Shown: positions 1 to 64,000 of the stretch, one piece after another | Numbering within the stretch: the first letter of the stretch is position 1 | Layout of the letters: the number at the start of each line of letters is the position of its first letter | Origin: Paenibacillus sp. G2S3 | Lineage (GTDB): Bacteria; Bacillota; Bacilli; Paenibacillales; Paenibacillaceae | Direction: 5' to 3' | DNA: 64,000 bases | Assembly: GCF_030123105.1 (NCBI RefSeq) | Contig: NZ_CP126095.1 | Coordinates: forward strand, 6,262,001-6,326,000 | Made by a program: the position numbers and the translations under genes | Notes under the pieces: model-generated | The model's database searches: none | Told to the model about the DNA's origin: nothing | Seen by the model: the letters and a program-made list of their open reading frames with translations, nothing else

Positions 1-1057
1 AGCTGATGAAAGGTAACGTGATACCTGTCAAAGGCATCAAACCAATAAACGCGCCGATATTCTCAAAAATCTGATACAGCATCATCGCGACAATGCCGAC
101 GATCAGAAACGGACCTGCTCGATCTCTAGATTCCAATGCAATCAGAATCATTCGGTGAATCAGGATAAAATACAGTAGCAGTACAAATGCGGAACCTACG
201 AATCCAAATTCCTCGGCAATCTGCACAAAAATAGAGTCTGAATACGTATAAGGCACTCGATCCGTCTGAACAGAACTACCGTTCATATAGCCCTCGCCAC
301 TCATCCCACCTGAGGCAATCGCGAGCTTGGCGTTTTTAGTGTGATAAAGAGCTTTCGCTGTTGCTTTGTCCGGCACAAGCCAAGGATCGAAACGTTCGAT
401 CCAGTGTGAGCGGCCAATATCATTAAGGAACGTTTTAATTTCATCATGATAATGGATATAGCTCATAATTCCGGCAATTGCAGAGCTTGCTACAATTACA
501 AGCCCGATTAATGCGTGAGTGTACTTAATGTTGCCGATCCATAACAGACCCGCAAGAATCACAATGTAAGACAAAGCGTTCCCAAGGTCATTCTGTGTAA
601 GGACAATAAGAAACGGAAATAAGGTCAAGAGACCGAGCGGCACAACATCCCGCCAAAACAAGAGTTTACTCTTATTCTTACGAACAAGCATCGCGGCCAG
701 AAATAGAATCAATATTAGCTTGAATAGCTCGGCAGGCTGAAGGCTTAGTCCTCCAGGGAGAGACAGCCAGCCTTGGGCATTATTTTTGGTCTCGCCCAAA
801 AAGCTGACGAGAACCAGGATACCTATCCCAAATAGATAAATATATAGCGCGTATTTCACTAAAATTCTGTAATCCAAAAAGGTCATTCCAATAAAAGCAA
901 TAAAGCCAATTGCATAATACATCATCATACGGATATGATGTCCGTCCAGCTTTTCTCTTCCATGAGTCACACTATATATGGCGAAGATGCTGACAGTCAT
1001 GAGTAATAACAGAACGACTACGATAGCACCGTCAATTTTTTTAATCTTCTGAAGCAC
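1..1057 (-). CDS. FtsW/RodA/SpoVE-family SEDS protein, 3' end cut by window
   Basis: Family members are polytopic peptidoglycan glycosyltransferases (SEDS proteins) that work with a class B PBP in elongation, division or spore cortex synthesis. I translated about 352 codons with no stop before the window edge. Several hydrophobic helices are visible, with family motifs such as the LSLQPAELFKL stretch near residue 100, TQNDLGNA near 150, and GLMPLTGITLPFIS near the truncated end. The start is GTG at 1057, preceded by GGGAGG at seven bases. The protein lies downstream of prfA-prmC on the same strand but has its own promoter-like sequence. I cannot tell RodA from FtsW or SpoVE by eye. Confident on family, not on member. 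Confidence 0.85.
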   Translation of the reverse strand, partial: MLQKIKKIDGAIVVVLLLLMTVSIFAIYSVTHGREKLDGHHIRMMMYYAIGFIAFIGMTFLDYRILVKYALYIYLFGIGILVLVSFLGETKNNAQGWLSLPGGLSLQPAELFKLILILFLAAMLVRKNKSKLLFWRDVVPLGLLTLFPFLIVLTQNDLGNALSYIVILAGLLWIGNIKYTHALIGLVIVASSAIAGIMSYIHYHDEIKTFLNDIGRSHWIERFDPWLVPDKATAKALYHTKNAKLAIASGGMSGEGYMNGSSVQTDRVPYTYSDSIFVQIAEEFGFVGSAFVLLLYFILIHRMILIALESRDRAGPFLIVGIVAMMLYQIFENIGAFIGLMPLTGITLPFIS

Positions 1058-1123
1058 GTTCTGCCTCCCTACTCTAAATCTGGGCTTTCTTTTATGGTTC
1101 ACCAAGAAGTCCGGTTAAATTCT

Positions 1124-1153
1124 ATTGTAAAGGAAGTCGGGTTGAAAATACAA
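1124..1153 (-). promoter_or_regulatory. Candidate sigma-A promoter of the FtsW/RodA gene
   Basis: On the minus strand TTGTAT (1148-1153) and TACAAT (1124-1129) are separated by 18 bases. The TACAAT box lies 66 bases before the GTG start. A small inverted repeat CTGCAT-AGA-ATGCAG (1182-1196) lies just after the prmC stop region. Confidence 0.5.
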
Positions 1154-1197
1154 TTTCACTCTCCGAGCAACAGGAGTTCCCTGCATAGAATGCAGTA

Positions 1198-2196
1198 TTA
1201 TCGCGCTATACCTAGCACATGACGCGGAATTCCAGCCAGATCATTAATGGTGATGATCTCTTTCCAATGGCCCGCCGCTTCAAGTAGCGCGGCCACTTGC
1301 TCGGCTTGTCCGAAGCCGAGTTCAAAGCCAATCAGGCGCGGCGGTGCGGGAAGCAGCGCGAGCTGATCCATCATGCGGCGGTACGGGTCCAGCCCATCCG
1401 CCCCACCATCCAGCGCAGTGCGCGGCTCATGGTCGCGCACCTCACGCTGTAGCCCGGCGATATCCTCGCCGGGGATGTACGGCGGGTTGGAGACGAGAAT
1501 ATCCGTCTCCATTCCCGCGAACGGCTCGAGCAGATCGCCGAGCCGAAAATCCACAGCTGTGCCATTGCGCAAGGCATTGCGCTCGGCCACAGCCAAGGCC
1601 GCCGGCGAAATGTCGCCGGCGCAGACCCGCCACGCCGGCGCTTCCGCCGCCAGCGTGACGGAGATCGCTCCGCTGCCGGCGCCGATGTCGACGGCGGTCA
1701 GCGGCCGTACGGCGCGTCCACTTTCCGCGCCGCCCGCACGATCTTGCGCTGCTGCTAACGAAGCAGCGCCTTCTTCCTGCGCCGCTTCACTCGGCGCAAC
1801 CGTGCCGTCCGGCCATAGCTCCGCGCCGTACCGTAAAATCGCCTCGACGAGCAGCTCCGTCTCCGGTCGTGGAATAAGCACATCAGGCGTCACTTCAAAG
1901 GGACGCCCATAGAATTCTTGCTCGCCGATGATATATTGCACCGGCTCACCCTTACTCCGGCGGGTAACCCCCGCCTCCCACGATTCCTTGATCGCAGCTG
2001 GAAAAGGATCCGCCAGCGCCATATAATACGCCGCTCCGGATAAGCCAAGCGCATGCTCAAGCAGTAGTTGCGCACTACGCTGCGGTTCATTACAACCGCT
2101 CTGGCTCAAAAAAGAAGAAGCCTCCGCAAAGGCTTCCCGGATGCTTTTCACTTCCGACATGACAAATACGCCATCGTTCAAAGCATTATTATCCAT
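1198..2196 (-). CDS. prmC: PrmC, peptide chain release factor N5-glutamine methyltransferase
   Basis: Methylates the Gln of the GGQ motif in release factors using SAM. The SAM-binding GAGSG motif is near residue 172 and the catalytic NPPY motif near 237, after an N-terminal helical domain. At 332 residues it is longer than the usual about 285. The excess is an Ala/Gly/Glu-rich linker at about residues 129-164 between the two domains, encoded by unusually GC-rich DNA. The ATG overlaps the end of prfA by 8 bases, so translation is probably coupled. No strong ribosome site precedes it, and an internal ATG at residue 13 is possible. The prfA-prmC order is the standard one and supports the call. 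Confidence 0.93.
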
Positions 2197-3262
2197 TGTC
2201 CATACTATCCATCAAATCAGCTTGTTCAGCAATTGAAAGAGCCGAAATAATTTCAGTGATTTCTCCGTTCATAACCTGCTCCAAACGGTGCAGTGTCAAG
2301 CCAATACGATGATCTGTAACCCGGCTCTGCGGGAAGTTATACGTCCGGATACGCTCACTACGATCACCCGTACCTACTTTGCTCTTCCGTTCACCAGCAT
2401 ACTTCGCTTCTTCTTCCTGCCGTTTCATATCAGAGATACGGGCACGAAGCACTTGTAGCGCTTTTTCCTTATTGGAGTTCTGTGACTTACCATCCTGACA
2501 AGTAGCAACAATGCCCGTAGGTACATGAGTTACACGTACTGCAGACTTGGTCGTATTTACAGACTGTCCGCCTGCACCACTTGAACAGAAGGTATCCACA
2601 CGAATATCTTTATCATGGATTTCAATTTCAAAGGCCTCAGCTTCGGGCATCACCGATACTGTAGAAGTAGAGGTATGAATACGTCCACCAGATTCAGTCG
2701 CTGGGATACGTTGTACGCGATGCGCACCACTTTCGTATTTCAGCTTACTGTATGCACCACGGCCGTTAATAAGGAAGATGACCTCTTTAAATCCACCAAG
2801 GTCACTCGCGTTGACATCCATTAACTCCACGCGCCAGCCTTGTGAATCCGCAAACCGGGTGTACATCCGGTAAAGGTCGGAAGCGAACAATGCCGCTTCA
2901 TCTCCGCCCGCTGCACCACGAATTTCGACGATTACGTTCTTATCATCATTCGGGTCTTTAGGCAACAGCAATACACGGATTTGCTCTTCCAGCTCTACCT
3001 GACGTTTGGAAAGGTCGTCAATTTCCATCTTGACCATTTCCTTCATCTCATCATCAAGCTTTTCGCCTTGCATTTGTTTAGCGGCTTCAAGCTCTTCCAT
3101 TACATTCTTATATTCAGTATACGCCTCAAAAGCAGGCTGTAGGTCTGATTGTTCTTTGGAATAATCCCTCAGTTTCTTACTGTCGTTTGCAACATCCGGA
3201 TCACAAAGCAGTTCACTGAGCTTCTCATAGCGGTCCGCCAGGGATTGCAATCGGTCCAACAA
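2189..3262 (-). CDS. prfA: Peptide chain release factor 1 (RF1)
   Basis: Recognises UAA/UAG stop codons and triggers peptide release. The full length of 357 residues is typical. The catalytic GGQ is visible in the segment [18 protein letters not shown], and the family [11 protein letters not shown] segment is intact. The start is TTG at 3262 with AGGAGAGGTG seven bases upstream; no ATG fits. It overlaps prmC, which modifies it. No frameshift or missing motif was seen. Confidence 0.96.
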
Positions 3263-3417
3263 GGGAATTCACCTCTCCTAGTTCAATTTCAAATTCGCAA
3301 ATAAAGCGATTAAAACATATGTCATAAAAATAGATATACGACTTTATATTATACCAAAGATATTGTGAAATGGCTACAGTTCTGTACGCGTAAATGCCAT
3401 AATAAATGACTTATATT

Positions 3418-3493
3418 TTAAAAAGGACCACCCCAGCAGTAGATACCCCTACCGACTGAGATGACCCTCTTATCATTAGTGCGCTTCAGTCCT
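3418..3493 (-). terminator. Possible branched terminator after ychF
   Basis: Right after the ychF stop, minus-strand RNA can pair AGGAC (3489-3493) with GTCCT (3424-3428), followed by a short U run. An alternative GACTGA/TCAGTC pairing (3454-3459 with 3486-3491) competes with it. The loop is large, so this is weaker than the other terminators here. Confidence 0.35.
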
Positions 3494-3494
3494 C

Positions 3495-4595
3495 TTAAAC
3501 GTTGAAACGGAAATGCATAACGTCGCCGTCTTGCACCAAATATTCTTTACCTTCAAGACGCAATTGGCCACGTTCTTTCGCACCATTCATAGAGCCTGCT
3601 GCCACAAGATCTGCGTAAGCCACTACCTCAGCACGGATAAATCCACGCTCGAAGTCCGTATGAATTACACCAGCAGCGCCGGGTGCTTTAGTTCCCTTAC
3701 GAATGGTCCACGCACGAACTTCCTGAACGCCTGCCGTGAAATACGTATACAAGCCTAGCAGCTTGTAAGCCGCTTTGATCAAACGGTTCAAACCAGATTC
3801 TTCTAGCCCAAGTTCTTCTAGGAACATCGCTTTATCTTCGCCCTCAAGCTCGGCAATTTCAGCTTCTACTTTAGCACTGATCGGAACAACTTCAGCACCT
3901 TCAGTTGCTGCAAATTCACGCACTTGCTGCACATAAGGATTATTCTCAGCACTTGCTACTTCCTCTTCACTTACATTCGCTGCATACAGCACTGGCTTCA
4001 ATGTTAACAAATGAAGATCACGGATAATAAGCTTCTCGTCATCGGACAATTCTATACTACGTGCAGGTTTATCTTCGTAGAGCACTTCTTTGACACGTTC
4101 TAGCAGTTCAACTTCTTGAGCGTATTTCTTGTCGCCGCCTTTGATGTTCTTACGGGAACGCTCAATCCGCTTCTCAATGCTCTCAATGTCAGCAAGAATC
4201 AGCTCCAAATTAATGGTCTGAATATCGCTGATCGGATTTACTTTACCATCCACGTGGGTAACGTTCTCATCTTCAAAGCAGCGAACCACATGAACGATAG
4301 CATCCACTTCACGAATATGAGCCAGGAACTTGTTGCCTAGTCCCTCACCTTTACTTGCACCGCGCACAAGACCAGCGATATCAACGAATTCAAAAGCAGT
4401 AGGTACGGTCTTGTTAGGCTGTACCAGCTCAGTCAGTTTATCAAGACGTTCGTCCGGAACTTCAACGACACCAACGTTAGGATCAATCGTGCAAAAAGGG
4501 TAGTTTGCGGATTCTGCTCCCGCTTGCGTTATTGCATTAAACAATGTGGATTTTCCTACGTTAGGAAGACCGACGATTCCAGCTTTCAAAGCCAT
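3495..4595 (-). CDS. ychF: Ribosome-binding ATPase YchF/OLA1
   Basis: A universally conserved Obg-family P-loop ATPase linked to ribosome function and stress. The G1 loop GLPNVGKST is at residues 9-17, the [16 protein letters not shown] region (G3) is near residue 73, and a C-terminal TGS domain ends with [13 protein letters not shown]. The 366-residue length is typical. As known for the family, ATP preference goes with loss of a canonical NKxD G4 motif; here NVSEEE stands at that place. It is a single-gene unit in the same orientation as its neighbours. Confidence 0.96.
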
Positions 4596-4738
4596 TTATA
4601 TGACAACTCCTATTTTCAGCTAAATTGATCATCCGAATAAGTAATACGATCTAAACCATTATATATTAGAACATATTCTCCAGCAACACCGGATGTCATG
4701 CAGATGTGTCAATCCAGCCTTATCCAAGCGCGTCTAAT

Positions 4739-6091
4739 TCAATGGGATTTGGCAAGTTGCAATACCTTTTGCACCGCCGGCTGATCCAATAGGGGCTTAG
4801 AAGTATCAGGATCAACCTCAATATCAGGCACCGTCTTAACTTCCTCATTACAGCTTCCATCAGAGTTAAGACCCATCTGGAGGGAAAACCTAAATACATA
4901 ACCACTATTCGGCAATGCAGCTAAAAGCGGATCTGTCCCCAGACCGTCACCCCCTGTTCTTCCGCCTACAACCGTAGCAAACCCGGTACCTTTGGCGAAT
5001 GCGGCGAATCCTTCCGCGGATGAATATACAGCACTGTCTAACAGCAAATAGATTTCCCCCTTGAAGCCAACAGAATGATAAGGGGTTACGATATCAACAT
5101 TTTTGTTATAGTTTTTAAACATTGTTGTTGCTTCTGGTGGTATTTTGGGCAGCTCTTCGTCTTTAATGTTGGCAATAGGTTGTAAACCTTCTGTCAGCCG
5201 GCGTGACTGCATAAAGGCGTCGGCATATTTGTCTCCCCTATAAAGAGAATATGTATTATAAGTAATAGGCTTATTAATCAACTGAGGAACTATGTGAATG
5301 CGCCAGTAATCACTACTCCCTCCCCCATTTCCACGAATATCTAGGATTAGAGTTTTGAAGTCCTTTACCTGTTTAAAAAAATCTCTGATCTCGGCACTGT
5401 CCATCTCCATGAGATGGCCACCAAAGCTTCGCATGCCTAGATACGCTATTTGATCAGGCTCTATAATGACCTTCTCTACATTTCCCGACGTCTCTTTTCT
5501 TACCCCTTCCTCTTCCACCATATTGTTATTCTTACTAATTTCATCAGAACTTGTCTGCTCATTTAAAGGTTTCTGGTTATATCGAGCCAACACATTTGGC
5601 TGTTGAAACACGTTGATCCAAGGCTCATAGCCAAAACCTGCCTGAACATAGGTGTTTAGATACCATGGATATTCATCCTTAGATATAAAATTCGTATGCC
5701 CATTATTTAATCTGCTAAGTACGAATGTCATTTCCCCCAAAAACTCATCATCTGTCTTCACTGCTGCAATTTTATTGCGGTACTCCTCTTTGTTCGCAAG
5801 CCAATCCTCTCCATTTAGACGCTTATTTACCTCTAGGAAAGGATAGTTCTCCTCAATAATCTTCCACATGTAATCAAAATCCTCTAGTCTCTGCTCCACT
5901 GTCAATGGAGACACCGCTGCTTCTGGCAGTTCTTCCGCTACCTTTGAAGAGGCTACCGGCGCATCCGGACTTGCCTGAACTTGCTCCGACTCAGATTGCT
6001 TTTTCCCTGGCAAATCCCCACTGTTGCAACTAACCACTAACAGTATTGCAGTTGCAGATATAACCACCGACAATACAAACCTTGGTCTCAC
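4739..6091 (-). CDS. S41-family (C-terminal processing-like) peptidase, predicted lipoprotein
   Basis: A likely secreted serine protease of the tail-specific/CtpA group. I chose GTG at 6091 because AGAAGGGGG lies six bases upstream; this gives a 450-residue protein whose N-terminus (MRPRFVLS, hydrophobic core, LVVSC) is a lipobox signal. The catalytic domain shows the GNGGGSSDYW segment and the nucleophile region SAVYSSAEGFAAFA, with GGRTGGDGLGTDP after it. No obvious PDZ domain was recognised. The gene stands alone. Substrate unknown. Confidence 0.8.
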   Translation of the reverse strand: MRPRFVLSVVISATAILLVVSCNSGDLPGKKQSESEQVQASPDAPVASSKVAEELPEAAVSPLTVEQRLEDFDYMWKIIEENYPFLEVNKRLNGEDWLANKEEYRNKIAAVKTDDEFLGEMTFVLSRLNNGHTNFISKDEYPWYLNTYVQAGFGYEPWINVFQQPNVLARYNQKPLNEQTSSDEISKNNNMVEEEGVRKETSGNVEKVIIEPDQIAYLGMRSFGGHLMEMDSAEIRDFFKQVKDFKTLILDIRGNGGGSSDYWRIHIVPQLINKPITYNTYSLYRGDKYADAFMQSRRLTEGLQPIANIKDEELPKIPPEATTMFKNYNKNVDIVTPYHSVGFKGEIYLLLDSAVYSSAEGFAAFAKGTGFATVVGGRTGGDGLGTDPLLAALPNSGYVFRFSLQMGLNSDGSCNEEVKTVPDIEVDPDTSKPLLDQPAVQKVLQLAKSH

Positions 6092-6219
6092 CTTAATCCC
6101 CCTTCTAATATTCCATATAACCCAATCCATATTTTCAGGAATTTATTTAATAATCATATTTTTCTATTCCTCCTAATTCAAATATATTTGTCACAATTTT
6201 TTACATTTTATAGAACAAC

Positions 6220-6244
6220 AAAAAAAAGACCTCCTTCGAGGTCT
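6220..6244 (-). terminator. Terminator of the GNAT gene
   Basis: Stem AGACCTC/GAGGTCT (6227-6233 with 6238-6244), four-base loop, then eight U on the minus strand. It sits 12 bases past the stop. Confidence 0.85.
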
Positions 6245-6256
6245 CCACGGATAGCA

Positions 6257-6730
6257 TTATAGATCTTTAGACATCGTAATGTCGGTTACGGTATATCCCA
6301 TTTTTTTATACAGCTCAAATGCACGATTGTTCTGACCGAAGACATGTAACCCGATTTTGGTGACGTTCATCTCACGGGCTTCTTCATCAAGTGCGATCAT
6401 AGCCTGCTTGCCGTAACCTTTGCTCTGATACGGTTCAAAAATGTAGAAATCATAAATGAAAGCCTCTCGACCACTGCGACCTTCACTTACATTAAACCAG
6501 ATATATCCCACCTGGCTGTCACTACTAATCTCTACTATAGAGTATAGATAAGCGCCATCTGTGTTCAACCCTTTGGGCAGAGACTGTGTTATAGCTTCCT
6601 CAGAGAGCTTCATCGCGATGTCAGGATCCCAAGCGCCGGCTTTAATTTTATCTTCAGCGTAGTCACGAGTAGCTTGACCTAAGAAAAATTGAAAGGCAGA
6701 CTCATCCATATGAACCAATTTAATCATCAT
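6257..6730 (-). CDS. GNAT-family N-acetyltransferase
   Basis: A 157-residue acetyl-CoA-dependent N-acyltransferase of unknown substrate. The acetyl-CoA loop is the YQSKGYGKQAM segment (about residues 100-110), and the NRAFELYKKMGY segment near residue 135 is the typical C-terminal GNAT signature. The ATG pair at 6730/6727 follows AGGAAGTG. It has its own terminator and lies downstream of fni on the same strand with no terminator between, so it may be read through from fni. No evidence links it to carotenoid synthesis. Confidence 0.8.
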   Translation of the reverse strand: MMIKLVHMDESAFQFFLGQATRDYAEDKIKAGAWDPDIAMKLSEEAITQSLPKGLNTDGAYLYSIVEISSDSQVGYIWFNVSEGRSGREAFIYDFYIFEPYQSKGYGKQAMIALDEEAREMNVTKIGLHVFGQNNRAFELYKKMGYTVTDITMSKDL

Positions 6731-6770
6731 CTTTTTTTCACTTCCTCGCTTCTATATTTACCATATACTT

Positions 6771-7910
6771 TTATTTACGTATTAAACGGGAAGTCCCACG
6801 TAAAGTTGCTAAATCGGGAGCTCCGATACCAAACATTGCTATCTTAAGCTCCAGCTCTACCTGAGCCAGTGCAGCATCTAGCGCCTCTTCAGAATCTACT
6901 GCCGGTCCTAACAGATTGCGTCCAAAGCCTGCTAAATCAGCACCGAGTGCCAATGCCTTCGCTGCATCCACGCCATGCTTCAGGCCGCCGCTGCCAATCA
7001 AAGCCCCCTTCGGGGAGACAGCACGTACCTCTGCAATGCAATCTGCGGTTGGAATACCCCAGTCCGCGAAAGCTTCAGCTGCTGCGCGCCGTATAGGGTC
7101 TACACTGCGGAACTTCTCCACCTGACTCCAGGATGTTCCACCTGCCCCCGCCACATCAACAAAAGCTACCCCTGCATTATAAAGACGTGCTGCTGTATCA
7201 CCGTCAATGCCCCAGCCCACCTCTTTCACACCTACAGGAACCTCTAGTGCACGGCATACTTTCTCTATCTGCGATAGCAAGGACACAAAGCCAGTGTTCC
7301 CTTCCGGTTGAAAGACCTCTTGAAGACCATTGAGATGCAGTACAAGAAAGTCTGCACCAGCTATATCCACAGCCCTGCGGCATTCCTCAATCCCGAAACC
7401 ATAGGACAGCTGTACGGCACCAATATTAGCAATAACCGGTATGTCAGGTGCTTTGTCCCGTACATAAAAGGTTTCGGTTAACTCTGAACGCTCCACCGCC
7501 GCCCGTACAGATCCAACACCCAACGCCCATCCTCGACGCTGCGCCGCCTCCGCCAGTCGAGCATTAATAGCTCCGGTAGCTGCACTGCCACCTGTCATCG
7601 AGCTGATCAGCAGCGGCGTACGTAGTTCACGTTCCAGGAACGTAGTCTGCAATGATATATCATCGAAATTCAGCTCTGGAAGAGCATTATGCCGAAATCG
7701 GTAATGTTCAAAACCCGTAGTCACACCAACGCCACCGACTTCCTCATTTAGACAAAGGCGTACATGTTCTATTTTGCGTTCACCCGTCTTTGATGTAGGC
7801 AATAAAGACTTCTTATCTGAAACCTCTACAGTCGATAGGTCATTACCATGATCGGCGCCAGACTGCCTATTCGCATCATATGGTACGGCCTCTTCTGGCG
7901 TATGATTCAT
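6771..7910 (-). CDS. fni: Type 2 isopentenyl-diphosphate delta-isomerase (FMN)
   Basis: Interconverts IPP and DMAPP with reduced FMN, supplying prenyl precursors. Motifs seen are RKIEHVRLCL at residues 45-54, SSMTGGSAATGAINARLAEA, GVKEVGWGI, GAGGTSW and the FMN-binding SGGLKHGVDAAKALALGAD stretch. At 379 residues it has about 40 extra, polar N-terminal residues compared with the usual start. The upstream ATG is kept because AGGAGGAACGGAGC precedes it closely. It lies just downstream of the carotenoid operon on the same strand but carries an own promoter. Function fits supply of C5 units for that operon. Confidence 0.94.
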   Translation of the reverse strand: MNHTPEEAVPYDANRQSGADHGNDLSTVEVSDKKSLLPTSKTGERKIEHVRLCLNEEVGGVGVTTGFEHYRFRHNALPELNFDDISLQTTFLERELRTPLLISSMTGGSAATGAINARLAEAAQRRGWALGVGSVRAAVERSELTETFYVRDKAPDIPVIANIGAVQLSYGFGIEECRRAVDIAGADFLVLHLNGLQEVFQPEGNTGFVSLLSQIEKVCRALEVPVGVKEVGWGIDGDTAARLYNAGVAFVDVAGAGGTSWSQVEKFRSVDPIRRAAAEAFADWGIPTADCIAEVRAVSPKGALIGSGGLKHGVDAAKALALGADLAGFGRNLLGPAVDSEEALDAALAQVELELKIAMFGIGAPDLATLRGTSRLIRK

Positions 7911-7941
7911 GCTCCGTTCCTCCTATTCCTAAACTGCACTT

Positions 7942-7973
7942 ATTATAACATATCCCTTCAGATGAATTTACAA
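7942..7973 (-). promoter_or_regulatory. fni: Extended -10 promoter of fni
   Basis: Minus-strand TGTTATAAT gives an extended -10 (TATAAT at 7942-7947). A TTGTAA box is at 7968-7973 with a long 20-base spacer, which an extended -10 could compensate. No ATACA iterons are seen here, unlike the main carotenoid promoter. Confidence 0.6.
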
Positions 7974-8024
7974 TATGAGGTTAGCGATTACAATTCACAT
8001 CTCTATTATTCTATAAATCAGCTT

Positions 8025-9500
8025 CTACGCATGGCTAGCAATATGCTCACCGACTAACCTTCCCGATAACGAGACGATCGGTGTGCCACCGCCGGGATGT
8101 GTAGTTCCACCTACATACCAGAGTCCTTTAACATCGCTTGAACGGTTGCCTGGTCTGAAGAAGGTCTGCCCTACCGAGTTCGAGGAAATCCCATAGATCG
8201 CGCCCTTGTGAGCCAATGTGTCATCTGCGATATTTTGAGGTGTATAATGTTGGAGCACATCGCTCTGATCTAAGCCTGTAATTCCATGGCTCGCAAGCGC
8301 CGAAAGTACTCTTTTACCATAGGAAGCAGTCTCTGTCCGCCAATCACAGGCCTCATTTATATAAGGTGCATTAGCCAAAATAAACAGATTACTGCTTCCT
8401 TCAGGGGCCATGCCTGACTCAGAGTATCCAGAGTGACATACATAAACGGTCGGATGCTCGGGAGGACGTTTGCGTTCAAAAATATCTCTAAACTCTAACT
8501 CATACTGCTCAGGGAAAAACACCGTGTGATGTAATAGAGCATCATATTTACGAGGAACACCTGCGAGTGTTACAAACCCTGATAAAGAGGGCTCATAAGC
8601 AGCGATTTTGCGATCACTCATAGAAGGACGGCTATTCTCCTGCACAAGCATACGGTTAACTGTGAGCACATCTCCTCCTGCAACAACCGTCTTCGCCTCG
8701 TAAAAGCCTCGTGTTGTATCCACACCTTCGACTACTCCATTTACCACGGAAATATTCGTAACTTCAACCCCTGTCATGATGCGAACCCCTAAGCCTTGTG
8801 CCAGTTCCGAAAGACCTTCGACCAGCTTATAAGTTCCGCCCCGCACACCATAAACTCCTTCTACACTTTCCACATATCCAAGCATGGCGAAAATAGCTGG
8901 TGAACGAAACGGGGAAGATCCGACGTAGGTAGCGTAGCGACCTAACATCGCTAAGGTGTGAGGATGGCTAAAGTATCTCAATAAGAGTGAATGCAAACTT
9001 AAAAAAGGCCTGACTCGCAGCAGATCCCGTAGTAGAGGAAGAGACAGCTTATCTCGCCAGGACAACAGCAATTTATTTAAAAACTGCTTCTCACTGAGTT
9101 GATAGAGCATAGCAGCTTCAGCCATAAAATCATCGTACCGGAGCGCATCACTTGAACTATATTTAGCAATCTGAGCCTTCATAAACGCTTGATCGCGAGA
9201 GAAATCCACTACAGTTCCATCCGTAAAAATATTGCGTGTACGCGGCTCCAGCTCATATATTTGGACATAATCCTCCATGGAAGCACCCGCAAGCTCATAC
9301 AGTGAGCGAAATACATGAGGCATTGTTATCGTGCTAGGGCCCCTGTCAAAGGTATAGCCATCGATTTCAATCCGTTGCAGCTTGCCACCAGGATTCTGTT
9401 GGCGTTCCAGCACCGTCACCTCCCAGCCTTTCGAGGCTAAGGTTACAGCACAGGACAGTCCACCGAATCCCGCGCCGATGATTACTGCCTTTGATTTCAT
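8025..9500 (-). CDS. CrtI/CrtN-family carotenoid oxidase/desaturase (third paralogue, CrtP/CrtNc-like)
   Basis: An FAD-dependent carotene desaturase-fold enzyme, 491 residues. The dinucleotide-binding GAGFGGLSCA is at residues 8-17, and the C-terminal FAD motif FRPGNRSSDVKGLWYVGG leads to THPGGGTPIV. ATG at 9500 was chosen because it overlaps the glycosyltransferase stop as ATGA and GGAAGG lies eight bases upstream; an earlier in-frame start has no such support. Its C-terminal block resembles enzymes that oxidise the ends of diapocarotenoids (CrtP/CrtNc) more than the first desaturase. That assignment is inference. Last gene of the overlapping operon. Confidence 0.85.
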   Translation of the reverse strand: MKSKAVIIGAGFGGLSCAVTLASKGWEVTVLERQQNPGGKLQRIEIDGYTFDRGPSTITMPHVFRSLYELAGASMEDYVQIYELEPRTRNIFTDGTVVDFSRDQAFMKAQIAKYSSSDALRYDDFMAEAAMLYQLSEKQFLNKLLLSWRDKLSLPLLRDLLRVRPFLSLHSLLLRYFSHPHTLAMLGRYATYVGSSPFRSPAIFAMLGYVESVEGVYGVRGGTYKLVEGLSELAQGLGVRIMTGVEVTNISVVNGVVEGVDTTRGFYEAKTVVAGGDVLTVNRMLVQENSRPSMSDRKIAAYEPSLSGFVTLAGVPRKYDALLHHTVFFPEQYELEFRDIFERKRPPEHPTVYVCHSGYSESGMAPEGSSNLFILANAPYINEACDWRTETASYGKRVLSALASHGITGLDQSDVLQHYTPQNIADDTLAHKGAIYGISSNSVGQTFFRPGNRSSDVKGLWYVGGTTHPGGGTPIVSLSGRLVGEHIASHA

Positions 9501-10657
9501 AAGTAACGCCTTCCTTTCCATTCATAGCCTTGACCGGGACGACTGCCCCACCAAGAACTAGTCGCAATGGCTACCAAACAGAGGATACTTACAGAAATCA
9601 GCAAGCATAACCATACCGATTGTCTGGCAGACGCATCACTAATCCGCTTAATAGCAATGCCTAACAGACTAGCCGACAGCGCCCATGTTACCTCAGCAGC
9701 CTGACCTGTCACACTGAAAAAAATAAACGCCGCTAAAGGAAACACATATAAGAGCGTATACATGCTTAACATCGCCAGCAGAATAAAAGGGCGGCGGCCC
9801 AATCCAGCATAAATATTTTTGCGGTAGCCTTTCCATACCTCGCTGGCATTATGATACATTCTCATTTCCGCATATTCCGTAATATCGGCGAGTGTAACCT
9901 GATCTCCAGCCTTCTTGACCGCACGAGCTAAGGCCATATCATCTACGAGATCCGATCGAATCGCCGCATGACCACCACAGCGCATATAACTATTCCTGTG
10001 AACCAGCATGAATCCTCCATGCGCTGCTACGAATCGTGGATCGCGGGAAGCACGGACAAGGGGAATTGGCAAATGACAAATGATCGTGAAGGTCATTAAA
10101 GGTACCACAAGCTTTTCCAGCCAAGTCCCAGTATGCTGATAAGCAAATCCTGTGATGAGGCCCTCCTCCTGAGCATCAGCCATGGCAAGAGCGTTCTCCA
10201 AAGCTTCAGGCTTCAGCCGAATATCTGCATCAAGATACAGCAGCCACTCTCCAGAGGCGACTTCCATCAACTGTTTGCAGGCATAAGACTTGCCTAACCA
10301 GCCATCCGGCAACTCTCTTCCGGTCACAACCTTAACACGCTTATCTCCTATAGCTCTGGCAATCCTACCTGTTTCGTCATTGGATCGGTCATCCAGAACG
10401 ATAATCTCCAAGTCCCACCCTGTACTTGTACAGGCCAATACGGAAGCAAGACAATCCCCTATATTGTCAGCCTCATCACGGGCAGGTATCAGTACAGACA
10501 CACGTCCATTACATTCAATCGTAGAAGAACTCATAGTACCCATAGAGTTATATTTCGACTTTGATGCCCCAAGCTTCGGTAGCTGGGCTGTATTCCACAG
10601 TGCAAATAAATATTGAAGGAGGAGACATCCAATAATGATCTGAAGAAAAAGAATCAT
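9497..10657 (-). CDS. GT2-family membrane glycosyltransferase (CrtQ/CruG-like)
   Basis: Likely transfers a sugar to the carotenoid end group. An N-terminal membrane helix is followed by the GT2 fold: VSVLIPARDEADN near residue 54, then LDDRS and DADIR (metal/nucleotide-binding aspartates), then further hydrophobic helices at the C-terminus. 386 residues. It overlaps both neighbours by ATGA. In the known staphyloxanthin pathway CrtQ glycosylates the carboxylated carotenoid, and in other bacteria CruG glycosylates the CruF product. The adjacent cruF-like gene makes the second comparison relevant. The sugar and acceptor cannot be read from sequence. Confidence 0.83.
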   Translation of the reverse strand: MILFLQIIIGCLLLQYLFALWNTAQLPKLGASKSKYNSMGTMSSSTIECNGRVSVLIPARDEADNIGDCLASVLACTSTGWDLEIIVLDDRSNDETGRIARAIGDKRVKVVTGRELPDGWLGKSYACKQLMEVASGEWLLYLDADIRLKPEALENALAMADAQEEGLITGFAYQHTGTWLEKLVVPLMTFTIICHLPIPLVRASRDPRFVAAHGGFMLVHRNSYMRCGGHAAIRSDLVDDMALARAVKKAGDQVTLADITEYAEMRMYHNASEVWKGYRKNIYAGLGRRPFILLAMLSMYTLLYVFPLAAFIFFSVTGQAAEVTWALSASLLGIAIKRISDASARQSVWLCLLISVSILCLVAIATSSWWGSRPGQGYEWKGRRYL

Positions 10658-11391
10658 CCTCTACCCCATAGTCGCACAGCATCGAACCATTCATTAGTAG
10701 ATTTCCCCTGCTTCATGAGCGGGAGAAAATCCTCCGGAATATAACCGCCGTTATTAACCATCATCAAGCGGTGGTGATCCAGTTGTTCTCCAAGCATAAC
10801 CTGAAGTTCCTTTCCGATGCTGTTGCGATCCATTGCACGCCATGGACGAGATATAGCACTGCCTGCCAACAACGTCGCCTCTGGTTTGGAATGCCGGAAC
10901 AAGCCATGATACAGCGTTACAGGTACAACAACTGCTTCCGGACACAATCGGAGGATTAGCCCTACCCCTGCTTTCAAGTTTAATGGACGATGCTCCAGTG
11001 GCTGAATTTCTCCTTCGGGAAACATCCATACCCTGCCTCCTGTACGCAGTAGCCTTGCGGTATAACGGAGCGAAGCACTAATATCCCCGGTGTTATGCCG
11101 ATTAATCGAATAGGCGCCGAGCTTGCGAAAAAAAGCGTACTTTCGCAGCTGCTCTTCCTCCATCATGAAAAAGTGCTCTTCACTAGTCATGGTTCTCGCT
11201 GCATGATAAGCCAGTAATCCATCCCACCAAGAACTATGATTCATAATATATAGAATGGGCCTATCTCCCGTAGATTGTGGCTGCAATTGTCCAGCGACCC
11301 CAACATAACGGAAATGTCTCTGAATCAAATAAAGCCGATTATAATGATAGAACAGCTTATCAAAGCCTTTGTGTTTGACGGCTTCCAACAT
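10654..11391 (-). CDS. PlsC-like (LPLAT superfamily) acyltransferase
   Basis: A 245-residue acyltransferase with the HX4D catalytic motif as NHSSWWDG near residue 50 and the FPEGE acceptor-binding motif near residue 122. I chose the ATG at 11391, preceded by GGGAG at eight bases, over an earlier in-frame start. It overlaps the cruF-like gene by 32 bases and the glycosyltransferase by 4. In the staphyloxanthin pathway a different, integral-membrane acyltransferase (CrtO) acylates the sugar. Here a PlsC-type enzyme occupies that position, so acylation of the glycosyl carotenoid is the inferred role. Confidence 0.82.
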   Translation of the reverse strand: MLEAVKHKGFDKLFYHYNRLYLIQRHFRYVGVAGQLQPQSTGDRPILYIMNHSSWWDGLLAYHAARTMTSEEHFFMMEEEQLRKYAFFRKLGAYSINRHNTGDISASLRYTARLLRTGGRVWMFPEGEIQPLEHRPLNLKAGVGLILRLCPEAVVVPVTLYHGLFRHSKPEATLLAGSAISRPWRAMDRNSIGKELQVMLGEQLDHHRLMMVNNGGYIPEDFLPLMKQGKSTNEWFDAVRLWGRG

Positions 11392-12136
11392 AACGCAAGC
11401 TCCCTTCAGCAAGTAACGCCCCTAGTACAGCAATAACTCCACAGAGCAGCAAACCTTCACGCAGACCAATGGTTCCAAATAAAATTAATATCGCTTGATA
11501 TAACCGGGTCCCGCTACGAGCAGACAAACTAGTACTCTTAACGTTACGTAGCGTTAAGGACAAGATCATCCCTACGATGAACCATCCGGTGAAATTGCTC
11601 CAAGGCACACCATAGAATCCTCCACGGCTACCCCAATGCCAGAAGCCTCTAGCATGAGCAACAGGGTCCAATACGAGATCCAGCAGTACAGTCCAAAATC
11701 CAACCTGAAGTGCTTTTGCCAGCCATAATTGTGGCCCCTTCAGTCCGTAATCATAACTAATTAAAGCAGCATTGTATATCACAGCAATCCAAGCAAAACC
11801 TAAGGTAATAGGCACCTCATATAACAGCGGACCTAAAATATCAGAGTAATTATAAGTACCAAACAACTTACCGGAATGAACACCAATCCACTCAACGGAC
11901 ATGCCTAAGGTCCAGATAAGGATAGCCGACACCCAAATAACAGGCTTACATTGTTTAATGACTGACTGGTCAGACATTAATTGCTGCTTTGATCCCCTGT
12001 GAATTAAATCGGCAGCATAGGCAGCATAAAAAATAAGAAATAAACCATTCGAAAATTGTAAACTTTCAGGAATGCCAAGCCATATTAACAGTAGCGCTCC
12101 AATAAAATACCATGCCCAGAATACTATTCGGATCAT
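11360..12136 (-). CDS. Carotenoid biosynthesis membrane protein, CruF/DUF422 family
   Basis: A 258-residue polytopic membrane protein resembling the CruF family, in which characterised members hydrate the psi end of acyclic carotenes. Visible helices include residues 3-25, about 65-90 and about 105-130. Conserved polar residues sit in EWIGVHSGKLFGTYNY, and the DLVLDPVAHARGFWHW stretch is typical of the family. The start codon directly abuts the synthase stop (TAAATG). Family call is fairly secure; hydratase activity is inferred and would make the product a hydroxylated, glycosylatable carotenoid. Confidence 0.8.
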   Translation of the reverse strand: MIRIVFWAWYFIGALLLIWLGIPESLQFSNGLFLIFYAAYAADLIHRGSKQQLMSDQSVIKQCKPVIWVSAILIWTLGMSVEWIGVHSGKLFGTYNYSDILGPLLYEVPITLGFAWIAVIYNAALISYDYGLKGPQLWLAKALQVGFWTVLLDLVLDPVAHARGFWHWGSRGGFYGVPWSNFTGWFIVGMILSLTLRNVKSTSLSARSGTRLYQAILILFGTIGLREGLLLCGVIAVLGALLAEGSLRYVGSRQTQRL

Positions 12137-13009
12137 TTAATACACCGCCATTCTGCCCTTGCCTCCCAAACTTGGCGCATAACGCATAGCGGTACGATGG
12201 AACATTCGAAGCTTAGCCTCATCACTGACGTAAGCACGCCTGCGAAATACATCGTAATTACCTGCGGCCACATCATCGAGAATACCTGCATAAAAGGCGG
12301 CGGCTAATTCTACTGCCATCCCACTTTCCGGGGGATAGGTATCTACATTATTCAGCCCCTTCTCAAACCACAGCAGTGCCTCTCTTCTAAGATCCTGCAA
12401 TACAGCTACAAAGCACTCATTAACCACTCCACGTTCCAGCTCCTGCTGGCTGTACCCGTTCTTTCTCATGATTTCCAAAGGAATATACCTTCTTCCGCGC
12501 TCTAGATCTTCACCCACATCACGGATAATATTTACGATCTGCATACCAATACCAAGAGCGATCCCTGCTTCCTGGGCTTCATCGCCTCCGTCCTCTCTCA
12601 GCACAGGGAGCAGCATCTCTCCTACAGTACCTGCTACGAGATAACAATAAGATAGAAGCTCTTCCAGCGTCTCATAATGAGTGAAGGAGAGATCTCTTAC
12701 CTGACCTTCCATTTGTAACAGAAACGGCTGTTTATCCAAATGAGGAAAATGATGCAGCAACCAACGTAGTGCAGGCCAGATGAAATGCCCCTCTGCTTCC
12801 TCTAAGTTTCGGAAATGATTTCGGAGCTCATGAATCGTATAAGATGATTTTTCCGGCTCATCTACACTGTCGTCTATTAAGCGGCAAAAGGCATAGATTA
12901 CATGCACCGCCTCCCGTCGTGGACTAGGCAAGCCATCAAATGCCCTGTAAAACGAAGAAGAACCCCTTCTGATCATTTCCTCACATTTCTGTAATACTTG
13001 TTCATTCAT
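12137..13009 (-). CDS. Phytoene/squalene-synthase-family enzyme (CrtB/CrtM)
   Basis: Head-to-head prenyl condensation: two GGPP to phytoene, or two FPP to dehydrosqualene. 290 residues with both Asp-rich motifs, DDSVD near residue 50 (inside FCRLIDDSVDEPE) and DVGED near residue 168 (NIIRDVGEDLERGRRYIP). It overlaps the upstream desaturase by ATGA. Chain length (C30 or C40) cannot be decided from sequence by eye. The three CrtN-like genes suggest C30; the CruF-like gene is better known from C40/C50 pathways. Confidence 0.9.
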   Translation of the reverse strand: MNEQVLQKCEEMIRRGSSSFYRAFDGLPSPRREAVHVIYAFCRLIDDSVDEPEKSSYTIHELRNHFRNLEEAEGHFIWPALRWLLHHFPHLDKQPFLLQMEGQVRDLSFTHYETLEELLSYCYLVAGTVGEMLLPVLREDGGDEAQEAGIALGIGMQIVNIIRDVGEDLERGRRYIPLEIMRKNGYSQQELERGVVNECFVAVLQDLRREALLWFEKGLNNVDTYPPESGMAVELAAAFYAGILDDVAAGNYDVFRRRAYVSDEAKLRMFHRTAMRYAPSLGGKGRMAVY

Positions 13010-14478
13010 GTATTGTTCATCTCCTTCATCAGTTCATGAACTGCCAATTTTGCGCCCTGCATAACAATAGGAACGCCGCCGCCAGGATGCACAGATGCAC
13101 CAGCAGCATATAAACCTTCAATATTGTAGGGCTTAGACTGAGGTCGAAACACACCGGATTGTGTCAGCACGGGTGCGATCCCAAAGCTTCCACCGCCGAA
13201 CAAACCTTCCTTGGCAGCATCAGCCGGCGTACGTACTTTTCTCCAGACTGTATGAGCAGCAAGCCCAGGAAAACCTCGCTCTTCTGCGTCTGCCATTATT
13301 TGTGAAGCCAAGGACTCTGCCGCCGTATCCCAATCGATTCCCTCACCGGAAGGTACTGGTACGAGAAAATAAAGTACACTTTCTCCTTCAGGAGCCGCAG
13401 TATCATCGAGCATTACCGGATTAAACACATAATAGGAAGGTTTATCAGGGATTCTTTTACGATCAAACAAATCACGTAAGCTCTCATTCAAGGAATCAGG
13501 AAGAAAGAACTGATGTGTTAGCGACTCCTCCCATTGTTTGGAGACTCCTACATAGATGAGCAGACAGCCTGAAGAAGGCATGAAATCCCTACGGCGCTGT
13601 CTCCTTTCATCTCCTTCAGATAAGGCAGGTAAAAGATCGGACAAGTGTGGAAAATCACCGTTGTAGAGCACGGCATCGTAAGCTATCTCTTGTCCATGGA
13701 CAACTACTCCGTGGCATCTGCCGCCTTCCACAAGTAGCGACTCTACTTCCGTACCTGTGTGCATGCAGACTCCGCGTCTTTCTAGCTCTCGTGTAATGAT
13801 TCGAGGCAACTCCCCATATCCTCCCTTCAGCATCCAGACTCCAAAGGCATGCTCTGCATAAGGAAGCATTGTATAAAGACCGGGGGTGCGGAAAGGTGCT
13901 CCACCAATGTATAGACTCTGAAGCGAGAAGGCATCCTTCAACTCATCACTGCGAAAATACTGCCCAACTGCGGCCCTAAGATTCTTATAGGCGCGTAAAC
14001 GAACCATTAGTCTCAAATTGTTCACGCTGAAGAATTCCCTGCGAGTCTTGAAGCCTCGTTCCAGAAAAGAAGCTTTCCCTAAGGGATACAGACCCGACAT
14101 CTCTTTCATGAACCTAATGAATCCTTGCCCTTCACCGGGAAAACATCTCTCGATCTCAGCCGCCTGCGCCTCTATTCCGTTCACTTTGGTCAAGGTACGT
14201 CCACTCTTAAAATGAACACGGTAGAGCGGATCGCACCGTAACAACTCCAGACTCTCCGGTGGTAGGCCACCCTCTTCCAGAATGCTCAGCAGCATCTCCG
14301 GTAGTAGTACAATTGTCGGTCCTTGATCGATCCGGTAACGGCCATTCTCTTCAAAAGCAACACGTCCACCAACACGAGGTGCACGTTCATACACCGTAAC
14401 CTCCTGCCCACGCTGGCTTAGCAGAAGTGCTGCTGTAAGACCGCCTATGCCGCTACCCACAATAGCAACCCGGCTCAT
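13006..14478 (-). CDS. CrtI/CrtN-family carotene desaturase (second paralogue)
   Basis: A 490-residue flavoprotein. It has the N-terminal FAD motif GSGIGGLTAALLLSQRG at residues 8-24 and a C-terminal IEGLYAAGASVHPGGGVPIV block. The FFLPDSLNES segment in the middle is found in this superfamily. It overlaps both neighbours by 4 bases (ATGA). Together with the 14475 gene it may share the sequential desaturation steps; which enzyme does which step is not readable here. Confidence 0.86.
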   Translation of the reverse strand: MSRVAIVGSGIGGLTAALLLSQRGQEVTVYERAPRVGGRVAFEENGRYRIDQGPTIVLLPEMLLSILEEGGLPPESLELLRCDPLYRVHFKSGRTLTKVNGIEAQAAEIERCFPGEGQGFIRFMKEMSGLYPLGKASFLERGFKTRREFFSVNNLRLMVRLRAYKNLRAAVGQYFRSDELKDAFSLQSLYIGGAPFRTPGLYTMLPYAEHAFGVWMLKGGYGELPRIITRELERRGVCMHTGTEVESLLVEGGRCHGVVVHGQEIAYDAVLYNGDFPHLSDLLPALSEGDERRQRRRDFMPSSGCLLIYVGVSKQWEESLTHQFFLPDSLNESLRDLFDRKRIPDKPSYYVFNPVMLDDTAAPEGESVLYFLVPVPSGEGIDWDTAAESLASQIMADAEERGFPGLAAHTVWRKVRTPADAAKEGLFGGGSFGIAPVLTQSGVFRPQSKPYNIEGLYAAGASVHPGGGVPIVMQGAKLAVHELMKEMNNT

Positions 14479-16019
14479 AATGACGCTCCCGTTCCGGCGA
14501 ATCCTGTGGATACGACCTTAGATCTTGCTTCACGGTCTTGCTCCTTCAGCAGCGCCACACTAATTTTCGCCGATTCAAATATCGTCGGAAGACCACTTCC
14601 GGGATGAGTTCCTCCGCCAACCAACCAGATTCCCTTGACCTCTTCAAAGGTGTTATGAGGTCGCATATACATCATCTGCCCGAGATTATGAGCCAAATTA
14701 AACGTTGCACCGTTATATACATTCAGCTTGTTCCGCCAATCCAGTGGCGAGAAGAACAAACTCTCCTCTATTCTCTGAGGCAAATTCTCTAGACCTGGAA
14801 TACGCTGCAGACGCTCCATCATATCTTGCTTGACCCATTCACCCTCCTGCTCCCAATTAACATCAGCCGTCAGGTTGGGCACTGGCATCAGCACGTAAAG
14901 AGATGACTTGCCTGCTGGGGCCAACGTAGGATCTAACACCGAGGGATTATGAACGTATATCGAAGCGTCCGCGGAAAGCTTGCCAAGCCGCGTGAGCTCA
15001 TCTACATTAAGCCGATAATCTTCAGCGAAATGAACGGAGTGATGAGCTAAATCAACGGCTCCGTCGACTCCCAAATACAGCATCGCGGTAGAACAAGAGT
15101 ACCTCTTACGGGATATTTTATCCGGTGAATAACGTTTAAGAATGCCAGGCTCAAATAACTGTGTCATAGCCGAACCAAAATCGGCTCCCAGCACCACATA
15201 ATCGGCCTCCACCTTCTCTCCATTCTCCAGCAATAAACCACACGCTTGCCCGTTCTGTACCAAGACTCGCTTTACTCCGCAAGAAATATGTACGATTCCA
15301 CTGTACTCCGAAATAATCTTTGCCATTGCCGTTAGCACACGGTTAATTCCACCAATAGGATGATACAGTCCATATCGGTGCTCCATAAAAGAAAGAATGG
15401 TGAAGGTACCCGGGCATTCCCACGGCGACATCCCCAAATATTTAGCCTGAAATGCAAAAGCAAATCTCAGACGTTCATCATCAAAATATTTTGAAAGTCT
15501 GTTGTACACAGTGTCGGTTGCATGCAGTTTAGGTAGCGCGTGCAGAACATCTTTTTTGACATAGTCTCCTATAGATTGAAAAGGCCGCTGTAATAGCGGA
15601 ATCACCCGGTCCAACTTATCCTGTTCCTCAGCCATGAATCGTTTATATCCACTACCGTTTCCGGGGAACAACTTCTCTATCTCTTCAGCGGTCCGCTCTT
15701 GATCCGTAGAAGGGGTAAATACGGTATCTCCAAAATGAAGCGAATAAAGCGGGTCAAGCTCTTTCAAATCCACATAATCTTTCAGGGATCGACCAGCGGA
15801 GGCAAATAACTCTTCCAGCAAATGCGGCATCATTAAAAATGTAGCTCCACGATCAAATCGGTAATCACCCAGACGAAGTTCACCTGAACGACCTCCAACA
15901 ACCTCCTGCTTCTCATAAACTGCGACTTCATAGCCGTCAGCAGCTAGGAGCATAGCAGCAGCAAGCCCTCCCGGACCCCCTCCAACCACCGCAACCCTAG
16001 CTGTGTTTCTTCTACTCAT
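14475..16019 (-). CDS. CrtI-family phytoene/diapophytoene desaturase (first gene of operon)
   Basis: A 514-residue FAD-dependent desaturase. The dinucleotide motif GGGPGGLAAAMLLAADG begins at residue 12, and the C-terminal signature runs from YNGATFNLAHNLGQ through WLVGGGTHPGSGLP, the classical CrtI ending. It is the first gene after the regulated promoter, and its ATG is preceded by GGAGGGATCGT. Of the three paralogues it looks closest to the canonical desaturase that acts directly on the colourless precursor; this ranking is inference. Confidence 0.88.
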   Translation of the reverse strand: MSRRNTARVAVVGGGPGGLAAAMLLAADGYEVAVYEKQEVVGGRSGELRLGDYRFDRGATFLMMPHLLEELFASAGRSLKDYVDLKELDPLYSLHFGDTVFTPSTDQERTAEEIEKLFPGNGSGYKRFMAEEQDKLDRVIPLLQRPFQSIGDYVKKDVLHALPKLHATDTVYNRLSKYFDDERLRFAFAFQAKYLGMSPWECPGTFTILSFMEHRYGLYHPIGGINRVLTAMAKIISEYSGIVHISCGVKRVLVQNGQACGLLLENGEKVEADYVVLGADFGSAMTQLFEPGILKRYSPDKISRKRYSCSTAMLYLGVDGAVDLAHHSVHFAEDYRLNVDELTRLGKLSADASIYVHNPSVLDPTLAPAGKSSLYVLMPVPNLTADVNWEQEGEWVKQDMMERLQRIPGLENLPQRIEESLFFSPLDWRNKLNVYNGATFNLAHNLGQMMYMRPHNTFEEVKGIWLVGGGTHPGSGLPTIFESAKISVALLKEQDREARSKVVSTGFAGTGASL

Positions 16020-16050
16020 ACGATCCCTCCTTCACAGCTTTATATGTCAA

Positions 16051-16060
16051 TTAAACGTTA
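16051..16060. promoter_or_regulatory. TTAAACGTTA element, crt side
   Basis: The 10-mer TTAAACGTTA, preceded by GTCAA, lies between the iterons and the first carotenoid gene. The same 10-mer, preceded by GTCA, recurs at 17242-17251 in the regulator's promoter. Function unknown. Confidence 0.4.
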
Positions 16061-16110
16061 TACAAAAATCATACAAACACTATACAAATATCATACAGTG
16101 TTTATACAGC
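16058..16110. promoter_or_regulatory. CarH-type operator: five ATACA iterons at exact 11-bp spacing
   Basis: ATACA starts at 16060, 16071, 16082, 16093 and 16104, each exactly 11 bp apart and in the same orientation. CarH of Thermus is known to bind tandem 11-bp direct repeats with a TnTACA core. Copies 1, 3 and 5 read TATACA and copies 2 and 4 read CATACA. Copies 4 and 5 overlap the -10 and spacer of the carotenoid promoter, and 1-3 cover the start of transcription, so binding should block initiation. Confidence 0.8.
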
Positions 16111-16118
16111 TATGTAAA
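16090..16118 (-). promoter_or_regulatory. Promoter of the carotenoid operon
   Basis: On the minus strand TTTACA (16113-16118) and TATGAT (16090-16095) are separated by 17 bases; each is one mismatch from the sigma-A consensus. The predicted leader before the ATG at 16019 is about 65 bases. It is embedded in the iteron array. Confidence 0.65.
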
Positions 16119-16146
16119 TAACTCTGTAGGATCCCTCCTTTTTCAA

Positions 16147-16192
16147 TAAAAAAAGAGCCTGCCATATCACCCAAAAGTGATATTACAGACTC
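16147..16192 (-). terminator. Terminator of the MerR/B12 regulator gene
   Basis: Minus-strand stem GAGTCTG/CAGGCTC (16186-16192 with 16155-16161) enclosing ATATCAC/GTGATAT, followed by seven U. It insulates the regulator gene from the carotenoid promoter. Confidence 0.85.
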
Positions 16193-16225
16193 CTATTTAT
16201 ATATCTATTTTCTTGATCAGAAGGA

Positions 16226-17149
16226 TTACTTGATCTTCATACTTGTAAACACATGATCAAACCACGCTTGCCAGTGTTCAGCAGGTTCCGTCATCACATA
16301 ATCCGCTTTAGATAAAGAAGGGTCTCTTTCATAGCCCTTGCCACCTACGAGGAATTTAGCCCCTGGACATACCTTTCTTAGCCGCTCTATAAGCTCCTCA
16401 CTAAAGGGTACCAATTCTTTATCCGTAATCGATAGACAAATCAAACCTACCCGACTTTGTTGTTCCAACATCGAGATGATCCCTTCCTCAGGCGTGTTAG
16501 CTCCTAAGTAGATAACCTCCATTCCGTTTTTGCGCAAAAACAAGGCGAATAACAACAGCCCGACTTGATGATGCTCTCCTGCAGGGCAGAAAGCCAGCAC
16601 CTTCGGCAAATGGGAGTAAACGGGGAATACGTGGAATATTTGATAGAACCGGTTGGAGATCATATGCGTGGTGTAATGTTCTTGCGCTACCGTTGCTATA
16701 CCAGCTTCCCACGCATCCCCTACTTGTATCAAGATTGGCACAAGTACCTGATGGAACATTGCTTCATAACCATAAAGAGATAAACCAAAGTCAATTAAGG
16801 CATTAGCTCGCTCTCCCTGAAAGTCATGTAGTGCATTGTATATTTGTTCTTTCATTTTCTCAAAAGCATCCTGAGTATTTCCGCTTGCGACTGAAAGCGT
16901 ATCATCCAGTTGTTTTTCTTTACGAGCCTTCAGCATTCGAACAGCATGCGATATGCTTACCCCTTGCTGCTCGGTCTGTTCCTTCAGCCAGCGCAGATCC
17001 TCGACATTCTCATGGCTATACAGCCTGTACCCGGATTCGGTTCGTTCAGGTGTAACCGCCTGATACCGGTTCTCCCAAGCTCTGAGAGTCACAGAAGGAA
17101 TATCCAGCATTTCAACAACCTGTTTGATGGAATACATGATAGAACTCAC
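16226..17149 (-). CDS. MerR-family regulator with B12-binding domain, CarH/LitR-type photoreceptor
   Basis: A 307-residue regulator: MerR helix-turn-helix at residues 5-72 (YSIKQVVEMLDIPSVTLRAW), a helical bundle, and a C-terminal cobalamin-binding domain. The CarH adenosylcobalamin motif Wx9EH is intact as W147 ... E157-H158. The ExHxxG lower-ligand motif is E192-x-H194-x-x-G197. In Thermus CarH a His follows the Trp and takes the upper axial position after light; here that residue is Glu148. Start GTG at 17149 with AAGGA upstream; ATG four codons later is possible. It lies head-to-tail upstream of the carotenoid operon with matching iterons in both promoters. Inferred role: AdoCbl-bound repressor in the dark, released by light. 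Confidence 0.88.
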   Translation of the reverse strand: MSSIMYSIKQVVEMLDIPSVTLRAWENRYQAVTPERTESGYRLYSHENVEDLRWLKEQTEQQGVSISHAVRMLKARKEKQLDDTLSVASGNTQDAFEKMKEQIYNALHDFQGERANALIDFGLSLYGYEAMFHQVLVPILIQVGDAWEAGIATVAQEHYTTHMISNRFYQIFHVFPVYSHLPKVLAFCPAGEHHQVGLLLFALFLRKNGMEVIYLGANTPEEGIISMLEQQSRVGLICLSITDKELVPFSEELIERLRKVCPGAKFLVGGKGYERDPSLSKADYVMTEPAEHWQAWFDHVFTSMKIK

Positions 17150-17192
17150 TCTCTTTCCTTATTGCAACTGCCCAAATTCGCAATCCTAAACA

Positions 17193-17223
17193 TTATACAA
17201 ATCTTTCACACTCATTATACATA
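17193..17223. promoter_or_regulatory. Autoregulatory iterons in front of the MerR/B12 gene
   Basis: ATACA occurs at 17195 and 17217, exactly 22 bp (two 11-bp steps) apart, with a degenerate TCACA at the middle step (17206). The set overlaps the -10 box, suggesting autorepression. It has fewer and weaker copies than the carotenoid operator. Confidence 0.65.
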
Positions 17224-17242
17224 AGCCTATGTGTTATGTCAT
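17214..17242 (-). promoter_or_regulatory. Promoter of the MerR/B12 gene
   Basis: Minus-strand ATGACA (17237-17242), 17-base spacer, TATAAT (17214-17219). The -10 overlaps the third iteron. Confidence 0.65.
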
Positions 17243-17251
17243 TAAACGTTA
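17242..17251. promoter_or_regulatory. TTAAACGTTA element, regulator side
   Basis: Second copy of the 10-mer found at 16051. Here it abuts the -35 box and forms the core of an imperfect palindrome, TCATTAAACGTTAATGA. Confidence 0.4.
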
Positions 17252-17363
17252 ATGATACGGAGGCTGCTTCATTTCTCCCCACTAAGTGTTAATAGGTTGG
17301 TAACATGCTGGAGCATATTAACTTAAAGAAAGTGCTCTGCAATACCTTCAGGAGGAACTACCG

Positions 17364-18893
17364 ATGACATCAGATCGCGAACAACCCGTTCAGCCACAAA
17401 CGATTCAAGATCAACCCTATATTCTTGCGCCAAAGAAACGCTCTTCTTCACGCCGCAGCAAACGAGTGATATGGGTTTTCGTTATTTTAATTCTCTGGTT
17501 AACCGGTGTAATGATATATCAGACACATAAACCTCTTCCCGCAGGGATTTCCTATGAAAGCCCCATGTACAAAGTAAATAATGTATCCTTCTGGCATGAC
17601 CTTACCTATCCAGACGGTACGGACACAGGTAAGCAGGAGAGTGAAATTCTTCCGAGAATGCTACAAATCATCGAGGAATCTAGGGAGTTCTTAGTCATTG
17701 ACCTCTTCCTATTTAATGATTATACCCATAAGGATCAGTCGTTCCCTCCTGTCAGTCGAATGCTGACAGATAAGTTAATCTCACAAAAGCAAGCCTTTCC
17801 CGAAATGGAGATTGTCTTCATTACCGATGAGGTCAATACCAATTACAATTCAGCACCCAATCATCTTCTGGAAGAAATGAAGGCCGTAGGGATACGAGTT
17901 ATTATGACTGATGTTAATGCGCTGCGAGATTCTACCCCTGCTTATTCAGCCGTCTGGCGCACCTTCATTCAATGGTTTGGACAATCCGGTAAGGGTTTTA
18001 TCCCCAATCTTATGGCCAGTGGTGGTCCGGATATAACCGCTCGATCTTATCTGAAGCTGCTCAATGTGAAGGCTAATCACCGTAAAGTGGTTTTAAGCGA
18101 GAATACCGCTCTAATCTCCTCTGGAAATGTCCATGACGCCAGCGCCTACCACTCCAATATTGCTCTAGAGGTGCAAGGTCCAATTCTCGCTGATATTCTC
18201 CAGACAGAACAGGCTGCGGCCAATCTATCAAATGCAGGACCACTTCTGAATCATGAGCCAAATTTCACTCAAGAAAAGAACCAGCCCTCTGCAGAACCTT
18301 TGGAAGTGCGGTATATAACGGAAGGAAAGGTCTATAAATATGCGCTTCAAGGCATCAGGTCCGCCCAGAAGGGGGATACCGTATGGATGGGTATGTTCTA
18401 CCTTGCTAACGATGCCATTCTGGATGCGTTGGTAGAGGCTACATCACGCGGAGCTAAAGTAAACCTAATCCTGGATCCAAATCAGAACGCCTTCGGTCGT
18501 GATAAAATCGGGATCCCTAACCGTCCAGTTGCCATGGACCTGAACAAGCGTACGAACGGCAAAATCTCTATTCGTTGGTACAATACGACCAAAGAGCAAT
18601 ATCATCCGAAGCTGCTCTTTATCGCCAAACAAACCGAGAGATCCATCATTCTTGGCGGTTCTACCAATTTCACCACCCGCAATCTGGATGACTACAATCT
18701 TGAGAATGATCTGTGGATTTCTATGAATCGAGATCAGCCGCTTTATACAGAAATGCAAGCCTACTTCAATCGTCTGTGGAATAACGAGGGTCATGCGTTC
18801 ACTTTACCTTTGGAGGCCTATCAGAGCGATGTGACCTGGTACAAGTACATTCTGATCCGGTTGCAGACCAACCTGGGCTTCACCACTTTTTAA
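17364..18893 (+). CDS. Membrane-anchored phospholipase-D-like protein
   Basis: 509 residues. A basic N-terminus and one membrane helix at residues 35-51 are followed by an extracytoplasmic domain with two PLD repeats. The repeat motifs are HRKVVLSE (about residue 239) and HPKLLFIA (about residue 413), the second followed by GGSTNFTTRNLDD. His and Lys of HxKx4D are kept in both, but the Asp is Glu in the first and Ala in the second. Start ATG with AGGAGG eight bases upstream. It is transcribed away from the MerR/B12 gene and towards cls. A phospholipid- or nucleic-acid-directed phosphodiesterase role is possible; substrate unknown. Confidence 0.78.
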   Translation: MTSDREQPVQPQTIQDQPYILAPKKRSSSRRSKRVIWVFVILILWLTGVMIYQTHKPLPAGISYESPMYKVNNVSFWHDLTYPDGTDTGKQESEILPRMLQIIEESREFLVIDLFLFNDYTHKDQSFPPVSRMLTDKLISQKQAFPEMEIVFITDEVNTNYNSAPNHLLEEMKAVGIRVIMTDVNALRDSTPAYSAVWRTFIQWFGQSGKGFIPNLMASGGPDITARSYLKLLNVKANHRKVVLSENTALISSGNVHDASAYHSNIALEVQGPILADILQTEQAAANLSNAGPLLNHEPNFTQEKNQPSAEPLEVRYITEGKVYKYALQGIRSAQKGDTVWMGMFYLANDAILDALVEATSRGAKVNLILDPNQNAFGRDKIGIPNRPVAMDLNKRTNGKISIRWYNTTKEQYHPKLLFIAKQTERSIILGGSTNFTTRNLDDYNLENDLWISMNRDQPLYTEMQAYFNRLWNNEGHAFTLPLEAYQSDVTWYKYILIRLQTNLGFTTF

Positions 18894-18897
18894 ACAA

Positions 18898-18936
18898 AAA
18901 CCACCGCAGAGAAGGCAACACCCTCCGCGGTGGTTT
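18898..18936. terminator. Bidirectional terminator between the PLD-like gene and cls
   Basis: AAACCACCGC/GCGGTGGTTT stem (18898-18907 with 18927-18936) lies between convergent genes, with short A/T runs on both sides. Confidence 0.8.
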
Positions 18937-18950
18937 AATCTGTAATGAGG

Positions 18951-20459
18951 TTATAGCAGTGGGGACATTAATCTGGCGGCAGATTCCAGTATACGTACCA
19001 CCATGCGTTTATTCATAAAGGTCTCATGCACAATCTGAGTCGTGGACAATAAATCCCGTTCAAAATCAGCAACGATTCGTGTAACACTCTCTGTCTGAAG
19101 CAGCAATGCATTCACCTCGAAGTTAAGATGGAAGCTACGCATGTCCATGTTCGCCGTACCAATGGTCGCTATTTCACCATCCACGATCAACAGCTTAGAG
19201 TGTATAAAGCCCTTCTCGTATTCATAAATCTTTACTCCAGCCTCCAGCAATGCCGGGAAATAGGAGTGCGAAGCCAGAAACGGAATCCATTTATCCGGCT
19301 TAGCAGGGAATAACAAACGAACATCAAGACCAGATATAGCCGCTACACGTATAGCAGTTAGGATATCCTCGTCCGGAATGAAGTACGGGCTGGCAATCCA
19401 TACTGATTTCTCAGCTGAGGTGATCATGGAGAAAAATATATTTTTGAGCGCACGACGTTCGTTATCCGGTCCACTCGCAATGATCTGTACTGCTCCGTCA
19501 CCTGTCATAAAGTGTAGCTGTGGCGTGAGATAATCCTGCTCCAGTATTTTTTCACCCGTAGTATGCATCCAATCCTGCAAGAAAATAATTTGCATCGTCC
19601 GTACCGCTTCGCCTCTAACTAACATATGAGTGTCGCGCCAGAATCCATAAGTTTTGCTGCGGCTTAAATATTCATCCCCTACATTCAGTCCACCCATGAA
19701 CCCGACATCACCGTCGATGACGACGATTTTTCGGTGATTCCGGTAATTAACCCGGCTAGAGAAAAAGGAGGTGGAATTACCGTACGATGCCACTTGTACT
19801 CCAGCATCAACCAACTCTTTCAAAAAAGCTTTAGAAAGCTGAAAACTACCCACAGCATCATACATAAATCGGACAGATACACCCGCACGCGCCTTTGCGA
19901 TCAAAATCTGTTGAATACGCGTTCCAATATGATCCGCACGGAAGATATAATACTCCATATGTATATGGTGCTTAGCTTGCCGTAGCTCTAGCAGTAATGT
20001 CCCAAACGTCTCTTCACCATTGGTAAGGATGCGCGTCTCTGATGCAAAGGAAATAGGAGTACGTGCTAGAGTCTTGGATAATAACAGTAGTTTTTGGCGC
20101 GAGGGGTCAAAGACCGACCAATCTTGATGCGTACGCAAAGCGTCATTCTCAATTCGCTCATAGGCCATAAGATCTCGTTGTGCTTTTTTATCATATTTAC
20201 GACGTTTAAATACATTCTGTCCAAATAGAAAATAAAAGACCAGACCTAGCACCGGGATCAACGCAAGCAAAAGAATCCAAGACATTGTAGTAGAAGGATT
20301 ACGGTTCTCCATAAAAATGGCCAAGCTAATCGAAATGACAGTCAGTGTGGAGAAAATACTAATAATCGTTCCAGCAGTACTACCAAAAATACCAAAACCA
20401 AAATAATAAAATGCTATAAATGCCCCAATGATAATTATAGATTGAAGTCCTCTTCTCAT
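18951..20459 (-). CDS. cls: Cardiolipin synthase
   Basis: Condenses two phosphatidylglycerols into cardiolipin at the membrane. 502 residues, with two N-terminal helices (about residues 7-48 and 58-82, including NPSTTMSWILLL) and then two complete PLD motifs: HRKIVVID (about residue 230) with GGLNVGDEY, and HSKLLIVD (about residue 410) with GTANMDMRSF. Length and layout are typical of bacterial Cls. AAGGTAGG precedes the ATG. Unlike its convergent neighbour, both HKD motifs are intact. Confidence 0.94.
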   Translation of the reverse strand: MRRGLQSIIIIGAFIAFYYFGFGIFGSTAGTIISIFSTLTVISISLAIFMENRNPSTTMSWILLLALIPVLGLVFYFLFGQNVFKRRKYDKKAQRDLMAYERIENDALRTHQDWSVFDPSRQKLLLLSKTLARTPISFASETRILTNGEETFGTLLLELRQAKHHIHMEYYIFRADHIGTRIQQILIAKARAGVSVRFMYDAVGSFQLSKAFLKELVDAGVQVASYGNSTSFFSSRVNYRNHRKIVVIDGDVGFMGGLNVGDEYLSRSKTYGFWRDTHMLVRGEAVRTMQIIFLQDWMHTTGEKILEQDYLTPQLHFMTGDGAVQIIASGPDNERRALKNIFFSMITSAEKSVWIASPYFIPDEDILTAIRVAAISGLDVRLLFPAKPDKWIPFLASHSYFPALLEAGVKIYEYEKGFIHSKLLIVDGEIATIGTANMDMRSFHLNFEVNALLLQTESVTRIVADFERDLLSTTQIVHETFMNKRMVVRILESAARLMSPLL

Positions 20460-20597
20460 ATTGTACCTACCTTCTTATTCATACAAGCAACACCAAAATG
20501 ACACATTTATATATTACATGAAGAACCTATATCTTCCTAGACAATTACTATGTAAAAATCTATTTACAACAAAACTGTAACCCTTCTGTTCTGAAAT

Positions 20598-20626
20598 TTG
20601 TAATGACAGGATGGATCGAATATAAT
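20598..20626 (+). promoter_or_regulatory. Promoter of the TetR-RND unit
   Basis: TTGTAA (20598-20603), 17-base spacer, TATAAT (20621-20626). Confidence 0.7.
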
Positions 20627-20630
20627 TATT

Positions 20631-20646
20631 TTGACCGATTAGTCAA
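20631..20646. promoter_or_regulatory. TetR-type operator
   Basis: TTGACCGATTAGTCAA is an inverted repeat (TTGAC...GTCAA) placed at the predicted transcription start, five bases after the -10. This is the expected place for autorepression by the TetR regulator just downstream. Confidence 0.7.
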
Positions 20647-20685
20647 TTATAGAACTGAGTAGTCAGAAAGGAGGTTATCCCCCCA

Positions 20686-21603
20686 ATGAGTGATAAAACT
20701 GTGGACAAGCAGGAACAGATTATTAAGATCGCCATGCAATTATTCGCTGTGAAAGGCTCTTCTTCCACGTCCATGCAAGAGATCGCCGAATTATGCGGAA
20801 TTTCGAAGGGAAGCTTGTATCTAGTATTCAAATCGAAAGAAGAACTGGAACGAAGTATTTTCCTCTATTGTTACCGAATGATTCGTGATCCCTTATTACG
20901 TGAAGAACAAGAAACCCAAAGAACACCACGTGAGAAGCTTAGGAATCAAATAGAAATTTTACTGAGCCATGTTTACGAATTGCGTGAGTTCTTACAGCGT
21001 CAAATTCAGGAAGTTGCCGGAAAAGGATTTGATGCTGAAGTACCGGAATGGCTACGTAGAAACAATGCTTCCTTCTTGCGCTGGTTTCAGGTGAAGATGG
21101 AGACCCTTTATGGAAAAGACATTGTTCCCTATACCGGAGATTTATGTATTGTTGGTCATGGACTAATCAAATCATATATTGCGGTTATTTTTCGTCAGGA
21201 TACCCATTTGTCCCTTGCCGTTATGGCTGATCATCTTATGAATCTATTGGATATTATTGTTTCTGGTCTTCTTACAAGTAAGCAGGCTCCTCTCATCAAC
21301 TCTAGTATTCTAGCAAGCTGGATGGAGGAAAATGAGGAGAGTAAGCGCAAGAATCCACTGCAGATCATTAAGGACATGAAGACTGTGGTCAGTAAATTAG
21401 ATAGTATAGAACCCGCAGAGTCAGCCGATTTGCTGGAATCACTCAACATTCTAGAAGGTGAAGTTCTCTTACCACACCCACGCAAAGCAATCATACAGGG
21501 GATGTTGTCCAACCTTCAATCCTGCTCAGAGCTCACTACACCATTGGAAGAATTGAGGAAGCTGGTTACCTCTTTTTCAAATCATTCATGCGTATTTCGT
21601 TAA
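20686..21603 (+). CDS. TetR/AcrR-family transcriptional regulator
   Basis: 305 residues. The N-terminal HTH (residues 8-55) reads QIIKIAMQLFAVKGSSSTS, then ISKGSLYLVFKSKEEL, which is classical TetR. The C-terminal ligand domain is longer than usual (TetR proteins are commonly about 200 residues), with a helical tail. Start ATG after AAAGGAGG. It sits 112 bases before the RND pump gene on the same strand. Role inferred: repressor of itself and of the pump; ligand unknown. Confidence 0.88.
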   Translation: MSDKTVDKQEQIIKIAMQLFAVKGSSSTSMQEIAELCGISKGSLYLVFKSKEELERSIFLYCYRMIRDPLLREEQETQRTPREKLRNQIEILLSHVYELREFLQRQIQEVAGKGFDAEVPEWLRRNNASFLRWFQVKMETLYGKDIVPYTGDLCIVGHGLIKSYIAVIFRQDTHLSLAVMADHLMNLLDIIVSGLLTSKQAPLINSSILASWMEENEESKRKNPLQIIKDMKTVVSKLDSIEPAESADLLESLNILEGEVLLPHPRKAIIQGMLSNLQSCSELTTPLEELRKLVTSFSNHSCVFR

Positions 21604-21715
21604 TTGCTCTATAAAGAGTTCGTGAGAGAGAAGAACATGGATAGCGAGTATTATAAATTTTCAAAATGGTGCCTATTTCGTAAAGAAAGGCCCGAGAGGA
21701 GCAGAATCAAAACTT

Positions 21716-24700
21716 ATGAAAAGCTTAATTAATTTCTCGCTCAGGAACAAATTTGCCATTTGGCTTCTGACGATAATTATTGTATTTGCCGGTTTGTATA
21801 GCGGACTGACAATGAAGCAAGAAACCTTACCTAATATTAGTATACCCTATCTTAGCGTAACAACCATTTATCCGGGTGCTGCACCAGAAGGCGTCGTTAA
21901 TGATGTCAGCAAACCGTTGGAGCAGAAGCTACGTAATGTGGATGGTGTAAAAACGATCACCTCCACTTCTCTAGAGAATGCTTCCAGTATCCAAATCGAG
22001 TTCGATTATGGTACGAATCTAGATAATGCAACAGCAGCAGTTCGTGAGTCGCTAAACGAAGTCTCTCTGCCAGACAATGCGCAGAAGCCTTCCATTTCTC
22101 GCTTTAGCCTTAGCTCAATGCCTGTCGTTTCCCTCAGTCTATCCAATGGGGATTCAGAGGATCTTGAGGAACTGACCCGTATTGCCGAGAATGACATTCG
22201 CCCTGCCCTTGAAGATGTTGAGGGTGTCGCTTCTATTCAAATCTCTGGACAATACGTCAAAGAAGTTTCGCTTAAGTTCAATCAAGAGAAGCTCAGCCAA
22301 TACGGACTGACCGAAGATACGGTTAAAGGGATCATTCAAGGCTCTTCCCTCCGTGTTCCTTTAGGGCTGTTCGAGATGGACAAAGCTCAAAAGGCAGTGG
22401 TTGTGGATGGCAACATCACTACCGTTGAGGATCTTAAAAATGTAACCATTCCAGTTATGCCAACTGGTGCTACGGGCGCTGCTGGCGCTGGTGCTTCTGG
22501 AGCTGGTGCTACCGGTGCAGGTGCAGGAAGTACTGCTGGTGCAGGCGCTGCTGGCGGAGCCGCAAATATGGGATTGCCGACCGTGAAGCTGGGAGAGCTT
22601 GCCACAATTGAGGTTGTTGGGAATTCTGAATCCATCTCCCGTACGAATGGTAAAGAATCAATCGGTATCCAGATTGTCAAAGCCAATGATGCCAACACTG
22701 TTGATGTCGTAAATGGCGTTAAGGACAAAACTGAAGAATTAAAAGCACAATATAAAGGCATTGACCTTACAGTTCTGCTTGACCAAGGTAAGCCGATTGA
22801 GGACTCCGTAAATACAATGTTGTCCAAGGCAGTATTTGGTGCTCTTTTCGCAGTAATTATCATTTTGGTCTTCCTGCGGAATATTCGTTCGACGATCATT
22901 TCTATTATCTCTATTCCATTATCACTACTGATCGCAGTGTTATGTCTGCGTCAAATGGATATCACGCTTAATATGATGACCCTTGGTGCGATGACCGTTG
23001 CCATCGGACGGGTAGTCGATGACTCGATTGTCGTCATAGAGAACATATACCGGCGGCTCTCCTTATCTGGCGAGAAACTAAAAGGCCGGGAATTAATCAG
23101 TGCAGCGACACGTGAAATGTTCGTACCAATCATGTCCTCTACGATTGTAACCATTGCGGTGTTCTTACCGCTTGCTCTCGTAAGTGGTATGGTTGGCGAG
23201 CTGTTCTTGCCTTTCGCTTTAACCATGGTCTTCGCCCTGCTCGCTTCATTGGTAGTTGCGATTACCCTAGTTCCTGCAATGGCTCACTCGCTGTTCCGCA
23301 ATGGATTGAAAGGTAAGAAAACGCATAGTGAGAAACCAGACAGAATGTCTGCCGGTTATCAAAAAATTCTGAACTGGTGTCTTTCTCATAAACTCATTAC
23401 GTTCGGAGTTGCGGTTATTCTCCTTGCGGGTAGCTTGTTCCTGATCAAACCTATCGGTGTTAGCTTTATGCCTTCCCAAGAAGATAAAACCGTTATGCTA
23501 ACTTACTCACCGAAGGCTGGGCAAAGAACTGAAGAAGTTCAAGAGCAAGGCCTGAAAGCTGAGAAATATATTTTAGCGCAGCAGCATGTAGATAAGATGC
23601 AATATTCTATCGGCGGCGGTGGCCCAATGGGTATGGGCGGATCCAGCAACTCAGGACTCTTTTTCATCGTTTATGATAGTAATACTCCTGATTTCGAAAG
23701 CGTAAAAGAGAAGTTGATCGAAGGCTTAACCGCAGAAGTCCCAGATGGTGTGTGGGGTGATATGTCCGCGATGATGAGCGGAGGTATGGGTGGAAGCACG
23801 TTAACCGTGAATGTATTCGGAGACGAATTAGATCAAATTAAGCCGGTAGCAGATGAGATCGCCAAGATCGTACAGGCTGACACCACTAATTTCAAAGATG
23901 GAGAAACAAGTCTCAAAGAAGCTTACGATCAATATACGATTGTAGCGGATCAAGAGAAGCTTAGCTCCCTTGGACTTACAGCGGGACAAATTGCGATGAA
24001 GCTTGCTCCTGCAGGTACACGTCCAGTACTCACAGAAGTAGAAATGGACGGCAAGAACTACAAAGTCTATATCGAAACAGATAAAGAAACGTATAAGAGT
24101 ATTAAAGAAATGGAAGAGGCTACATTGACTTCACCACTAGGCATTTCCGTGCCAATCGGTCAAGTTGCCAAAATTGAAAATGGCTCTTCCCCTGACTCGA
24201 TTACTCGGATGGACGGTAAAATGAAGGTGGATGTCACTGCCGAGATTATTTCAAGTGACGTCAATAGTGCTTCAAACATCGTGAAAGAAAAAGTAGATGC
24301 TATGGAATTACCTGATGGCGTAACGGTTAGCTTCGGTGGTGTAACCGAACAGATCAATGATACGTTTGGTCAATTAGGTATTGCTATGGCGGCTGCTATT
24401 GCCATCGTATACTTCGTGCTTGTGGTTACGTTTGGCGGTGGATTAGCTCCATTTGCTATCCTGTTCTCACTTCCTTTCACAGTTATCGGGGTACTCGTTG
24501 CCCTTCTGATCGCTGGGGAAACCTTAAACGTCTCCTCCCTCATGGGTGCGCTGATGTTGATTGGTATCGTAGTCACGAATGCAATTGTCCTCATCGACCG
24601 CGTTATTCATAAGGAAAAAGAAGGAATGACCACACGTCAAGCCTTGCTTGAAGCAGGCGGCACACGTTTACGTCCAATCCTGATGACTGCACTTGCAACG

Positions 24701-24877
24701 ATTGGCGCATTGCTGCCACTGGTTACAGGACTTGAAAACAGTGCAGGGATCATCTCCAGAGGACTGGGAGTTACAGTTATCGGCGGTTTGATCAGTTCCA
24801 CGCTGCTGACACTTGTAGTAGTACCAGTTGTGTATGAGTTCCTGATGAAATTCCGCAGTAAAAAGGTAATTGACTAG
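21716..24877 (+). CDS. RND-family efflux transporter (SwrC/AcrB-like)
   Basis: A 1053-residue proton-driven export pump with the RND pattern: helix 1 at residues 12-30, a large external loop, helices 2-6 (about 360-530), a second loop, and helices 8-12. The charged transmembrane motif VVDDSIVVIENI (about residue 433) and GIVVTNAIVLIDRV in helix 10 are intact. The related SwrC of Bacillus exports lipopeptides. An unusual Gly/Ala-rich block of about 35 residues (about 248-283) interrupts the first external loop. No membrane-fusion protein gene is adjacent, as expected for Gram-positive RND pumps of this type. Substrate unknown. Confidence 0.92.
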   Translation: MKSLINFSLRNKFAIWLLTIIIVFAGLYSGLTMKQETLPNISIPYLSVTTIYPGAAPEGVVNDVSKPLEQKLRNVDGVKTITSTSLENASSIQIEFDYGTNLDNATAAVRESLNEVSLPDNAQKPSISRFSLSSMPVVSLSLSNGDSEDLEELTRIAENDIRPALEDVEGVASIQISGQYVKEVSLKFNQEKLSQYGLTEDTVKGIIQGSSLRVPLGLFEMDKAQKAVVVDGNITTVEDLKNVTIPVMPTGATGAAGAGASGAGATGAGAGSTAGAGAAGGAANMGLPTVKLGELATIEVVGNSESISRTNGKESIGIQIVKANDANTVDVVNGVKDKTEELKAQYKGIDLTVLLDQGKPIEDSVNTMLSKAVFGALFAVIIILVFLRNIRSTIISIISIPLSLLIAVLCLRQMDITLNMMTLGAMTVAIGRVVDDSIVVIENIYRRLSLSGEKLKGRELISAATREMFVPIMSSTIVTIAVFLPLALVSGMVGELFLPFALTMVFALLASLVVAITLVPAMAHSLFRNGLKGKKTHSEKPDRMSAGYQKILNWCLSHKLITFGVAVILLAGSLFLIKPIGVSFMPSQEDKTVMLTYSPKAGQRTEEVQEQGLKAEKYILAQQHVDKMQYSIGGGGPMGMGGSSNSGLFFIVYDSNTPDFESVKEKLIEGLTAEVPDGVWGDMSAMMSGGMGGSTLTVNVFGDELDQIKPVADEIAKIVQADTTNFKDGETSLKEAYDQYTIVADQEKLSSLGLTAGQIAMKLAPAGTRPVLTEVEMDGKNYKVYIETDKETYKSIKEMEEATLTSPLGISVPIGQVAKIENGSSPDSITRMDGKMKVDVTAEIISSDVNSASNIVKEKVDAMELPDGVTVSFGGVTEQINDTFGQLGIAMAAAIAIVYFVLVVTFGGGLAPFAILFSLPFTVIGVLVALLIAGETLNVSSLMGALMLIGIVVTNAIVLIDRVIHKEKEGMTTRQALLEAGGTRLRPILMTALATIGALLPLVTGLENSAGIISRGLGVTVIGGLISSTLLTLVVVPVVYEFLMKFRSKKVID

Positions 24878-24912
24878 AACTCTTGATGCGAATCAAGTAC
24901 ACATGCTAAATG

Positions 24913-24964
24913 AAGAAGCTGTCTCCTTAGTAGTGAATACTACTTATGAGGCAGCTTCTTTTTT
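24913..24964 (+). terminator. Terminator of the RND gene
   Basis: Stem AAGAAGCTG/CAGCTTCTT (24913-24921 with 24952-24960) with an inner AGTAGT/ACTACT pairing, followed by a T run. Confidence 0.85.
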
Positions 24965-25007
24965 ACTTGGACCTCTATATACATCACTATTCACACTTCT
25001 TCTACAT

Positions 25008-25038
25008 GAAAAACCCGACCTAATTTATAGGCCGGGCT
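25008..25038 (-). terminator. Terminator of the TorD-like gene
   Basis: Minus-strand AGCCCGGCC pairs with GGTCGGGTT, followed by five U, 20 bases after the stop. Confidence 0.85.
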
Positions 25039-25057
25039 CTGTATTATTATACTGTTC

Positions 25058-25750
25058 TTATACCATTACTGTTGCACTGCTCTCCAGCGAAGCTCTCCAG
25101 GAACGCAGCATTTGCAGATCAAGGGGTAGAAACTCAGCGAGCATATGGGAAAGTCCCAAGTACAATGTACTATTCGTTGCTGCGTTTAACTTCTCGCAGA
25201 ACTGTGGAGTCCATTGCAGTAAATGATCTTCCAAAAAGGCTACCTGAATATCAAGTAGATCCATAGCACTTCTAATTGAGAAGCTGTTGTACAACATTCG
25301 CTCATGCATCACTGCCATAAATTCCAGCTCAATAGCAATATGATCATCAGCTTCACCATTACATTTGTTAAATACGATTCCTGCGGAAGTATATACATTA
25401 GCAAGCACGTTGCAGAAATCTTCAGAACGACCCAGAATAGCAGCTTCACGTAATTTAAAAGAGCTTACTGTCTGTTCGTGCATAAGCCGTTTATACTCTT
25501 GGGTCTCTTGCTCACATATATGGGGGAGCTTATTCGGTTCCTGACTCAAATAGCGCTTCAGTTCCCGTCCACCTTCTGTCATCTCTGCAGCAACACTCAT
25601 CTTACGATTCCGGCTCCACTGAGCCACAAGTGAGAGTGATGGTTTTCTGCCCAAAAAATCCACTAAAAGCTGATATATTAATCCCCGACTTTCCAACCAA
25701 TGGCTAAATGCCTCCGGCACGGCGAGCGATGGAACAGTTTGCATAGTCAT
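25058..25750 (-). CDS. TorD/DmsD-like molybdoenzyme chaperone
   Basis: 230 residues, all-helical. The family signature is recognisable as GEADDHIAIELEFMAVMHE (about residues 150-168), corresponding to the E-x-x-DH-x3-EL-x-F segment of TorD-type chaperones. These proteins bind the Tat leader of molybdopterin oxidoreductases and help cofactor insertion. I chose ATG at 25750, with AGGAGG nine bases upstream, over a longer in-frame start that lacks a ribosome site. It is transcribed away from moaA, which makes the cofactor precursor. No molybdoenzyme gene is visible in the window, so the client is elsewhere. Confidence 0.72.
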   Translation of the reverse strand: MTMQTVPSLAVPEAFSHWLESRGLIYQLLVDFLGRKPSLSLVAQWSRNRKMSVAAEMTEGGRELKRYLSQEPNKLPHICEQETQEYKRLMHEQTVSSFKLREAAILGRSEDFCNVLANVYTSAGIVFNKCNGEADDHIAIELEFMAVMHERMLYNSFSIRSAMDLLDIQVAFLEDHLLQWTPQFCEKLNAATNSTLYLGLSHMLAEFLPLDLQMLRSWRASLESSATVMV

Positions 25751-26165
25751 TTTGCAAATCCTCCTCATTGGGTTTCCCGGCCACACACCGTCACATGATC
25801 GACGTGCAATTTCCGGTATCCTTTCTGTTTTCGCAAAAGTGAACGTAAAAGTAATCCGCACCTAGATTATATCGGATATTAAAAATGCTTTCCGTGAGCA
25901 TTCTATGACTAATCACATCATTTGTCGTACTTTTGTCACATTTTCGCCAGTCAATTTCGGCTTTGTCATTCTATTTAGTTTGTCCATTATTATGCAATTA
26001 AATCACAACCCTCCTTCTTCAAATAGGGGGAGTTTAACCCGTTCAATAGTTTGCTCATTGACGTACCCGCGAGCGATCTTTAAAATTCTAAACAAGTATA
26101 ATCACCTTCGCCTCCTCTTAAGGCGGGAAGCATTCAAAATACCAACAAATGAAGGGAGCAACGCT
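25751..26165. other. Divergent intergenic region torD-like / moaA
   Basis: 415 bases without a convincing gene. It holds the moaA promoter (26058-26086) and a small hairpin CGCCT/AGGCG in the moaA leader. An open frame extends upstream from moaA but has no ribosome site. I did not recognise a molybdenum-cofactor riboswitch. Confidence 0.5.
26058..26086 (+). promoter_or_regulatory. moaA: Promoter of moaA
   Basis: TTGACG (26058-26063), 17-base spacer, TAAAAT (26081-26086). The leader before the ATG is about 73 bases. Confidence 0.65.
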
Positions 26166-27167
26166 ATGGAGCCGCTGACGGACCCTTTTGGGCGTTTACA
26201 CGATTACATCCGCATTTCGGTTACCGACCGCTGCAACCTGCGTTGCATTTATTGTATGCCAGCGGAAGGGATGGAATTCCAGCCGCAGGACGAGATTCTG
26301 AGCTATGAGGAAATCACCGCAGTTGTGGAATCGCTAGCACCACTTGGATTACGCAAGGTACGGCTAACAGGTGGAGAGCCTCTTGTACGCAAAGACCTGG
26401 AGAAGCTAGTGGCGATGATATCTGCCATTCCGGGGATCGATGATATTTCACTAACTACGAACGGATTAATGCTTCCAGCTAAAGCAGCACTGCTAAAAGA
26501 AGCAGGACTATCACGAGTGAACATCAGTCTGGACTCTTTACGCCAAGATCGCTTCTCTATGATTACACGCGGCGGAGAGGTCTCCAAGGTACTTAAGGGG
26601 ATCGAGGCTGCACAAGCTGCTGGGCTGGAGCCGATTAAGCTTAATGTTGTATTAATGAAAGGGATTAATGATGACGAGATCAAAGACTTCATCTCCCTTA
26701 CTCTGAACAGTCCACTAAATGTACGTTTTATTGAATATATGCCCATCGGAAGTGCTACTGATTCTTGGCGCCAAGCCTATCTACCGCTGGAAACTGTAAT
26801 AGAAGCCTGTACTGCGGCCGGTTGGGAAACCCAGGAGGCGGAGATGCCATCTGGCAATGGCCCTTCCCAGAATCGGCGGGTAATTGGAGCGCAAGGAACC
26901 TTCGGTCTAATCCATCCTGTAAGCGAACACTTCTGCGATAACTGCAACCGTCTGCGACTCACAGCTGATGGTCATATCAAAGCTTGTCTGTATTGGGCGG
27001 ATGAGTACCATGTGCGTCCTTTAATAAGCGATCCCGCAGCGATGCAAGCCTTATTCCGAAAAGCTCTGGGCAACAAGCCACATAACCACGAAATGGCATT
27101 AGCCTTGGAGAAAAAAGCACAAAGCCACACGCCGACGGCTCGGCGTATGTCTCAAATTGGAGGCTAA
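26166..27167 (+). CDS. moaA: GTP 3',8-cyclase MoaA (molybdenum cofactor biosynthesis)
   Basis: A radical-SAM enzyme for the first step of molybdopterin synthesis from GTP. The N-terminal cluster motif is CNLRCIYC (residues 22-29, within the [15 protein letters not shown] segment). The C-terminal second cluster is [20 protein letters not shown], and the chain ends with the conserved Gly-Gly tail (SQIGG). 333 residues is normal length. The ATG at 26166 is preceded by AAGGGAG. Of the Moco genes only moaA is here; it is divergent from a TorD-like chaperone. Confidence 0.95.
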
Positions 27168-27180
27168 TCTGTCTCATTAA

Positions 27181-27221
27181 AAACGCCGCTTCCCCCAAGC
27201 CATCTGGGGAAAGCGGCGTTT
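27181..27221. terminator. Bidirectional terminator moaA / SLH protein
   Basis: Long stem AAACGCCGCTTCCCC / GGGGAAAGCGGCGTTT (27181-27195 with 27206-27221) between convergent genes. Confidence 0.85.
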
Positions 27222-27258
27222 CATTTGGAGATTAAAGGATAGCCTTCGCCATCCACTC

Positions 27259-30200
27259 TTATAGATACAGGGCATCGAGCAGCTTGTAAAGCGTCGCTGC
27301 TGCCTCCGCTCTTGTTGCATTGTTCTCAGATCGGAAGGTATTATCTTCGAATCCACCCAGTAGCCCCGCTTCAACACCCGCTTTTACGGATGCCTGTGCC
27401 CATTGTGGAATAGAGGCAAGATCGGCGAAGTGCACCTCTTTATCCGATTGCTTATGGGCATTAGCCTTCAAAGCATTGGCGAGCATAACTGACATCTCGG
27501 CACGGGTAATTTTCTCCGAAGGCTCGAAGAACATTTTACCGTTCACATCATATCCACGAAGGATTCCTGCATCTACCGCCGCTGCTACATCACCTGCAGC
27601 CCAAGCTGGAATCGCACTTTGATCCGCGAATTTCACTGTGCTACCTGTAGATTGCAAACCAAGCGCCCGTACAATCATAGAAGCGAACTGTGCCCGGGTA
27701 ACATCCTCATTCGGACGGAAGGTATGATTCTCGTACCCTTTCATGATGCCCATTCCGATTAGACGATCTGTAAATTCATTAGACCAATGATTACTCAAAT
27801 CTATAATTGATGGGGCTTGATAATTAAACACAGCATATTTGGCAAACTGATTTACGCTTGCAGTTATAGTACCATCCGTTTGATTCTGGCCACCAACATA
27901 AACCCACTTGTTAAGCTGTTCATTGTAATAGTAGATAGCTGCTTTGTGCCCCGATGTAATCTTGGTCGCATCGTATTTGAGGGACAGTTCCACAGGCTTA
28001 CTGAGCATGCCTGCCTTGTCACTAGTAAGCTCTACTGCTGCACTCACAGCCTGAAGATCGCCCATTGCTGGCGTCTCACCAGTGGCAACAACCGAAAAGG
28101 TAATTTCACTGTTACCAGACAACGCTCCAGCCGGAATCGTAAAGCTGCCCACGTCTTTAAGTGTGCCCGTTCCTCCTTGCTGTGCCTTTACATCCAATTC
28201 TACCTGAGAAGTTGTAGAAGGCTGCTCTGTAGGGGATGGTGTCGGGGTAGGAACTGGAGTTGCAACTGGTCCGCTGCCCCCTCCACTGCTAGTGCCCGGG
28301 GTTACAACTACGGTGCGTACAACCTCAGCAGACACATTGCCAGCCAAATCTGTGGCATTGTACTTCAGTGTATAGGTTCCTGGAGTCTGAACATCTACTG
28401 TTCCTGTCACCAGGATAGAGCCTGCAACCCCAACTTTGTCAGTAACGTCTGCGCCAGGATCCTTGAAGTCATCCCCTTGGGTCAGACTAAGATGGCTATC
28501 CCCTTTCAAGGTAATCACAGGCGCTGTACGATCGATATTCACAGCAATCGGCAATGTTGTCTTATTTTCTAAAGAATCCGTTGCGTTAAATTGCAGTTGA
28601 TGTTGACCTTCTTCCGAAATCTCAACCACTTTCCCACTTTCATACGGTAGGAAATTGCCGTTTATATCGGTCGCTAATTGAATGGATACATCCGAGCCTG
28701 GAATATATACGCTGGCATACACGCTTACGGAAACACTCTGATTCGTCCAGTTACCGCTTAAATAAGCTTGTCCGTTCTCAGTCTTTAATGTGCTATGAAG
28801 CGCCAATGGAGTGATACTATCATCTCCGCTAAGCGTTACTTCAAAAGCCTTTGTTACTGTAGCTAATCCCCGCTGAATCGTAGCTGTTAAGGTCAGCTTC
28901 GTATCCTGCTTAGGCTGGAATTTGATTTTGCCATCATTCGTCATCAGGACCGGATTGGAGCTTTTCCACACAATGCTTGTCCCGTGTTTGCCTTCAGAAG
29001 GCAACATTAGATCCGTCTTAATTGCGCTTGTGTCTCCAAGATCTAACTCAGTCATAGTATCGTTAACTGCCTGCTGATCGCTATACGAATCCACATCTAC
29101 AAAAATCGGATTGGAATAAAACCACATATCACTATAATTACGGGCGTTGATTTCTTCGAAACGAGTTAGGTTATCGACAGTATTATTTTTCGGATCAATT
29201 TGTGGTTCGCCGTTAACCGTTTCTCCAGCAACATCAGTACCAAGATTAGTCCCTCTTAAACGGAAATAACGATCCTTGTCCGCTGCCCCTACCTTGTACT
29301 TAATGACATTGTAGCCTTCGGCATCCGTAGTCCAGTCCTCGCTTGTGAAACGTTTCAGAACTTTTGTAGTATTGTTAGTTGCTTTAGTGTACTCAGGTGT
29401 ACCTGGTTCAACCTTGCCATTGACTTCACCGGAGATCAAATCTACATGATCCACCTTAACGGCGTCGCCATTATTATTTTGCTGTGGACTTTTGAAACGG
29501 ATGGTAAGCTCTAGGTCGTCCCCTTGTTTTACATCCAGTTCGCCGCCCATTTCTTCCTCTTCTCCATCTCCAGACACATTAAATTCTAATGCATTGATGA
29601 GATCACCAAAAACAGAAAAGGATTTGCCCGACCGCATGCCGTCTACGACAGCGTTAATATCGGAGCCATCTACCCAAGTGTAGTTCTTGGAATACTCGCC
29701 AGGCCAGTAACCGCTAGAGAATTGATCATTTTTTGTTTTGAAATGAAAATCTGAGTTAGCAAAATTCCAAAATCTGCGGCCCTCACCAAGCAATGCGTCC
29801 CACATTCCTCCAAGCTGTGCAACCTTGACGTCTGTACCTCCGTAAGTCTCAGGCGTCTCTCCTCGGTCACTCGCCATCTGATTGCCTAGCATACCTTCAA
29901 AGCCGAAGACAAGATTCGGATCGATATTGTTAAAGTCACGGATATCCTCTATTTTAAGCTCCGCGCTTGTACCATTTTTTCTGGAGGGGTGATTGATCAG
30001 TACATAGCTATCTGGATAATGGCTACTTAGCCATTTCATAGCTGTACGAGTATCTTCTTTTGTAGAAAAAGCTCTCTTATCCGCTGCGCTCCACTCAGCC
30101 ACATCTGCCGGATTGAACATACTTACATCTCGATTAGTAAATAAATATTCAAATTGATTAATAGCCTTCAAAGCTTCTGCGGACCCTGGGTGATCTGTAA

Positions 30201-30663
30201 CAATCCCAACCGCAGCATGATCATATTGGGGCATATCCCACTCAAAGCCGGAAAAAATAATTTTGCCAGCGTATTTACCTTCTGCCTGTAATTTCTTGAT
30301 TTTTTCATTCTGATAATCCACAATGCCTTGAGACATCGGAATGGAGCCGCCAGGAATATTCATCCCTTCATCATCCCGGTCAGAAACCCGAAGATGATCC
30401 GCCAGTGCCATCCAGTCAAAACCATTCTGTTCAAATGCAGTATCTAGTACACTCATCAGTGATTCCTGAGCATCATTCGATTCAAAAGTATGTGCGTGGT
30501 ATTCACCTGTCATCCATTTCCCTGAAAGTTCAGAAGCTGTAGCCGTCAAATCAGGCGTTGATTCACCTGAAGCACTGTAAACTGTCTGCAATGAAAAGTT
30601 GGGTGCTAACAATAAAACGGCAAGCGAACTAGTTAGAAAAACGCGAACTCTGCTCTTCTTCAA
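27259..30663 (-). CDS. SLH-anchored secreted PHP-domain (CehA/McbA-type) metallohydrolase
   Basis: 1134 residues. A signal peptide (residues 1-31, ending near VYSASG) precedes a PHP-like metal site: GEYHAHTFESND (about residue 53), ALADH (about 82), INHPSRKNG and NFANSDFHF. Further on are a bacterial-Ig-type module (ITLKGDSHLSLTQGDDFKDP, about 713), a Pro/Thr/Gly-rich linker (about 785-815) and a beta domain (about 830-935). Three SLH repeats end the chain (about 955-1130: GYENHTFRPNEDVTRAQFAS and two similar). SLH repeats bind pyruvylated cell-wall polymer, so the enzyme is likely held on the cell surface. Phosphoesterase or phosphodiesterase activity is inferred; substrate unknown. Its promoter overlaps a long palindrome. 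Confidence 0.87.
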   Translation of the reverse strand: MKKSRVRVFLTSSLAVLLLAPNFSLQTVYSASGESTPDLTATASELSGKWMTGEYHAHTFESNDAQESLMSVLDTAFEQNGFDWMALADHLRVSDRDDEGMNIPGGSIPMSQGIVDYQNEKIKKLQAEGKYAGKIIFSGFEWDMPQYDHAAVGIVTDHPGSAEALKAINQFEYLFTNRDVSMFNPADVAEWSAADKRAFSTKEDTRTAMKWLSSHYPDSYVLINHPSRKNGTSAELKIEDIRDFNNIDPNLVFGFEGMLGNQMASDRGETPETYGGTDVKVAQLGGMWDALLGEGRRFWNFANSDFHFKTKNDQFSSGYWPGEYSKNYTWVDGSDINAVVDGMRSGKSFSVFGDLINALEFNVSGDGEEEEMGGELDVKQGDDLELTIRFKSPQQNNNGDAVKVDHVDLISGEVNGKVEPGTPEYTKATNNTTKVLKRFTSEDWTTDAEGYNVIKYKVGAADKDRYFRLRGTNLGTDVAGETVNGEPQIDPKNNTVDNLTRFEEINARNYSDMWFYSNPIFVDVDSYSDQQAVNDTMTELDLGDTSAIKTDLMLPSEGKHGTSIVWKSSNPVLMTNDGKIKFQPKQDTKLTLTATIQRGLATVTKAFEVTLSGDDSITPLALHSTLKTENGQAYLSGNWTNQSVSVSVYASVYIPGSDVSIQLATDINGNFLPYESGKVVEISEEGQHQLQFNATDSLENKTTLPIAVNIDRTAPVITLKGDSHLSLTQGDDFKDPGADVTDKVGVAGSILVTGTVDVQTPGTYTLKYNATDLAGNVSAEVVRTVVVTPGTSSGGGSGPVATPVPTPTPSPTEQPSTTSQVELDVKAQQGGTGTLKDVGSFTIPAGALSGNSEITFSVVATGETPAMGDLQAVSAAVELTSDKAGMLSKPVELSLKYDATKITSGHKAAIYYYNEQLNKWVYVGGQNQTDGTITASVNQFAKYAVFNYQAPSIIDLSNHWSNEFTDRLIGMGIMKGYENHTFRPNEDVTRAQFASMIVRALGLQSTGSTVKFADQSAIPAWAAGDVAAAVDAGILRGYDVNGKMFFEPSEKITRAEMSVMLANALKANAHKQSDKEVHFADLASIPQWAQASVKAGVEAGLLGGFEDNTFRSENNATRAEAAATLYKLLDALYL

Positions 30664-30690
30664 AATGATTAATCCTCCGATGTCTTTATG

Positions 30691-30726
30691 ATTTTCTATT
30701 ATTCTATATTTAGAATAGTAGAAAAT
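30691..30726. promoter_or_regulatory. Long palindromic operator over the SLH-PHP gene promoter
   Basis: Two 16-base arms (30691-30706 and 30711-30726) with one mismatch flank a TATT centre. On the minus strand TTTACA (30727-30732) and TATAGA (30703-30708), 18 bases apart, form a possible promoter whose spacer and -10 lie inside the palindrome. Confidence 0.6.
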
Positions 30727-30753
30727 TGTAAAGACATGTCGGATTTTGTTGCA

Positions 30754-30785
30754 TGTTTATGTAAATATTCATATTTACATAAACA
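30754..30785. repeat. Perfect 15-bp inverted repeat
   Basis: Arm 30754-30768 (TGTTTATGTAAATAT) and its exact complement 30771-30785, with a two-base centre, lie between the histidine kinase stop and the SLH-PHP promoter. No U run follows on the minus strand, so it looks more like a binding site than a terminator. Confidence 0.65.
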
Positions 30786-30793
30786 CTGCCGAT

Positions 30794-31846
30794 TTATTTC
30801 TTTGGCATTGGTAAGCTCACTACAAAAGCCGTTCCTTCACCGGGTCGGCTGGCTACGGTTACTTTACCTTTATGTAGCTCAACGATCTTCTTAACCAGTG
30901 ATAGGCCCAGGCCACTACCTCCCCCGCTCGCTGTTCTAGCTTTGTCTGCCTTATAGAAGCGATCAAAGATGCGAGGTAAGTCTTCTTCAGAGATACCAAT
31001 TCCACTATCTTGAATCTCCACCTCTACCCGCTCATCTACCGTTCGAAGCTTGATATGAATACATCCATTCTGGGGAGTGAATTTAATACTGTTATGAAGA
31101 AGATTGGTCCAGACCTGGGTCATTAAATCTTTTACCGCAGTTACATTCACTTCCTCCAATTCAGCCTCTACCTCTATATTTTTCTCCAGCCACTGTGGCT
31201 CAGAAGCCAAAATCGTATCTCTAAGCTGCTTATCCAGACGATAAACCTGATTTTCAAACGGGAAATTGCCTGATTCAAGCGCGGACAGCTTCAATAAATT
31301 ATCACTGAGTCCAGATACGCGGGTGCTCTCAGCCACGATAATATTAAGGTAGTGCCTCCTACTTTCCACATTCAGAGTCTCATCCTGCAGCGCAAGAGCA
31401 AACCCCCGAATCGAGGTTAGTGGAGATTGAATTTCATGCGATACGTTGGAGATAAAATCCTGGCGCATGGTCTCCATCTGACTCAGCTCACTTGCCATTA
31501 CATTGATACTCTCAACAATTTCTCCGAATTCGCCGTATTCCCTATTATTATCCAATACTACATTAAAATCACCCTTAGCAATTCGTCCTAACCCTTCAAT
31601 GATTGATCTATAAAAGACACGTTCCCAGCCACGAAATAGCTTGGAGACTACCAATGCCATCATGAACAAGATCACAATACCGACCATCACGCTGATTAAT
31701 TGGACCAAATAATCCGAGGAGGGGCGCCCAGCCCTGCTATATATCCAGTTCATTAGGAAATAAGCTGCAGTCCAGCTAATCCCAACGCCACCGAAATAAA
31801 CAAAGGACATCCCAATCCGCTTAATGATCTCCTTAAATCGATTCAT
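30794..31846 (-). CDS. Sensor histidine kinase
   Basis: 350 residues. Two membrane helices (about 12-36 and 46-69) flank a very short external segment, then HAMP (about 70-125), HisKA with His137 in NVSHEIQSPLTSIRG, and the ATPase domain ending in the GGGSGLGLSLVKKIVELHKG G-box. The small sensor loop suggests sensing within the membrane, as in intramembrane-sensing kinases of Firmicutes; this is inference. It overlaps the response regulator gene by ATGA, so the two form a pair. Signal unknown. Confidence 0.92.
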   Translation of the reverse strand: MNRFKEIIKRIGMSFVYFGGVGISWTAAYFLMNWIYSRAGRPSSDYLVQLISVMVGIVILFMMALVVSKLFRGWERVFYRSIIEGLGRIAKGDFNVVLDNNREYGEFGEIVESINVMASELSQMETMRQDFISNVSHEIQSPLTSIRGFALALQDETLNVESRRHYLNIIVAESTRVSGLSDNLLKLSALESGNFPFENQVYRLDKQLRDTILASEPQWLEKNIEVEAELEEVNVTAVKDLMTQVWTNLLHNSIKFTPQNGCIHIKLRTVDERVEVEIQDSGIGISEEDLPRIFDRFYKADKARTASGGGSGLGLSLVKKIVELHKGKVTVASRPGEGTAFVVSLPMPKK

Positions 31847-32520
31847 GCCTCAGCCTCCAACCGGTAACCAAGACCACGGATCGTACGAATCACGAACCCA
31901 TAGTTATCCTGATTAAAACGTTCACGCAAACGGTTGATATGCACATCCAGCGTTCGTTCATTTCCCTCAAAATCATAACCCCAAATCTCTTCGATCAGCC
32001 TGTCTCTAGTCAAGGTCTGACCCGGATAGCTAGCCAGCTTAAATAGGAGCTCAAACTCTTTAAGTGGCAATGTGATCTCTCCATATTCCGAGGAAACCTC
32101 ATAGGTTTTGCGATTCATTCGCAATCGACCTATGGTCACACTTTGTGCAGCAGAAATTTGATATCGCTTGAGCAGCGCCTTTACTCGCGCAATTAGCACC
32201 ACTGGCTCAAAGGGCTTGACGAGATAGTCATCACTTCCCAGCTCAAAGCCCTTCACAATTTGTGAGGTCTCACCCTTAGCCGTCAGCATCAATATCGGAA
32301 AATCATAAGCTTGACGTATTTTCCGGCATAGCTCCCAACCATCCAAATTGGGCATCATCACATCAATAATAGCTAAATCTATGTTATTACCTTCCAGAAT
32401 CTGAAGAGCCTCCAGTCCATCGGAAGCCCCATAAATCTCATCCAACCCCTCAGCTCTCAGAAATACTTCTACCAATTCGCGGATGTGCGGATCGTCGTCC
32501 GCTACTAGTATTTTTGTCAT
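31843..32520 (-). CDS. OmpR-family response regulator
   Basis: 225 residues. Receiver domain with acidic pocket (DDD, residues 8-10), phospho-acceptor Asp53 in [11 protein letters not shown] and Lys in LVKPF, then a winged-helix DNA-binding domain ending [13 protein letters not shown]. Its 5' end lies inside the 3' end of the ABC exporter gene (71-base overlap); GAGGAGG is found 12 bases before the ATG. Partner of the overlapping kinase. Confidence 0.93.
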
Positions 32521-34306
32521 GTATCACTGGAGCCTCCTCTTTATTGTCCTGAATTTCAGGATTATTCATCTGCAGCTGCTGGGTAGCAAATTCCCGGTAT
32601 AGCTCATGATTGTCCAACAGCTCTTCATGTCTTCCCATTCCGGTAATCTGACCTTTTTCCATAAAAATAATCTGCTCTGCATTTACAACCGTAGCCAAAC
32701 GGTGAGCAATTACAATCGTAGTCCGACCCTTCATCAAATTGGACAGTGCCTTCTGCACTACCGCCTCTGATTGGCTATCCAAACTGGAAGTGGCTTCATC
32801 AAGCATAAGAATCTTTGGATTCCGCAGTAGTGCTCTGGCAATGGCAATCCGTTGCCGTTGTCCACCAGACAGCTTCACGCCTCTTTCGCCGACATCCGTA
32901 TTATATCCTTCAGGAAGTGCATCAATAAAGCCATCTGCATAAGCCATTGCTGCTGCTGCGTGCATCTCCTCCCTGCTAACGTCCCGATCCAATCCGTAGG
33001 TTAAATTCTCAGCAATCGTACCGGCCAACAGCGGACTTTCCTGCGAGACATACCCTATAAGCTTCCGCCACGAACGTAGTGAGAATGTAGACACTGGCTT
33101 GTCACCCAGCTTAATCAGACCTGACTGAGGCTCGTAAAAACGTTCTAGCAACGAGAACAACGTGGTCTTACCGCCCCCGCTCGGTCCGACAATAGCCGTC
33201 ACCTGACCCGGAAGCATCTGGAAGCTTACATCGTTCAACACCTTCTCACCATTTTTATATCCAAAGCTTAGACCCTCTACCGAGATAGGTCCTTCTGCAC
33301 CGTTCGCCTCTTCCTGTCCTTCATATACTTCCTCTTCTGCTGCCAGAGTCTCAATAATACGCTCTGAGGCACCCTTTGCCTTCTGAATCTGTGTGAAGAA
33401 CGTAGTCAATTGAGTAAGTGGCATAATAATCTGAATAAGATAAAGAATAAAGGCGACTAGTTCTCCAGCCGTCAAGACGCCGGAAGATACCTGCATTCCA
33501 CCATAACCGATAATGACTACAAGCAACATCATAAAAACAAAGGAGACGAGTGGACTGATCATCGCGCTAATCTTGCCTTCACGAATACCAAAGGAAAGCA
33601 GGTTCATAATTCCACTCTTGCCTGCCTCGTACTCTTTTTTCTCTGCGCCCGAGGATTTGACTAGACGGATCTCTGATAAAACACCACTAAGTGTAGCGGT
33701 AAAAGAAGCGGTCTCGTCTTGCATCCCCTTGGAAATTTTGTACATCTGCCGTCCAAGCGGTACTAGAATCAGCGCAGACAGTGGAAGAACAGTAAATAGA
33801 ACAAGCGTCATTTTCCAATTTAAAAACAGTAAAACTGAGATCGAACCTACAATGGAGATCACTCCGGTAAATAGACTGGCTAGATGCTCAGAAATCAGCG
33901 TTTTGATGATCCCCGTATCATTCGTCATGCGGCTGACACTTTCTCCTGTTCGGTTGTCATTATAATAAGCCACAGGCAGAACTAGAAATTTACGCCACAA
34001 TCGATCCCGCAGACCTGCAACCATCTTCTGGCCCACATAATTCAGCAGGTAGATGGAGATTCCTCCGGCAATCGTCTGTGCGATAAACGCGGCTGCAATG
34101 CCCACAATTTGCAGCTTGCTAACGGAAGCCAGGGAGAAGCCATCCACCAAGTTCTTAGTGAACATCGGGATGACCAGACTGACCAAAGTTGATATCATGC
34201 TTAGCGCAATGGCTATAGCCAATAAGCCGTATGAAGGCTTGGTTTCTCTTAGTAGCGTTAAGAACGGCTTCAGCGCCATCTTTCGCTTGGGATCGGATTT
34301 CTTCAT
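32450..34306 (-). CDS. ABC-type exporter, fused membrane and ATPase domains
   Basis: 618 residues: six-helix exporter domain (about 15-320), then the ATPase domain with Walker [10 protein letters not shown], signature [15 protein letters not shown], Walker [11 protein letters not shown] and the switch His (IAHRLATV). It works as a homodimer or heterodimer in multidrug or lipid export. I chose ATG at 34306 with AGGGGAA eight bases upstream. The C-terminal tail after about residue 585 is polar and overlaps the response regulator gene by 71 bases, so exporter, regulator and kinase form one operon. Substrate unknown. Confidence 0.92.
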
Positions 34307-34673
34307 AACATTAATTCCCCTTTTCTTAATAGCTCTACGAGAAAAGCATAGCAATATCTTTCTCGCCTTACACCCATCCTATCTACAGATTGTAAACTGA
34401 AGTTAAACCCGCTGATCTGGCATTGTGCGGACATCCTACGGAATTACCATCGGGCAAAATAATACCCGTTACACTTAGTGTTTATGCCTCCTACGGAAGC
34501 GTTCACGCATTTTTTGTCGCTTATCGTCTCAAACATAAATAAAACCCAAAATAATGTAAAAAAGTAAAAAAGGGTGTTTGTATCCCTTTTCAACACGTGT
34601 TACAGTGATAGAAGGGCCTACTATTGGCCACTCTACTCCAAGCAAGATATTTAGTGAGAAAGGAGTGAACCAT
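34307..34673. other. Divergent intergenic region ABC exporter / MFS transporter
   Basis: 367 bases without a supported gene. It contains an A/T-flanked hairpin AAAAGGG/CCCTTTT (34568-34574 with 34584-34590), whose minus-strand form ends in U runs, and the perfect palindrome AACACGTGTT at 34592-34601. Confidence 0.5.
34592..34601. promoter_or_regulatory. Palindrome AACACGTGTT upstream of MFS gene
   Basis: A perfect 10-bp palindrome about 73 bases before the TTG start of the transporter. A possible operator; no regulator gene is adjacent. Confidence 0.35.
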
Positions 34674-35897
34674 TTGCGAAAAGGCGTTATTCCATCTTCT
34701 ATCACGTCTTTAAAATGGTTCAATTTTTTTGTATATGGAACCATGGTCCTCTTCACCAGCTTCTTTCAACTATACCTGCTGGATGTAGGGATGAACAAAT
34801 TAGAGATTGGTGTCTTATTCTCTATGGGAGCGCTAGTATCCATATTTGCAAATCCATTTTGGGCGTTCTTAACAGACCGTTCTCAGAATATACGGCGTAT
34901 CGTTTTGCTTATGTTATTCGGAACGCTAGTGTTCTCACAGTTTATGTTTCGAGCAAATACATATGAAACGATCTACAACGCCATTATTTTGTTCTATTTC
35001 TTCCAAGGACCACTATTTGCTCAAAGCAACACAATGATTCTCAGCTATATTGACGGAACTAATCAGCGTTTCCGTTCTTTCCGGCTTTGGGGTTCAATAG
35101 GGTGGGCACTGATCGCGATTGTCGCCGGCTTTATCCTGGATTGGGCTGATGTATCCATCTTGACCTATCTGCTTACAGCGTTACTAGGTGCATCAATCCT
35201 ATCCGTTCTTGTATTGCCTAAAATTAACCATTCTATTATGAGAGCTCCGATGCCGTATAAGGGCTTAAGTAAGTTAATTTTCAATCCTTTTTTCTTGTGT
35301 TTTTTAGTGTTTGGTATTCTGGTATCCATACCAAACACTATGAACACCACATTTATATCCTTGTATATTACGGATCTGGGCGGTTCTAAAAAAATGATTG
35401 GTCTTGCCGTATTCCTCTCCTCCATTTTGGAGGTAGGCGTATTCGTTCTCTGTGACCGATTCCTGAAACGTAAAATTTCTGTTCTGCTCGGCTGGCTTGC
35501 ATTGGTCAGTGGTTTGTTCGTTTTGCGTTGGTGGTTTATGGCTGATGCGACTACTGCCCTTCAAGTGGTGTTTATTCAAATCTTACACTGTATAACATTC
35601 GGCGGCTTCTTCTATGTAGGTACCCAATTGACGATGCTCCTGATTCCACGGCCTTATCGCTCTTCCGGACAAGCGCTCTACACCCTAAGCTGGAGTGGGA
35701 TATCCGGTTTCATTGGAGGTATTCTCGGAGGTTGGATGTATCAGTATCTGGGTGCACAGAGCATGTATCAGACGGGTGTATTCTTGACGCTAATTGGAAC
35801 GCTTGGCTTTGGCTTCATGTGGCTCTTTGTTAGCCGTGGAGGGTATCGCCCCCCTACAGAGGAAGATGAAGAGATCTTCGACATCGAAGCATTGTAA
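34674..35897 (+). CDS. Major facilitator superfamily transporter
   Basis: 407 residues with about 12 hydrophobic helices. Start is TTG at 34674, chosen because AAGGAG lies seven bases upstream; the earlier in-frame ATG has none. Helix 1 begins at LKWFNFFVYGTMVLF, and an FADxxG-like loop (NPFWAFLTDRSQNIRRI, about residues 58-74) is the MFS motif A region. The pattern resembles the nucleoside/sugar-proton symporter-like group. The C-terminus is acidic (PPTEEDEEIFD). Monocistronic, with a shared terminator facing glnS. Substrate unknown. Confidence 0.82.
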   Translation: MRKGVIPSSITSLKWFNFFVYGTMVLFTSFFQLYLLDVGMNKLEIGVLFSMGALVSIFANPFWAFLTDRSQNIRRIVLLMLFGTLVFSQFMFRANTYETIYNAIILFYFFQGPLFAQSNTMILSYIDGTNQRFRSFRLWGSIGWALIAIVAGFILDWADVSILTYLLTALLGASILSVLVLPKINHSIMRAPMPYKGLSKLIFNPFFLCFLVFGILVSIPNTMNTTFISLYITDLGGSKKMIGLAVFLSSILEVGVFVLCDRFLKRKISVLLGWLALVSGLFVLRWWFMADATTALQVVFIQILHCITFGGFFYVGTQLTMLLIPRPYRSSGQALYTLSWSGISGFIGGILGGWMYQYLGAQSMYQTGVFLTLIGTLGFGFMWLFVSRGGYRPPTEEDEEIFDIEAL

Positions 35898-35903
35898 GTC
35901 AAC

Positions 35904-35950
35904 AAAAGCAGGCCCAAACGTACCTATTCGGGACGTTTGGGCCTGCTTTT
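35904..35950. terminator. Bidirectional terminator MFS / glnS
   Basis: An 18-bp perfect stem (35904-35921 with 35933-35950), starting AAAAGCAGGCCC, lies between convergent genes with T runs on both strands. Confidence 0.92.
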
Positions 35951-35977
35951 TGTTGTTATCTTGAGTAATTTATCTAT

Positions 35978-37684
35978 TTAGCCTTGTTTAGGAGGCTGAA
36001 ATGAACTCTTCAGTGAAACGATAAGGTTGAATACGAGATGTCCAGGTGCTGAATATTTGCTATCCACATTAAAATAGCCATGACGGAAGAACTGGAATTT
36101 ATCCTGAGCCACGCTATCCTTAAGTGCAGGTTCGACAAAGCCTTGTAAGATTTCAATGGACTTAGGATTAAGCTGATCTAAGAAGCTAGGCTCCGATTTC
36201 TCTACCGAGGAATCTAAACCTTCAACTTCAACAGCCTCTTCCGCTTCTTCCGCAGAAATCAGAGGCTCGTATAAACGGAATTCCGCAGGAACCGCTTGGC
36301 TAGCTTCAACCCAGTGCAACGTACCTTTTACCTTACGGCCTGTAAATCCGCTGCCACTCTTCGTTTCTGGATCATACGTACAATGCAGTTCCACTACCTC
36401 GCCATTCTCATCCTTAATAACCTCATTACATTTGATGAAATAAGCATGCTTCAGGCGTACTTCATTGCCAGGGAACAACCGGAAATATTTGTTCGGCGGA
36501 TTCTCCATGAAGTCATCACGCTCAACATAAATTTCACGTGAGAACGGAATTTGGCGTACGCCCATTTCCTCATTCTCTGTATTATTCTCCGCTTCAAGCC
36601 ATTCTGTTTGACCTTCTGGATAATTGGTGATAACAACCTTAAGCGGTCTTAACACAGCCATTGTACGCGGTACAGTTAGCTTAAGATCCTCACGGATAAA
36701 GTGTTCCAGCATTTGCAGGTCCACCAGACCCTGACTCTTCGAGATACCCGCTTCATATACGAATTTACGAATCGCTTCCGGCGTATATCCTCTACGGCGT
36801 AGACCAGAAATCGTAGGCATCCGTGGATCATCCCAGCCATCCACATGTCCTTCGTCTACAAGTAGCTTCAGCTTACGCTTACTAGTCATCGTTTGAGCCA
36901 AATTCAGACGACCAAATTCATATTGATGAGGGACAGCTGGCATCTCACATTCAGCTACAACCCAATCGTAGAATGGACGTTGATCTTCGAATTCGAGCGA
37001 GCAAAGGGAGTGAGTGACCCCCTCAATAGCATCTTCTAACGGATGAGCGAAGGTATACATTGGGTAGATACACCATTTATCGCCTGTGTTATGGTGATGT
37101 GCATGTGTAATCCGATAAATTACAGGATCACGCAGGTTAATGTTCGGTGACGCCATGTCGATCTTGGCGCGAAGAACCTTCTCGCCGTCCTTGAATTCGC
37201 CTGCACGCATACGGCGGAACAGGTCCAAATTCTCTTCGATACTACGATCGCGATACGGACTATTCTTTCCTGGCTCTGTTAGCGTTCCGCGCAATTGGCG
37301 AATTTCATCCGCACTGAGGTCATCAACATAAGCTTTGCCCTTAGTAATTAATAATTCGGCACGTTTGTACATTTCTTCGAAATAATCAGATGCAAAACGC
37401 AGCTCTTCCCATTCATAACCGAGCCACTTTACATCTTCCTGAATCGAGTTCACATACTCCGTATCCTCTTTGGCCGGATTCGTGTCGTCAAATCTTAGGT
37501 TAGTCTTGCCACCGAACTCGTCCGCCAGTGTAAAGTTAATCCAGATCGCCTTGGCATGTCCGATATGTAAATAACCGTTCGGCTCCGGCGGAAAGCGAGT
37601 GATAACTTCCTTTACTTTACCCGTACGGAGGTCTTCGGTAATAACATTCTTAATAAAATTGGAGGGGGTGCTACGGTTCTCCAC
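35978..37684 (-). CDS. glnS: Glutaminyl-tRNA synthetase
   Basis: Charges tRNA-Gln directly with glutamine. 568 residues. The class I motif HIGH is in [19 protein letters not shown] (about residues 33-51), the KMSKS-like loop is MTSKRKL (about 265), and the C-terminal anticodon-binding beta barrels are present. I chose GTG at 37684, with AAAGG about nine bases upstream; the in-frame TTG three codons earlier touches that site. Many Firmicutes lack this enzyme and make Gln-tRNA by the GatCAB amidotransferase, so its presence is a taxonomic marker. No T-box was seen upstream. Confidence 0.95.
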
Positions 37685-37914
37685 AGCTATCAACCTTTCA
37701 TTCTGTAGTGTTACACTACTTCTTGTTTAAACATGTTTCCTACTAATATACCCGTTAACCGTAGATTGATCAATAAAAGGGGGCACAAGGCATGGATCAT
37801 TTTTTAGTGTCTTTAGACCTTTTGACTTCTGTCAGGGCGATAGAGTAGCATGATAATCATAAGAAATAATCCATAATCATACATAAGGCCTTGTGCCGAA
37901 AAGGAGGCAACCGC

Positions 37915-38463
37915 TTGTTTAATTATGTCATCGATGAAGAGCTAATGTTAAAGCCGATTATGCCAGAACACGCTCGGCATATGTTCACGTTAGTAGAGCA
38001 CTCACGTGAACGACTAAGACAATGGCTCCCTTGGGTGGATGCCGTTACGGAACAGGCTCACACTCTTAATTTCATCAAAAATGCAGTTAAACAAAGCACT
38101 GACAATGGTGCTTTTACCGCTGGACTATGGGTTCGCGGTGAGCTCGCCGGTGTTGTTGGGTATCACCAGATTGACTGGCATAACAGAGCTGTTGGGATCG
38201 GCTACTGGCTTGGTGAAGGCTATGAAGGCAAAGGGTATATGACCAGTGCCTGTCGGGTTCTAGTGGACTATGCACTACTGGAAATGGAGCTACAACGTGT
38301 TGAAATCCGCTGCGCAACCGGAAATGTTTCCAGCCGGGCGATTCCGGAACGGCTTGGTTTTGTGCTCGAGGGTGTGATTAGACAGGCAGAGAAACTGCCT
38401 CATGGCTACGTAAACCACGCCGTATACGGTTTATTGCGTAGTGAATGGCAGCTGCTCGGCTAA
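37915..38463 (+). CDS. RimJ/RimL-type GNAT acetyltransferase
   Basis: 182 residues resembling the ribosomal-protein N-acetyltransferase branch. The segments LVEHSRERLRQWLPWVD (about residues 25-41) and GIGYWLGEGYEGKGYMTSAC (about 100-119, acetyl-CoA loop) are typical, with VSSRAIPERLGFVLEGV after them. Start is TTG at 37915, with AAGGAGG eight bases upstream. A 10-bp inverted repeat flanks the leader (37782-37791 with 37888-37897) and ends just before the ribosome site. Substrate not known. Confidence 0.83.
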   Translation: MFNYVIDEELMLKPIMPEHARHMFTLVEHSRERLRQWLPWVDAVTEQAHTLNFIKNAVKQSTDNGAFTAGLWVRGELAGVVGYHQIDWHNRAVGIGYWLGEGYEGKGYMTSACRVLVDYALLEMELQRVEIRCATGNVSSRAIPERLGFVLEGVIRQAEKLPHGYVNHAVYGLLRSEWQLLG

Positions 38464-38502
38464 GCTAGGCTACGCAAGCAAAACATATAAACTCATAAAT
38501 AG

Positions 38503-38540
38503 AAATAAGCCTGGAAGGCATACGCCTCCAGGCTTATTTT
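38503..38540. terminator. Terminator between GNAT and MOSC genes
   Basis: AAATAAGCCTGGA/TCCAGGCTTATTTT stem with an eleven-base loop, between convergent genes. Confidence 0.88.
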
Positions 38541-38556
38541 CGTATGTAGATCGTAT

Positions 38557-39201
38557 CTAATTTTCCGGCAGACCCAGCTGTTTTCGAAATTTGTTCCGAA
38601 CTACGGCAGAAAGAGTTTCTAGCTCCGCAAGCTCTGCCAGTGCAGCTTCCTCTTGCAGCCCTACTTGCATTAAATGCAGAACATGCGCCACGGACGCACC
38701 GCCAGCCCCATTTTCTTTTTTGACAATTACATCTCCGGTTGAAATCTTCCCTTCACGAAGCACACGCAAGTAAAATCCGCTATATCTAGTGTCCAGTACT
38801 TGAGCTGGAAGATCTGCCGGACCATGCTTTTGTGAGATTTTGAAGCAAGGATACCGGGGCTGGCTGACCTGCAGCACAGTGGTGCCTATTTCGTACACAT
38901 CGCCAATGCACACGTCTGTCTCCAATAAGCCGGCAGTTGTTATATTTTCTCCGAAGGCAGAGTATTCCAGCTTCTTCCCAAGCTGCTGCTCCCAGTAGGA
39001 ATAGTGCTCGATCGGATAGGCACAAACTGCCTTATCAGGACCGCCGTGATGTTTAAGGTCTGCTTGCCCGTCTCCATCAAATCCGCTCATATGTAGCTGA
39101 ACCGATCCTTCTGCAGGCATTTTATAAATGCCAGTTTCTAAAGGTTTCCCCCGATAATCCACTGTTATCGGCCGCCCCACATTAAGCGAGATGATCTCCA
39201 T
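38557..39201 (-). CDS. MOSC-domain protein (YiiM-like)
   Basis: 214 residues. MOSC domains bind molybdopterin or act as sulfur carriers through a conserved Cys; here the likely residue is in QPRYPCFKISQKHG (about residue 117). The DLKHHGGPDKAVCAYP and FGENITTAGL segments are family hallmarks. ATG after AGGAGGAAAAGG. It overlaps the upstream GNAT gene by 20 bases. In relatives YiiM-type proteins reduce N-hydroxylated compounds; activity here is inferred only. Confidence 0.85.
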   Translation of the reverse strand: MEIISLNVGRPITVDYRGKPLETGIYKMPAEGSVQLHMSGFDGDGQADLKHHGGPDKAVCAYPIEHYSYWEQQLGKKLEYSAFGENITTAGLLETDVCIGDVYEIGTTVLQVSQPRYPCFKISQKHGPADLPAQVLDTRYSGFYLRVLREGKISTGDVIVKKENGAGGASVAHVLHLMQVGLQEEAALAELAELETLSAVVRNKFRKQLGLPEN

Positions 39202-39712
39202 ATCCTTTTCCTCCTGTCAGCATGCAGCACATAAATATTTCATCCACATAACGACCGCCTAGATAAAACTCCTCCCGCAGACGTCCCTCTTCCACAAACC
39301 CACATTTACGATAAAAAGAAAGCGCTGATTCATTACAGGATAATACGCGTAAACGCAGCTTGCGAATGGCGTTCTCTGCGGCATGTTCCTTAATAGCCTC
39401 TATGAGCTGCCGGCCAATACCTAAACGTTGATAATCCGGATGGACAGCAATATTGACCTCACACACATGCCTGTTACTCTCCATTCGACTAGGACAGCCA
39501 AACCCAACATATCCGCATAGCTTGTCATCCTTTAACGCGACAAGCTGTGAACCCGGGGGAGCATTCAGTAGGTAATCCTCTTGAGAACGCCACATTAATG
39601 GCCCCGGACTAGTGTCCTCCGTCCAGATCATATGATCCAGATGTATCAGTTCCCGCACGTCTTTAATCTCTGAGAATCTTATTATAAGCCTATCCCTGTT
39701 GCTTCGTTTCAT
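39182..39712 (-). CDS. GNAT-family N-acetyltransferase
   Basis: 176 residues. Acetyl-CoA loop YQRLGIGRQLIEAI (about 103-116) and the NESALSFYRKCGFVEEGRLR segment near the C-terminus. I chose ATG at 39712 (AAGGGGTG nine bases upstream) over a longer start. It overlaps the MOSC gene by 20 bases and follows the MFS gene by 70 bases on the same strand, suggesting an MFS-GNAT-MOSC transcript. Substrate unknown. Confidence 0.82.
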   Translation of the reverse strand: MKRSNRDRLIIRFSEIKDVRELIHLDHMIWTEDTSPGPLMWRSQEDYLLNAPPGSQLVALKDDKLCGYVGFGCPSRMESNRHVCEVNIAVHPDYQRLGIGRQLIEAIKEHAAENAIRKLRLRVLSCNESALSFYRKCGFVEEGRLREEFYLGGRYVDEIFMCCMLTGGKGYGDHLA

Positions 39713-39782
39713 AAAGATGTACACCCCTTGCCTTGCACCTCTATAGAATTCATCGCAGATCATTTGAATCCACTATGCTCAA

Positions 39783-41003
39783 CTATCCTATTGACCGCTC
39801 CAATGAATTTCCTCGGCGGTTGATATATGCATGAACGATAAAGAATCCTACGGACAGCAGTGCCATCGCACATGCCAACCATGCGGTAGGCGCTAAGCCT
39901 CCACTATCGTATAACCTACCCATTAAGTATGGTCCAATCACCCTGCCGACTGCCCCCATGCCTCCACTTAGCCCTAAATAGAAAGGAGCACTGCGACCTG
40001 CATGATCCGAAATAAAGGAAGGCATGGCCGGAGATATCAGCATTTCCCCAAGCGTAGCGAGTACCATCCCAAGCACTAGACCTGAATAAGTCGGCATCCA
40101 TAAAAGAACAGCATACCCACCCAAATAAAATAGAGCACTTACTGTCATTTGGGCCGTTGAGGTGGATGCGAACCAGCGTTTAATCACTGTTACGAGTGGC
40201 TGGGCCGCAAAAATAAGAATACCGTTCAGCGTCCATAGGAAACCATACGTTTTCTTAGGCCAGCCCTCTGAAATAATAAAAGGGGACACCCCTGTATTCC
40301 AGATAGAGTTCCCTAACAGTAGGAACATCGAGGCAATACCCATATAAAGATAAATTCGTGTATGCCCCATTAGCTTCCAGGTGGATTGTTTGTCAGGACC
40401 AGCCTTCTGGTGTTCTGCGACCTCCTGTGAAGAATCTCCTCCAACTTTCTTGAGATATACAAAAAAGAATACCGCAAATACCGCTGAGGTTACGCCGTTC
40501 ATCACAAAGCTGAGCATATAAGAAATATCGGCCAAAAAACCACTTAACGCCGTACCCAGTGCTACACCAATATTATTGGCGACATAAATAACATTAAACA
40601 GCTCTCCGCGCTGCTTCGTAAAACGAAAGCCGATAAACGCCTGAATCGCAGGTAATGACAACGAATTAAAAAGCCCTACCAATCCCATCGCGACCATAAA
40701 TAACGTCCAGTTGCTACTTGCTGCCGGCAAAGTGAACAGGGCAAGTGCATTCATGCCCAGTGCTCCAACAATCAGCCGGTTAACGCCTACCTTATGATAG
40801 AGTGAGCCCCCGAGTAGTTGACCCACGATCCCTCCAACCGATTGAATAAGAATTACTAATCCAGCATCCGACATGCTGCGTCCGAGCTCATCAAATACAT
40901 ACATTGTAACCAGAGGCCACATCAGTGCACTACCGGTTGCGTTAATTAGGCTGGCAATTAAAAATATCTTAACTTCTTTAGGATAATTCTGTAAAAACTT
41001 CAT
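39783..41003 (-). CDS. Major facilitator superfamily exporter
   Basis: 406 residues with about 12 hydrophobic helices. Helix 1 starts FLIASLINATGSALMWPLV, motif A-like LGGSLYHKVGVNRLI is near residue 62, and there is a central charged loop (GGDSSQEVAEHQKAGPDKQS). It resembles the drug-efflux (MdtH/YttB-like) group. AGGGGATG precedes the ATG weakly. Probably co-transcribed with the GNAT and MOSC genes downstream. Substrate unknown. Confidence 0.84.
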   Translation of the reverse strand: MKFLQNYPKEVKIFLIASLINATGSALMWPLVTMYVFDELGRSMSDAGLVILIQSVGGIVGQLLGGSLYHKVGVNRLIVGALGMNALALFTLPAASSNWTLFMVAMGLVGLFNSLSLPAIQAFIGFRFTKQRGELFNVIYVANNIGVALGTALSGFLADISYMLSFVMNGVTSAVFAVFFFVYLKKVGGDSSQEVAEHQKAGPDKQSTWKLMGHTRIYLYMGIASMFLLLGNSIWNTGVSPFIISEGWPKKTYGFLWTLNGILIFAAQPLVTVIKRWFASTSTAQMTVSALFYLGGYAVLLWMPTYSGLVLGMVLATLGEMLISPAMPSFISDHAGRSAPFYLGLSGGMGAVGRVIGPYLMGRLYDSGGLAPTAWLACAMALLSVGFFIVHAYINRRGNSLERSIG

Positions 41004-41436
41004 AAGTAGTGTACATCCCCTGTAATATATGTGTCATTATTCCATCCAGTATTATCCCAAAACAGGGTTCAGAGCAAGCAGACGCATTGACGTGCTATCG
41101 TGATAAAGTATCTCCATACTCTACCTCTTATTTAGGTCTAACTTCTACCGTAGCTGAGAAAAAAGTGGCCCCGTTCACGTCCGCAATCCTCCATTGCTCC
41201 TACTATCTATTTATATATTATAGTTGCCGCTATCGTCCGTAAAGCAGACTAAACAAAACGATGTGATTCGTTCTTGCAAAGTCGGGGTAATAGAGCCTAG
41301 AAACACTCCCCCTTTTAAAATTCGCCGTGCATCCGAATTCGTTCCCCCGAGATTGGATACATCACGGCGGATTTTATTTGTTTATACAGTAAAAAGCACC
41401 CCTCGACTATTCTAAGGAGTGCTCTATAAGATAGGT
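41004..41436. other. Intergenic region with unexplained hairpin
   Basis: 433 bases with no supported gene. It holds the channel-gene terminator (41391-41423) and a second strong hairpin, AAAATTCGCCGTG with CACGGCGGATTTT (41317-41329 with 41363-41375), plus an inner ATCC/GGAT pair. On the plus strand this hairpin is followed by ATTTG, terminator-like, yet no plus-strand gene precedes it. I looked for a T-box leader for the MFS gene and did not find its conserved motif. Confidence 0.45.
41391..41423 (-). terminator. Terminator of the formate/nitrite channel gene
   Basis: Minus-strand AGCACTCCTT pairs with AGGGGTGCT, followed by five U, 14 bases after the stop. Confidence 0.85.
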
Positions 41437-42264
41437 TTAGGCGTGTTTCTTTACACCGCTGCCGGACATGCTGTCCACGGATTGAATAGATGCAGGCTCT
41501 TTACGCAGGTAAGCCATCCAATAAGCTGCCGCAACAAAAATGGCGCCGCCCGTCAAGTTGCCTAGCCATACCGGAACAAAGTTATTGAAATACTCTCCCC
41601 ATGAAAAATAACCTTCAAAAATAGCAGCCGGAATTAAGAACATGTTGGCTACAACGTGCTGGAAGCCGATAGCTACAAAAGCCATCGTTGGGAACCAGAT
41701 GCCGAGAATTTTACCACTGAAGTTATCTGCTCCATAGGAGAGCCATACAGCCAAAGCTACGAGCCAGTTACAACCGATACCGGAAACAAATGCCGGCAAG
41801 AAATCTGCCTCAAGCTTATGTCCTGCCATCTCCACTAATTTTTCCAAATACACACCGTCAGAGGTTAGACCAACCACGTGACCGAAAAAGTAAGCTACAA
41901 ACAAAGCTCCCGCTAGATTGCTCAGGGTAATCAATACAAGATTCTTAACAACTTCCCAGAAGGATATCTTCTTCGCCATAAAAGCAAGTGGCACAGCCAT
42001 CATATTGCCTGTCAGTAGTTCTCCCCCTGCAAGCAGTACTAGAATCAATCCAACAGGAAAGACTGCTGCCCCTATAAAGTTAGCGATGGATCCCCATTCA
42101 TGTGGTGCGCCAGCAATGACGCGAATATCCAGTAAAAATCCGAGCGCGATAAACGCTCCTCCCAGAAAGCCCAGAATTAGTACGGTGCTTAAAGGATTGT
42201 GCGCCTTTTTTATGCCGTTCTCGACCGTGACTGCGGCAATCTGCTGCGGTTTATTATAAGCCAT
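41437..42264 (-). CDS. Formate/nitrite transporter (FocA/NirC family)
   Basis: 275 residues forming a six-helix aquaporin-like pentameric channel. Family signatures include GGAFIALGFLLDI, LAGGELLTGNM (about 85-95), NLAGALFVAYFFGH and GFQHVVANMFLIP (about 205). I chose ATG at 42264, with GGGGATAGG upstream. Formate or nitrite cannot be separated by eye. Two FNR/Rex-like palindromes lie upstream, the nearer centred at -41.5 from a predicted start, so activation under low oxygen is likely. The fhs gene 2.3 kb upstream is a possible formate user. Confidence 0.92.
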   Translation of the reverse strand: MAYNKPQQIAAVTVENGIKKAHNPLSTVLILGFLGGAFIALGFLLDIRVIAGAPHEWGSIANFIGAAVFPVGLILVLLAGGELLTGNMMAVPLAFMAKKISFWEVVKNLVLITLSNLAGALFVAYFFGHVVGLTSDGVYLEKLVEMAGHKLEADFLPAFVSGIGCNWLVALAVWLSYGADNFSGKILGIWFPTMAFVAIGFQHVVANMFLIPAAIFEGYFSWGEYFNNFVPVWLGNLTGGAIFVAAAYWMAYLRKEPASIQSVDSMSGSGVKKHA

Positions 42265-42313
42265 GATTCCTATCCCCTTCATCTATTTACTTAAAATTTG
42301 TTCCTTTACGACC

Positions 42314-42385
42314 ATTGTAGCGTGTCATAAAACACATTAACGTGATAATTATCACTCCACGAAAAACTAAGTGAAAGTTTTCACT
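42314..42385 (-). promoter_or_regulatory. FNR-type promoter of the formate/nitrite channel gene
   Basis: Palindromes CGTGATAATTATCACT (42341-42356) and AGTGAAAGTTTTCACT (42370-42385), centres 29 bp apart. A TACAAT -10 box (42314-42319) places the first exactly at -41.5 of the predicted start (42307), the class II FNR/CRP arrangement. There is no good -35 box, which fits an activated promoter. Confidence 0.72.
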
Positions 42386-42730
42386 GACATGTCAAATTTA
42401 CTGTAGTCTGTGCACCATTAGAACATAAAGCTTATTTAATTGATCAAATTATCTCACTTTTGACCACTTTTGAAGTGAACAAAGTTGTTATCGGACTCAG
42501 ATGTCCTTAACCGTAGCTTTTGGGCACATTTGGCTCGATATAGGACCCCATAGTCACTATTCGCACGAAAAACACCAAAATTGCACCTCATTTTACGTAA
42601 TAGCTGCACTGGTGTCCGAAAACACACTCAAAAGACAATGAATGGCTAAATAGCGTCTTATGGGTCCGTACCATAACCGAAGCCAAGCGGGTTTGCACCT
42701 ACCCATGCAGAGAATCATCCTCCACCTAAC
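42386..42730. other. Gene-free stretch between NADH oxidase and channel genes
   Basis: About 345 bases with no supported gene, RNA or terminator. Short palindromic bits such as GGACTCAGATGTCC are present. No interpretable function seen. Confidence 0.4.
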
Positions 42731-42770
42731 AAAAAAAGCAGCGATCTCCCTACAGGGGGATCGCTGCTTT
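42731..42770 (-). terminator. Terminator of the NADH oxidase gene
   Basis: Minus-strand AAGCAGCGATCCCC pairs with GGGAGATCGCTGCTT, followed by seven U. Confidence 0.9.
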
Positions 42771-42823
42771 GCTAAAGACCAACTAATTCATCCAAATCCA
42801 CTTCGGAGACAAACGTCCCCTTT

Positions 42824-44200
42824 TTATACGGTTACTGCCTCTTTACTTGGTACTGATGTAGGTACTGATGTAGGTAACGATTCAAGACCTACTGTATTCA
42901 GGAAGTTCCAAGGCTTGTTGTAATGAGGTTGGAAGAAGAAATCAATAAAGGCAAGCTGATCGATTGTCATTTTATTTTGAATACATACAGATACTGTGTT
43001 GATCGATTGCGTCAAATCCGTCTTGGACATGATTTGTGCTCCGAGAATACGGCGTGTAGCGCGATCAAATACAACTTTTAATTGAACTTGCTCGAAGGTT
43101 GGCATAAATTCCGGACGGTAGTTGTCAATAATCATGGTTGTTTCTACGTCCATTCCTTCAGCTTTAGCTGCTTCTTCAGTAAGACCGGTAGCAGCGATAT
43201 TATCTTCATAAATCTTAATGCCGGAAGTCCCTTGAGTACCCATATAAGGAATTGTCTCTGTCATCAAGTTACGTGCGACCAAAGTGCCCATCCGTACTGC
43301 ATTGGTTGCTAGTGGAATATAAGTGTGCTTACCTGTAGGGTTGTAATGAATCGCGCAGCTGTCACCAGCGGCGTACACATCTGGGCAACTAGTCTGCATA
43401 TAATCATTGACCAGAATTGCGCCATTTGGCAGCATATCCACTTGACCTTTTAAGAGCTCAGTATTCGGACGGAAGCCGATACAGAGAATAACAAGATCAG
43501 TCTCATGCTCCCCTTGGCTTGTGATAACCTTGGTAACTTTACCACCTTCGCCAGCAAAAGAACTAACCTTCTCATTCAGCGCTAATTTAATTCCATGATC
43601 CTTAAAGGATTGTTCGATCGGTGCAGTGAACTCTGGGTCCAAATATTTATTTAGAATACGATCCTCACCATCAATTAGCGTGACCTGCTTCCCGTTCAAT
43701 TGGAAGGCTTCCACCAATTCTACGCCGATATAACCAGCGCCTACGACTGTGATTTTATTCGCGTGTTTAGCCTTTTCTATAATGGTGTTGGAATGCTCAT
43801 AGTTCTTGCAAAGCAAGACACCTTCCAGCTCAAGCCCTTCGAGCTTAGGCACAATTGGCCATGATCCTGTAGTCATAATCAGTTTATCGTAGGTATCGTC
43901 AAACTCCTGTCCCGTTACCAAGTTGCGAACACGCACCGTTTTGGACTTCGTATCCACTGCGGTCACTTCGTGACGCATGTTGGTCTTTACACCAAGCTCA
44001 GCAAGCTTCTCTGGAGAAGAATAGAACAGCCCGTGAGGGTCTTTGACTACTCCACCTACGTATAAAGCAATTCCACAGGATAAGAAAGAAATATTATCAT
44101 TACGCTCATAAACCGTAATCTCGGCTTCTGGGTAAAGCTTAGCAGTATTTACAATTGCGGCAGTTCCGGCATGGGTACATCCAATGACAGCTACTTTCAT
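42824..44200 (-). CDS. NADH oxidase / CoA-disulfide reductase family flavoprotein
   Basis: 458 residues, FAD/NAD(P)-dependent. The redox Cys lies in NISFLSCGIALYVGG (about residue 43), the single-Cys pattern of water-forming NADH oxidases and CoA-disulfide reductases. The NAD site is VVGAGYIGVELVEA (about 152) and the second FAD site VYAAGDSCA (about 275). The C-terminus has a short tandem duplication giving PTSVPTSVP. Two FNR/Rex-like palindromes lie upstream, as for the channel gene. NADH reoxidation or thiol redox are both possible; the sequence does not decide. Confidence 0.88.
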   Translation of the reverse strand: MKVAVIGCTHAGTAAIVNTAKLYPEAEITVYERNDNISFLSCGIALYVGGVVKDPHGLFYSSPEKLAELGVKTNMRHEVTAVDTKSKTVRVRNLVTGQEFDDTYDKLIMTTGSWPIVPKLEGLELEGVLLCKNYEHSNTIIEKAKHANKITVVGAGYIGVELVEAFQLNGKQVTLIDGEDRILNKYLDPEFTAPIEQSFKDHGIKLALNEKVSSFAGEGGKVTKVITSQGEHETDLVILCIGFRPNTELLKGQVDMLPNGAILVNDYMQTSCPDVYAAGDSCAIHYNPTGKHTYIPLATNAVRMGTLVARNLMTETIPYMGTQGTSGIKIYEDNIAATGLTEEAAKAEGMDVETTMIIDNYRPEFMPTFEQVQLKVVFDRATRRILGAQIMSKTDLTQSINTVSVCIQNKMTIDQLAFIDFFFQPHYNKPWNFLNTVGLESLPTSVPTSVPSKEAVTV

Positions 44201-44261
44201 TATTTTCTTCCTCCTTCAAATGGACAACCTGGATATATATTCGAATTACTTGACTGACCAA

Positions 44262-44339
44262 ATTAGATATCTGATCACCGATGAGTTATTTGTGATTTAT
44301 TTCACTTTATAAACTGATTATATTGTGATATTTATCACA
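44262..44339 (-). promoter_or_regulatory. Paired FNR/Rex-like sites and promoter of the NADH oxidase gene
   Basis: TGTGATATTTATCACA (44324-44339) matches TGTGA-N6-TCACA exactly; TGTGATTTATTTCACT (44291-44306) matches but for its last base. Their centres are 33 bp apart. A TCTAAT -10-like box (44262-44267) puts the nearer site at about -43.5. Confidence 0.68.
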
Positions 44340-44484
44340 TTACAAGTCTTTTCGCCTATATTCTCAGATTGTTCACAATTTTAAGCATTTTCCGTCACTG
44401 CTGCCGATTGCGACCTCGTTAGCTTTGCCATAGGCGTAAGACATTATGTTCTGACCCCTCAGGATATACTTTCTTATAACGCGC
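44340..44484. other. Rest of the gap between NADH oxidase and fhs
   Basis: The gap from 44201 to 44536 contains the operator pair above and the fhs terminator. Nothing else was recognised. Confidence 0.4.
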
Positions 44485-44521
44485 AAAAAAGGCTTCCCCC
44501 TCGTCCAACAGGGAAAAGCCT
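44485..44521 (-). terminator. fhs: Terminator of fhs
   Basis: Minus-strand AGGCTTTTCCC pairs with GGGGGAAGCCT, followed by six U. Confidence 0.88.
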
Positions 44522-44536
44522 AATCATAAACTGAAT

Positions 44537-46171
44537 TTACACCAAACCGTGAATCACGCCATCCTCATCCATCCATAGTGCCTCAGCGGCTGGTTTAGCA
44601 GGTAGACCTGGCATCGTAACGATATTGCCCGTAATCACTACAGCAAACCCTGCACCGAGCGAAAGGGTTATATCACGGATACCTACAGTGAACCCTTCAG
44701 GAGCGCCAAGCAATCTAGGCTGATCTGAGAAGGAATAAGGCGTCTTCGCCATACATACTTGAAGATCCTTTAACCCAAGGCGCTCAATCACCGCTAGGCT
44801 GCGTTTGGCCGCAGGAGAAAAGTTAACCTCCGAACCACGGTAAATTTCGCGCACAATCTTGGTGATTTTGGAAGAGATGTCGAGTTCATTCTCATACAAA
44901 GGAGCAAAGCGCTCAGTGTCACTTTGGTCCAGAAGCTTCTTTAGTTCCGAAGCCAACTCTTGTCCGCCCGCACTACCTTCTGCCCATACCTTGGATATTG
45001 CCGCAGGAACGTTCAATCGGCGGCAAGCCTCCACAACGTCAGTAATCTCTTCTGGGCTATCGCCTTCAAAATGATTAATGGCAACAAGAACAGGTACCCC
45101 AAATTTGCCGAGATTCTCTACATGACGCTCCAAATTAGACAATCCAGAGCGCAGCGCCATCCGGTTCTCCGTTTGGAGTTCATTTTTAGGTACACCCCCG
45201 TTATATTTCAAGGATTTCACCGTCACGACAAGCACTGCCGCTGAAGGGGCTAGACCCGCTTGCCGGCATTTGATATCCATGAATTTCTCTGCACCCAGAT
45301 CCGCTCCGAAGCCTGCTTCCGTAACCACAACTTCTCCCAGCTTGAGTGCATAACGAGTACCGATAACACTACTGCAGCCATGGGCGATATTCGCAAAAGG
45401 ACCACCGTGTACAATAACAGGAGTACCCTCCAAGGTCTGCACCAGATTAGGCTTAACCGCTTCCTTCAGCAGCGCTGTCATCGCTTCAACTGCCCCTATT
45501 TGCTCGGCCGTTACAGGCTCTCCCTCTTGGTCATAACCAATCAAAATGCGGTTCAAACGCTTTTTAAGATCACTCAGATTATCGCATAGGCATAATACAG
45601 CCATAATCTCAGAAGCTGTCGTAATCTGGAATCCACTTTCCCGTACAGCTCCATTTCCATCTCCGAGCCCTGTCACGATATTCCGCAGACTGCGATCGTT
45701 CATATCCATCACACGTTTCCAAACGATACGCTGCGGATCAAGACCCAGCTTATTGCCTTGGAAGATATGATTGTCAATCATCGCTGACAATAGATTATGT
45801 GCAGAAGTTACTGCATGAATATCACCCGTAAAGTGCAAATTAATCTCATCTGCCGGAACGATCTGTGACTTACCGCCACCCGTGGCACCGCCTTTCATGC
45901 CTAAGCATGGTCCGAGGGAGGGTTCGCGCAAGGCAGCCACGGTCTTTACTCCTGCTGCGTTCAATGCCTGTGCCAGCCCAATGGTTGTTAAGGTCTTCCC
46001 TTCGCCAGCAGGGGTTGGATTCACCGCAGTGACCAATACCAGCTTGCCATCTGGCTTGTTCTTCATGTCTTCCCATAAGGAAGGTGACAGTTTACTTTTA
46101 TATTTTCCGTATAGTTCCAGATGCTCTTCGCCAATTCCCGCTTGTGCTGCTACCTCTGTAATTAACTTCAT
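44537..46171 (-). CDS. fhs: Formate-tetrahydrofolate ligase
   Basis: ATP-dependent formation of 10-formyl-THF from formate. 544 residues, close to the usual 555. The P-loop is TPAGEGKTLTTIGL (about residues 52-65), with GGATGGGKSQIVP and HGGPFANIAHGCSS, all strongly conserved in the family. I chose ATG at 46171; AGGAGGG lies about 12 bases upstream, a little far. A palindrome at the predicted start of transcription suggests a repressor. Together with the nearby formate/nitrite channel it points to formate use in one-carbon metabolism; that link is inference. Confidence 0.94.
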   Translation of the reverse strand: MKLITEVAAQAGIGEEHLELYGKYKSKLSPSLWEDMKNKPDGKLVLVTAVNPTPAGEGKTLTTIGLAQALNAAGVKTVAALREPSLGPCLGMKGGATGGGKSQIVPADEINLHFTGDIHAVTSAHNLLSAMIDNHIFQGNKLGLDPQRIVWKRVMDMNDRSLRNIVTGLGDGNGAVRESGFQITTASEIMAVLCLCDNLSDLKKRLNRILIGYDQEGEPVTAEQIGAVEAMTALLKEAVKPNLVQTLEGTPVIVHGGPFANIAHGCSSVIGTRYALKLGEVVVTEAGFGADLGAEKFMDIKCRQAGLAPSAAVLVVTVKSLKYNGGVPKNELQTENRMALRSGLSNLERHVENLGKFGVPVLVAINHFEGDSPEEITDVVEACRRLNVPAAISKVWAEGSAGGQELASELKKLLDQSDTERFAPLYENELDISSKITKIVREIYRGSEVNFSPAAKRSLAVIERLGLKDLQVCMAKTPYSFSDQPRLLGAPEGFTVGIRDITLSLGAGFAVVITGNIVTMPGLPAKPAAEALWMDEDGVIHGLV

Positions 46172-46220
46172 GCTTGTATAGAACCCTCCTGCCGTTATTA
46201 TCCTGCTGCATCCCACGCTT

Positions 46221-46246
46221 TATGCATATTTTGCATAGGCATTATA
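46221..46246 (-). promoter_or_regulatory. fhs: fhs -10 box with palindrome at the start site
   Basis: Minus-strand TATAAT (46241-46246) is followed directly by the inverted repeat TATGCA-N5-TGCATA (46221-46237), which would cover the start of transcription. No clear -35 box. The binding factor is unknown. Confidence 0.5.
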
Positions 46247-46333
46247 TTCTCTTCAAAGGATACATGGTCTCTGTAAAGCGTCAAGTATAATTTATCACTA
46301 CAAAATTTAAGGCGGCTATTCCATATTCCTATG

Positions 46334-46377
46334 TAAAAAAGAAAATCCCGTCGAGGCTCGGCCAAAGACCGAGGTCG
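46334..46377 (-). terminator. Terminator of the glutathione peroxidase gene
   Basis: A strong stem built of TCGACCTCGGTC and its near-complement (46351-46377) is followed by CGGGATTTTCTTTTTT on the minus strand. Confidence 0.78.
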
Positions 46378-46420
46378 AAAGGATACTTGTAAAATAACAA
46401 TTTATCAGACCCTAAGTGGT

Positions 46421-46897
46421 CTACAGTAAGGACTCAATCTGTGCTGTCATCGTTTCTGGCGATTCCTTTGGCTCCACACGAGCCACTACATTTCCGCCAC
46501 GATCAATAAGGAACTTCGTGAAGTTCCAGCTAATATCGCTGTTGTCCCCACTACCCGGTTGCTGCTCTTTTAAATAATTGAAAAGAGGGCTGGCATCCGG
46601 TCCATTCACATCCACTTTGGCAAATACGGGAAAGGTAACCCCATAATTAATCTGACAGAATTCTTCTGCCTCTTCACTTGTACCCGGCTCCTGACCCGCA
46701 AATTGATTGCAAGGGAATCCTAATACTACAAGTCCCTGATCCTTATACTGCTCGTATAGCTTCTGGAGATCCCCATACTGCGGTGTAAGTCCGCATTTGC
46801 TGGCCGTATTGGCAATCAGCAGTACCTTGCCTTCATACTCCGTAAATGACACTTCTTTACCCGAAGGCGTAACGCCGGAAAAATTGTAGATTGACAT
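46421..46897 (-). CDS. Glutathione peroxidase-like thiol peroxidase
   Basis: 158 residues, thioredoxin fold. The peroxidatic residue is Cys in NTASKCGLTPQY (about residue 35), not selenocysteine. VLGFPCNQFAGQEPGT carries the resolving-Cys region, and WNFTKFLIDRGG completes the catalytic set. Bacterial members usually take electrons from thioredoxin rather than glutathione. I chose ATG at 46897 after GGAAGGGGAATTAGG. Monocistronic between two terminators. Confidence 0.93.
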   Translation of the reverse strand: MSIYNFSGVTPSGKEVSFTEYEGKVLLIANTASKCGLTPQYGDLQKLYEQYKDQGLVVLGFPCNQFAGQEPGTSEEAEEFCQINYGVTFPVFAKVDVNGPDASPLFNYLKEQQPGSGDNSDISWNFTKFLIDRGGNVVARVEPKESPETMTAQIESLL

Positions 46898-46994
46898 CCT
46901 AATTCCCCTTCCTTCCATGTACTTACTACACTACGTATCTTACCCGAATTGTAATAGAATGCAACTTTTAGACACTTTCTGTAACCACTAAGAT

Positions 46995-47030
46995 AAAAAA
47001 AAGCAGTCCTATGTATTTCTTAGGACTGCT
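46995..47030 (-). terminator. Terminator of the VanY-type gene
   Basis: Minus-strand AGCAGTCCTA pairs with TAGGACTGCT (47021-47030 with 47002-47011), nine-base loop, eight U. Confidence 0.9.
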
Positions 47031-47043
47031 CTCTATCACTCTG

Positions 47044-47910
47044 TTATTTGGATACGGGTACGACATCATAATATTCTTCCAGCGTAATCCCTTTATCCGC
47101 AATATAAGTGGCTATATCCTTGCCCACATAACGGATATGCCAAGGCTCATACTTATATCCTGTAATGTCCTGCTTTCCTTCTGGAAAGCGGATGATATAA
47201 CCATATTCGGTTGCATGCTGCGCTAGCCACTCCGCTTCCTTCGTTCCACCAAAACAGCTCTCCGCAGCACATTTCCCGTCACTTCCTGAGACATCGATAG
47301 CAAGCCCTGTCTGATGCTCGCTATAGCCAGGCACGGCACTGTAAGTACGAGCCAGTTCTTCTCCGTCTTTCTCAACATAACGATTGAACAGCCTTGTTTG
47401 GGTTTCCTTAGAGCGGTAGGCCGAAACGCCAGCCAAGTAAATCCCGTCTTCCTCTGCGCCTGCGAACAGTTTCTCTAATGCTTCGGCAGCTTCCTTACGC
47501 ATCATACGCTTCTCGATTTTCTCTTTAAATGTAAACCGCACTTCCGGGTAGACTAGATCCGTTGGCTTATAGTTCTCCGGCAGTCCATACTCCTTATTCA
47601 CCATCACAGCTACGCTGTCAGGCTCTTTAAAAGAATCATCAGTGCTATTTCCCTTGCCGTTACTATCCGGTTCGGACGGATCAGAGGGATCTGTTGTATT
47701 AGATGGATTAGCTACCACTGGGTCTGTAATGCCTTCTCCGGTACTATTACCGTCTTCACCAGGCTTACCTTGAAGATTATCCTGTACATTTATATCGGAC
47801 CCGCTATTGTTCGCAGTGGGAGAAGTTGTCGTATATTTCCCAATTCCCCAGCCGACTGCAATAACGATAATCAACAAGCTCACTAACTTCAATTTTTTAG
47901 ACATCTGCAA
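47044..47910 (-). CDS. VanY-type D-alanyl-D-alanine carboxypeptidase
   Basis: 288 residues: an N-terminal membrane anchor (about 5-25), a Ser/Asn/Asp-rich linker (about 30-95), then the zinc peptidase domain. The zinc ligands are visible in PGYSEHQTGLAIDVSG (His and Asp, about residues 205-215) and EPWHIRYVG (about 263). GVSAYRSKETQTRLF is the conserved substrate-side segment. It trims the terminal D-Ala of peptidoglycan precursors outside the membrane. Start is TTG at 47910, placed six bases after GGAGG; an ATG two codons later is less well placed. No vancomycin-resistance neighbours, so housekeeping wall maturation is likely. Confidence 0.9.
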   Translation of the reverse strand: MQMSKKLKLVSLLIIVIAVGWGIGKYTTTSPTANNSGSDINVQDNLQGKPGEDGNSTGEGITDPVVANPSNTTDPSDPSEPDSNGKGNSTDDSFKEPDSVAVMVNKEYGLPENYKPTDLVYPEVRFTFKEKIEKRMMRKEAAEALEKLFAGAEEDGIYLAGVSAYRSKETQTRLFNRYVEKDGEELARTYSAVPGYSEHQTGLAIDVSGSDGKCAAESCFGGTKEAEWLAQHATEYGYIIRFPEGKQDITGYKYEPWHIRYVGKDIATYIADKGITLEEYYDVVPVSK

Positions 47911-48052
47911 GTTCTTCCTCCTCGAAGTCGAAACACTCTATTTATCTATTAGACAAGCTTTCCTTTAAAAAAGTTACACTAAGAACCTTTTTTTAAAATA
48001 TAAGAAGCTATATATTCCACTCGATCAATTATCCATACATCCACAAAGTAAA

Positions 48053-48097
48053 GTTACCATAGGTGATTAGCTTGTCCGCTAACTTCCCTATGGTAAC
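48053..48097 (-). terminator. Terminator of the DEAD-box helicase gene
   Basis: Stem GTTACCATAGG/CCTATGGTAAC (48087-48097 with 48053-48063) with an inner GTTAGC/GCTAAT pairing. It is followed by TTTACTTT on the minus strand. Confidence 0.75.
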
Positions 48098-48125
48098 AAG
48101 TTTTAGTTATGAAATTCCACTCACA

Positions 48126-49928
48126 TTATCTGGATGTGCCTCTGCCGCCGCTTTTAAAGCCGCCGGAGCTGCCACGTCCACCGCGTGAGGAACCCGCGCT
48201 TCCGCTATTGCGGCCGCCTTTACCAGCGCCACCCTTGGCACCGCTGTAGCCGCCTTTGTTACCTTTACCACCTTTACCGCCGCCTCTAGACGGGCCTGCA
48301 CCGTAGCCGCTGCCTAAGCCGCCTCGTGGTGTGCCGCCAGCGTAGGCACCGCCATCAGCCCCTCTGGCTACGTTCTCGCTGTAGCCAGTGCTTGGTCCGC
48401 CCTTCCGGTTCGCACCGCGCGAACCGGCGCTAGGCGCTGCTGCGTTGCCGCTAGCTGGCGCATCGCCTCTGGAGGCGAAGGCGCCATAGCCGCCGCCTAC
48501 TCTTACTACGCCGGCAGCCTTGCCGCCGCCCTTAGGTGCGGCAGCGTCAAAGCCGCTACCGCCACGCTTGCCAGCCGCCGCATCGGAACGACCACCGCGG
48601 CGTCCTTCTGCAGGCGCGCCCCAGCCGCCTGCTTCCTTACCGCGGCCGCGGCCACCTTGCCGCGCTCCGCTTTCGCCGCGCGGAGCACCGCCGCGGCCAG
48701 AGCCGCCGGTCTTCGGTCCGCGGCCCGTGCGCGCTGCCTCAGCGCCGCCGCTTTGGCGACCGCCGTGGCGTCCGCCGCCTTGTACCGCTACGAATTCGCC
48801 AACGCCGAATTCATCCTTGTCGTAACGGCGACGATCCAGGCGCTGCGAAATGCCGTGCTCAATCATGTCTAGTCCATCTTGCTCACGCGGAGAAGTGAAC
48901 GTAATTGCAAGCCCTTTACCTCCGGCACGGCCTGTCCGGCCGATCCGGTGAATATAGCTGTCCACATCAAGTGGCATATCGTAGTTAAAGATATGAGTAA
49001 TACCTTCGACGTCTAGACCCCGAGCCGCTACATCTGTAGCTACAAGAAGCTGCAGCTTCGCATCACGGAATCTTTTCATTACACCTTCACGTTTACCTTG
49101 AGACAAGTCGCCGTGCAGCTCATCACAATCATAACCTGCTGCTTGGAGTGCTTCGTTCAGCTTGGACACCCGACGTTTGGTCCGGCAGAAAATAATAGCC
49201 AAATACGGACGATCTCGCTCAATCAACGCTTTAAGTGCCTCTTCTTTATTACGATCGGAGACCTCTACGACTTGCTGTTTGATATTATCCAGCGGAATCG
49301 GGGAACCACTCTTAATAATGATATCCAGTGGCTCTTTCATGTAATTAGCTGCGAGGCGCTTAATCGGATCTGGCATTGTCGCAGAGAACAACATCGTTTG
49401 ACGACGATAAGGAACAGCCGTAATGATGGTCTCTACATCCTCCAAGAATCCCATATGCAGCATTTGGTCAGCCTCGTCCAGAACGAGCATCTTAACGCCA
49501 CTAAGGTCGAGTGTTTCCCGGCGCATATGATCCAATAGTCTGCCCGGTGTACCGATAATAAGATGTCTTCCACCTTCCAGCTTACGCAGCTGCTTCTCTA
49601 CATCTTGACCACCGTAAACTGCCAGGATTTTGATATCCGTATGACGCGCCAGCTTGCGTGCCTCTTCTGTAATCTGCAAAGCCAGCTCACGTGTTGGAGC
49701 CATAATCAGCGCCTGCGGATATGCTCGCTCCGTGTGGATCTTGTCCATAATTGGCAGCAAGAAGGCCAATGTCTTTCCTGTACCTGTCTTCGCTCTTGCA
49801 ATTACATCTAGTCCTTGCACCAATGGCGGTATAGCTTCCTGTTGCACTGGTGTTGGCTTAACGATGCCTTGACCTTGAAGCAATGTACACAGTAATTCTG
49901 AAACACCTAATTCTTTAAATCCCGGCAA
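48126..49928 (-). CDS. DEAD-box RNA helicase with long Gly/Arg-rich tail
   Basis: About 600 residues. The helicase core holds all motifs: PTPVQQEAIPPL (Q), AKTGTGKT (I), PTRELALQ (Ia), GTPGRLL (Ib), DEAD (II), SAT (III) and HRIGRTGRAGG (VI). From about residue 370 to the end the chain is a low-complexity tail of GGR/RGG, GA and GGKG repeats, encoded by very GC-rich DNA unlike its surroundings. Such tails bind RNA and can favour condensates in other helicases. I chose TTG at 49928 because GAGGTGG lies about six bases upstream; GTG three codons earlier is possible. Likely roles are ribosome assembly or cold adaptation. Confidence 0.92.
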   Translation of the reverse strand: MPGFKELGVSELLCTLLQGQGIVKPTPVQQEAIPPLVQGLDVIARAKTGTGKTLAFLLPIMDKIHTERAYPQALIMAPTRELALQITEEARKLARHTDIKILAVYGGQDVEKQLRKLEGGRHLIIGTPGRLLDHMRRETLDLSGVKMLVLDEADQMLHMGFLEDVETIITAVPYRRQTMLFSATMPDPIKRLAANYMKEPLDIIIKSGSPIPLDNIKQQVVEVSDRNKEEALKALIERDRPYLAIIFCRTKRRVSKLNEALQAAGYDCDELHGDLSQGKREGVMKRFRDAKLQLLVATDVAARGLDVEGITHIFNYDMPLDVDSYIHRIGRTGRAGGKGLAITFTSPREQDGLDMIEHGISQRLDRRRYDKDEFGVGEFVAVQGGGRHGGRQSGGAEAARTGRGPKTGGSGRGGAPRGESGARQGGRGRGKEAGGWGAPAEGRRGGRSDAAAGKRGGSGFDAAAPKGGGKAAGVVRVGGGYGAFASRGDAPASGNAAAPSAGSRGANRKGGPSTGYSENVARGADGGAYAGGTPRGGLGSGYGAGPSRGGGKGGKGNKGGYSGAKGGAGKGGRNSGSAGSSRGGRGSSGGFKSGGRGTSR

Positions 49929-50322
49929 ATTCTCCACCTCACTATTTTCTCAGTTAAATTTGATTACATCTCTTACTTAACTTCCGTCTTCCAAAGCCCT
50001 ATTCAGGCAGCCCCTACCCGACTGTCCTTTTGGGGGCGTATGCTTCCGATTCAGCTATATTCAAACAAAAGCGGAAGAACCCCGTCACCGGCATTCTTCC
50101 GTCCCATGTATCCCTTGACCCGTTAAAAGAGTGCGGTCAAAGTTCGGTTTCTGGGCAGCAGCGATCCACCGGACGTTTAGACGGCACTCCATTTGCGTTC
50201 CATTCCACTTTATACAATAGAAGTAAAGTTAAGCTTAGAAAGTTATCCTTTATATTGTACTTGATAGAACGGCATTTGTGTGAAACTGCAGAATAATAAT
50301 TATTCTATCCTGTAGTTGTTAG
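49929..50322 (-). other. Long leader region of the helicase gene with terminator-like hairpin
   Basis: 394 bases without a supported gene between ubiB and the helicase. On the minus strand a CGGAAGAA/TTCTTCCG stem (50094-50101 with 50072-50079) with inner GCC/GG pairs is followed by CTTTTGTTT (to about 50062), like an intrinsic terminator. It lies about 130 bases before the start codon, so a long structured, possibly attenuated 5' leader is plausible. I cannot match it to a known RNA family. Confidence 0.45.
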
Positions 50323-51990
50323 TTAGAACCTTCCCGATTTAAAAATCGCAAAGATCAACCATAAGAACATCAGAAGCGCCACTACGCCGCCAATCTCCAC
50401 TGTAGGGAAATTCCACAACACGGAAGGCTGACCGCGCATCGCAGTCCCAATAATGAGTCCAACCATGATGATACTGAACGCAAGCATCACAATACTAAAT
50501 GCTAAGCGGTTCCCAACCCGGTCCAGCTTTCGCTCCAAATGCTCAAGCTCGGGTGCCACAATCTCTACCTTTAGCTTTCCCTTACTAATTAGCGCGGATA
50601 ACTGCCTTGCCTGACCAGGAAGCTCTAGAAGACTCTCCGTTAAATCCGCTACGCCTCCAAGGAACTTGCGCTGCAATCGGGGACCACTAAATCGCTGCTT
50701 CACAAGTTCCCGTCCAAAAGGCTCTGCCATCTCTAGGATGCTAATCGTTGGATCCAAGTTGCTAATGACACCCTCAAGCGTTAGCATCGTCTTGCCGAGC
50801 ATCGTTAGATCCGGGGGAAGGACTAATCGATGCTTGCGAGCAATGCCAAACAGATCATTCAGCGCTTTACCTATGCTCATCTTACTGAACGGAACATCAT
50901 AATACTCATCTCGCAGTCGATCCATATCATTATGCAGCGCAGCTCGATCAGCATCCTCTGGGATGACTCCGAGGCGCAAGATTGCCCGGACCATAGCATC
51001 CGTGTTTTTGCGCATCAGTGCGATGACAAGCGCAGACAGCTGCTCTTTCATCTCTTCGTTCAGTCGCCCCATCATGCCAAAATCAATCAAAGCCAGCTTC
51101 CCATCAGCCATTCGAATAACATTGCCTGGATGAGGATCCGCATGAAAAAAGCCATGAATGAAAATTTGCCTTAGCATCATTTCTACGAGCTGCTTAGCGA
51201 TAACCTTGAGCTTAACTCCGTTACTCAATAACTCATCGCGGCGACTCAGCGTAATTCCTACCACATATTCCATCGTCAGCACCCGTGCTGACGTATAATC
51301 CCAGTAGATATCCGGGATGTACACTCCGTCATAATCCATCTGTTGAGCAATTTTCTCTGCATTGCGCCCCTCTTGGCCGTAATCCAGCTCGCCAAGCAGC
51401 GATTTCGAGAATTCCTCTACCATACGGGACAACTGATATTGCCTCGCCCAGCCTAGCTGTTTCTCAGCAAGGGCACTTAGATCTTTGAGAATTTCTAAAT
51501 CCCTGCTCATCGTTCGCAGAATGCCAGGACGCTGAACTTTGACAGCTACGACCTGCCCACTGTGAAGAACAGCTCTATGCACCTGACCGATCGATGCAGC
51601 AGCAAGAGGAGTATCCTCAAAGGAATTGAAGATTTCATCCATGTGTTGATCCAGTTCATGCTCCACAATCGTGCGCACGCGCTCCGCAGGGAATGGAGGC
51701 ACATTATCCTGTAGTTTTACCAATTCTTGAATAATAGAATCAGGCAGCAGATCTGAACGGGTACTGGCGAGTTGTCCAAGCTTAATAAAGGTTGGCCCCA
51801 AATCCTCCAATACGAGCCGTATCCGCTCCCCGAGCGTAAGACTTGTATGTGCTTCTTGCGTTACGAGACGGCGTGGAAGGGATAATAAATGATAGAGCCC
51901 CAGCTCCTCCACCATATAACCAAAACCATGGTGCATAAGCGCCATGGCAATGGACCGGTAACGTCCGGCATGTCTAATGCGTACTGCCAT
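50323..51990 (-). CDS. UbiB/AarF (ABC1) family atypical kinase
   Basis: 555 residues. The family KxGQ motif is seen as FIKLGQLASTRSDLLP (about residues 70-85). The atypical Ala-rich loop is AAASIGQVHRAVL (about 128), and the metal-binding site is FHADPHPGNVI with LIDFGMMG after it. Two C-terminal membrane helices follow (about 495-550). Members act as ATPases in quinone or lipid metabolism; the role in menaquinone-using Firmicutes is unclear. The start codon directly follows the phasin-like stop (TAAATG) with no ribosome site, so translation is coupled. Confidence 0.92.
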   Translation of the reverse strand: MAVRIRHAGRYRSIAMALMHHGFGYMVEELGLYHLLSLPRRLVTQEAHTSLTLGERIRLVLEDLGPTFIKLGQLASTRSDLLPDSIIQELVKLQDNVPPFPAERVRTIVEHELDQHMDEIFNSFEDTPLAAASIGQVHRAVLHSGQVVAVKVQRPGILRTMSRDLEILKDLSALAEKQLGWARQYQLSRMVEEFSKSLLGELDYGQEGRNAEKIAQQMDYDGVYIPDIYWDYTSARVLTMEYVVGITLSRRDELLSNGVKLKVIAKQLVEMMLRQIFIHGFFHADPHPGNVIRMADGKLALIDFGMMGRLNEEMKEQLSALVIALMRKNTDAMVRAILRLGVIPEDADRAALHNDMDRLRDEYYDVPFSKMSIGKALNDLFGIARKHRLVLPPDLTMLGKTMLTLEGVISNLDPTISILEMAEPFGRELVKQRFSGPRLQRKFLGGVADLTESLLELPGQARQLSALISKGKLKVEIVAPELEHLERKLDRVGNRLAFSIVMLAFSIIMVGLIIGTAMRGQPSVLWNFPTVEIGGVVALLMFLWLIFAIFKSGRF

Positions 51991-52338
51991 TTAGTCCGTG
52001 CTCGTTTCCGCCGATGTTTCTTCTAGATGGGAAATGCCCTCCAGCTCGGCCAATCGACGCTCCAATACGGCAATTCGCCCTTCCAGCTCGTCAATATCAC
52101 TTTGTACAGGAACCTTCATTTCCTTCAACACGCGTTGTACTTGTTCTTGTACTACAGACTTGAGCATACCTCGCTCTTCCTCACCGCGTTCAATCAGCCG
52201 ATCAACGAGGGCCTTAGACTCCGAAGGAGCAAGCTCCCCTCGTTTCACGAGTTCTTCAACAACTTTTTCTACTTTTTCCTTACTAACAATGGTGAGGCCC
52301 ACTCCTAAAGAGATCGCTTTTTTAAACAAATCACTCAT
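51991..52338 (-). CDS. Phasin-like small helical protein
   Basis: 115 residues. A short hydrophobic N-terminal segment (ISLGVGLTIVSKEKV) is followed by long charged helices ending in a coiled coil (DELEGRIAVLERRLAELE, about 82-100). This layout matches the small phasin-like, PHA-granule-type family. I chose ATG at 52338 after GGGAGGAAG. It abuts ubiB (TAAATG), so the two are co-translated; a physical or membrane partnership is inferred. No polyhydroxyalkanoate genes are nearby. Confidence 0.75.
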   Translation of the reverse strand: MSDLFKKAISLGVGLTIVSKEKVEKVVEELVKRGELAPSESKALVDRLIERGEEERGMLKSVVQEQVQRVLKEMKVPVQSDIDELEGRIAVLERRLAELEGISHLEETSAETSTD

Positions 52339-52434
52339 AGTACTTCCTCCCAAAGATTCCGTTTCGTTACAAACGGAGTTGATGATTAAAGTATACCCCA
52401 CTGTGCAGATATTTCAAAAAAACACAAACATTCC

Positions 52435-53073
52435 TTAGTTAGTGATCGGAATACGAGCAGCCCAAGTAGCTGCCTGCAGGATCAGTTTACGTAGTGCTGG
52501 ATGGCGGAAGGATGGCTCATGATGGCCAGGCATAAGGAATACTACTCGTCCTAAACCATAGCTGTGGCACCATGCAGCTGGAAGCCATTGACCCTCCGAT
52601 TCGTATTGAAGAAGAATAGTCCGATCTGTGAACGGATCAAATTCAAAATGGTATGGCTCCTCATCCAATTGGAAGTCTTCAACGCCCTCAGTAATGTCAT
52701 GCTCTAGCACCTTAAAATTCATCGGCTCGTAAGCAGTGTGACCCTTAAAGCGGCCACCGATCAGCTGAGCTAGTTCGTTACGCTTCGTCAATGAGGCACC
52801 TGTATGTAGAACAATCAGTCCTCCACCACCGCTCACATAGCTGAGTAGGCCAGCGGTTTGCTGAGGAGATACGGTTTCATTCCACAATTCGTTATAAGCA
52901 ATACATAAGTCATAGCTTGCCAAATGCTCAATGCGCATCATTTTTTTATTTTCGGAACACTGAACGGTTAATAAATCATTTAAGATCTCGCTAATTTGTT
53001 GGTCCACTCCTTGAAGTGGATGGAAACGGGGATGGGTGTAATCACCAAGTAAGAGACATTTTCTTTTGTCCAT
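52435..53073 (-). CDS. ThuA-like (class I glutamine amidotransferase-like) protein
   Basis: 212 residues. The fold pattern is LLGDYTHPRFHPLQGVDQQI at the N-terminus, a GGGGLIVLHTGAS turn (about residues 89-101), GGRFKGHTAYEP, and a C-terminal GLGRVVFLMPGHHEPSFRHP. This matches ThuA, linked to trehalose utilisation in rhizobia, and lacks the catalytic Cys of true amidotransferases in the turn (His-Thr-Gly instead). ATG after GGAGGAGG. Stands alone; function unknown. Confidence 0.78.
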   Translation of the reverse strand: MDKRKCLLLGDYTHPRFHPLQGVDQQISEILNDLLTVQCSENKKMMRIEHLASYDLCIAYNELWNETVSPQQTAGLLSYVSGGGGLIVLHTGASLTKRNELAQLIGGRFKGHTAYEPMNFKVLEHDITEGVEDFQLDEEPYHFEFDPFTDRTILLQYESEGQWLPAAWCHSYGLGRVVFLMPGHHEPSFRHPALRKLILQAATWAARIPITN

Positions 53074-53195
53074 GGGGATCCTCCTCCTTATTCATTGTTA
53101 TTATTCGTCACATGTTGCCTATATTCTAAGGAAAACTGCTGCGAATGTCCATGCAGATGGCAGGTTTACTACTCTTAAGGCTCCATTTTCCGGGT

Positions 53196-53236
53196 AAAAA
53201 AGCATCCCCACCCAGTGAACCTGGCGGGAATGCTTC
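53196..53236 (-). terminator. Terminator of the hemD-like gene
   Basis: Minus-strand AGCATTCCC pairs with GGGGATGCT, followed by six U. Confidence 0.85.
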
Positions 53237-53279
53237 TGTGTGGTAACGTAAATCTTATAAAGCTGCCGCACATTATGGT

Positions 53280-54092
53280 CTAGCGATTCGCCGCCACATA
53301 TTTGCCCAGCTCTACAATCATGCTTCCCATCCGCTCATGCTCGGGCATGACGATACGCTGTACGCCCTCTTCCTTAAGCGCCTCAGAGGTAATACGCCCT
53401 ACAGAAACAGCAAGCACTTTATCCTCGAAAGACCTTAGCATCTCCTCCAGCTTGCCCTGCTCCCGAGCAAATTGAGAGAGAAAACGAAATTGCGGCGCAC
53501 TTGTAAAAGCCACGGCATCAATCTTACCTTCTATGATTTCTGTAAGCAATCTTTCAAGCTCACCTAGTTCTGGTGGAGTATGACGATACGGCAGCACTTG
53601 GCGGGTATTCGCCCCAGCCTCCTGTAGCCATGCGAGCATCTGAGGAGCTGGATCGCCGTGCAGCTGCAGAACGACCTCCTTGCCCTGCAAATCTAGAGAT
53701 TGAAGCCCACGAATCAATCCGATCGTACTTCCGTCGTCATCACGAAGCTCCGGCATAAGTCCTCTTTTTTTCAAAGCATTCACTGTCTTATAACCCCGTG
53801 CAGCAATAATAGAACCAGAAAGTACTTCTAAGAAATGATCAGCGATATTCAGGCGTTCAGCCGTTTCGAAGAGAGCATCCAGTCCCATGCCTGTAGTAAG
53901 AATCACCAAGTAAGGCGGATGGCTGATCCATGAATGCAATCCTTCCTCCAATGCCTCATCATCAAGAAATACAGTACCTTGGGCAGGTCGACATAACGCC
54001 GTCCCCCCCATATTTTGGACCAGCTTGGCCATTTCTTCCGATTTGCGTGGACCCGCCAAGGCGACCGTGTACCCTTTCAGTTGCTCTGCCAT
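53280..54092 (-). CDS. Uroporphyrinogen-III synthase (HemD family), stand-alone
   Basis: 270 residues with the two-domain HemD pattern: N-terminal GYTVALAGPRKSEEMAKLVQNMGG, a central hinge region, and AVAFTSAPQFRFLSQFAREQG in the second half (about residues 195-215), the best conserved family block. It cyclises hydroxymethylbilane to uroporphyrinogen III. It is not within a hem operon here, so it may be a second copy or serve sirohaem/B12 synthesis; both are inference. ATG follows GGAGAG at 11 bases. Confidence 0.82.
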   Translation of the reverse strand: MAEQLKGYTVALAGPRKSEEMAKLVQNMGGTALCRPAQGTVFLDDEALEEGLHSWISHPPYLVILTTGMGLDALFETAERLNIADHFLEVLSGSIIAARGYKTVNALKKRGLMPELRDDDGSTIGLIRGLQSLDLQGKEVVLQLHGDPAPQMLAWLQEAGANTRQVLPYRHTPPELGELERLLTEIIEGKIDAVAFTSAPQFRFLSQFAREQGKLEEMLRSFEDKVLAVSVGRITSEALKEEGVQRIVMPEHERMGSMIVELGKYVAANR

Positions 54093-54213
54093 GTACTATT
54101 ATCTCTCCTCTCTCCGTTGCCTAACCCAACATTATTGCTTATCAGTATACTTGCAAAGGGCTGCAAAAGGGAAGATAAAAGCATCGTTTTCCTATATGAA
54201 ATATTGATTATTG

Positions 54214-56208
54214 CTAGGAAGAGTGTATCTTAAAGCTACTCACAAGCTTTTGCAGTTCCTCTGCAAGACGGCTAAGGTCGGTAGACGAAGATGCCATCTC
54301 TTCAACAGAAGCGAGCTGCTCTTGTGCTGCCGTTGCGATGGTCTCTGTATTCACAGCCGCTTCTTCGGAGATGCCACGAATCTCTCCAATAGCCTTCTCC
54401 ATATGATCTGATTCCACCAATAAGGTCTGTACAGCCCCACCCATGGCCTCAATCTTCTCTGCGGCACTCTTGACCGCTCTACGGATACGGGAGAAGGAAC
54501 GTCCGGAAGTATCCACGGCCTCTATCCCTTCGGTTACGCGCTGCTTTGTGTCTTCCATCGTATGGGTCACCAGCGTCATTTCACTATTAATGGCGGTAAT
54601 CTGCTCTGCAATCAGATGCGCTGATCTCTCTGATTCCTCTGCCAGCTTACGCACTTCAGCAGCAACAACGGCAAATCCACGGCCATGTTCTCCAGCTCTG
54701 GCCGCCTCAATAGAAGCATTGAGAGCTAACAGATTAGTCTGACGGGCAATCCCTGTGATGACGCCGACAATGCCCTCAATTTGACCTGTTCTTTCATTAA
54801 GCTTGTCGATTACACTGCCAAGCTCTCCCACCGTTCTATCGATCCCATTGATCTTATCCACCACGCTGATGACGGAATCATTTCCTTCTGAAGCAGAGAG
54901 TGAGGTCTTGTCCATCATCGCAGACACCTGCTCCATATATACAGAAATATGATCCACTTCGCTTGTCGTTGCTGCTGTACTTTCCATTCCTTTTCGTACA
55001 CCGATTACCTGCCGCTCCGTCCCTGCCGCTACCTCTTGAATCGCTATCGTCATTTGCTCGATTGTTTGGGCATTCTGCTCCGCACTGGCGGTTAACTCTT
55101 CTGCTGAAGAGGAAACATTGCTCGTCATCTCCTGCACACCAATGATCATCTCCCGCAAGCTGAGCACCATTAATTGAAAGTTCTCGGCAAGCATGCCGAT
55201 TTCATCCTTACGGAAAGCCCCTATGTCTTCAGATAGATCCCCTTTGGCTATCACGGCAGTTGCTTTCCGCAAACGGACCAGGGGCTTTAAAATAGATTGA
55301 ATATTAAAATAGATTACGATCAGTGCAAGCAGAACGGAAACTACAATTACAAGCAGCGCTGTATTACGGATTCCACTCGTTACTGAAGTCACTTCATCTA
55401 TGCTTATCGTGCCTCCGATTCTCCAGCCCGTAAGCTCATTTACCATAAATGTCATCTTTTTGTGCGTACCCTTGTAGACATAATCAAAGGAACCTTGATC
55501 TTCCTCGAACATTTTCTTTATAAAGTCATCTGATGACTCCACCCCAATAGCCTCTGTTGGATGAACAAGATATTTCTTGCTGTTATCCAGGATAATAATA
55601 TATCCTTCCTTACCCACCTTGGTCGCAGTCAATTCTCCTAATGTAGATAGATTAAGATTCATGGTTACCACCCCGTCACCGCTCTTCAGGACTGTTGATA
55701 TCGCGATCGCCGTTTCCTGATTCACAGTTTGAAAGGCCGGAGAAATCACAACACCTGTCCCGTGCTTCAGAGAATTAATATAGGCACTTTCCTGCCTGGG
55801 ATCGTAGCCTTCGGGCAGCTTGGCCTCCGAAGCATGGATCGATTGCCCTCTGCTTGTACTAACATAAATGTCTAACACATCAGGATGTAACACAGCATAT
55901 TCTTTTAATCTGTCCTTCATAGTAGCTACCGTCTCTCCACTTGCCTCACTGTTGGTCCCCTCAGCGGTGAACTCAGCGGCAAAATAAGAAATAGTATCTA
56001 TTTTCGATTGAATATTCGAGTTGATGATTGCATTTACTGCCTCAACACTTTCGGTAGCATTGTTCACCAACTGATCTTCCACTTCATGGCTAGCAGATTG
56101 ATAGGTTCGCCAACCGATAATGATACTGGGCAACAGTAGAACTAATAGGTATGTAAGAATTAATTTGGTTCGGATACTCATACCTGTTTTTTTGTTCATA
56201 GTTGTCAT
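54214..56208 (-). CDS. Methyl-accepting chemotaxis protein with Cache-type sensor
   Basis: 664 residues. Two membrane helices (about 13-33 and 280-302) flank a 245-residue extracellular Cache-type ligand domain, followed by HAMP (about 303-355) and the signalling domain. Its hairpin tip is recognisable by [28 protein letters not shown] at 56208 after GAGAGAG; a GTG one codon earlier is possible. A GCGGATAT sequence (minus strand, 56270-56277) resembles a sigma-D -10 but lacks a good -35. Ligand unknown. Confidence 0.92.
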
Positions 56209-56350
56209 CACACTCTCTCTCTTCGAGTCTTAAAGTAGGACATATTTACCAGCCTTAATATATAATTATATATCCGCCTTTGGAACCGATTTTCCTCCTA
56301 TCTTTCTTCATTTTTCTAATCTTTCTTAAAAATTGTCATATAAATGCAAC

Positions 56351-56378
56351 AAAAAGACCGCTTAAACGGAAGCGGTCT
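56351..56378 (-). terminator. Terminator of the perR-like gene
   Basis: Minus-strand AGACCGCTT pairs with AAGCGGTCT, followed by five U. Confidence 0.85.
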
Positions 56379-56435
56379 ACTCAAATATGCCTATTTCCTT
56401 ATCTTTACCGCAGCAAAGGCTCCGGTTCTATCATC

Positions 56436-56831
56436 CTAGTTCACGTTCTTGTTCTTGCAGTTCGGGCAGACGCCTCCGAATACCACATGGGCATGACCAA
56501 TGGTATAACCTGTATCCTTGGCCACTGTGTTCATCCAGTCTCGTGGAACTTGGTTCATTACCTCGTCAACCGCACCGCAAACCTCGCAAATGATATGCTG
56601 ATGATCATCCATGCGCGCATCATATCTACTGGCAGCCTCACCAAGCTTGAGCTCACGAATCATTTGTTTATCTGAAAGATAACGTAGGGAGTTATATACA
56701 GTACCATATGCTAAGCTATGACCCTGCTCTACTAGCCGATTCATTACTTCTGCGGCAGTGGGATGGTCATGTGAATTAAGGACGATATCGTAAACGGCTT
56801 GACGTTGGGAAGTCAAATTTAGACTTTTCAT
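56436..56831 (-). CDS. perR: Fur-family regulator, PerR-type
   Basis: 131 residues. Winged helix (residues about 5-75, HPTAAEVMNRLVEQG and AYGTVYNSLRYL) and a dimerisation domain with two structural CxxC zinc motifs (CEVC, CPNC). The regulatory metal residues of PerR are present by position: Asp in SRYD, His-x-His in DDHQHIIC, Asp in GAVDEV. This favours PerR, the peroxide sensor, over Fur. I chose ATG at 56831, nine bases after GAGG. No PerR box was found in its own upstream region. A haem monooxygenase and a hemD-like gene nearby fit a PerR-linked theme only loosely. Confidence 0.85.
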   Translation of the reverse strand: MKSLNLTSQRQAVYDIVLNSHDHPTAAEVMNRLVEQGHSLAYGTVYNSLRYLSDKQMIRELKLGEAASRYDARMDDHQHIICEVCGAVDEVMNQVPRDWMNTVAKDTGYTIGHAHVVFGGVCPNCKNKNVN

Positions 56832-56922
56832 TGCTATCATCCTCTAACTTGTTTTTAGATCAAGTATAAATCGTGAATGTGAGAACGTCAATCCCACTTT
56901 TATCCACTCATTACTTTCTCAG

Positions 56923-58020
56923 TTACTCGATCAATCCAGAATATTTGATGTTAACATCAGCTTTGACCTGAAAATCGAGCCCAGCATAGAGCCCCTTCCA
57001 CACTTCCATTTCGGTATCATTATTAAAATGTCTAGCTCCATAGTGCAGCCCCCACCCAAAAGGATCCAGACCGCTCGCTTGAATTTTTGTCAGCAACGCT
57101 GAGATATCCTCTTCCAGTTCTTTTTCGCCTGCCGTCGCAATTTTTTTCAACATACTATGTGTTACCAAATCCGGGCTGCTACTCTCTTCGAGGATCCCTT
57201 TAATCTTAATATGATATCGAATAGTAGCTTTCCCGCTCTCCGTATTTAGTATCTTGTAGTCCGAGGATGATCTCTCTGTGTAATACTGATACATAATCCC
57301 CTCAATATGGGCTGGCAAATTGGTCCGTAAGTTGGAGCGCGACAGCAGATTGTATAGCCGGGTTTCGTTCGGTGTAAGCACCATCTTGATTTTCTCGCTA
57401 TCCAGTAGAGCAATTTTATCAATTAAGAACTCACTCTTCCCTTTAGCCTCGATAATTGGCAAAATCGGATCAATACCCTTCTCATAAATATTTCTCATCA
57501 GCTGATAGGAATACACACTAGCAATAAAAGGAGACTCCGTTCCCTGACCACTCATCGCCAGAATAAGAGAATTCGATGGAATTCGCTCCGATTCGGGTCG
57601 TACCTGCAGCACTTGAAGTGCCTCCGGACGCCCGACCGCAAAATTTACAATAAGCTGGACATCTCTGCGCCGCACGGCCCAATCCATAACATGCTGAATA
57701 TCTTTGCGTGCGACCCCTTCTCCCAGAATAATCGATTTACAATGGGAATAATCAAGCTCCTTCTCCACTTTTGACTTCATTCTGCGGAGCGCTTCTGAAA
57801 TACTAGGGGACTCTTCGGTTAATATCTGCATCTTCTCATCAATCTTGGTAACTTCCCCCTGCGGGATGGCAAGCTTCAAGCTGATCTTAAAATCCCCTTC
57901 TTTTTCTCCAGGGTCAACACCGATCGCCAGCACGAATATCCGCAAATCAATTTCCTTGAAATCACAGCCAGAAAGAAGCAAGAGTAAGGCAAGTCCTATT
58001 ACACTAAGTGCTTTCCTCAC
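56923..58020 (-). CDS. Ger(x)C-family germination lipoprotein (GerKC-like)
   Basis: 365 residues. The signal peptide ends in a lipobox, LLLLLSGC (Cys19), and is followed by the conserved IDLRIFVLAIGVDPGE segment. It is the C subunit of a nutrient germinant receptor, anchored at the outer face of the spore inner membrane. Start GTG at 58020 overlaps the B subunit stop, after GGAGGCAGGG. Third gene of the operon. Which nutrient is sensed cannot be read. Confidence 0.92.
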   Translation of the reverse strand: MRKALSVIGLALLLLLSGCDFKEIDLRIFVLAIGVDPGEKEGDFKISLKLAIPQGEVTKIDEKMQILTEESPSISEALRRMKSKVEKELDYSHCKSIILGEGVARKDIQHVMDWAVRRRDVQLIVNFAVGRPEALQVLQVRPESERIPSNSLILAMSGQGTESPFIASVYSYQLMRNIYEKGIDPILPIIEAKGKSEFLIDKIALLDSEKIKMVLTPNETRLYNLLSRSNLRTNLPAHIEGIMYQYYTERSSSDYKILNTESGKATIRYHIKIKGILEESSSPDLVTHSMLKKIATAGEKELEEDISALLTKIQASGLDPFGWGLHYGARHFNNDTEMEVWKGLYAGLDFQVKADVNIKYSGLIE

Positions 58021-59117
58021 AAGCCCTGCCTCCTCACTTTACGATAACAATAAAATAGTAATGCTATTAAGAACATCTCACCAAACCAGCGGATTTGTAG
58101 AAACCAAACACCCATCAAGTTGAGCTGATATTGATCCATCCATATTAAGGAGAGGACCACTCCGCTAAACAAGCACAAGATGAGCCACTCTTTCCACTGC
58201 TCTGCCTTCTGGGATTTTTTTTTCGTAGATGAAATAGCACCTTTGAATAATCCTAACCCTACATGCCAATGAACAATTACACTCACTAGAGATAAAGTCA
58301 TGTAGGCAAAATAAAAAATAAACAACATCCGTTCAATAATAAAGGATTCTATCCGGATACTGTCTGCCGTCGAGAACCACGTATATACATGTCTCTCAAT
58401 CGCAACAGTACCGAAATAACCGATAGGGACCAAAAAGGTTACGAGAAGTACGAGAAGTCCTTCCACTCCTAAAATCCAGACATGCTTTAGCTTTAACCCA
58501 TGAAATACCCGATTAAAGATGGCTAGATTAATATAACCACTAAAAGAAAAGGTAGCTGCCGAAAGACTCATCAGATCCGGCTTATGCCAGATGTATGTAG
58601 TGATCTGCAGAACAGAATCCCAATTGAAATCCGGATTGGTCAGCGCCTTTACGATGCCATAGACAATTAACGGTAATGTAACGAAAAGAATGATTTCAAG
58701 ACCATACAAAAGTGATAGTGAATCAAAGCGACAGCAGATGCAGACCAATATCAGGAAGCCGATCACGACAGTATATGGGCTTGAATTCGGACTGACATAT
58801 CGCAGTGTAATATCTACAAAGGAAAGCAAGGTAACCCCCCCAGCCACACACCATAACCCCGCAAAAAAGACAAGTAAGGGTTTGACTAGCAGCTTAGGAA
58901 GAAGAGGGGTAAATATTTCCGGAAACCCCTTTCCAGGAAATTTAGCAATCAATACAGTAAATATATAGACAAACAAAGTGCCAAGAACCGTTGCAATCAG
59001 TATGGAGAACAAAGCACCGTCAAAGCGTCTGTCTATTAGTTCCCTCGGAACAAAATTAATGATGTTGATCAAGCTGTTCATCAGAAAAAGACAGTAGAAA
59101 TAACGGCTTTTGGCCAT
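58017..59117 (-). CDS. Spore germination permease-like subunit B (GerKB-like)
   Basis: 366 residues, about ten hydrophobic helices, APC-type germination permease fold. The N-terminal FVPRELIDRRFDGA segment and FPEIFTPLLPKLLVKP (about residues 65-80) are family-typical. The start ATG overlaps the A subunit stop as TGATG; an in-frame TTG precedes it by one codon. B subunits form the ligand-binding channel part of GerA-type receptors. Confidence 0.92.
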   Translation of the reverse strand: MAKSRYFYCLFLMNSLINIINFVPRELIDRRFDGALFSILIATVLGTLFVYIFTVLIAKFPGKGFPEIFTPLLPKLLVKPLLVFFAGLWCVAGGVTLLSFVDITLRYVSPNSSPYTVVIGFLILVCICCRFDSLSLLYGLEIILFVTLPLIVYGIVKALTNPDFNWDSVLQITTYIWHKPDLMSLSAATFSFSGYINLAIFNRVFHGLKLKHVWILGVEGLLVLLVTFLVPIGYFGTVAIERHVYTWFSTADSIRIESFIIERMLFIFYFAYMTLSLVSVIVHWHVGLGLFKGAISSTKKKSQKAEQWKEWLILCLFSGVVLSLIWMDQYQLNLMGVWFLQIRWFGEMFLIALLFYCYRKVRRQGL

Positions 59118-60475
59118 CAATGTTCCCCGCCCTTCTTCTTACCAAGGTTATCAAGAAAAAACAATCTGAAATAAGGTTGTCCAAAGCTACGCTGATTGCA
59201 TAAATACATCGCGAATCCCACAACACAGACCACTACACCAACCATTCCTAGAACAGCGGCAGCTATAAGAAAAATGTACTTCAGCACGCGTATCGACAAG
59301 CTCATCATATTCAGAGGAATCAGAAAATTGGATATCGCAACGGCAGAGACCAATATAATCATAATATTACCTACAAGCCCTGCCGCCGTAGCTGCCTGAC
59401 CTAAGATTAGACCTCCGACTGTCGTGGCCGTAGGACCAATCGCTTTGGGCAGCCGTAAACTCGCCTCGGTCAGAAATTCCATCATCATAAGCATTAGGAG
59501 CACTTCCACAAAAGATGGATAAGGCACGGTCGCACGACTACCCGAAATGAGCAGTGCAACCTGCACACGAATAATCTCTGGGTTATAAGAGGTGAGTGTT
59601 ACATAGATCGCAGGCAGCCATAACGTCATACACACTCCGATAATTCGGAGTAGCTTTAAGAAACGGCCCACGATAGGAAATTGGATTTTATCATCCATGG
59701 ATGTAAAGAAATCGTTAAATATGGAAGGTAACACTATCGCATACCCCGTTGTATCCAGCAATATTGCTACTTTTCCCTCAGACAAATTAAATACGACTCT
59801 ATCTGGTCTTTCAGTAATAATAGACTTAGGGAGTATTCTTAATTTATCACTGCTTATAAACTTCTCAAGTTCTCCCGTAGCCTGTAAAATATCAACCTTT
59901 AGGGTATTCATCTTTTCCCTTAATTCCGCTAATACCTTATGATCAACACGACTGATGTCGTATAGGATGGCCACTTTTGTTTTGGAGACATCCCCGATGA
60001 CCATGGTTTCCATTTTGAGATTAGTGGATTGATAGCGCCGACGAATCATGTTCAGATTAACCGCAATATCCTCCGTTAGTGCATCTGAAGGTCCCTGTGA
60101 AATGCTTTCTGCAGACGTTTCACTAACACCGCTGCTCTCTGTACTCATCGCGTCAAAAAAACAAATCACATCATTTATGCTAAGAAGAACGTACCCACTA
60201 AGCAAAAGCTCGATCGCTATTTCCTTCGTAGTCCCCTCTTCCGTGCCCGGATACGTCGTAATGTAATCAAGGTAAGCGTTAGTATCCCCCATCTCATAGA
60301 GCGGCGTAATCACATGGCGACTGAGCGTCTGCGAATCTGTAACGCTTTTAATATAAAGTAAGTTGATCTGCCCAAAAGGTGCAACGAGCGTTCGATCAAT
60401 TAAATCGGCGAATCCGTTCAACTGATCCTTGATCCATTCCAGAGAAACATTGTCCTTATCCTGTTGAACTGACAT
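59117..60475 (-). CDS. Spore germination receptor subunit A (GerKA-like)
   Basis: 452 residues. A hydrophilic N-terminal half (about 1-265) is followed by several membrane helices (about 275-435). Hallmarks are KVAILYDISRVDHKVL, ILPKSIITERPDRVVFNLSEGKVAILLDTT, VPYPSFVEVLLMLMMMEFLTEASLRLP and GGLILGQAATAAGLV. It is slightly shorter than typical GerA subunits (about 480). ATG after AGGAGGGATGATCC. It is first in the A-B-C operon, behind a sigma-G-like promoter, as expected for forespore expression. Confidence 0.93.
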   Translation of the reverse strand: MSVQQDKDNVSLEWIKDQLNGFADLIDRTLVAPFGQINLLYIKSVTDSQTLSRHVITPLYEMGDTNAYLDYITTYPGTEEGTTKEIAIELLLSGYVLLSINDVICFFDAMSTESSGVSETSAESISQGPSDALTEDIAVNLNMIRRRYQSTNLKMETMVIGDVSKTKVAILYDISRVDHKVLAELREKMNTLKVDILQATGELEKFISSDKLRILPKSIITERPDRVVFNLSEGKVAILLDTTGYAIVLPSIFNDFFTSMDDKIQFPIVGRFLKLLRIIGVCMTLWLPAIYVTLTSYNPEIIRVQVALLISGSRATVPYPSFVEVLLMLMMMEFLTEASLRLPKAIGPTATTVGGLILGQAATAAGLVGNIMIILVSAVAISNFLIPLNMMSLSIRVLKYIFLIAAAVLGMVGVVVCVVGFAMYLCNQRSFGQPYFRLFFLDNLGKKKGGEH

Positions 60476-60518
60476 GGATCATCCCTCCTATTTATCCTGC
60501 GCTTCCCGGATGCCACCT

Positions 60519-60548
60519 TATTTTGGCACTGTTTCACTGAATTCATGC
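60519..60548 (-). promoter_or_regulatory. Sigma-G-like promoter of the ger operon
   Basis: Minus-strand GCATG (60544-60548), 18-base spacer, CAAAATA (60519-60525). Compared with the sigma-G consensus GHATR-N18-CATNHTA there is one mismatch. It is 44 bases before the GerA-type start codon. Confidence 0.7.
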
Positions 60549-60633
60549 ACTGCATGTGTGAATAAGAGAGTTTCTTTTAACGGGACTGTGGTAATAAATG
60601 AGATGAGGATTGTACAGATGGAGGGATAACAAG

Positions 60634-62181
60634 ATGGATCCACACCGTAAAATAACGCAAGATCTCCCGCAATTTCCAGAATCACTATGGAGAGACACTA
60701 CGGATTTACCGGCTTTTCCAAAGCTCACTGAAGATATCTCTACAGATGTCGCAGTGGTAGGTGGCGGGATTACAGGAATTACAACAGCCTATCTCTTAAG
60801 CAAAGCAGGATATAAAGTCACGCTCTTGGAGGCAGGAGAAATTCTCAGCGGTACTACGGGTTTTACAAGCGCCAAAATTTCCGCTCAGCACGGATTAATC
60901 TATCACCATTTGATCAAGCATTTCGGAGAGGAAAATGCCCGCCTCTATTATCAATCGAACAACGAGGCTTTGAATTGGATCTTAAATACAGCTGAAGAAC
61001 TTGAAGTGTCTTGCGGCATGAAACGTGAAGCGGCCTATCTATACGCAGAGGCTGAAGATCATAAAATGCTTAAACAGTTAGAAGAAGAGTATAAAGCCTA
61101 TGAACAATTGGGCCTGCCCGGTGAATGGCTGGATAACGTCTCTATCCCTCTGATGGCGAGTGGTGCCATTAAATTACCAGGACAAGCTCGCTTTCACCCA
61201 CTGCAATATCTAAAGGCCTTGTTGAAGGTTATAGTGGAAAAAGGTGGCGTGATCTATGAGCATACAATGATGGCGGACAAGGTGGAGAAGAACGATAAGC
61301 TTACGCTTTTTACGGAGAAGAATGACTACCGTATCACCTGCCGTTATGCCGTATCAGCTTCTCATTTTCCCTTCTACGATGGAGGGGCGTTATATTTCTC
61401 ACGACTGCATGCTGAACGCTCCTATTGTCTGGCGATCCAGCCTGAAACAGACTTTGAGGGTGGAATGTATTTAAGTGCCAGCGAACCAACCCGTTCTCTG
61501 CGTGCTGTGGAGTGGGAAGGACGTAACCTGGTTATCGTCGGGGGCGAAAATCATAAGACAGGCCAAGGCATCTGCACAATAGGTCATTATGAGAATCTGG
61601 AGCTGTTCGCAGGTCACTTGCTGGGCATCAAATCGATCCCTTACCGCTGGTCAGCACAGGATTTAATTACGCTGGACAGGGTCCCCTACATCGGTAAGAT
61701 TTCGGACAAAGAAGAGATTTATATCGCTACCGGATTCGGAAAATGGGGCATGACAAGCGGTACCTTGTCCGCTCAAATCATCTCGGATCAGATTCAGCGT
61801 AAAGATAATCCATATACAGGATTGTACGATCCATCCCGCTTCAAAGCTGGCGCCAGCCTAAAGAGCTTCTTCGTTCAAAATGCCAATGTGGCAAAAGAGC
61901 TAGTAGCGGGCAAAGTTGAGATCGTCCACAAAAAGACAAGTGATCTGAAGGCAGACGAAGGTGCTGTTGTCTTCCATGACGGCAAACGAGTCGGCGCCTA
62001 CAAAGATCCGGAAGGGAAGCTTCATCTGGTGGACAGAACCTGTACTCACATGGGCTGTGAATGCGACTGGAATGACGGCGATCGTTCTTGGGATTGCCCT
62101 TGTCACGGCTCCCGTTTCTCCTATGATGGAGAAGTATTAGAGGGACCCGCATCGGTGCCGCTAACGAAGCTTTCCGAATAA
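60634..62181 (+). CDS. FAD-dependent oxidoreductase with C-terminal Rieske [2Fe-2S] domain (YhfW-like)
   Basis: 515 residues. A DAO-type FAD domain (VAVVGGGITGITTAYLLSKAG at about residues 37-57, and the active-site-side TTGFTSAKISAQHGLIYHHL) is followed by a Rieske domain at about 425-515. There the cluster ligands read CTHMGC and CPCHGS (Cys-x-His and Cys-x2-His). The architecture matches YhfW of Bacillus. ATG at 60634 follows GGAGGG; an earlier ATG lacks this. Divergent from the ger operon. Substrate unknown. Confidence 0.9.
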   Translation: MDPHRKITQDLPQFPESLWRDTTDLPAFPKLTEDISTDVAVVGGGITGITTAYLLSKAGYKVTLLEAGEILSGTTGFTSAKISAQHGLIYHHLIKHFGEENARLYYQSNNEALNWILNTAEELEVSCGMKREAAYLYAEAEDHKMLKQLEEEYKAYEQLGLPGEWLDNVSIPLMASGAIKLPGQARFHPLQYLKALLKVIVEKGGVIYEHTMMADKVEKNDKLTLFTEKNDYRITCRYAVSASHFPFYDGGALYFSRLHAERSYCLAIQPETDFEGGMYLSASEPTRSLRAVEWEGRNLVIVGGENHKTGQGICTIGHYENLELFAGHLLGIKSIPYRWSAQDLITLDRVPYIGKISDKEEIYIATGFGKWGMTSGTLSAQIISDQIQRKDNPYTGLYDPSRFKAGASLKSFFVQNANVAKELVAGKVEIVHKKTSDLKADEGAVVFHDGKRVGAYKDPEGKLHLVDRTCTHMGCECDWNDGDRSWDCPCHGSRFSYDGEVLEGPASVPLTKLSE

Positions 62182-62287
62182 ATTTATTTCGTTCGTGAAA
62201 ACAAATGCTATATTCATGGAAATCTATATGTCCAAGAAAAATAACATCGATATTCACGGGAATCTTCAAACTGCTTTCTTCGGGTGA

Positions 62288-62318
62288 TTGTAAATGCCCT
62301 ATAGCATTCAGGTATAAT
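62288..62318 (+). promoter_or_regulatory. Candidate promoter of the SDR gene
   Basis: TATAAT (62313-62318) is a good -10. TTGTAA (62288-62293) is 19 bases away, so the -35 is doubtful. Confidence 0.45.
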
Positions 62319-62374
62319 AGGACATGTAATGAAGCATTAGCTTCAATAATGTTTAAAGGAGCGTGACGTTAGAG

Positions 62375-63094
62375 ATGGATTTGAGAGGAAAGAGTGTTGT
62401 AATTACTGGTGCAGGCAAAGGGATCGGCAAAGCCTTGGCCATGGCACTAGCTAAGGAAGGTGCTAATTTGGGTCTGATCTCCAGAACATCAGGCGATCTC
62501 GAAGCGTTAAAATCAGCCTTAACGGAAGTATACGACGTTAAAGTCAGCATTGCCGTTGCGGATATCGCTGTACGCGAAGAAGCTGAACGTGCGGTTGCTT
62601 TCTTACAAAATGAGCTTGGAACATTTGACGCATTAATCAACAATGCCGGAATTGCAAAATTCGGCACTTTGGTAGAAATGGACCCTGCCGATTGGGAAAG
62701 TCATATCCAAGTTAATCTTTACGGTACCTATTATGTAACTCGCGCTGCGCTGCCAGCTATGATTGAGAAGAATGGTGGAAACATCATCAATATCTCCTCC
62801 ACTGCCGGAGAACGCGGCTTTGCTACAGGCTCGGCTTACTGCGCATCTAAGTTCGCACTGATGGGCATGACCGAAGCCCTCGCACAAGAGGTGCGTAAGC
62901 ACAACATCCGCGTCGTAGCCTTGACTCCAAGCACTGTTAACACTGGGCTAGCTTCCAGCGCTGGACTTAAGATCGGTGACGAAGACCGTATGATGCAGCC
63001 TGAGGATGTAGCTGAATTGGCGTTAACAGCCTTGAAGCTGCCGGATCGTGTCTTCCTAAAAACAGCAGGACTCTGGACCACTAATCCGCAATAA
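62375..63094 (+). CDS. Short-chain dehydrogenase/reductase (FabG-like)
   Basis: 239 residues. Rossmann motif TGAGKGIGKALA (residues 11-22), NNAG (about 88) and the catalytic set Ser in ISSTAGERG with Tyr-x3-Lys as YCASK. It resembles 3-oxoacyl-ACP reductase and similar NAD(P)H-dependent SDRs. ATG at 62375 is 13 bases after GGAG, and a GTG start four codons earlier would sit too close to it. Monocistronic, with no usual terminator; a palindrome array follows. Substrate unknown. Confidence 0.88.
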   Translation: MDLRGKSVVITGAGKGIGKALAMALAKEGANLGLISRTSGDLEALKSALTEVYDVKVSIAVADIAVREEAERAVAFLQNELGTFDALINNAGIAKFGTLVEMDPADWESHIQVNLYGTYYVTRAALPAMIEKNGGNIINISSTAGERGFATGSAYCASKFALMGMTEALAQEVRKHNIRVVALTPSTVNTGLASSAGLKIGDEDRMMQPEDVAELALTALKLPDRVFLKTAGLWTTNPQ

Positions 63095-63115
63095 AAGGGA
63101 GCAGCTGGTTCTACG

Positions 63116-63134
63116 CCATGCTCTGATTGCACTT
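63116..63134 (+). repeat. 19-bp direct repeat, copy 1
   Basis: CCATGCTCTGATTGCACTT occurs here and again at 63227-63245, 111 bp apart. It shows that duplication extended beyond the palindrome core. Confidence 0.85.
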
Positions 63135-63226
63135 GTTCAGGAGAATGCGGCTGGATGTAGGAGGAAGAAGCTTGGATTGTTTGGTTGCAATTTGTGATCG
63201 ATAATCCCTCAGGCTCTAACTCCTCT

Positions 63227-63245
63227 CCATGCTCTGATTGCACTT
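63227..63245 (+). repeat. 19-bp direct repeat, copy 2
   Basis: Exact second copy of the sequence at 63116-63134. It runs into the well-formed palindrome at 63238-63252. Confidence 0.85.
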
Positions 63246-63730
63246 TGTGCAATAGAATGTCTCTGGGGGCGGCTAAAACTTGGTTTGATTGCACTTTGTG
63301 CAATCAAACTGGGGAAAAACACTACTTTAGGCGATTTAACCTTAATTCAATTGTACAGAGTGCAACAGAATACCTTTTGTAGACTAGTTTCTGGCTATTC
63401 TGTTGCACATTTTGCAATCAAACTTCACTTTCATCACCAGAGTAGGCAAGTGGGGTTTAGGTACTTATTTAATTGTTGGTACTAATAATAATGTGGGTGC
63501 TTATAGTCATCTTATAGTTGTGATTGGTACTTGTAATTACGATAAGTAATTGTAGTTAAGGGTCGTTATTTCGAGCGCTAGACACAACTAGGCGTTCTAA
63601 TACGATAGTTGCACTTTGTACATCTATTCAGCGTAATTAGAGGATCCTTCACACTTTAATTGCACTCTGTGCAACTAAAAGCAGGCAATTCTCAACCATT
63701 CGCCAAATTCATAAAATTTAGTTGCGGAGA

Positions 63731-63777
63731 ATACACTTATCGCTTCGTTTTTAACGAAACAGAACTTTTAAGTGTAT
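63731..63777. repeat. Nested inverted repeats before the haem monooxygenase gene
   Basis: ATACACTTA (63731-63739) pairs exactly with TAAGTGTAT (63769-63777). It encloses TTCGTT-TTT-AACGAA (63744-63758), which has the same 6-3-6 geometry as the array units. It lies 72-118 bases before the next start codon. Confidence 0.65.
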
Positions 63778-63848
63778 AAAGTGCAATTATATATTCAACC
63801 TATTGTTTATGTATGGATATCACACTACTGAACGGAGGTTTACCTAAT

Positions 63849-64000
63849 ATGCTAGTAGTAACAAATACTATTAAGGTTAAAGAAGGTCATGGTGAAGCCA
63901 TTGCTCAACGTTTCGGAGGAAATAATGGTGTACAGGATATGCCAGGATTCGTCCGTATGGAGGTGTGGCAAGGAAGTGCCAAAGAAGGTGTTGAGGAATT
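63849..64000 (+). CDS. IsdG/HmoA-type haem-degrading monooxygenase, 5' part only
   Basis: The first 50 codons are in the window; the rest is cut off. The start VTNTIKVKEGHGEAIAQRF and DMPGFVRMEVWQ segments match the antibiotic-biosynthesis-monooxygenase (ABM) fold of IsdG/HmoA haem oxygenases, including the conserved Asn in TNTIKV. ATG at 63849 is ten bases after GGAGG. These enzymes open haem and release iron. No Fur box was recognised in the repeat-rich upstream tract. Confidence 0.8.
   Translation, partial: MLVVTNTIKVKEGHGEAIAQRFGGNNGVQDMPGFVRMEVWQGSAKEGVEE

Follow-up and report, generated by a model that had tools for sequence, protein, structure and literature searches.

A probable CarH/LitR-type B12 light switch with two operators at the carotenoid locus of Paenibacillus sp. 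G2S3

Introduction

The published operator consensus of CarH is TnnACA (PMC9304148, PMC8156234), and the CarH of Bacillus megaterium binds as an AdoCbl tetramer to four such repeats, or to three and one degenerate repeat, which overlap the -35 or the -10 element (PMC9304148, PMC6739363), while the illuminated protein is a dimer, not a monomer (PMC9304148). Literature statements here and below refer to the available parts of the cited papers. For the genus Paenibacillus, Table 1 of PMC6739363 marks as light-responsive one isolate that is closest to P. alvei, and the available text on P. aurantius does no more than list a 'Cobalamin B12-binding domain-containing protein' next to CrtNa, with the word MerR absent from that text (PMC10673419). 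No worked-out CarH photoreceptor was found in the mostly open-access literature searched for Paenibacillus, and it is in this setting that a conserved and compact B12 light switch with two operators matters.

The stretch of DNA analyzed here, referred to as the window, comprises 64,000 nucleotides (6262001-6326000) of the single-contig, 6.70 Mb genome of the soil bacterium Paenibacillus sp. G2S3. A sequence-only reading had proposed a CarH-type light/B12 switch over the carotenoid promoter, and this proposal is supported by the domains and motifs of the regulator, the closest structures, two operators, their conservation among genomes of the genus, the joint occurrence of regulator and crtN1, and a Thermus control. 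The locus very probably encodes a CarH/LitR-type AdoCbl photoreceptor-repressor with two operators, and it is most likely a well-conserved switch of an already known kind, of which this member is new.

Gene order of the carotenoid locus

The locus is read from the minus strand in the order regulator, crtN1, crtN2, crtM-like, CruF-like, acyltransferase, glycosyltransferase, crtN3 and idi2, and it thus shows the linkage to carotenoid genes that is usual, not universal, for CarH/LitR. The phytoene-desaturase-family genes crtN1 (14475..16019) and crtN2 (13006..14478) are followed by genes for a crtM-like squalene/phytoene synthase (12137..13009), a CruF-like carotenoid biosynthesis protein (PF04240, 11360..12136), an acyltransferase (PF01553, 10654..11412) and a family 2 glycosyltransferase (9497..10657), then by a further phytoene-desaturase-family gene, crtN3 (8025..9521), and, 114 bp after it, by idi2 (6771..7910), which encodes a type 2 isopentenyl-diphosphate isomerase scoring above the NCBIfam cut-off.

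A terminator-like stem-loop with a U-run (16146..16194, minus strand, z -6.06) stands between carH and the crt promoter, suggesting that carH and crt are two transcription units with an operator each. The element came from a separate z-score analysis, with a simple terminator scan finding none, and a similar element was present in 31 of 38 relatives. In the window, and likewise at most loci of the 44 relatives, a PLD-domain gene (17364-18893 of the window) is oriented divergently to carH; it might be co-controlled with carH, since the self-operator of carH sits inside the gap that the two genes share.

Domains, motifs and predicted structure of the regulator

The regulator gene (16226..17149, minus strand) encodes a protein of 307 aa from the GTG start listed, with an ATG at 17137 as an alternative start. 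From the N- to the C-terminus, the protein carries a MerR-type HTH, a B12-binding helical domain and a Rossmann domain, as in CarH/LitR, with Pfam MerR_1, B12-binding_2 and B12-binding each above cut-off. The CarH/LitR motifs Wx9EH and ExHxxG occupy residues 147-158 and 192-197, and these positions, together with the Pfam matches, bear out the MerR HTH and the motif-bearing B12 domain of the sequence-only reading. The AdoCbl/light signature of GxxW, EH, GxxH and GxxxP is complete, and in the alignment W147, E157, H158 and H194 correspond to Thermus W131, E141, H142 and H177.

The nearest sequence match in the PDB was the Thermus CarH/LitR (E about 1e-28), with an identity to Thermus CarH of about 31%, and the nearest homologues among named relatives were from Paenibacillus. 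The best-scoring NCBIfam model was that of CarH (NF052513), at 141 bits against a 400-bit cut-off that serves as a naming threshold. The AlphaFold model had a mean pLDDT of 90.4 and a pTM of 0.66, and its best twelve Foldseek matches were all Thermus CarH chains. The TM scores over the full-length query were low (0.52-0.61) because the domain placement differs, with the B12 part alone reaching about 0.8 of the target. As to cofactor supply, the genome encodes one PduO-type adenosyltransferase and contains three cobalamin riboswitches.

Operators and promoters in the window

The crt operator (16055..16109, plus strand, antisense to the operon) is built from five units of 11 bp that keep ACA in register. 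Five ATACA without spacing error had been reported from the letters, and they indeed lie at 16060, 16071, 16082, 16093 and 16104 in exact 11-bp steps (16060-16108); ATACA-N6-ATACA has four matches in the window, all of them in this array, against a mean of 0.07 and a maximum of 1 in 100 shuffles. Units 1, 3 and 5 read TATACA and units 2 and 4 read CATACA, giving T-C-T-C-T at the T5 position, so that under the strict TnnACA consensus only units 1, 3 and 5 are full repeats. Genome-wide, YATACA-N5-YATACA has six matches, four of them in the crt array, and this count proves nothing alone because the backwards pattern gives five.

The self-operator of carH (17190..17222, plus strand) is composed of three strict tandem repeats, TATACA, TTCACA and TATACA. 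The earlier description held as to ATACA at 17195 and 17217 and fell short in counting two repeats only, since TTCACA at 17205-17210 lies between them and makes three. The triple is the sole exact one in the genome and the reversed control likewise gives one, so it matters for where it lies and for its conservation, not for the genome-wide count.

Both promoters predicted previously under the repeats, TTTACA-17-TATGAT for crt (16090..16118, minus strand) and ATGACA-17-TATAAT for carH (17214..17242, minus strand), exist at these places, with the -10 inside unit 4 and inside repeat 3, respectively. By itself the promoter scan is weak (4 matches vs 3.3 in shuffles). Both arrays span the -10 element and extend into the transcript, and tandem 11-bp TnnACA repeats that overlap the target promoter, as in CarH/LitR systems, are found at carH (three strict) and at crt (three strict and two CATACA). 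As a positive control, the strict scan gave the three repeats TGTACA/TTGACA/TATACA in the Thermus crtB-carH gap.

The claim that five repeats surpass the described operators was rejected as a novelty, since the published operators have four repeats in B. megaterium and about five in myxobacteria, and crt operators at the loci compared below also reach five units. A separate candidate, ATTAAACGTTA at 16050 and 17241, was taken as chance; the nearest relative, whose regulator is 99% identical, has AACATT at the first copy.

Conservation across the genus

A total of 100 genus genomes were searched, with the regulator called at E <= 1e-40 and crtN1, the first desaturase, at E <= 1e-120. The regulator was present in 45 genomes, its own included, and crtN1 in 41 of these 45 against none of the 55 others, genomes being counted regardless of kinship. 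In 43 of the 45 loci, the region upstream of carH has at least three ACA in the 11-bp register; the misses were L072, where the spacing is apparently off by one base, and L051, with no array facing carH and one facing the divergent gene. A scan of related genomes for the same iterons upstream of crt genes had been proposed, and at least three ACA in register precede crtN1 in 38 of 39 loci, the miss (L058) being one base off. These crt operators contain three ACA units in 6 loci, four in 21 and five in 11. At least three strict TnnACA units in a row occur in 36 of 45 carH regions and in only 9 of 39 crt regions.

Letters were counted over 130 carH and 157 crt units, in which ACA is fixed by the unit-calling rule. 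T7 was found in 125 carH and 153 crt units, T5 in 123 carH units and only 86 crt units, and A6 in 147 crt units. A promoter similar to that of crt was present in 36 of 39 loci (window included), while one similar to that of carH was present in only 27 of 45. Two other arrays passed the filter in a scan of 44 loci of about 14 kb each.

In 43 of 44 relatives, idi2 is found close to carH, also at loci from which the crt genes are missing. It directly follows carH in G034, whose crt operon is located elsewhere, while G016 and G073 have retained carH, crtN3 and idi2. In G092, a half-operon of cruF-acylT-GT-crtN3 lies on another contig, and four strict repeats precede its first gene (L233 3390-3428). 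The relocated crt operon of G034 is preceded by a palindrome with 18-bp arms, in which a pair of CarH-like repeats is combined with its mirror image (L266 3532-3570), and G004 carries a degenerate form of it (L267, about 3430-3472); a palindromic CarH operator would be unusual.

Off-locus repeats

Exact TNTACA triples off the carH/crt locus were observed at 11 sites in the 45 genomes with carH and at 10 sites in the 55 without it, while the reversed control gave 3 matches across the 100 genomes. A motif-defined genome-wide regulon was rejected as a statistical claim, the off-locus sites not being enriched in carH-bearing genomes, and TCTACATGTTCTTTACATACTACATACA at 6648679 of the own genome was dropped, as among the matches listed it occurs in carH-less genomes too. 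One array of TATACATAAAC-type units, perfect and repeated in tandem every 11 bp (L232 2997-3035), belongs to a genome without a carH match. Four strict repeats were also seen in G037, in the gap that separates a flavin amine-oxidase-like gene from a GGDEF-EAL gene divergent to it (L229 3363-3401).

The photolyase family PF00875 was detected in 31 of 45 carH-bearing genomes against 4 of 55 others (Fisher p 9e-11, genomes counted regardless of kinship), and the search of the own genome gave no PF00875 match. Photolyase as a general CarH target was rejected, with repeats upstream in only one (G034) of the 30 loci scanned among 36 matches; the gene start in L237 was not resolved. In G034, three-repeat sites precede a DNA photolyase/cryptochrome gene and a fasciclin-domain gene (L231 3228-3255 and L230 3379-3406, respectively). 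At L209 (1050-2999), a carH with three strict repeats upstream has a photolyase-like gene nearby, which shares 30% identity with its G034 counterpart.

Pairing of carH with chemoreceptor genes

The chemoreceptor survey covered 188 loci (L037-L224), some of them duplicates and some with short flanks. A carH-like gene divergent from a PAS-MCP gene was found in ten loci (L051, L122, L194, L198, L206, L213, L217, L218, L220 and L221), eight of them from named Paenibacillus; of the other two, L051 belongs to the genus genomes and L122 to a different family of the class. The pairs of L051 and L213 lie at 1508-2434 and 1882-2886, respectively, and the other PAS-MCP genes are 58-79% identical to that of L213. 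Three strict 11-bp repeats between the two genes were found in 3 of the 10 loci, two facing the MCP gene and one facing carH, and the repeats in the gap reached p <= 0.05 in 8 of 10 (500 mononucleotide shuffles each, the per-locus p being uncorrected for ten tests). Together with the detached half-operon operator, these pairs are test cases for the evolution of light regulons.

Proposed switch and alternative explanations

By analogy with the family, the regulator would bind AdoCbl, oligomerize, repress and be released by light. In the dark, CarH oligomers charged with AdoCbl would occupy the tandem 11-bp repeats over the -10/start region and block the crt promoter and the promoter of carH itself. 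Light would break the Co-C bond so that the adenosyl group departs, its loss would loosen the oligomer and release the DNA, and carH and the carotenoid operon, with the IPP isomerase presumably at the end of the crt transcript, would then be expressed.

Thermus His132, the light-state cobalt ligand of the Thermus-type photocycle, is replaced by Glu148 in the regulator, and for this reason DNA release probably proceeds without bis-His cobalamin, as judged from the residues; another His of the regulator could also serve as cobalt ligand. The residue was surveyed in 186 Bacilli loci representing 157 distinct proteins, distant paralogues included, with Glu in 146, Ala and Gly in two each, and Gln, His, Lys and Arg in one each, while Wx9EH is absent from three. 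The sole His belongs to Paenibacillus assamensis (L192), which has five ACA units in register upstream.

The replacement favors an alternative, unlikely in our view, in which the regulator senses the AdoCbl level and represses accordingly, so that pigment is made when B12 is scarce, and in which light would have little effect for want of the His that locks the light state. His132 is described as critical for disassembly in Thermus, and H132A stays mostly tetrameric in light (PMC10442372), but the same paper cites an earlier report of light disassembly of H132A, the position varies within the family, with light-responsive B12 domains having Arg, Gln or Tyr there (PMC11796333), and the two residues that hold the adenosyl group, Trp147 and Glu157, are retained. 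A B12-independent repressor that keeps the B12-site residues and reads another signal or a partner protein, as suggested by the homologous Myxococcus CarA, which functions without B12 (PMC9304148), is very improbable, for the cofactor-site residues are widely retained and the full cofactor/light signature is present in 138 of the 157 proteins, the rest being mostly distant paralogues. That the iterons belong to another DNA-binding protein and adjoin carH by chance is hardly credible: perfect TATACA 11-bp repeats do occur in G035, which lacks a carH match, and off-locus sites are equally common without carH, but nearly all relatives share this motif and register at the two promoters tied to the linked regulator, and they recur in Thermus and at the detached half-operon of G092.

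Under the preferred reading of an AdoCbl photoreceptor-repressor, the points of greater interest are the prevalence of Glu132 among Bacilli and the pairing of carH with chemoreceptor genes, and the 146 distinct natural Glu132 homologues offer material on whether CarH release needs the bis-His light state. We tentatively suggest, as a possibility somewhat short of probable, that the Bacilli hold a whole CarH lineage with Glu for His132, in which DNA would be released without bis-His cobalamin as adenosyl loss or a Glu- or water-bound cobalt loosens the oligomer; the redox-driven His switch would then be a refinement of the Thermus type and not central to B12 photoreception, and a sub-branch would have shifted from pigment to PAS chemoreceptor control, linking B12/light to taxis.

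Comparison with known systems

The locus resembles that of the Bacillus megaterium QM B1551 CarH (LitR), which is also from Bacilli and controls crt genes through tandem 11-bp repeats (PMC9304148, PMC6739363), and differs from it in having operators of five and three repeats. The domain order and the W/EH/ExHxxG sites are those of Thermus thermophilus CarH, whereas Glu stands here for Thermus His132 and the Thermus carH neighbors include phr and ldrP, unlike this locus. The crt operator is also comparable to those of Myxococcus/Cystobacter CarH/CarA, where about five 11-bp repeats, full and degenerate, lie over Pcrt (PMC9304148), although the crt genes there differ. The gene content is similar to that of the terpene cluster of Paenibacillus aurantius, for which IDI, desaturases, CrtM, a GT and an acyltransferase are given in the available text (PMC10673419).
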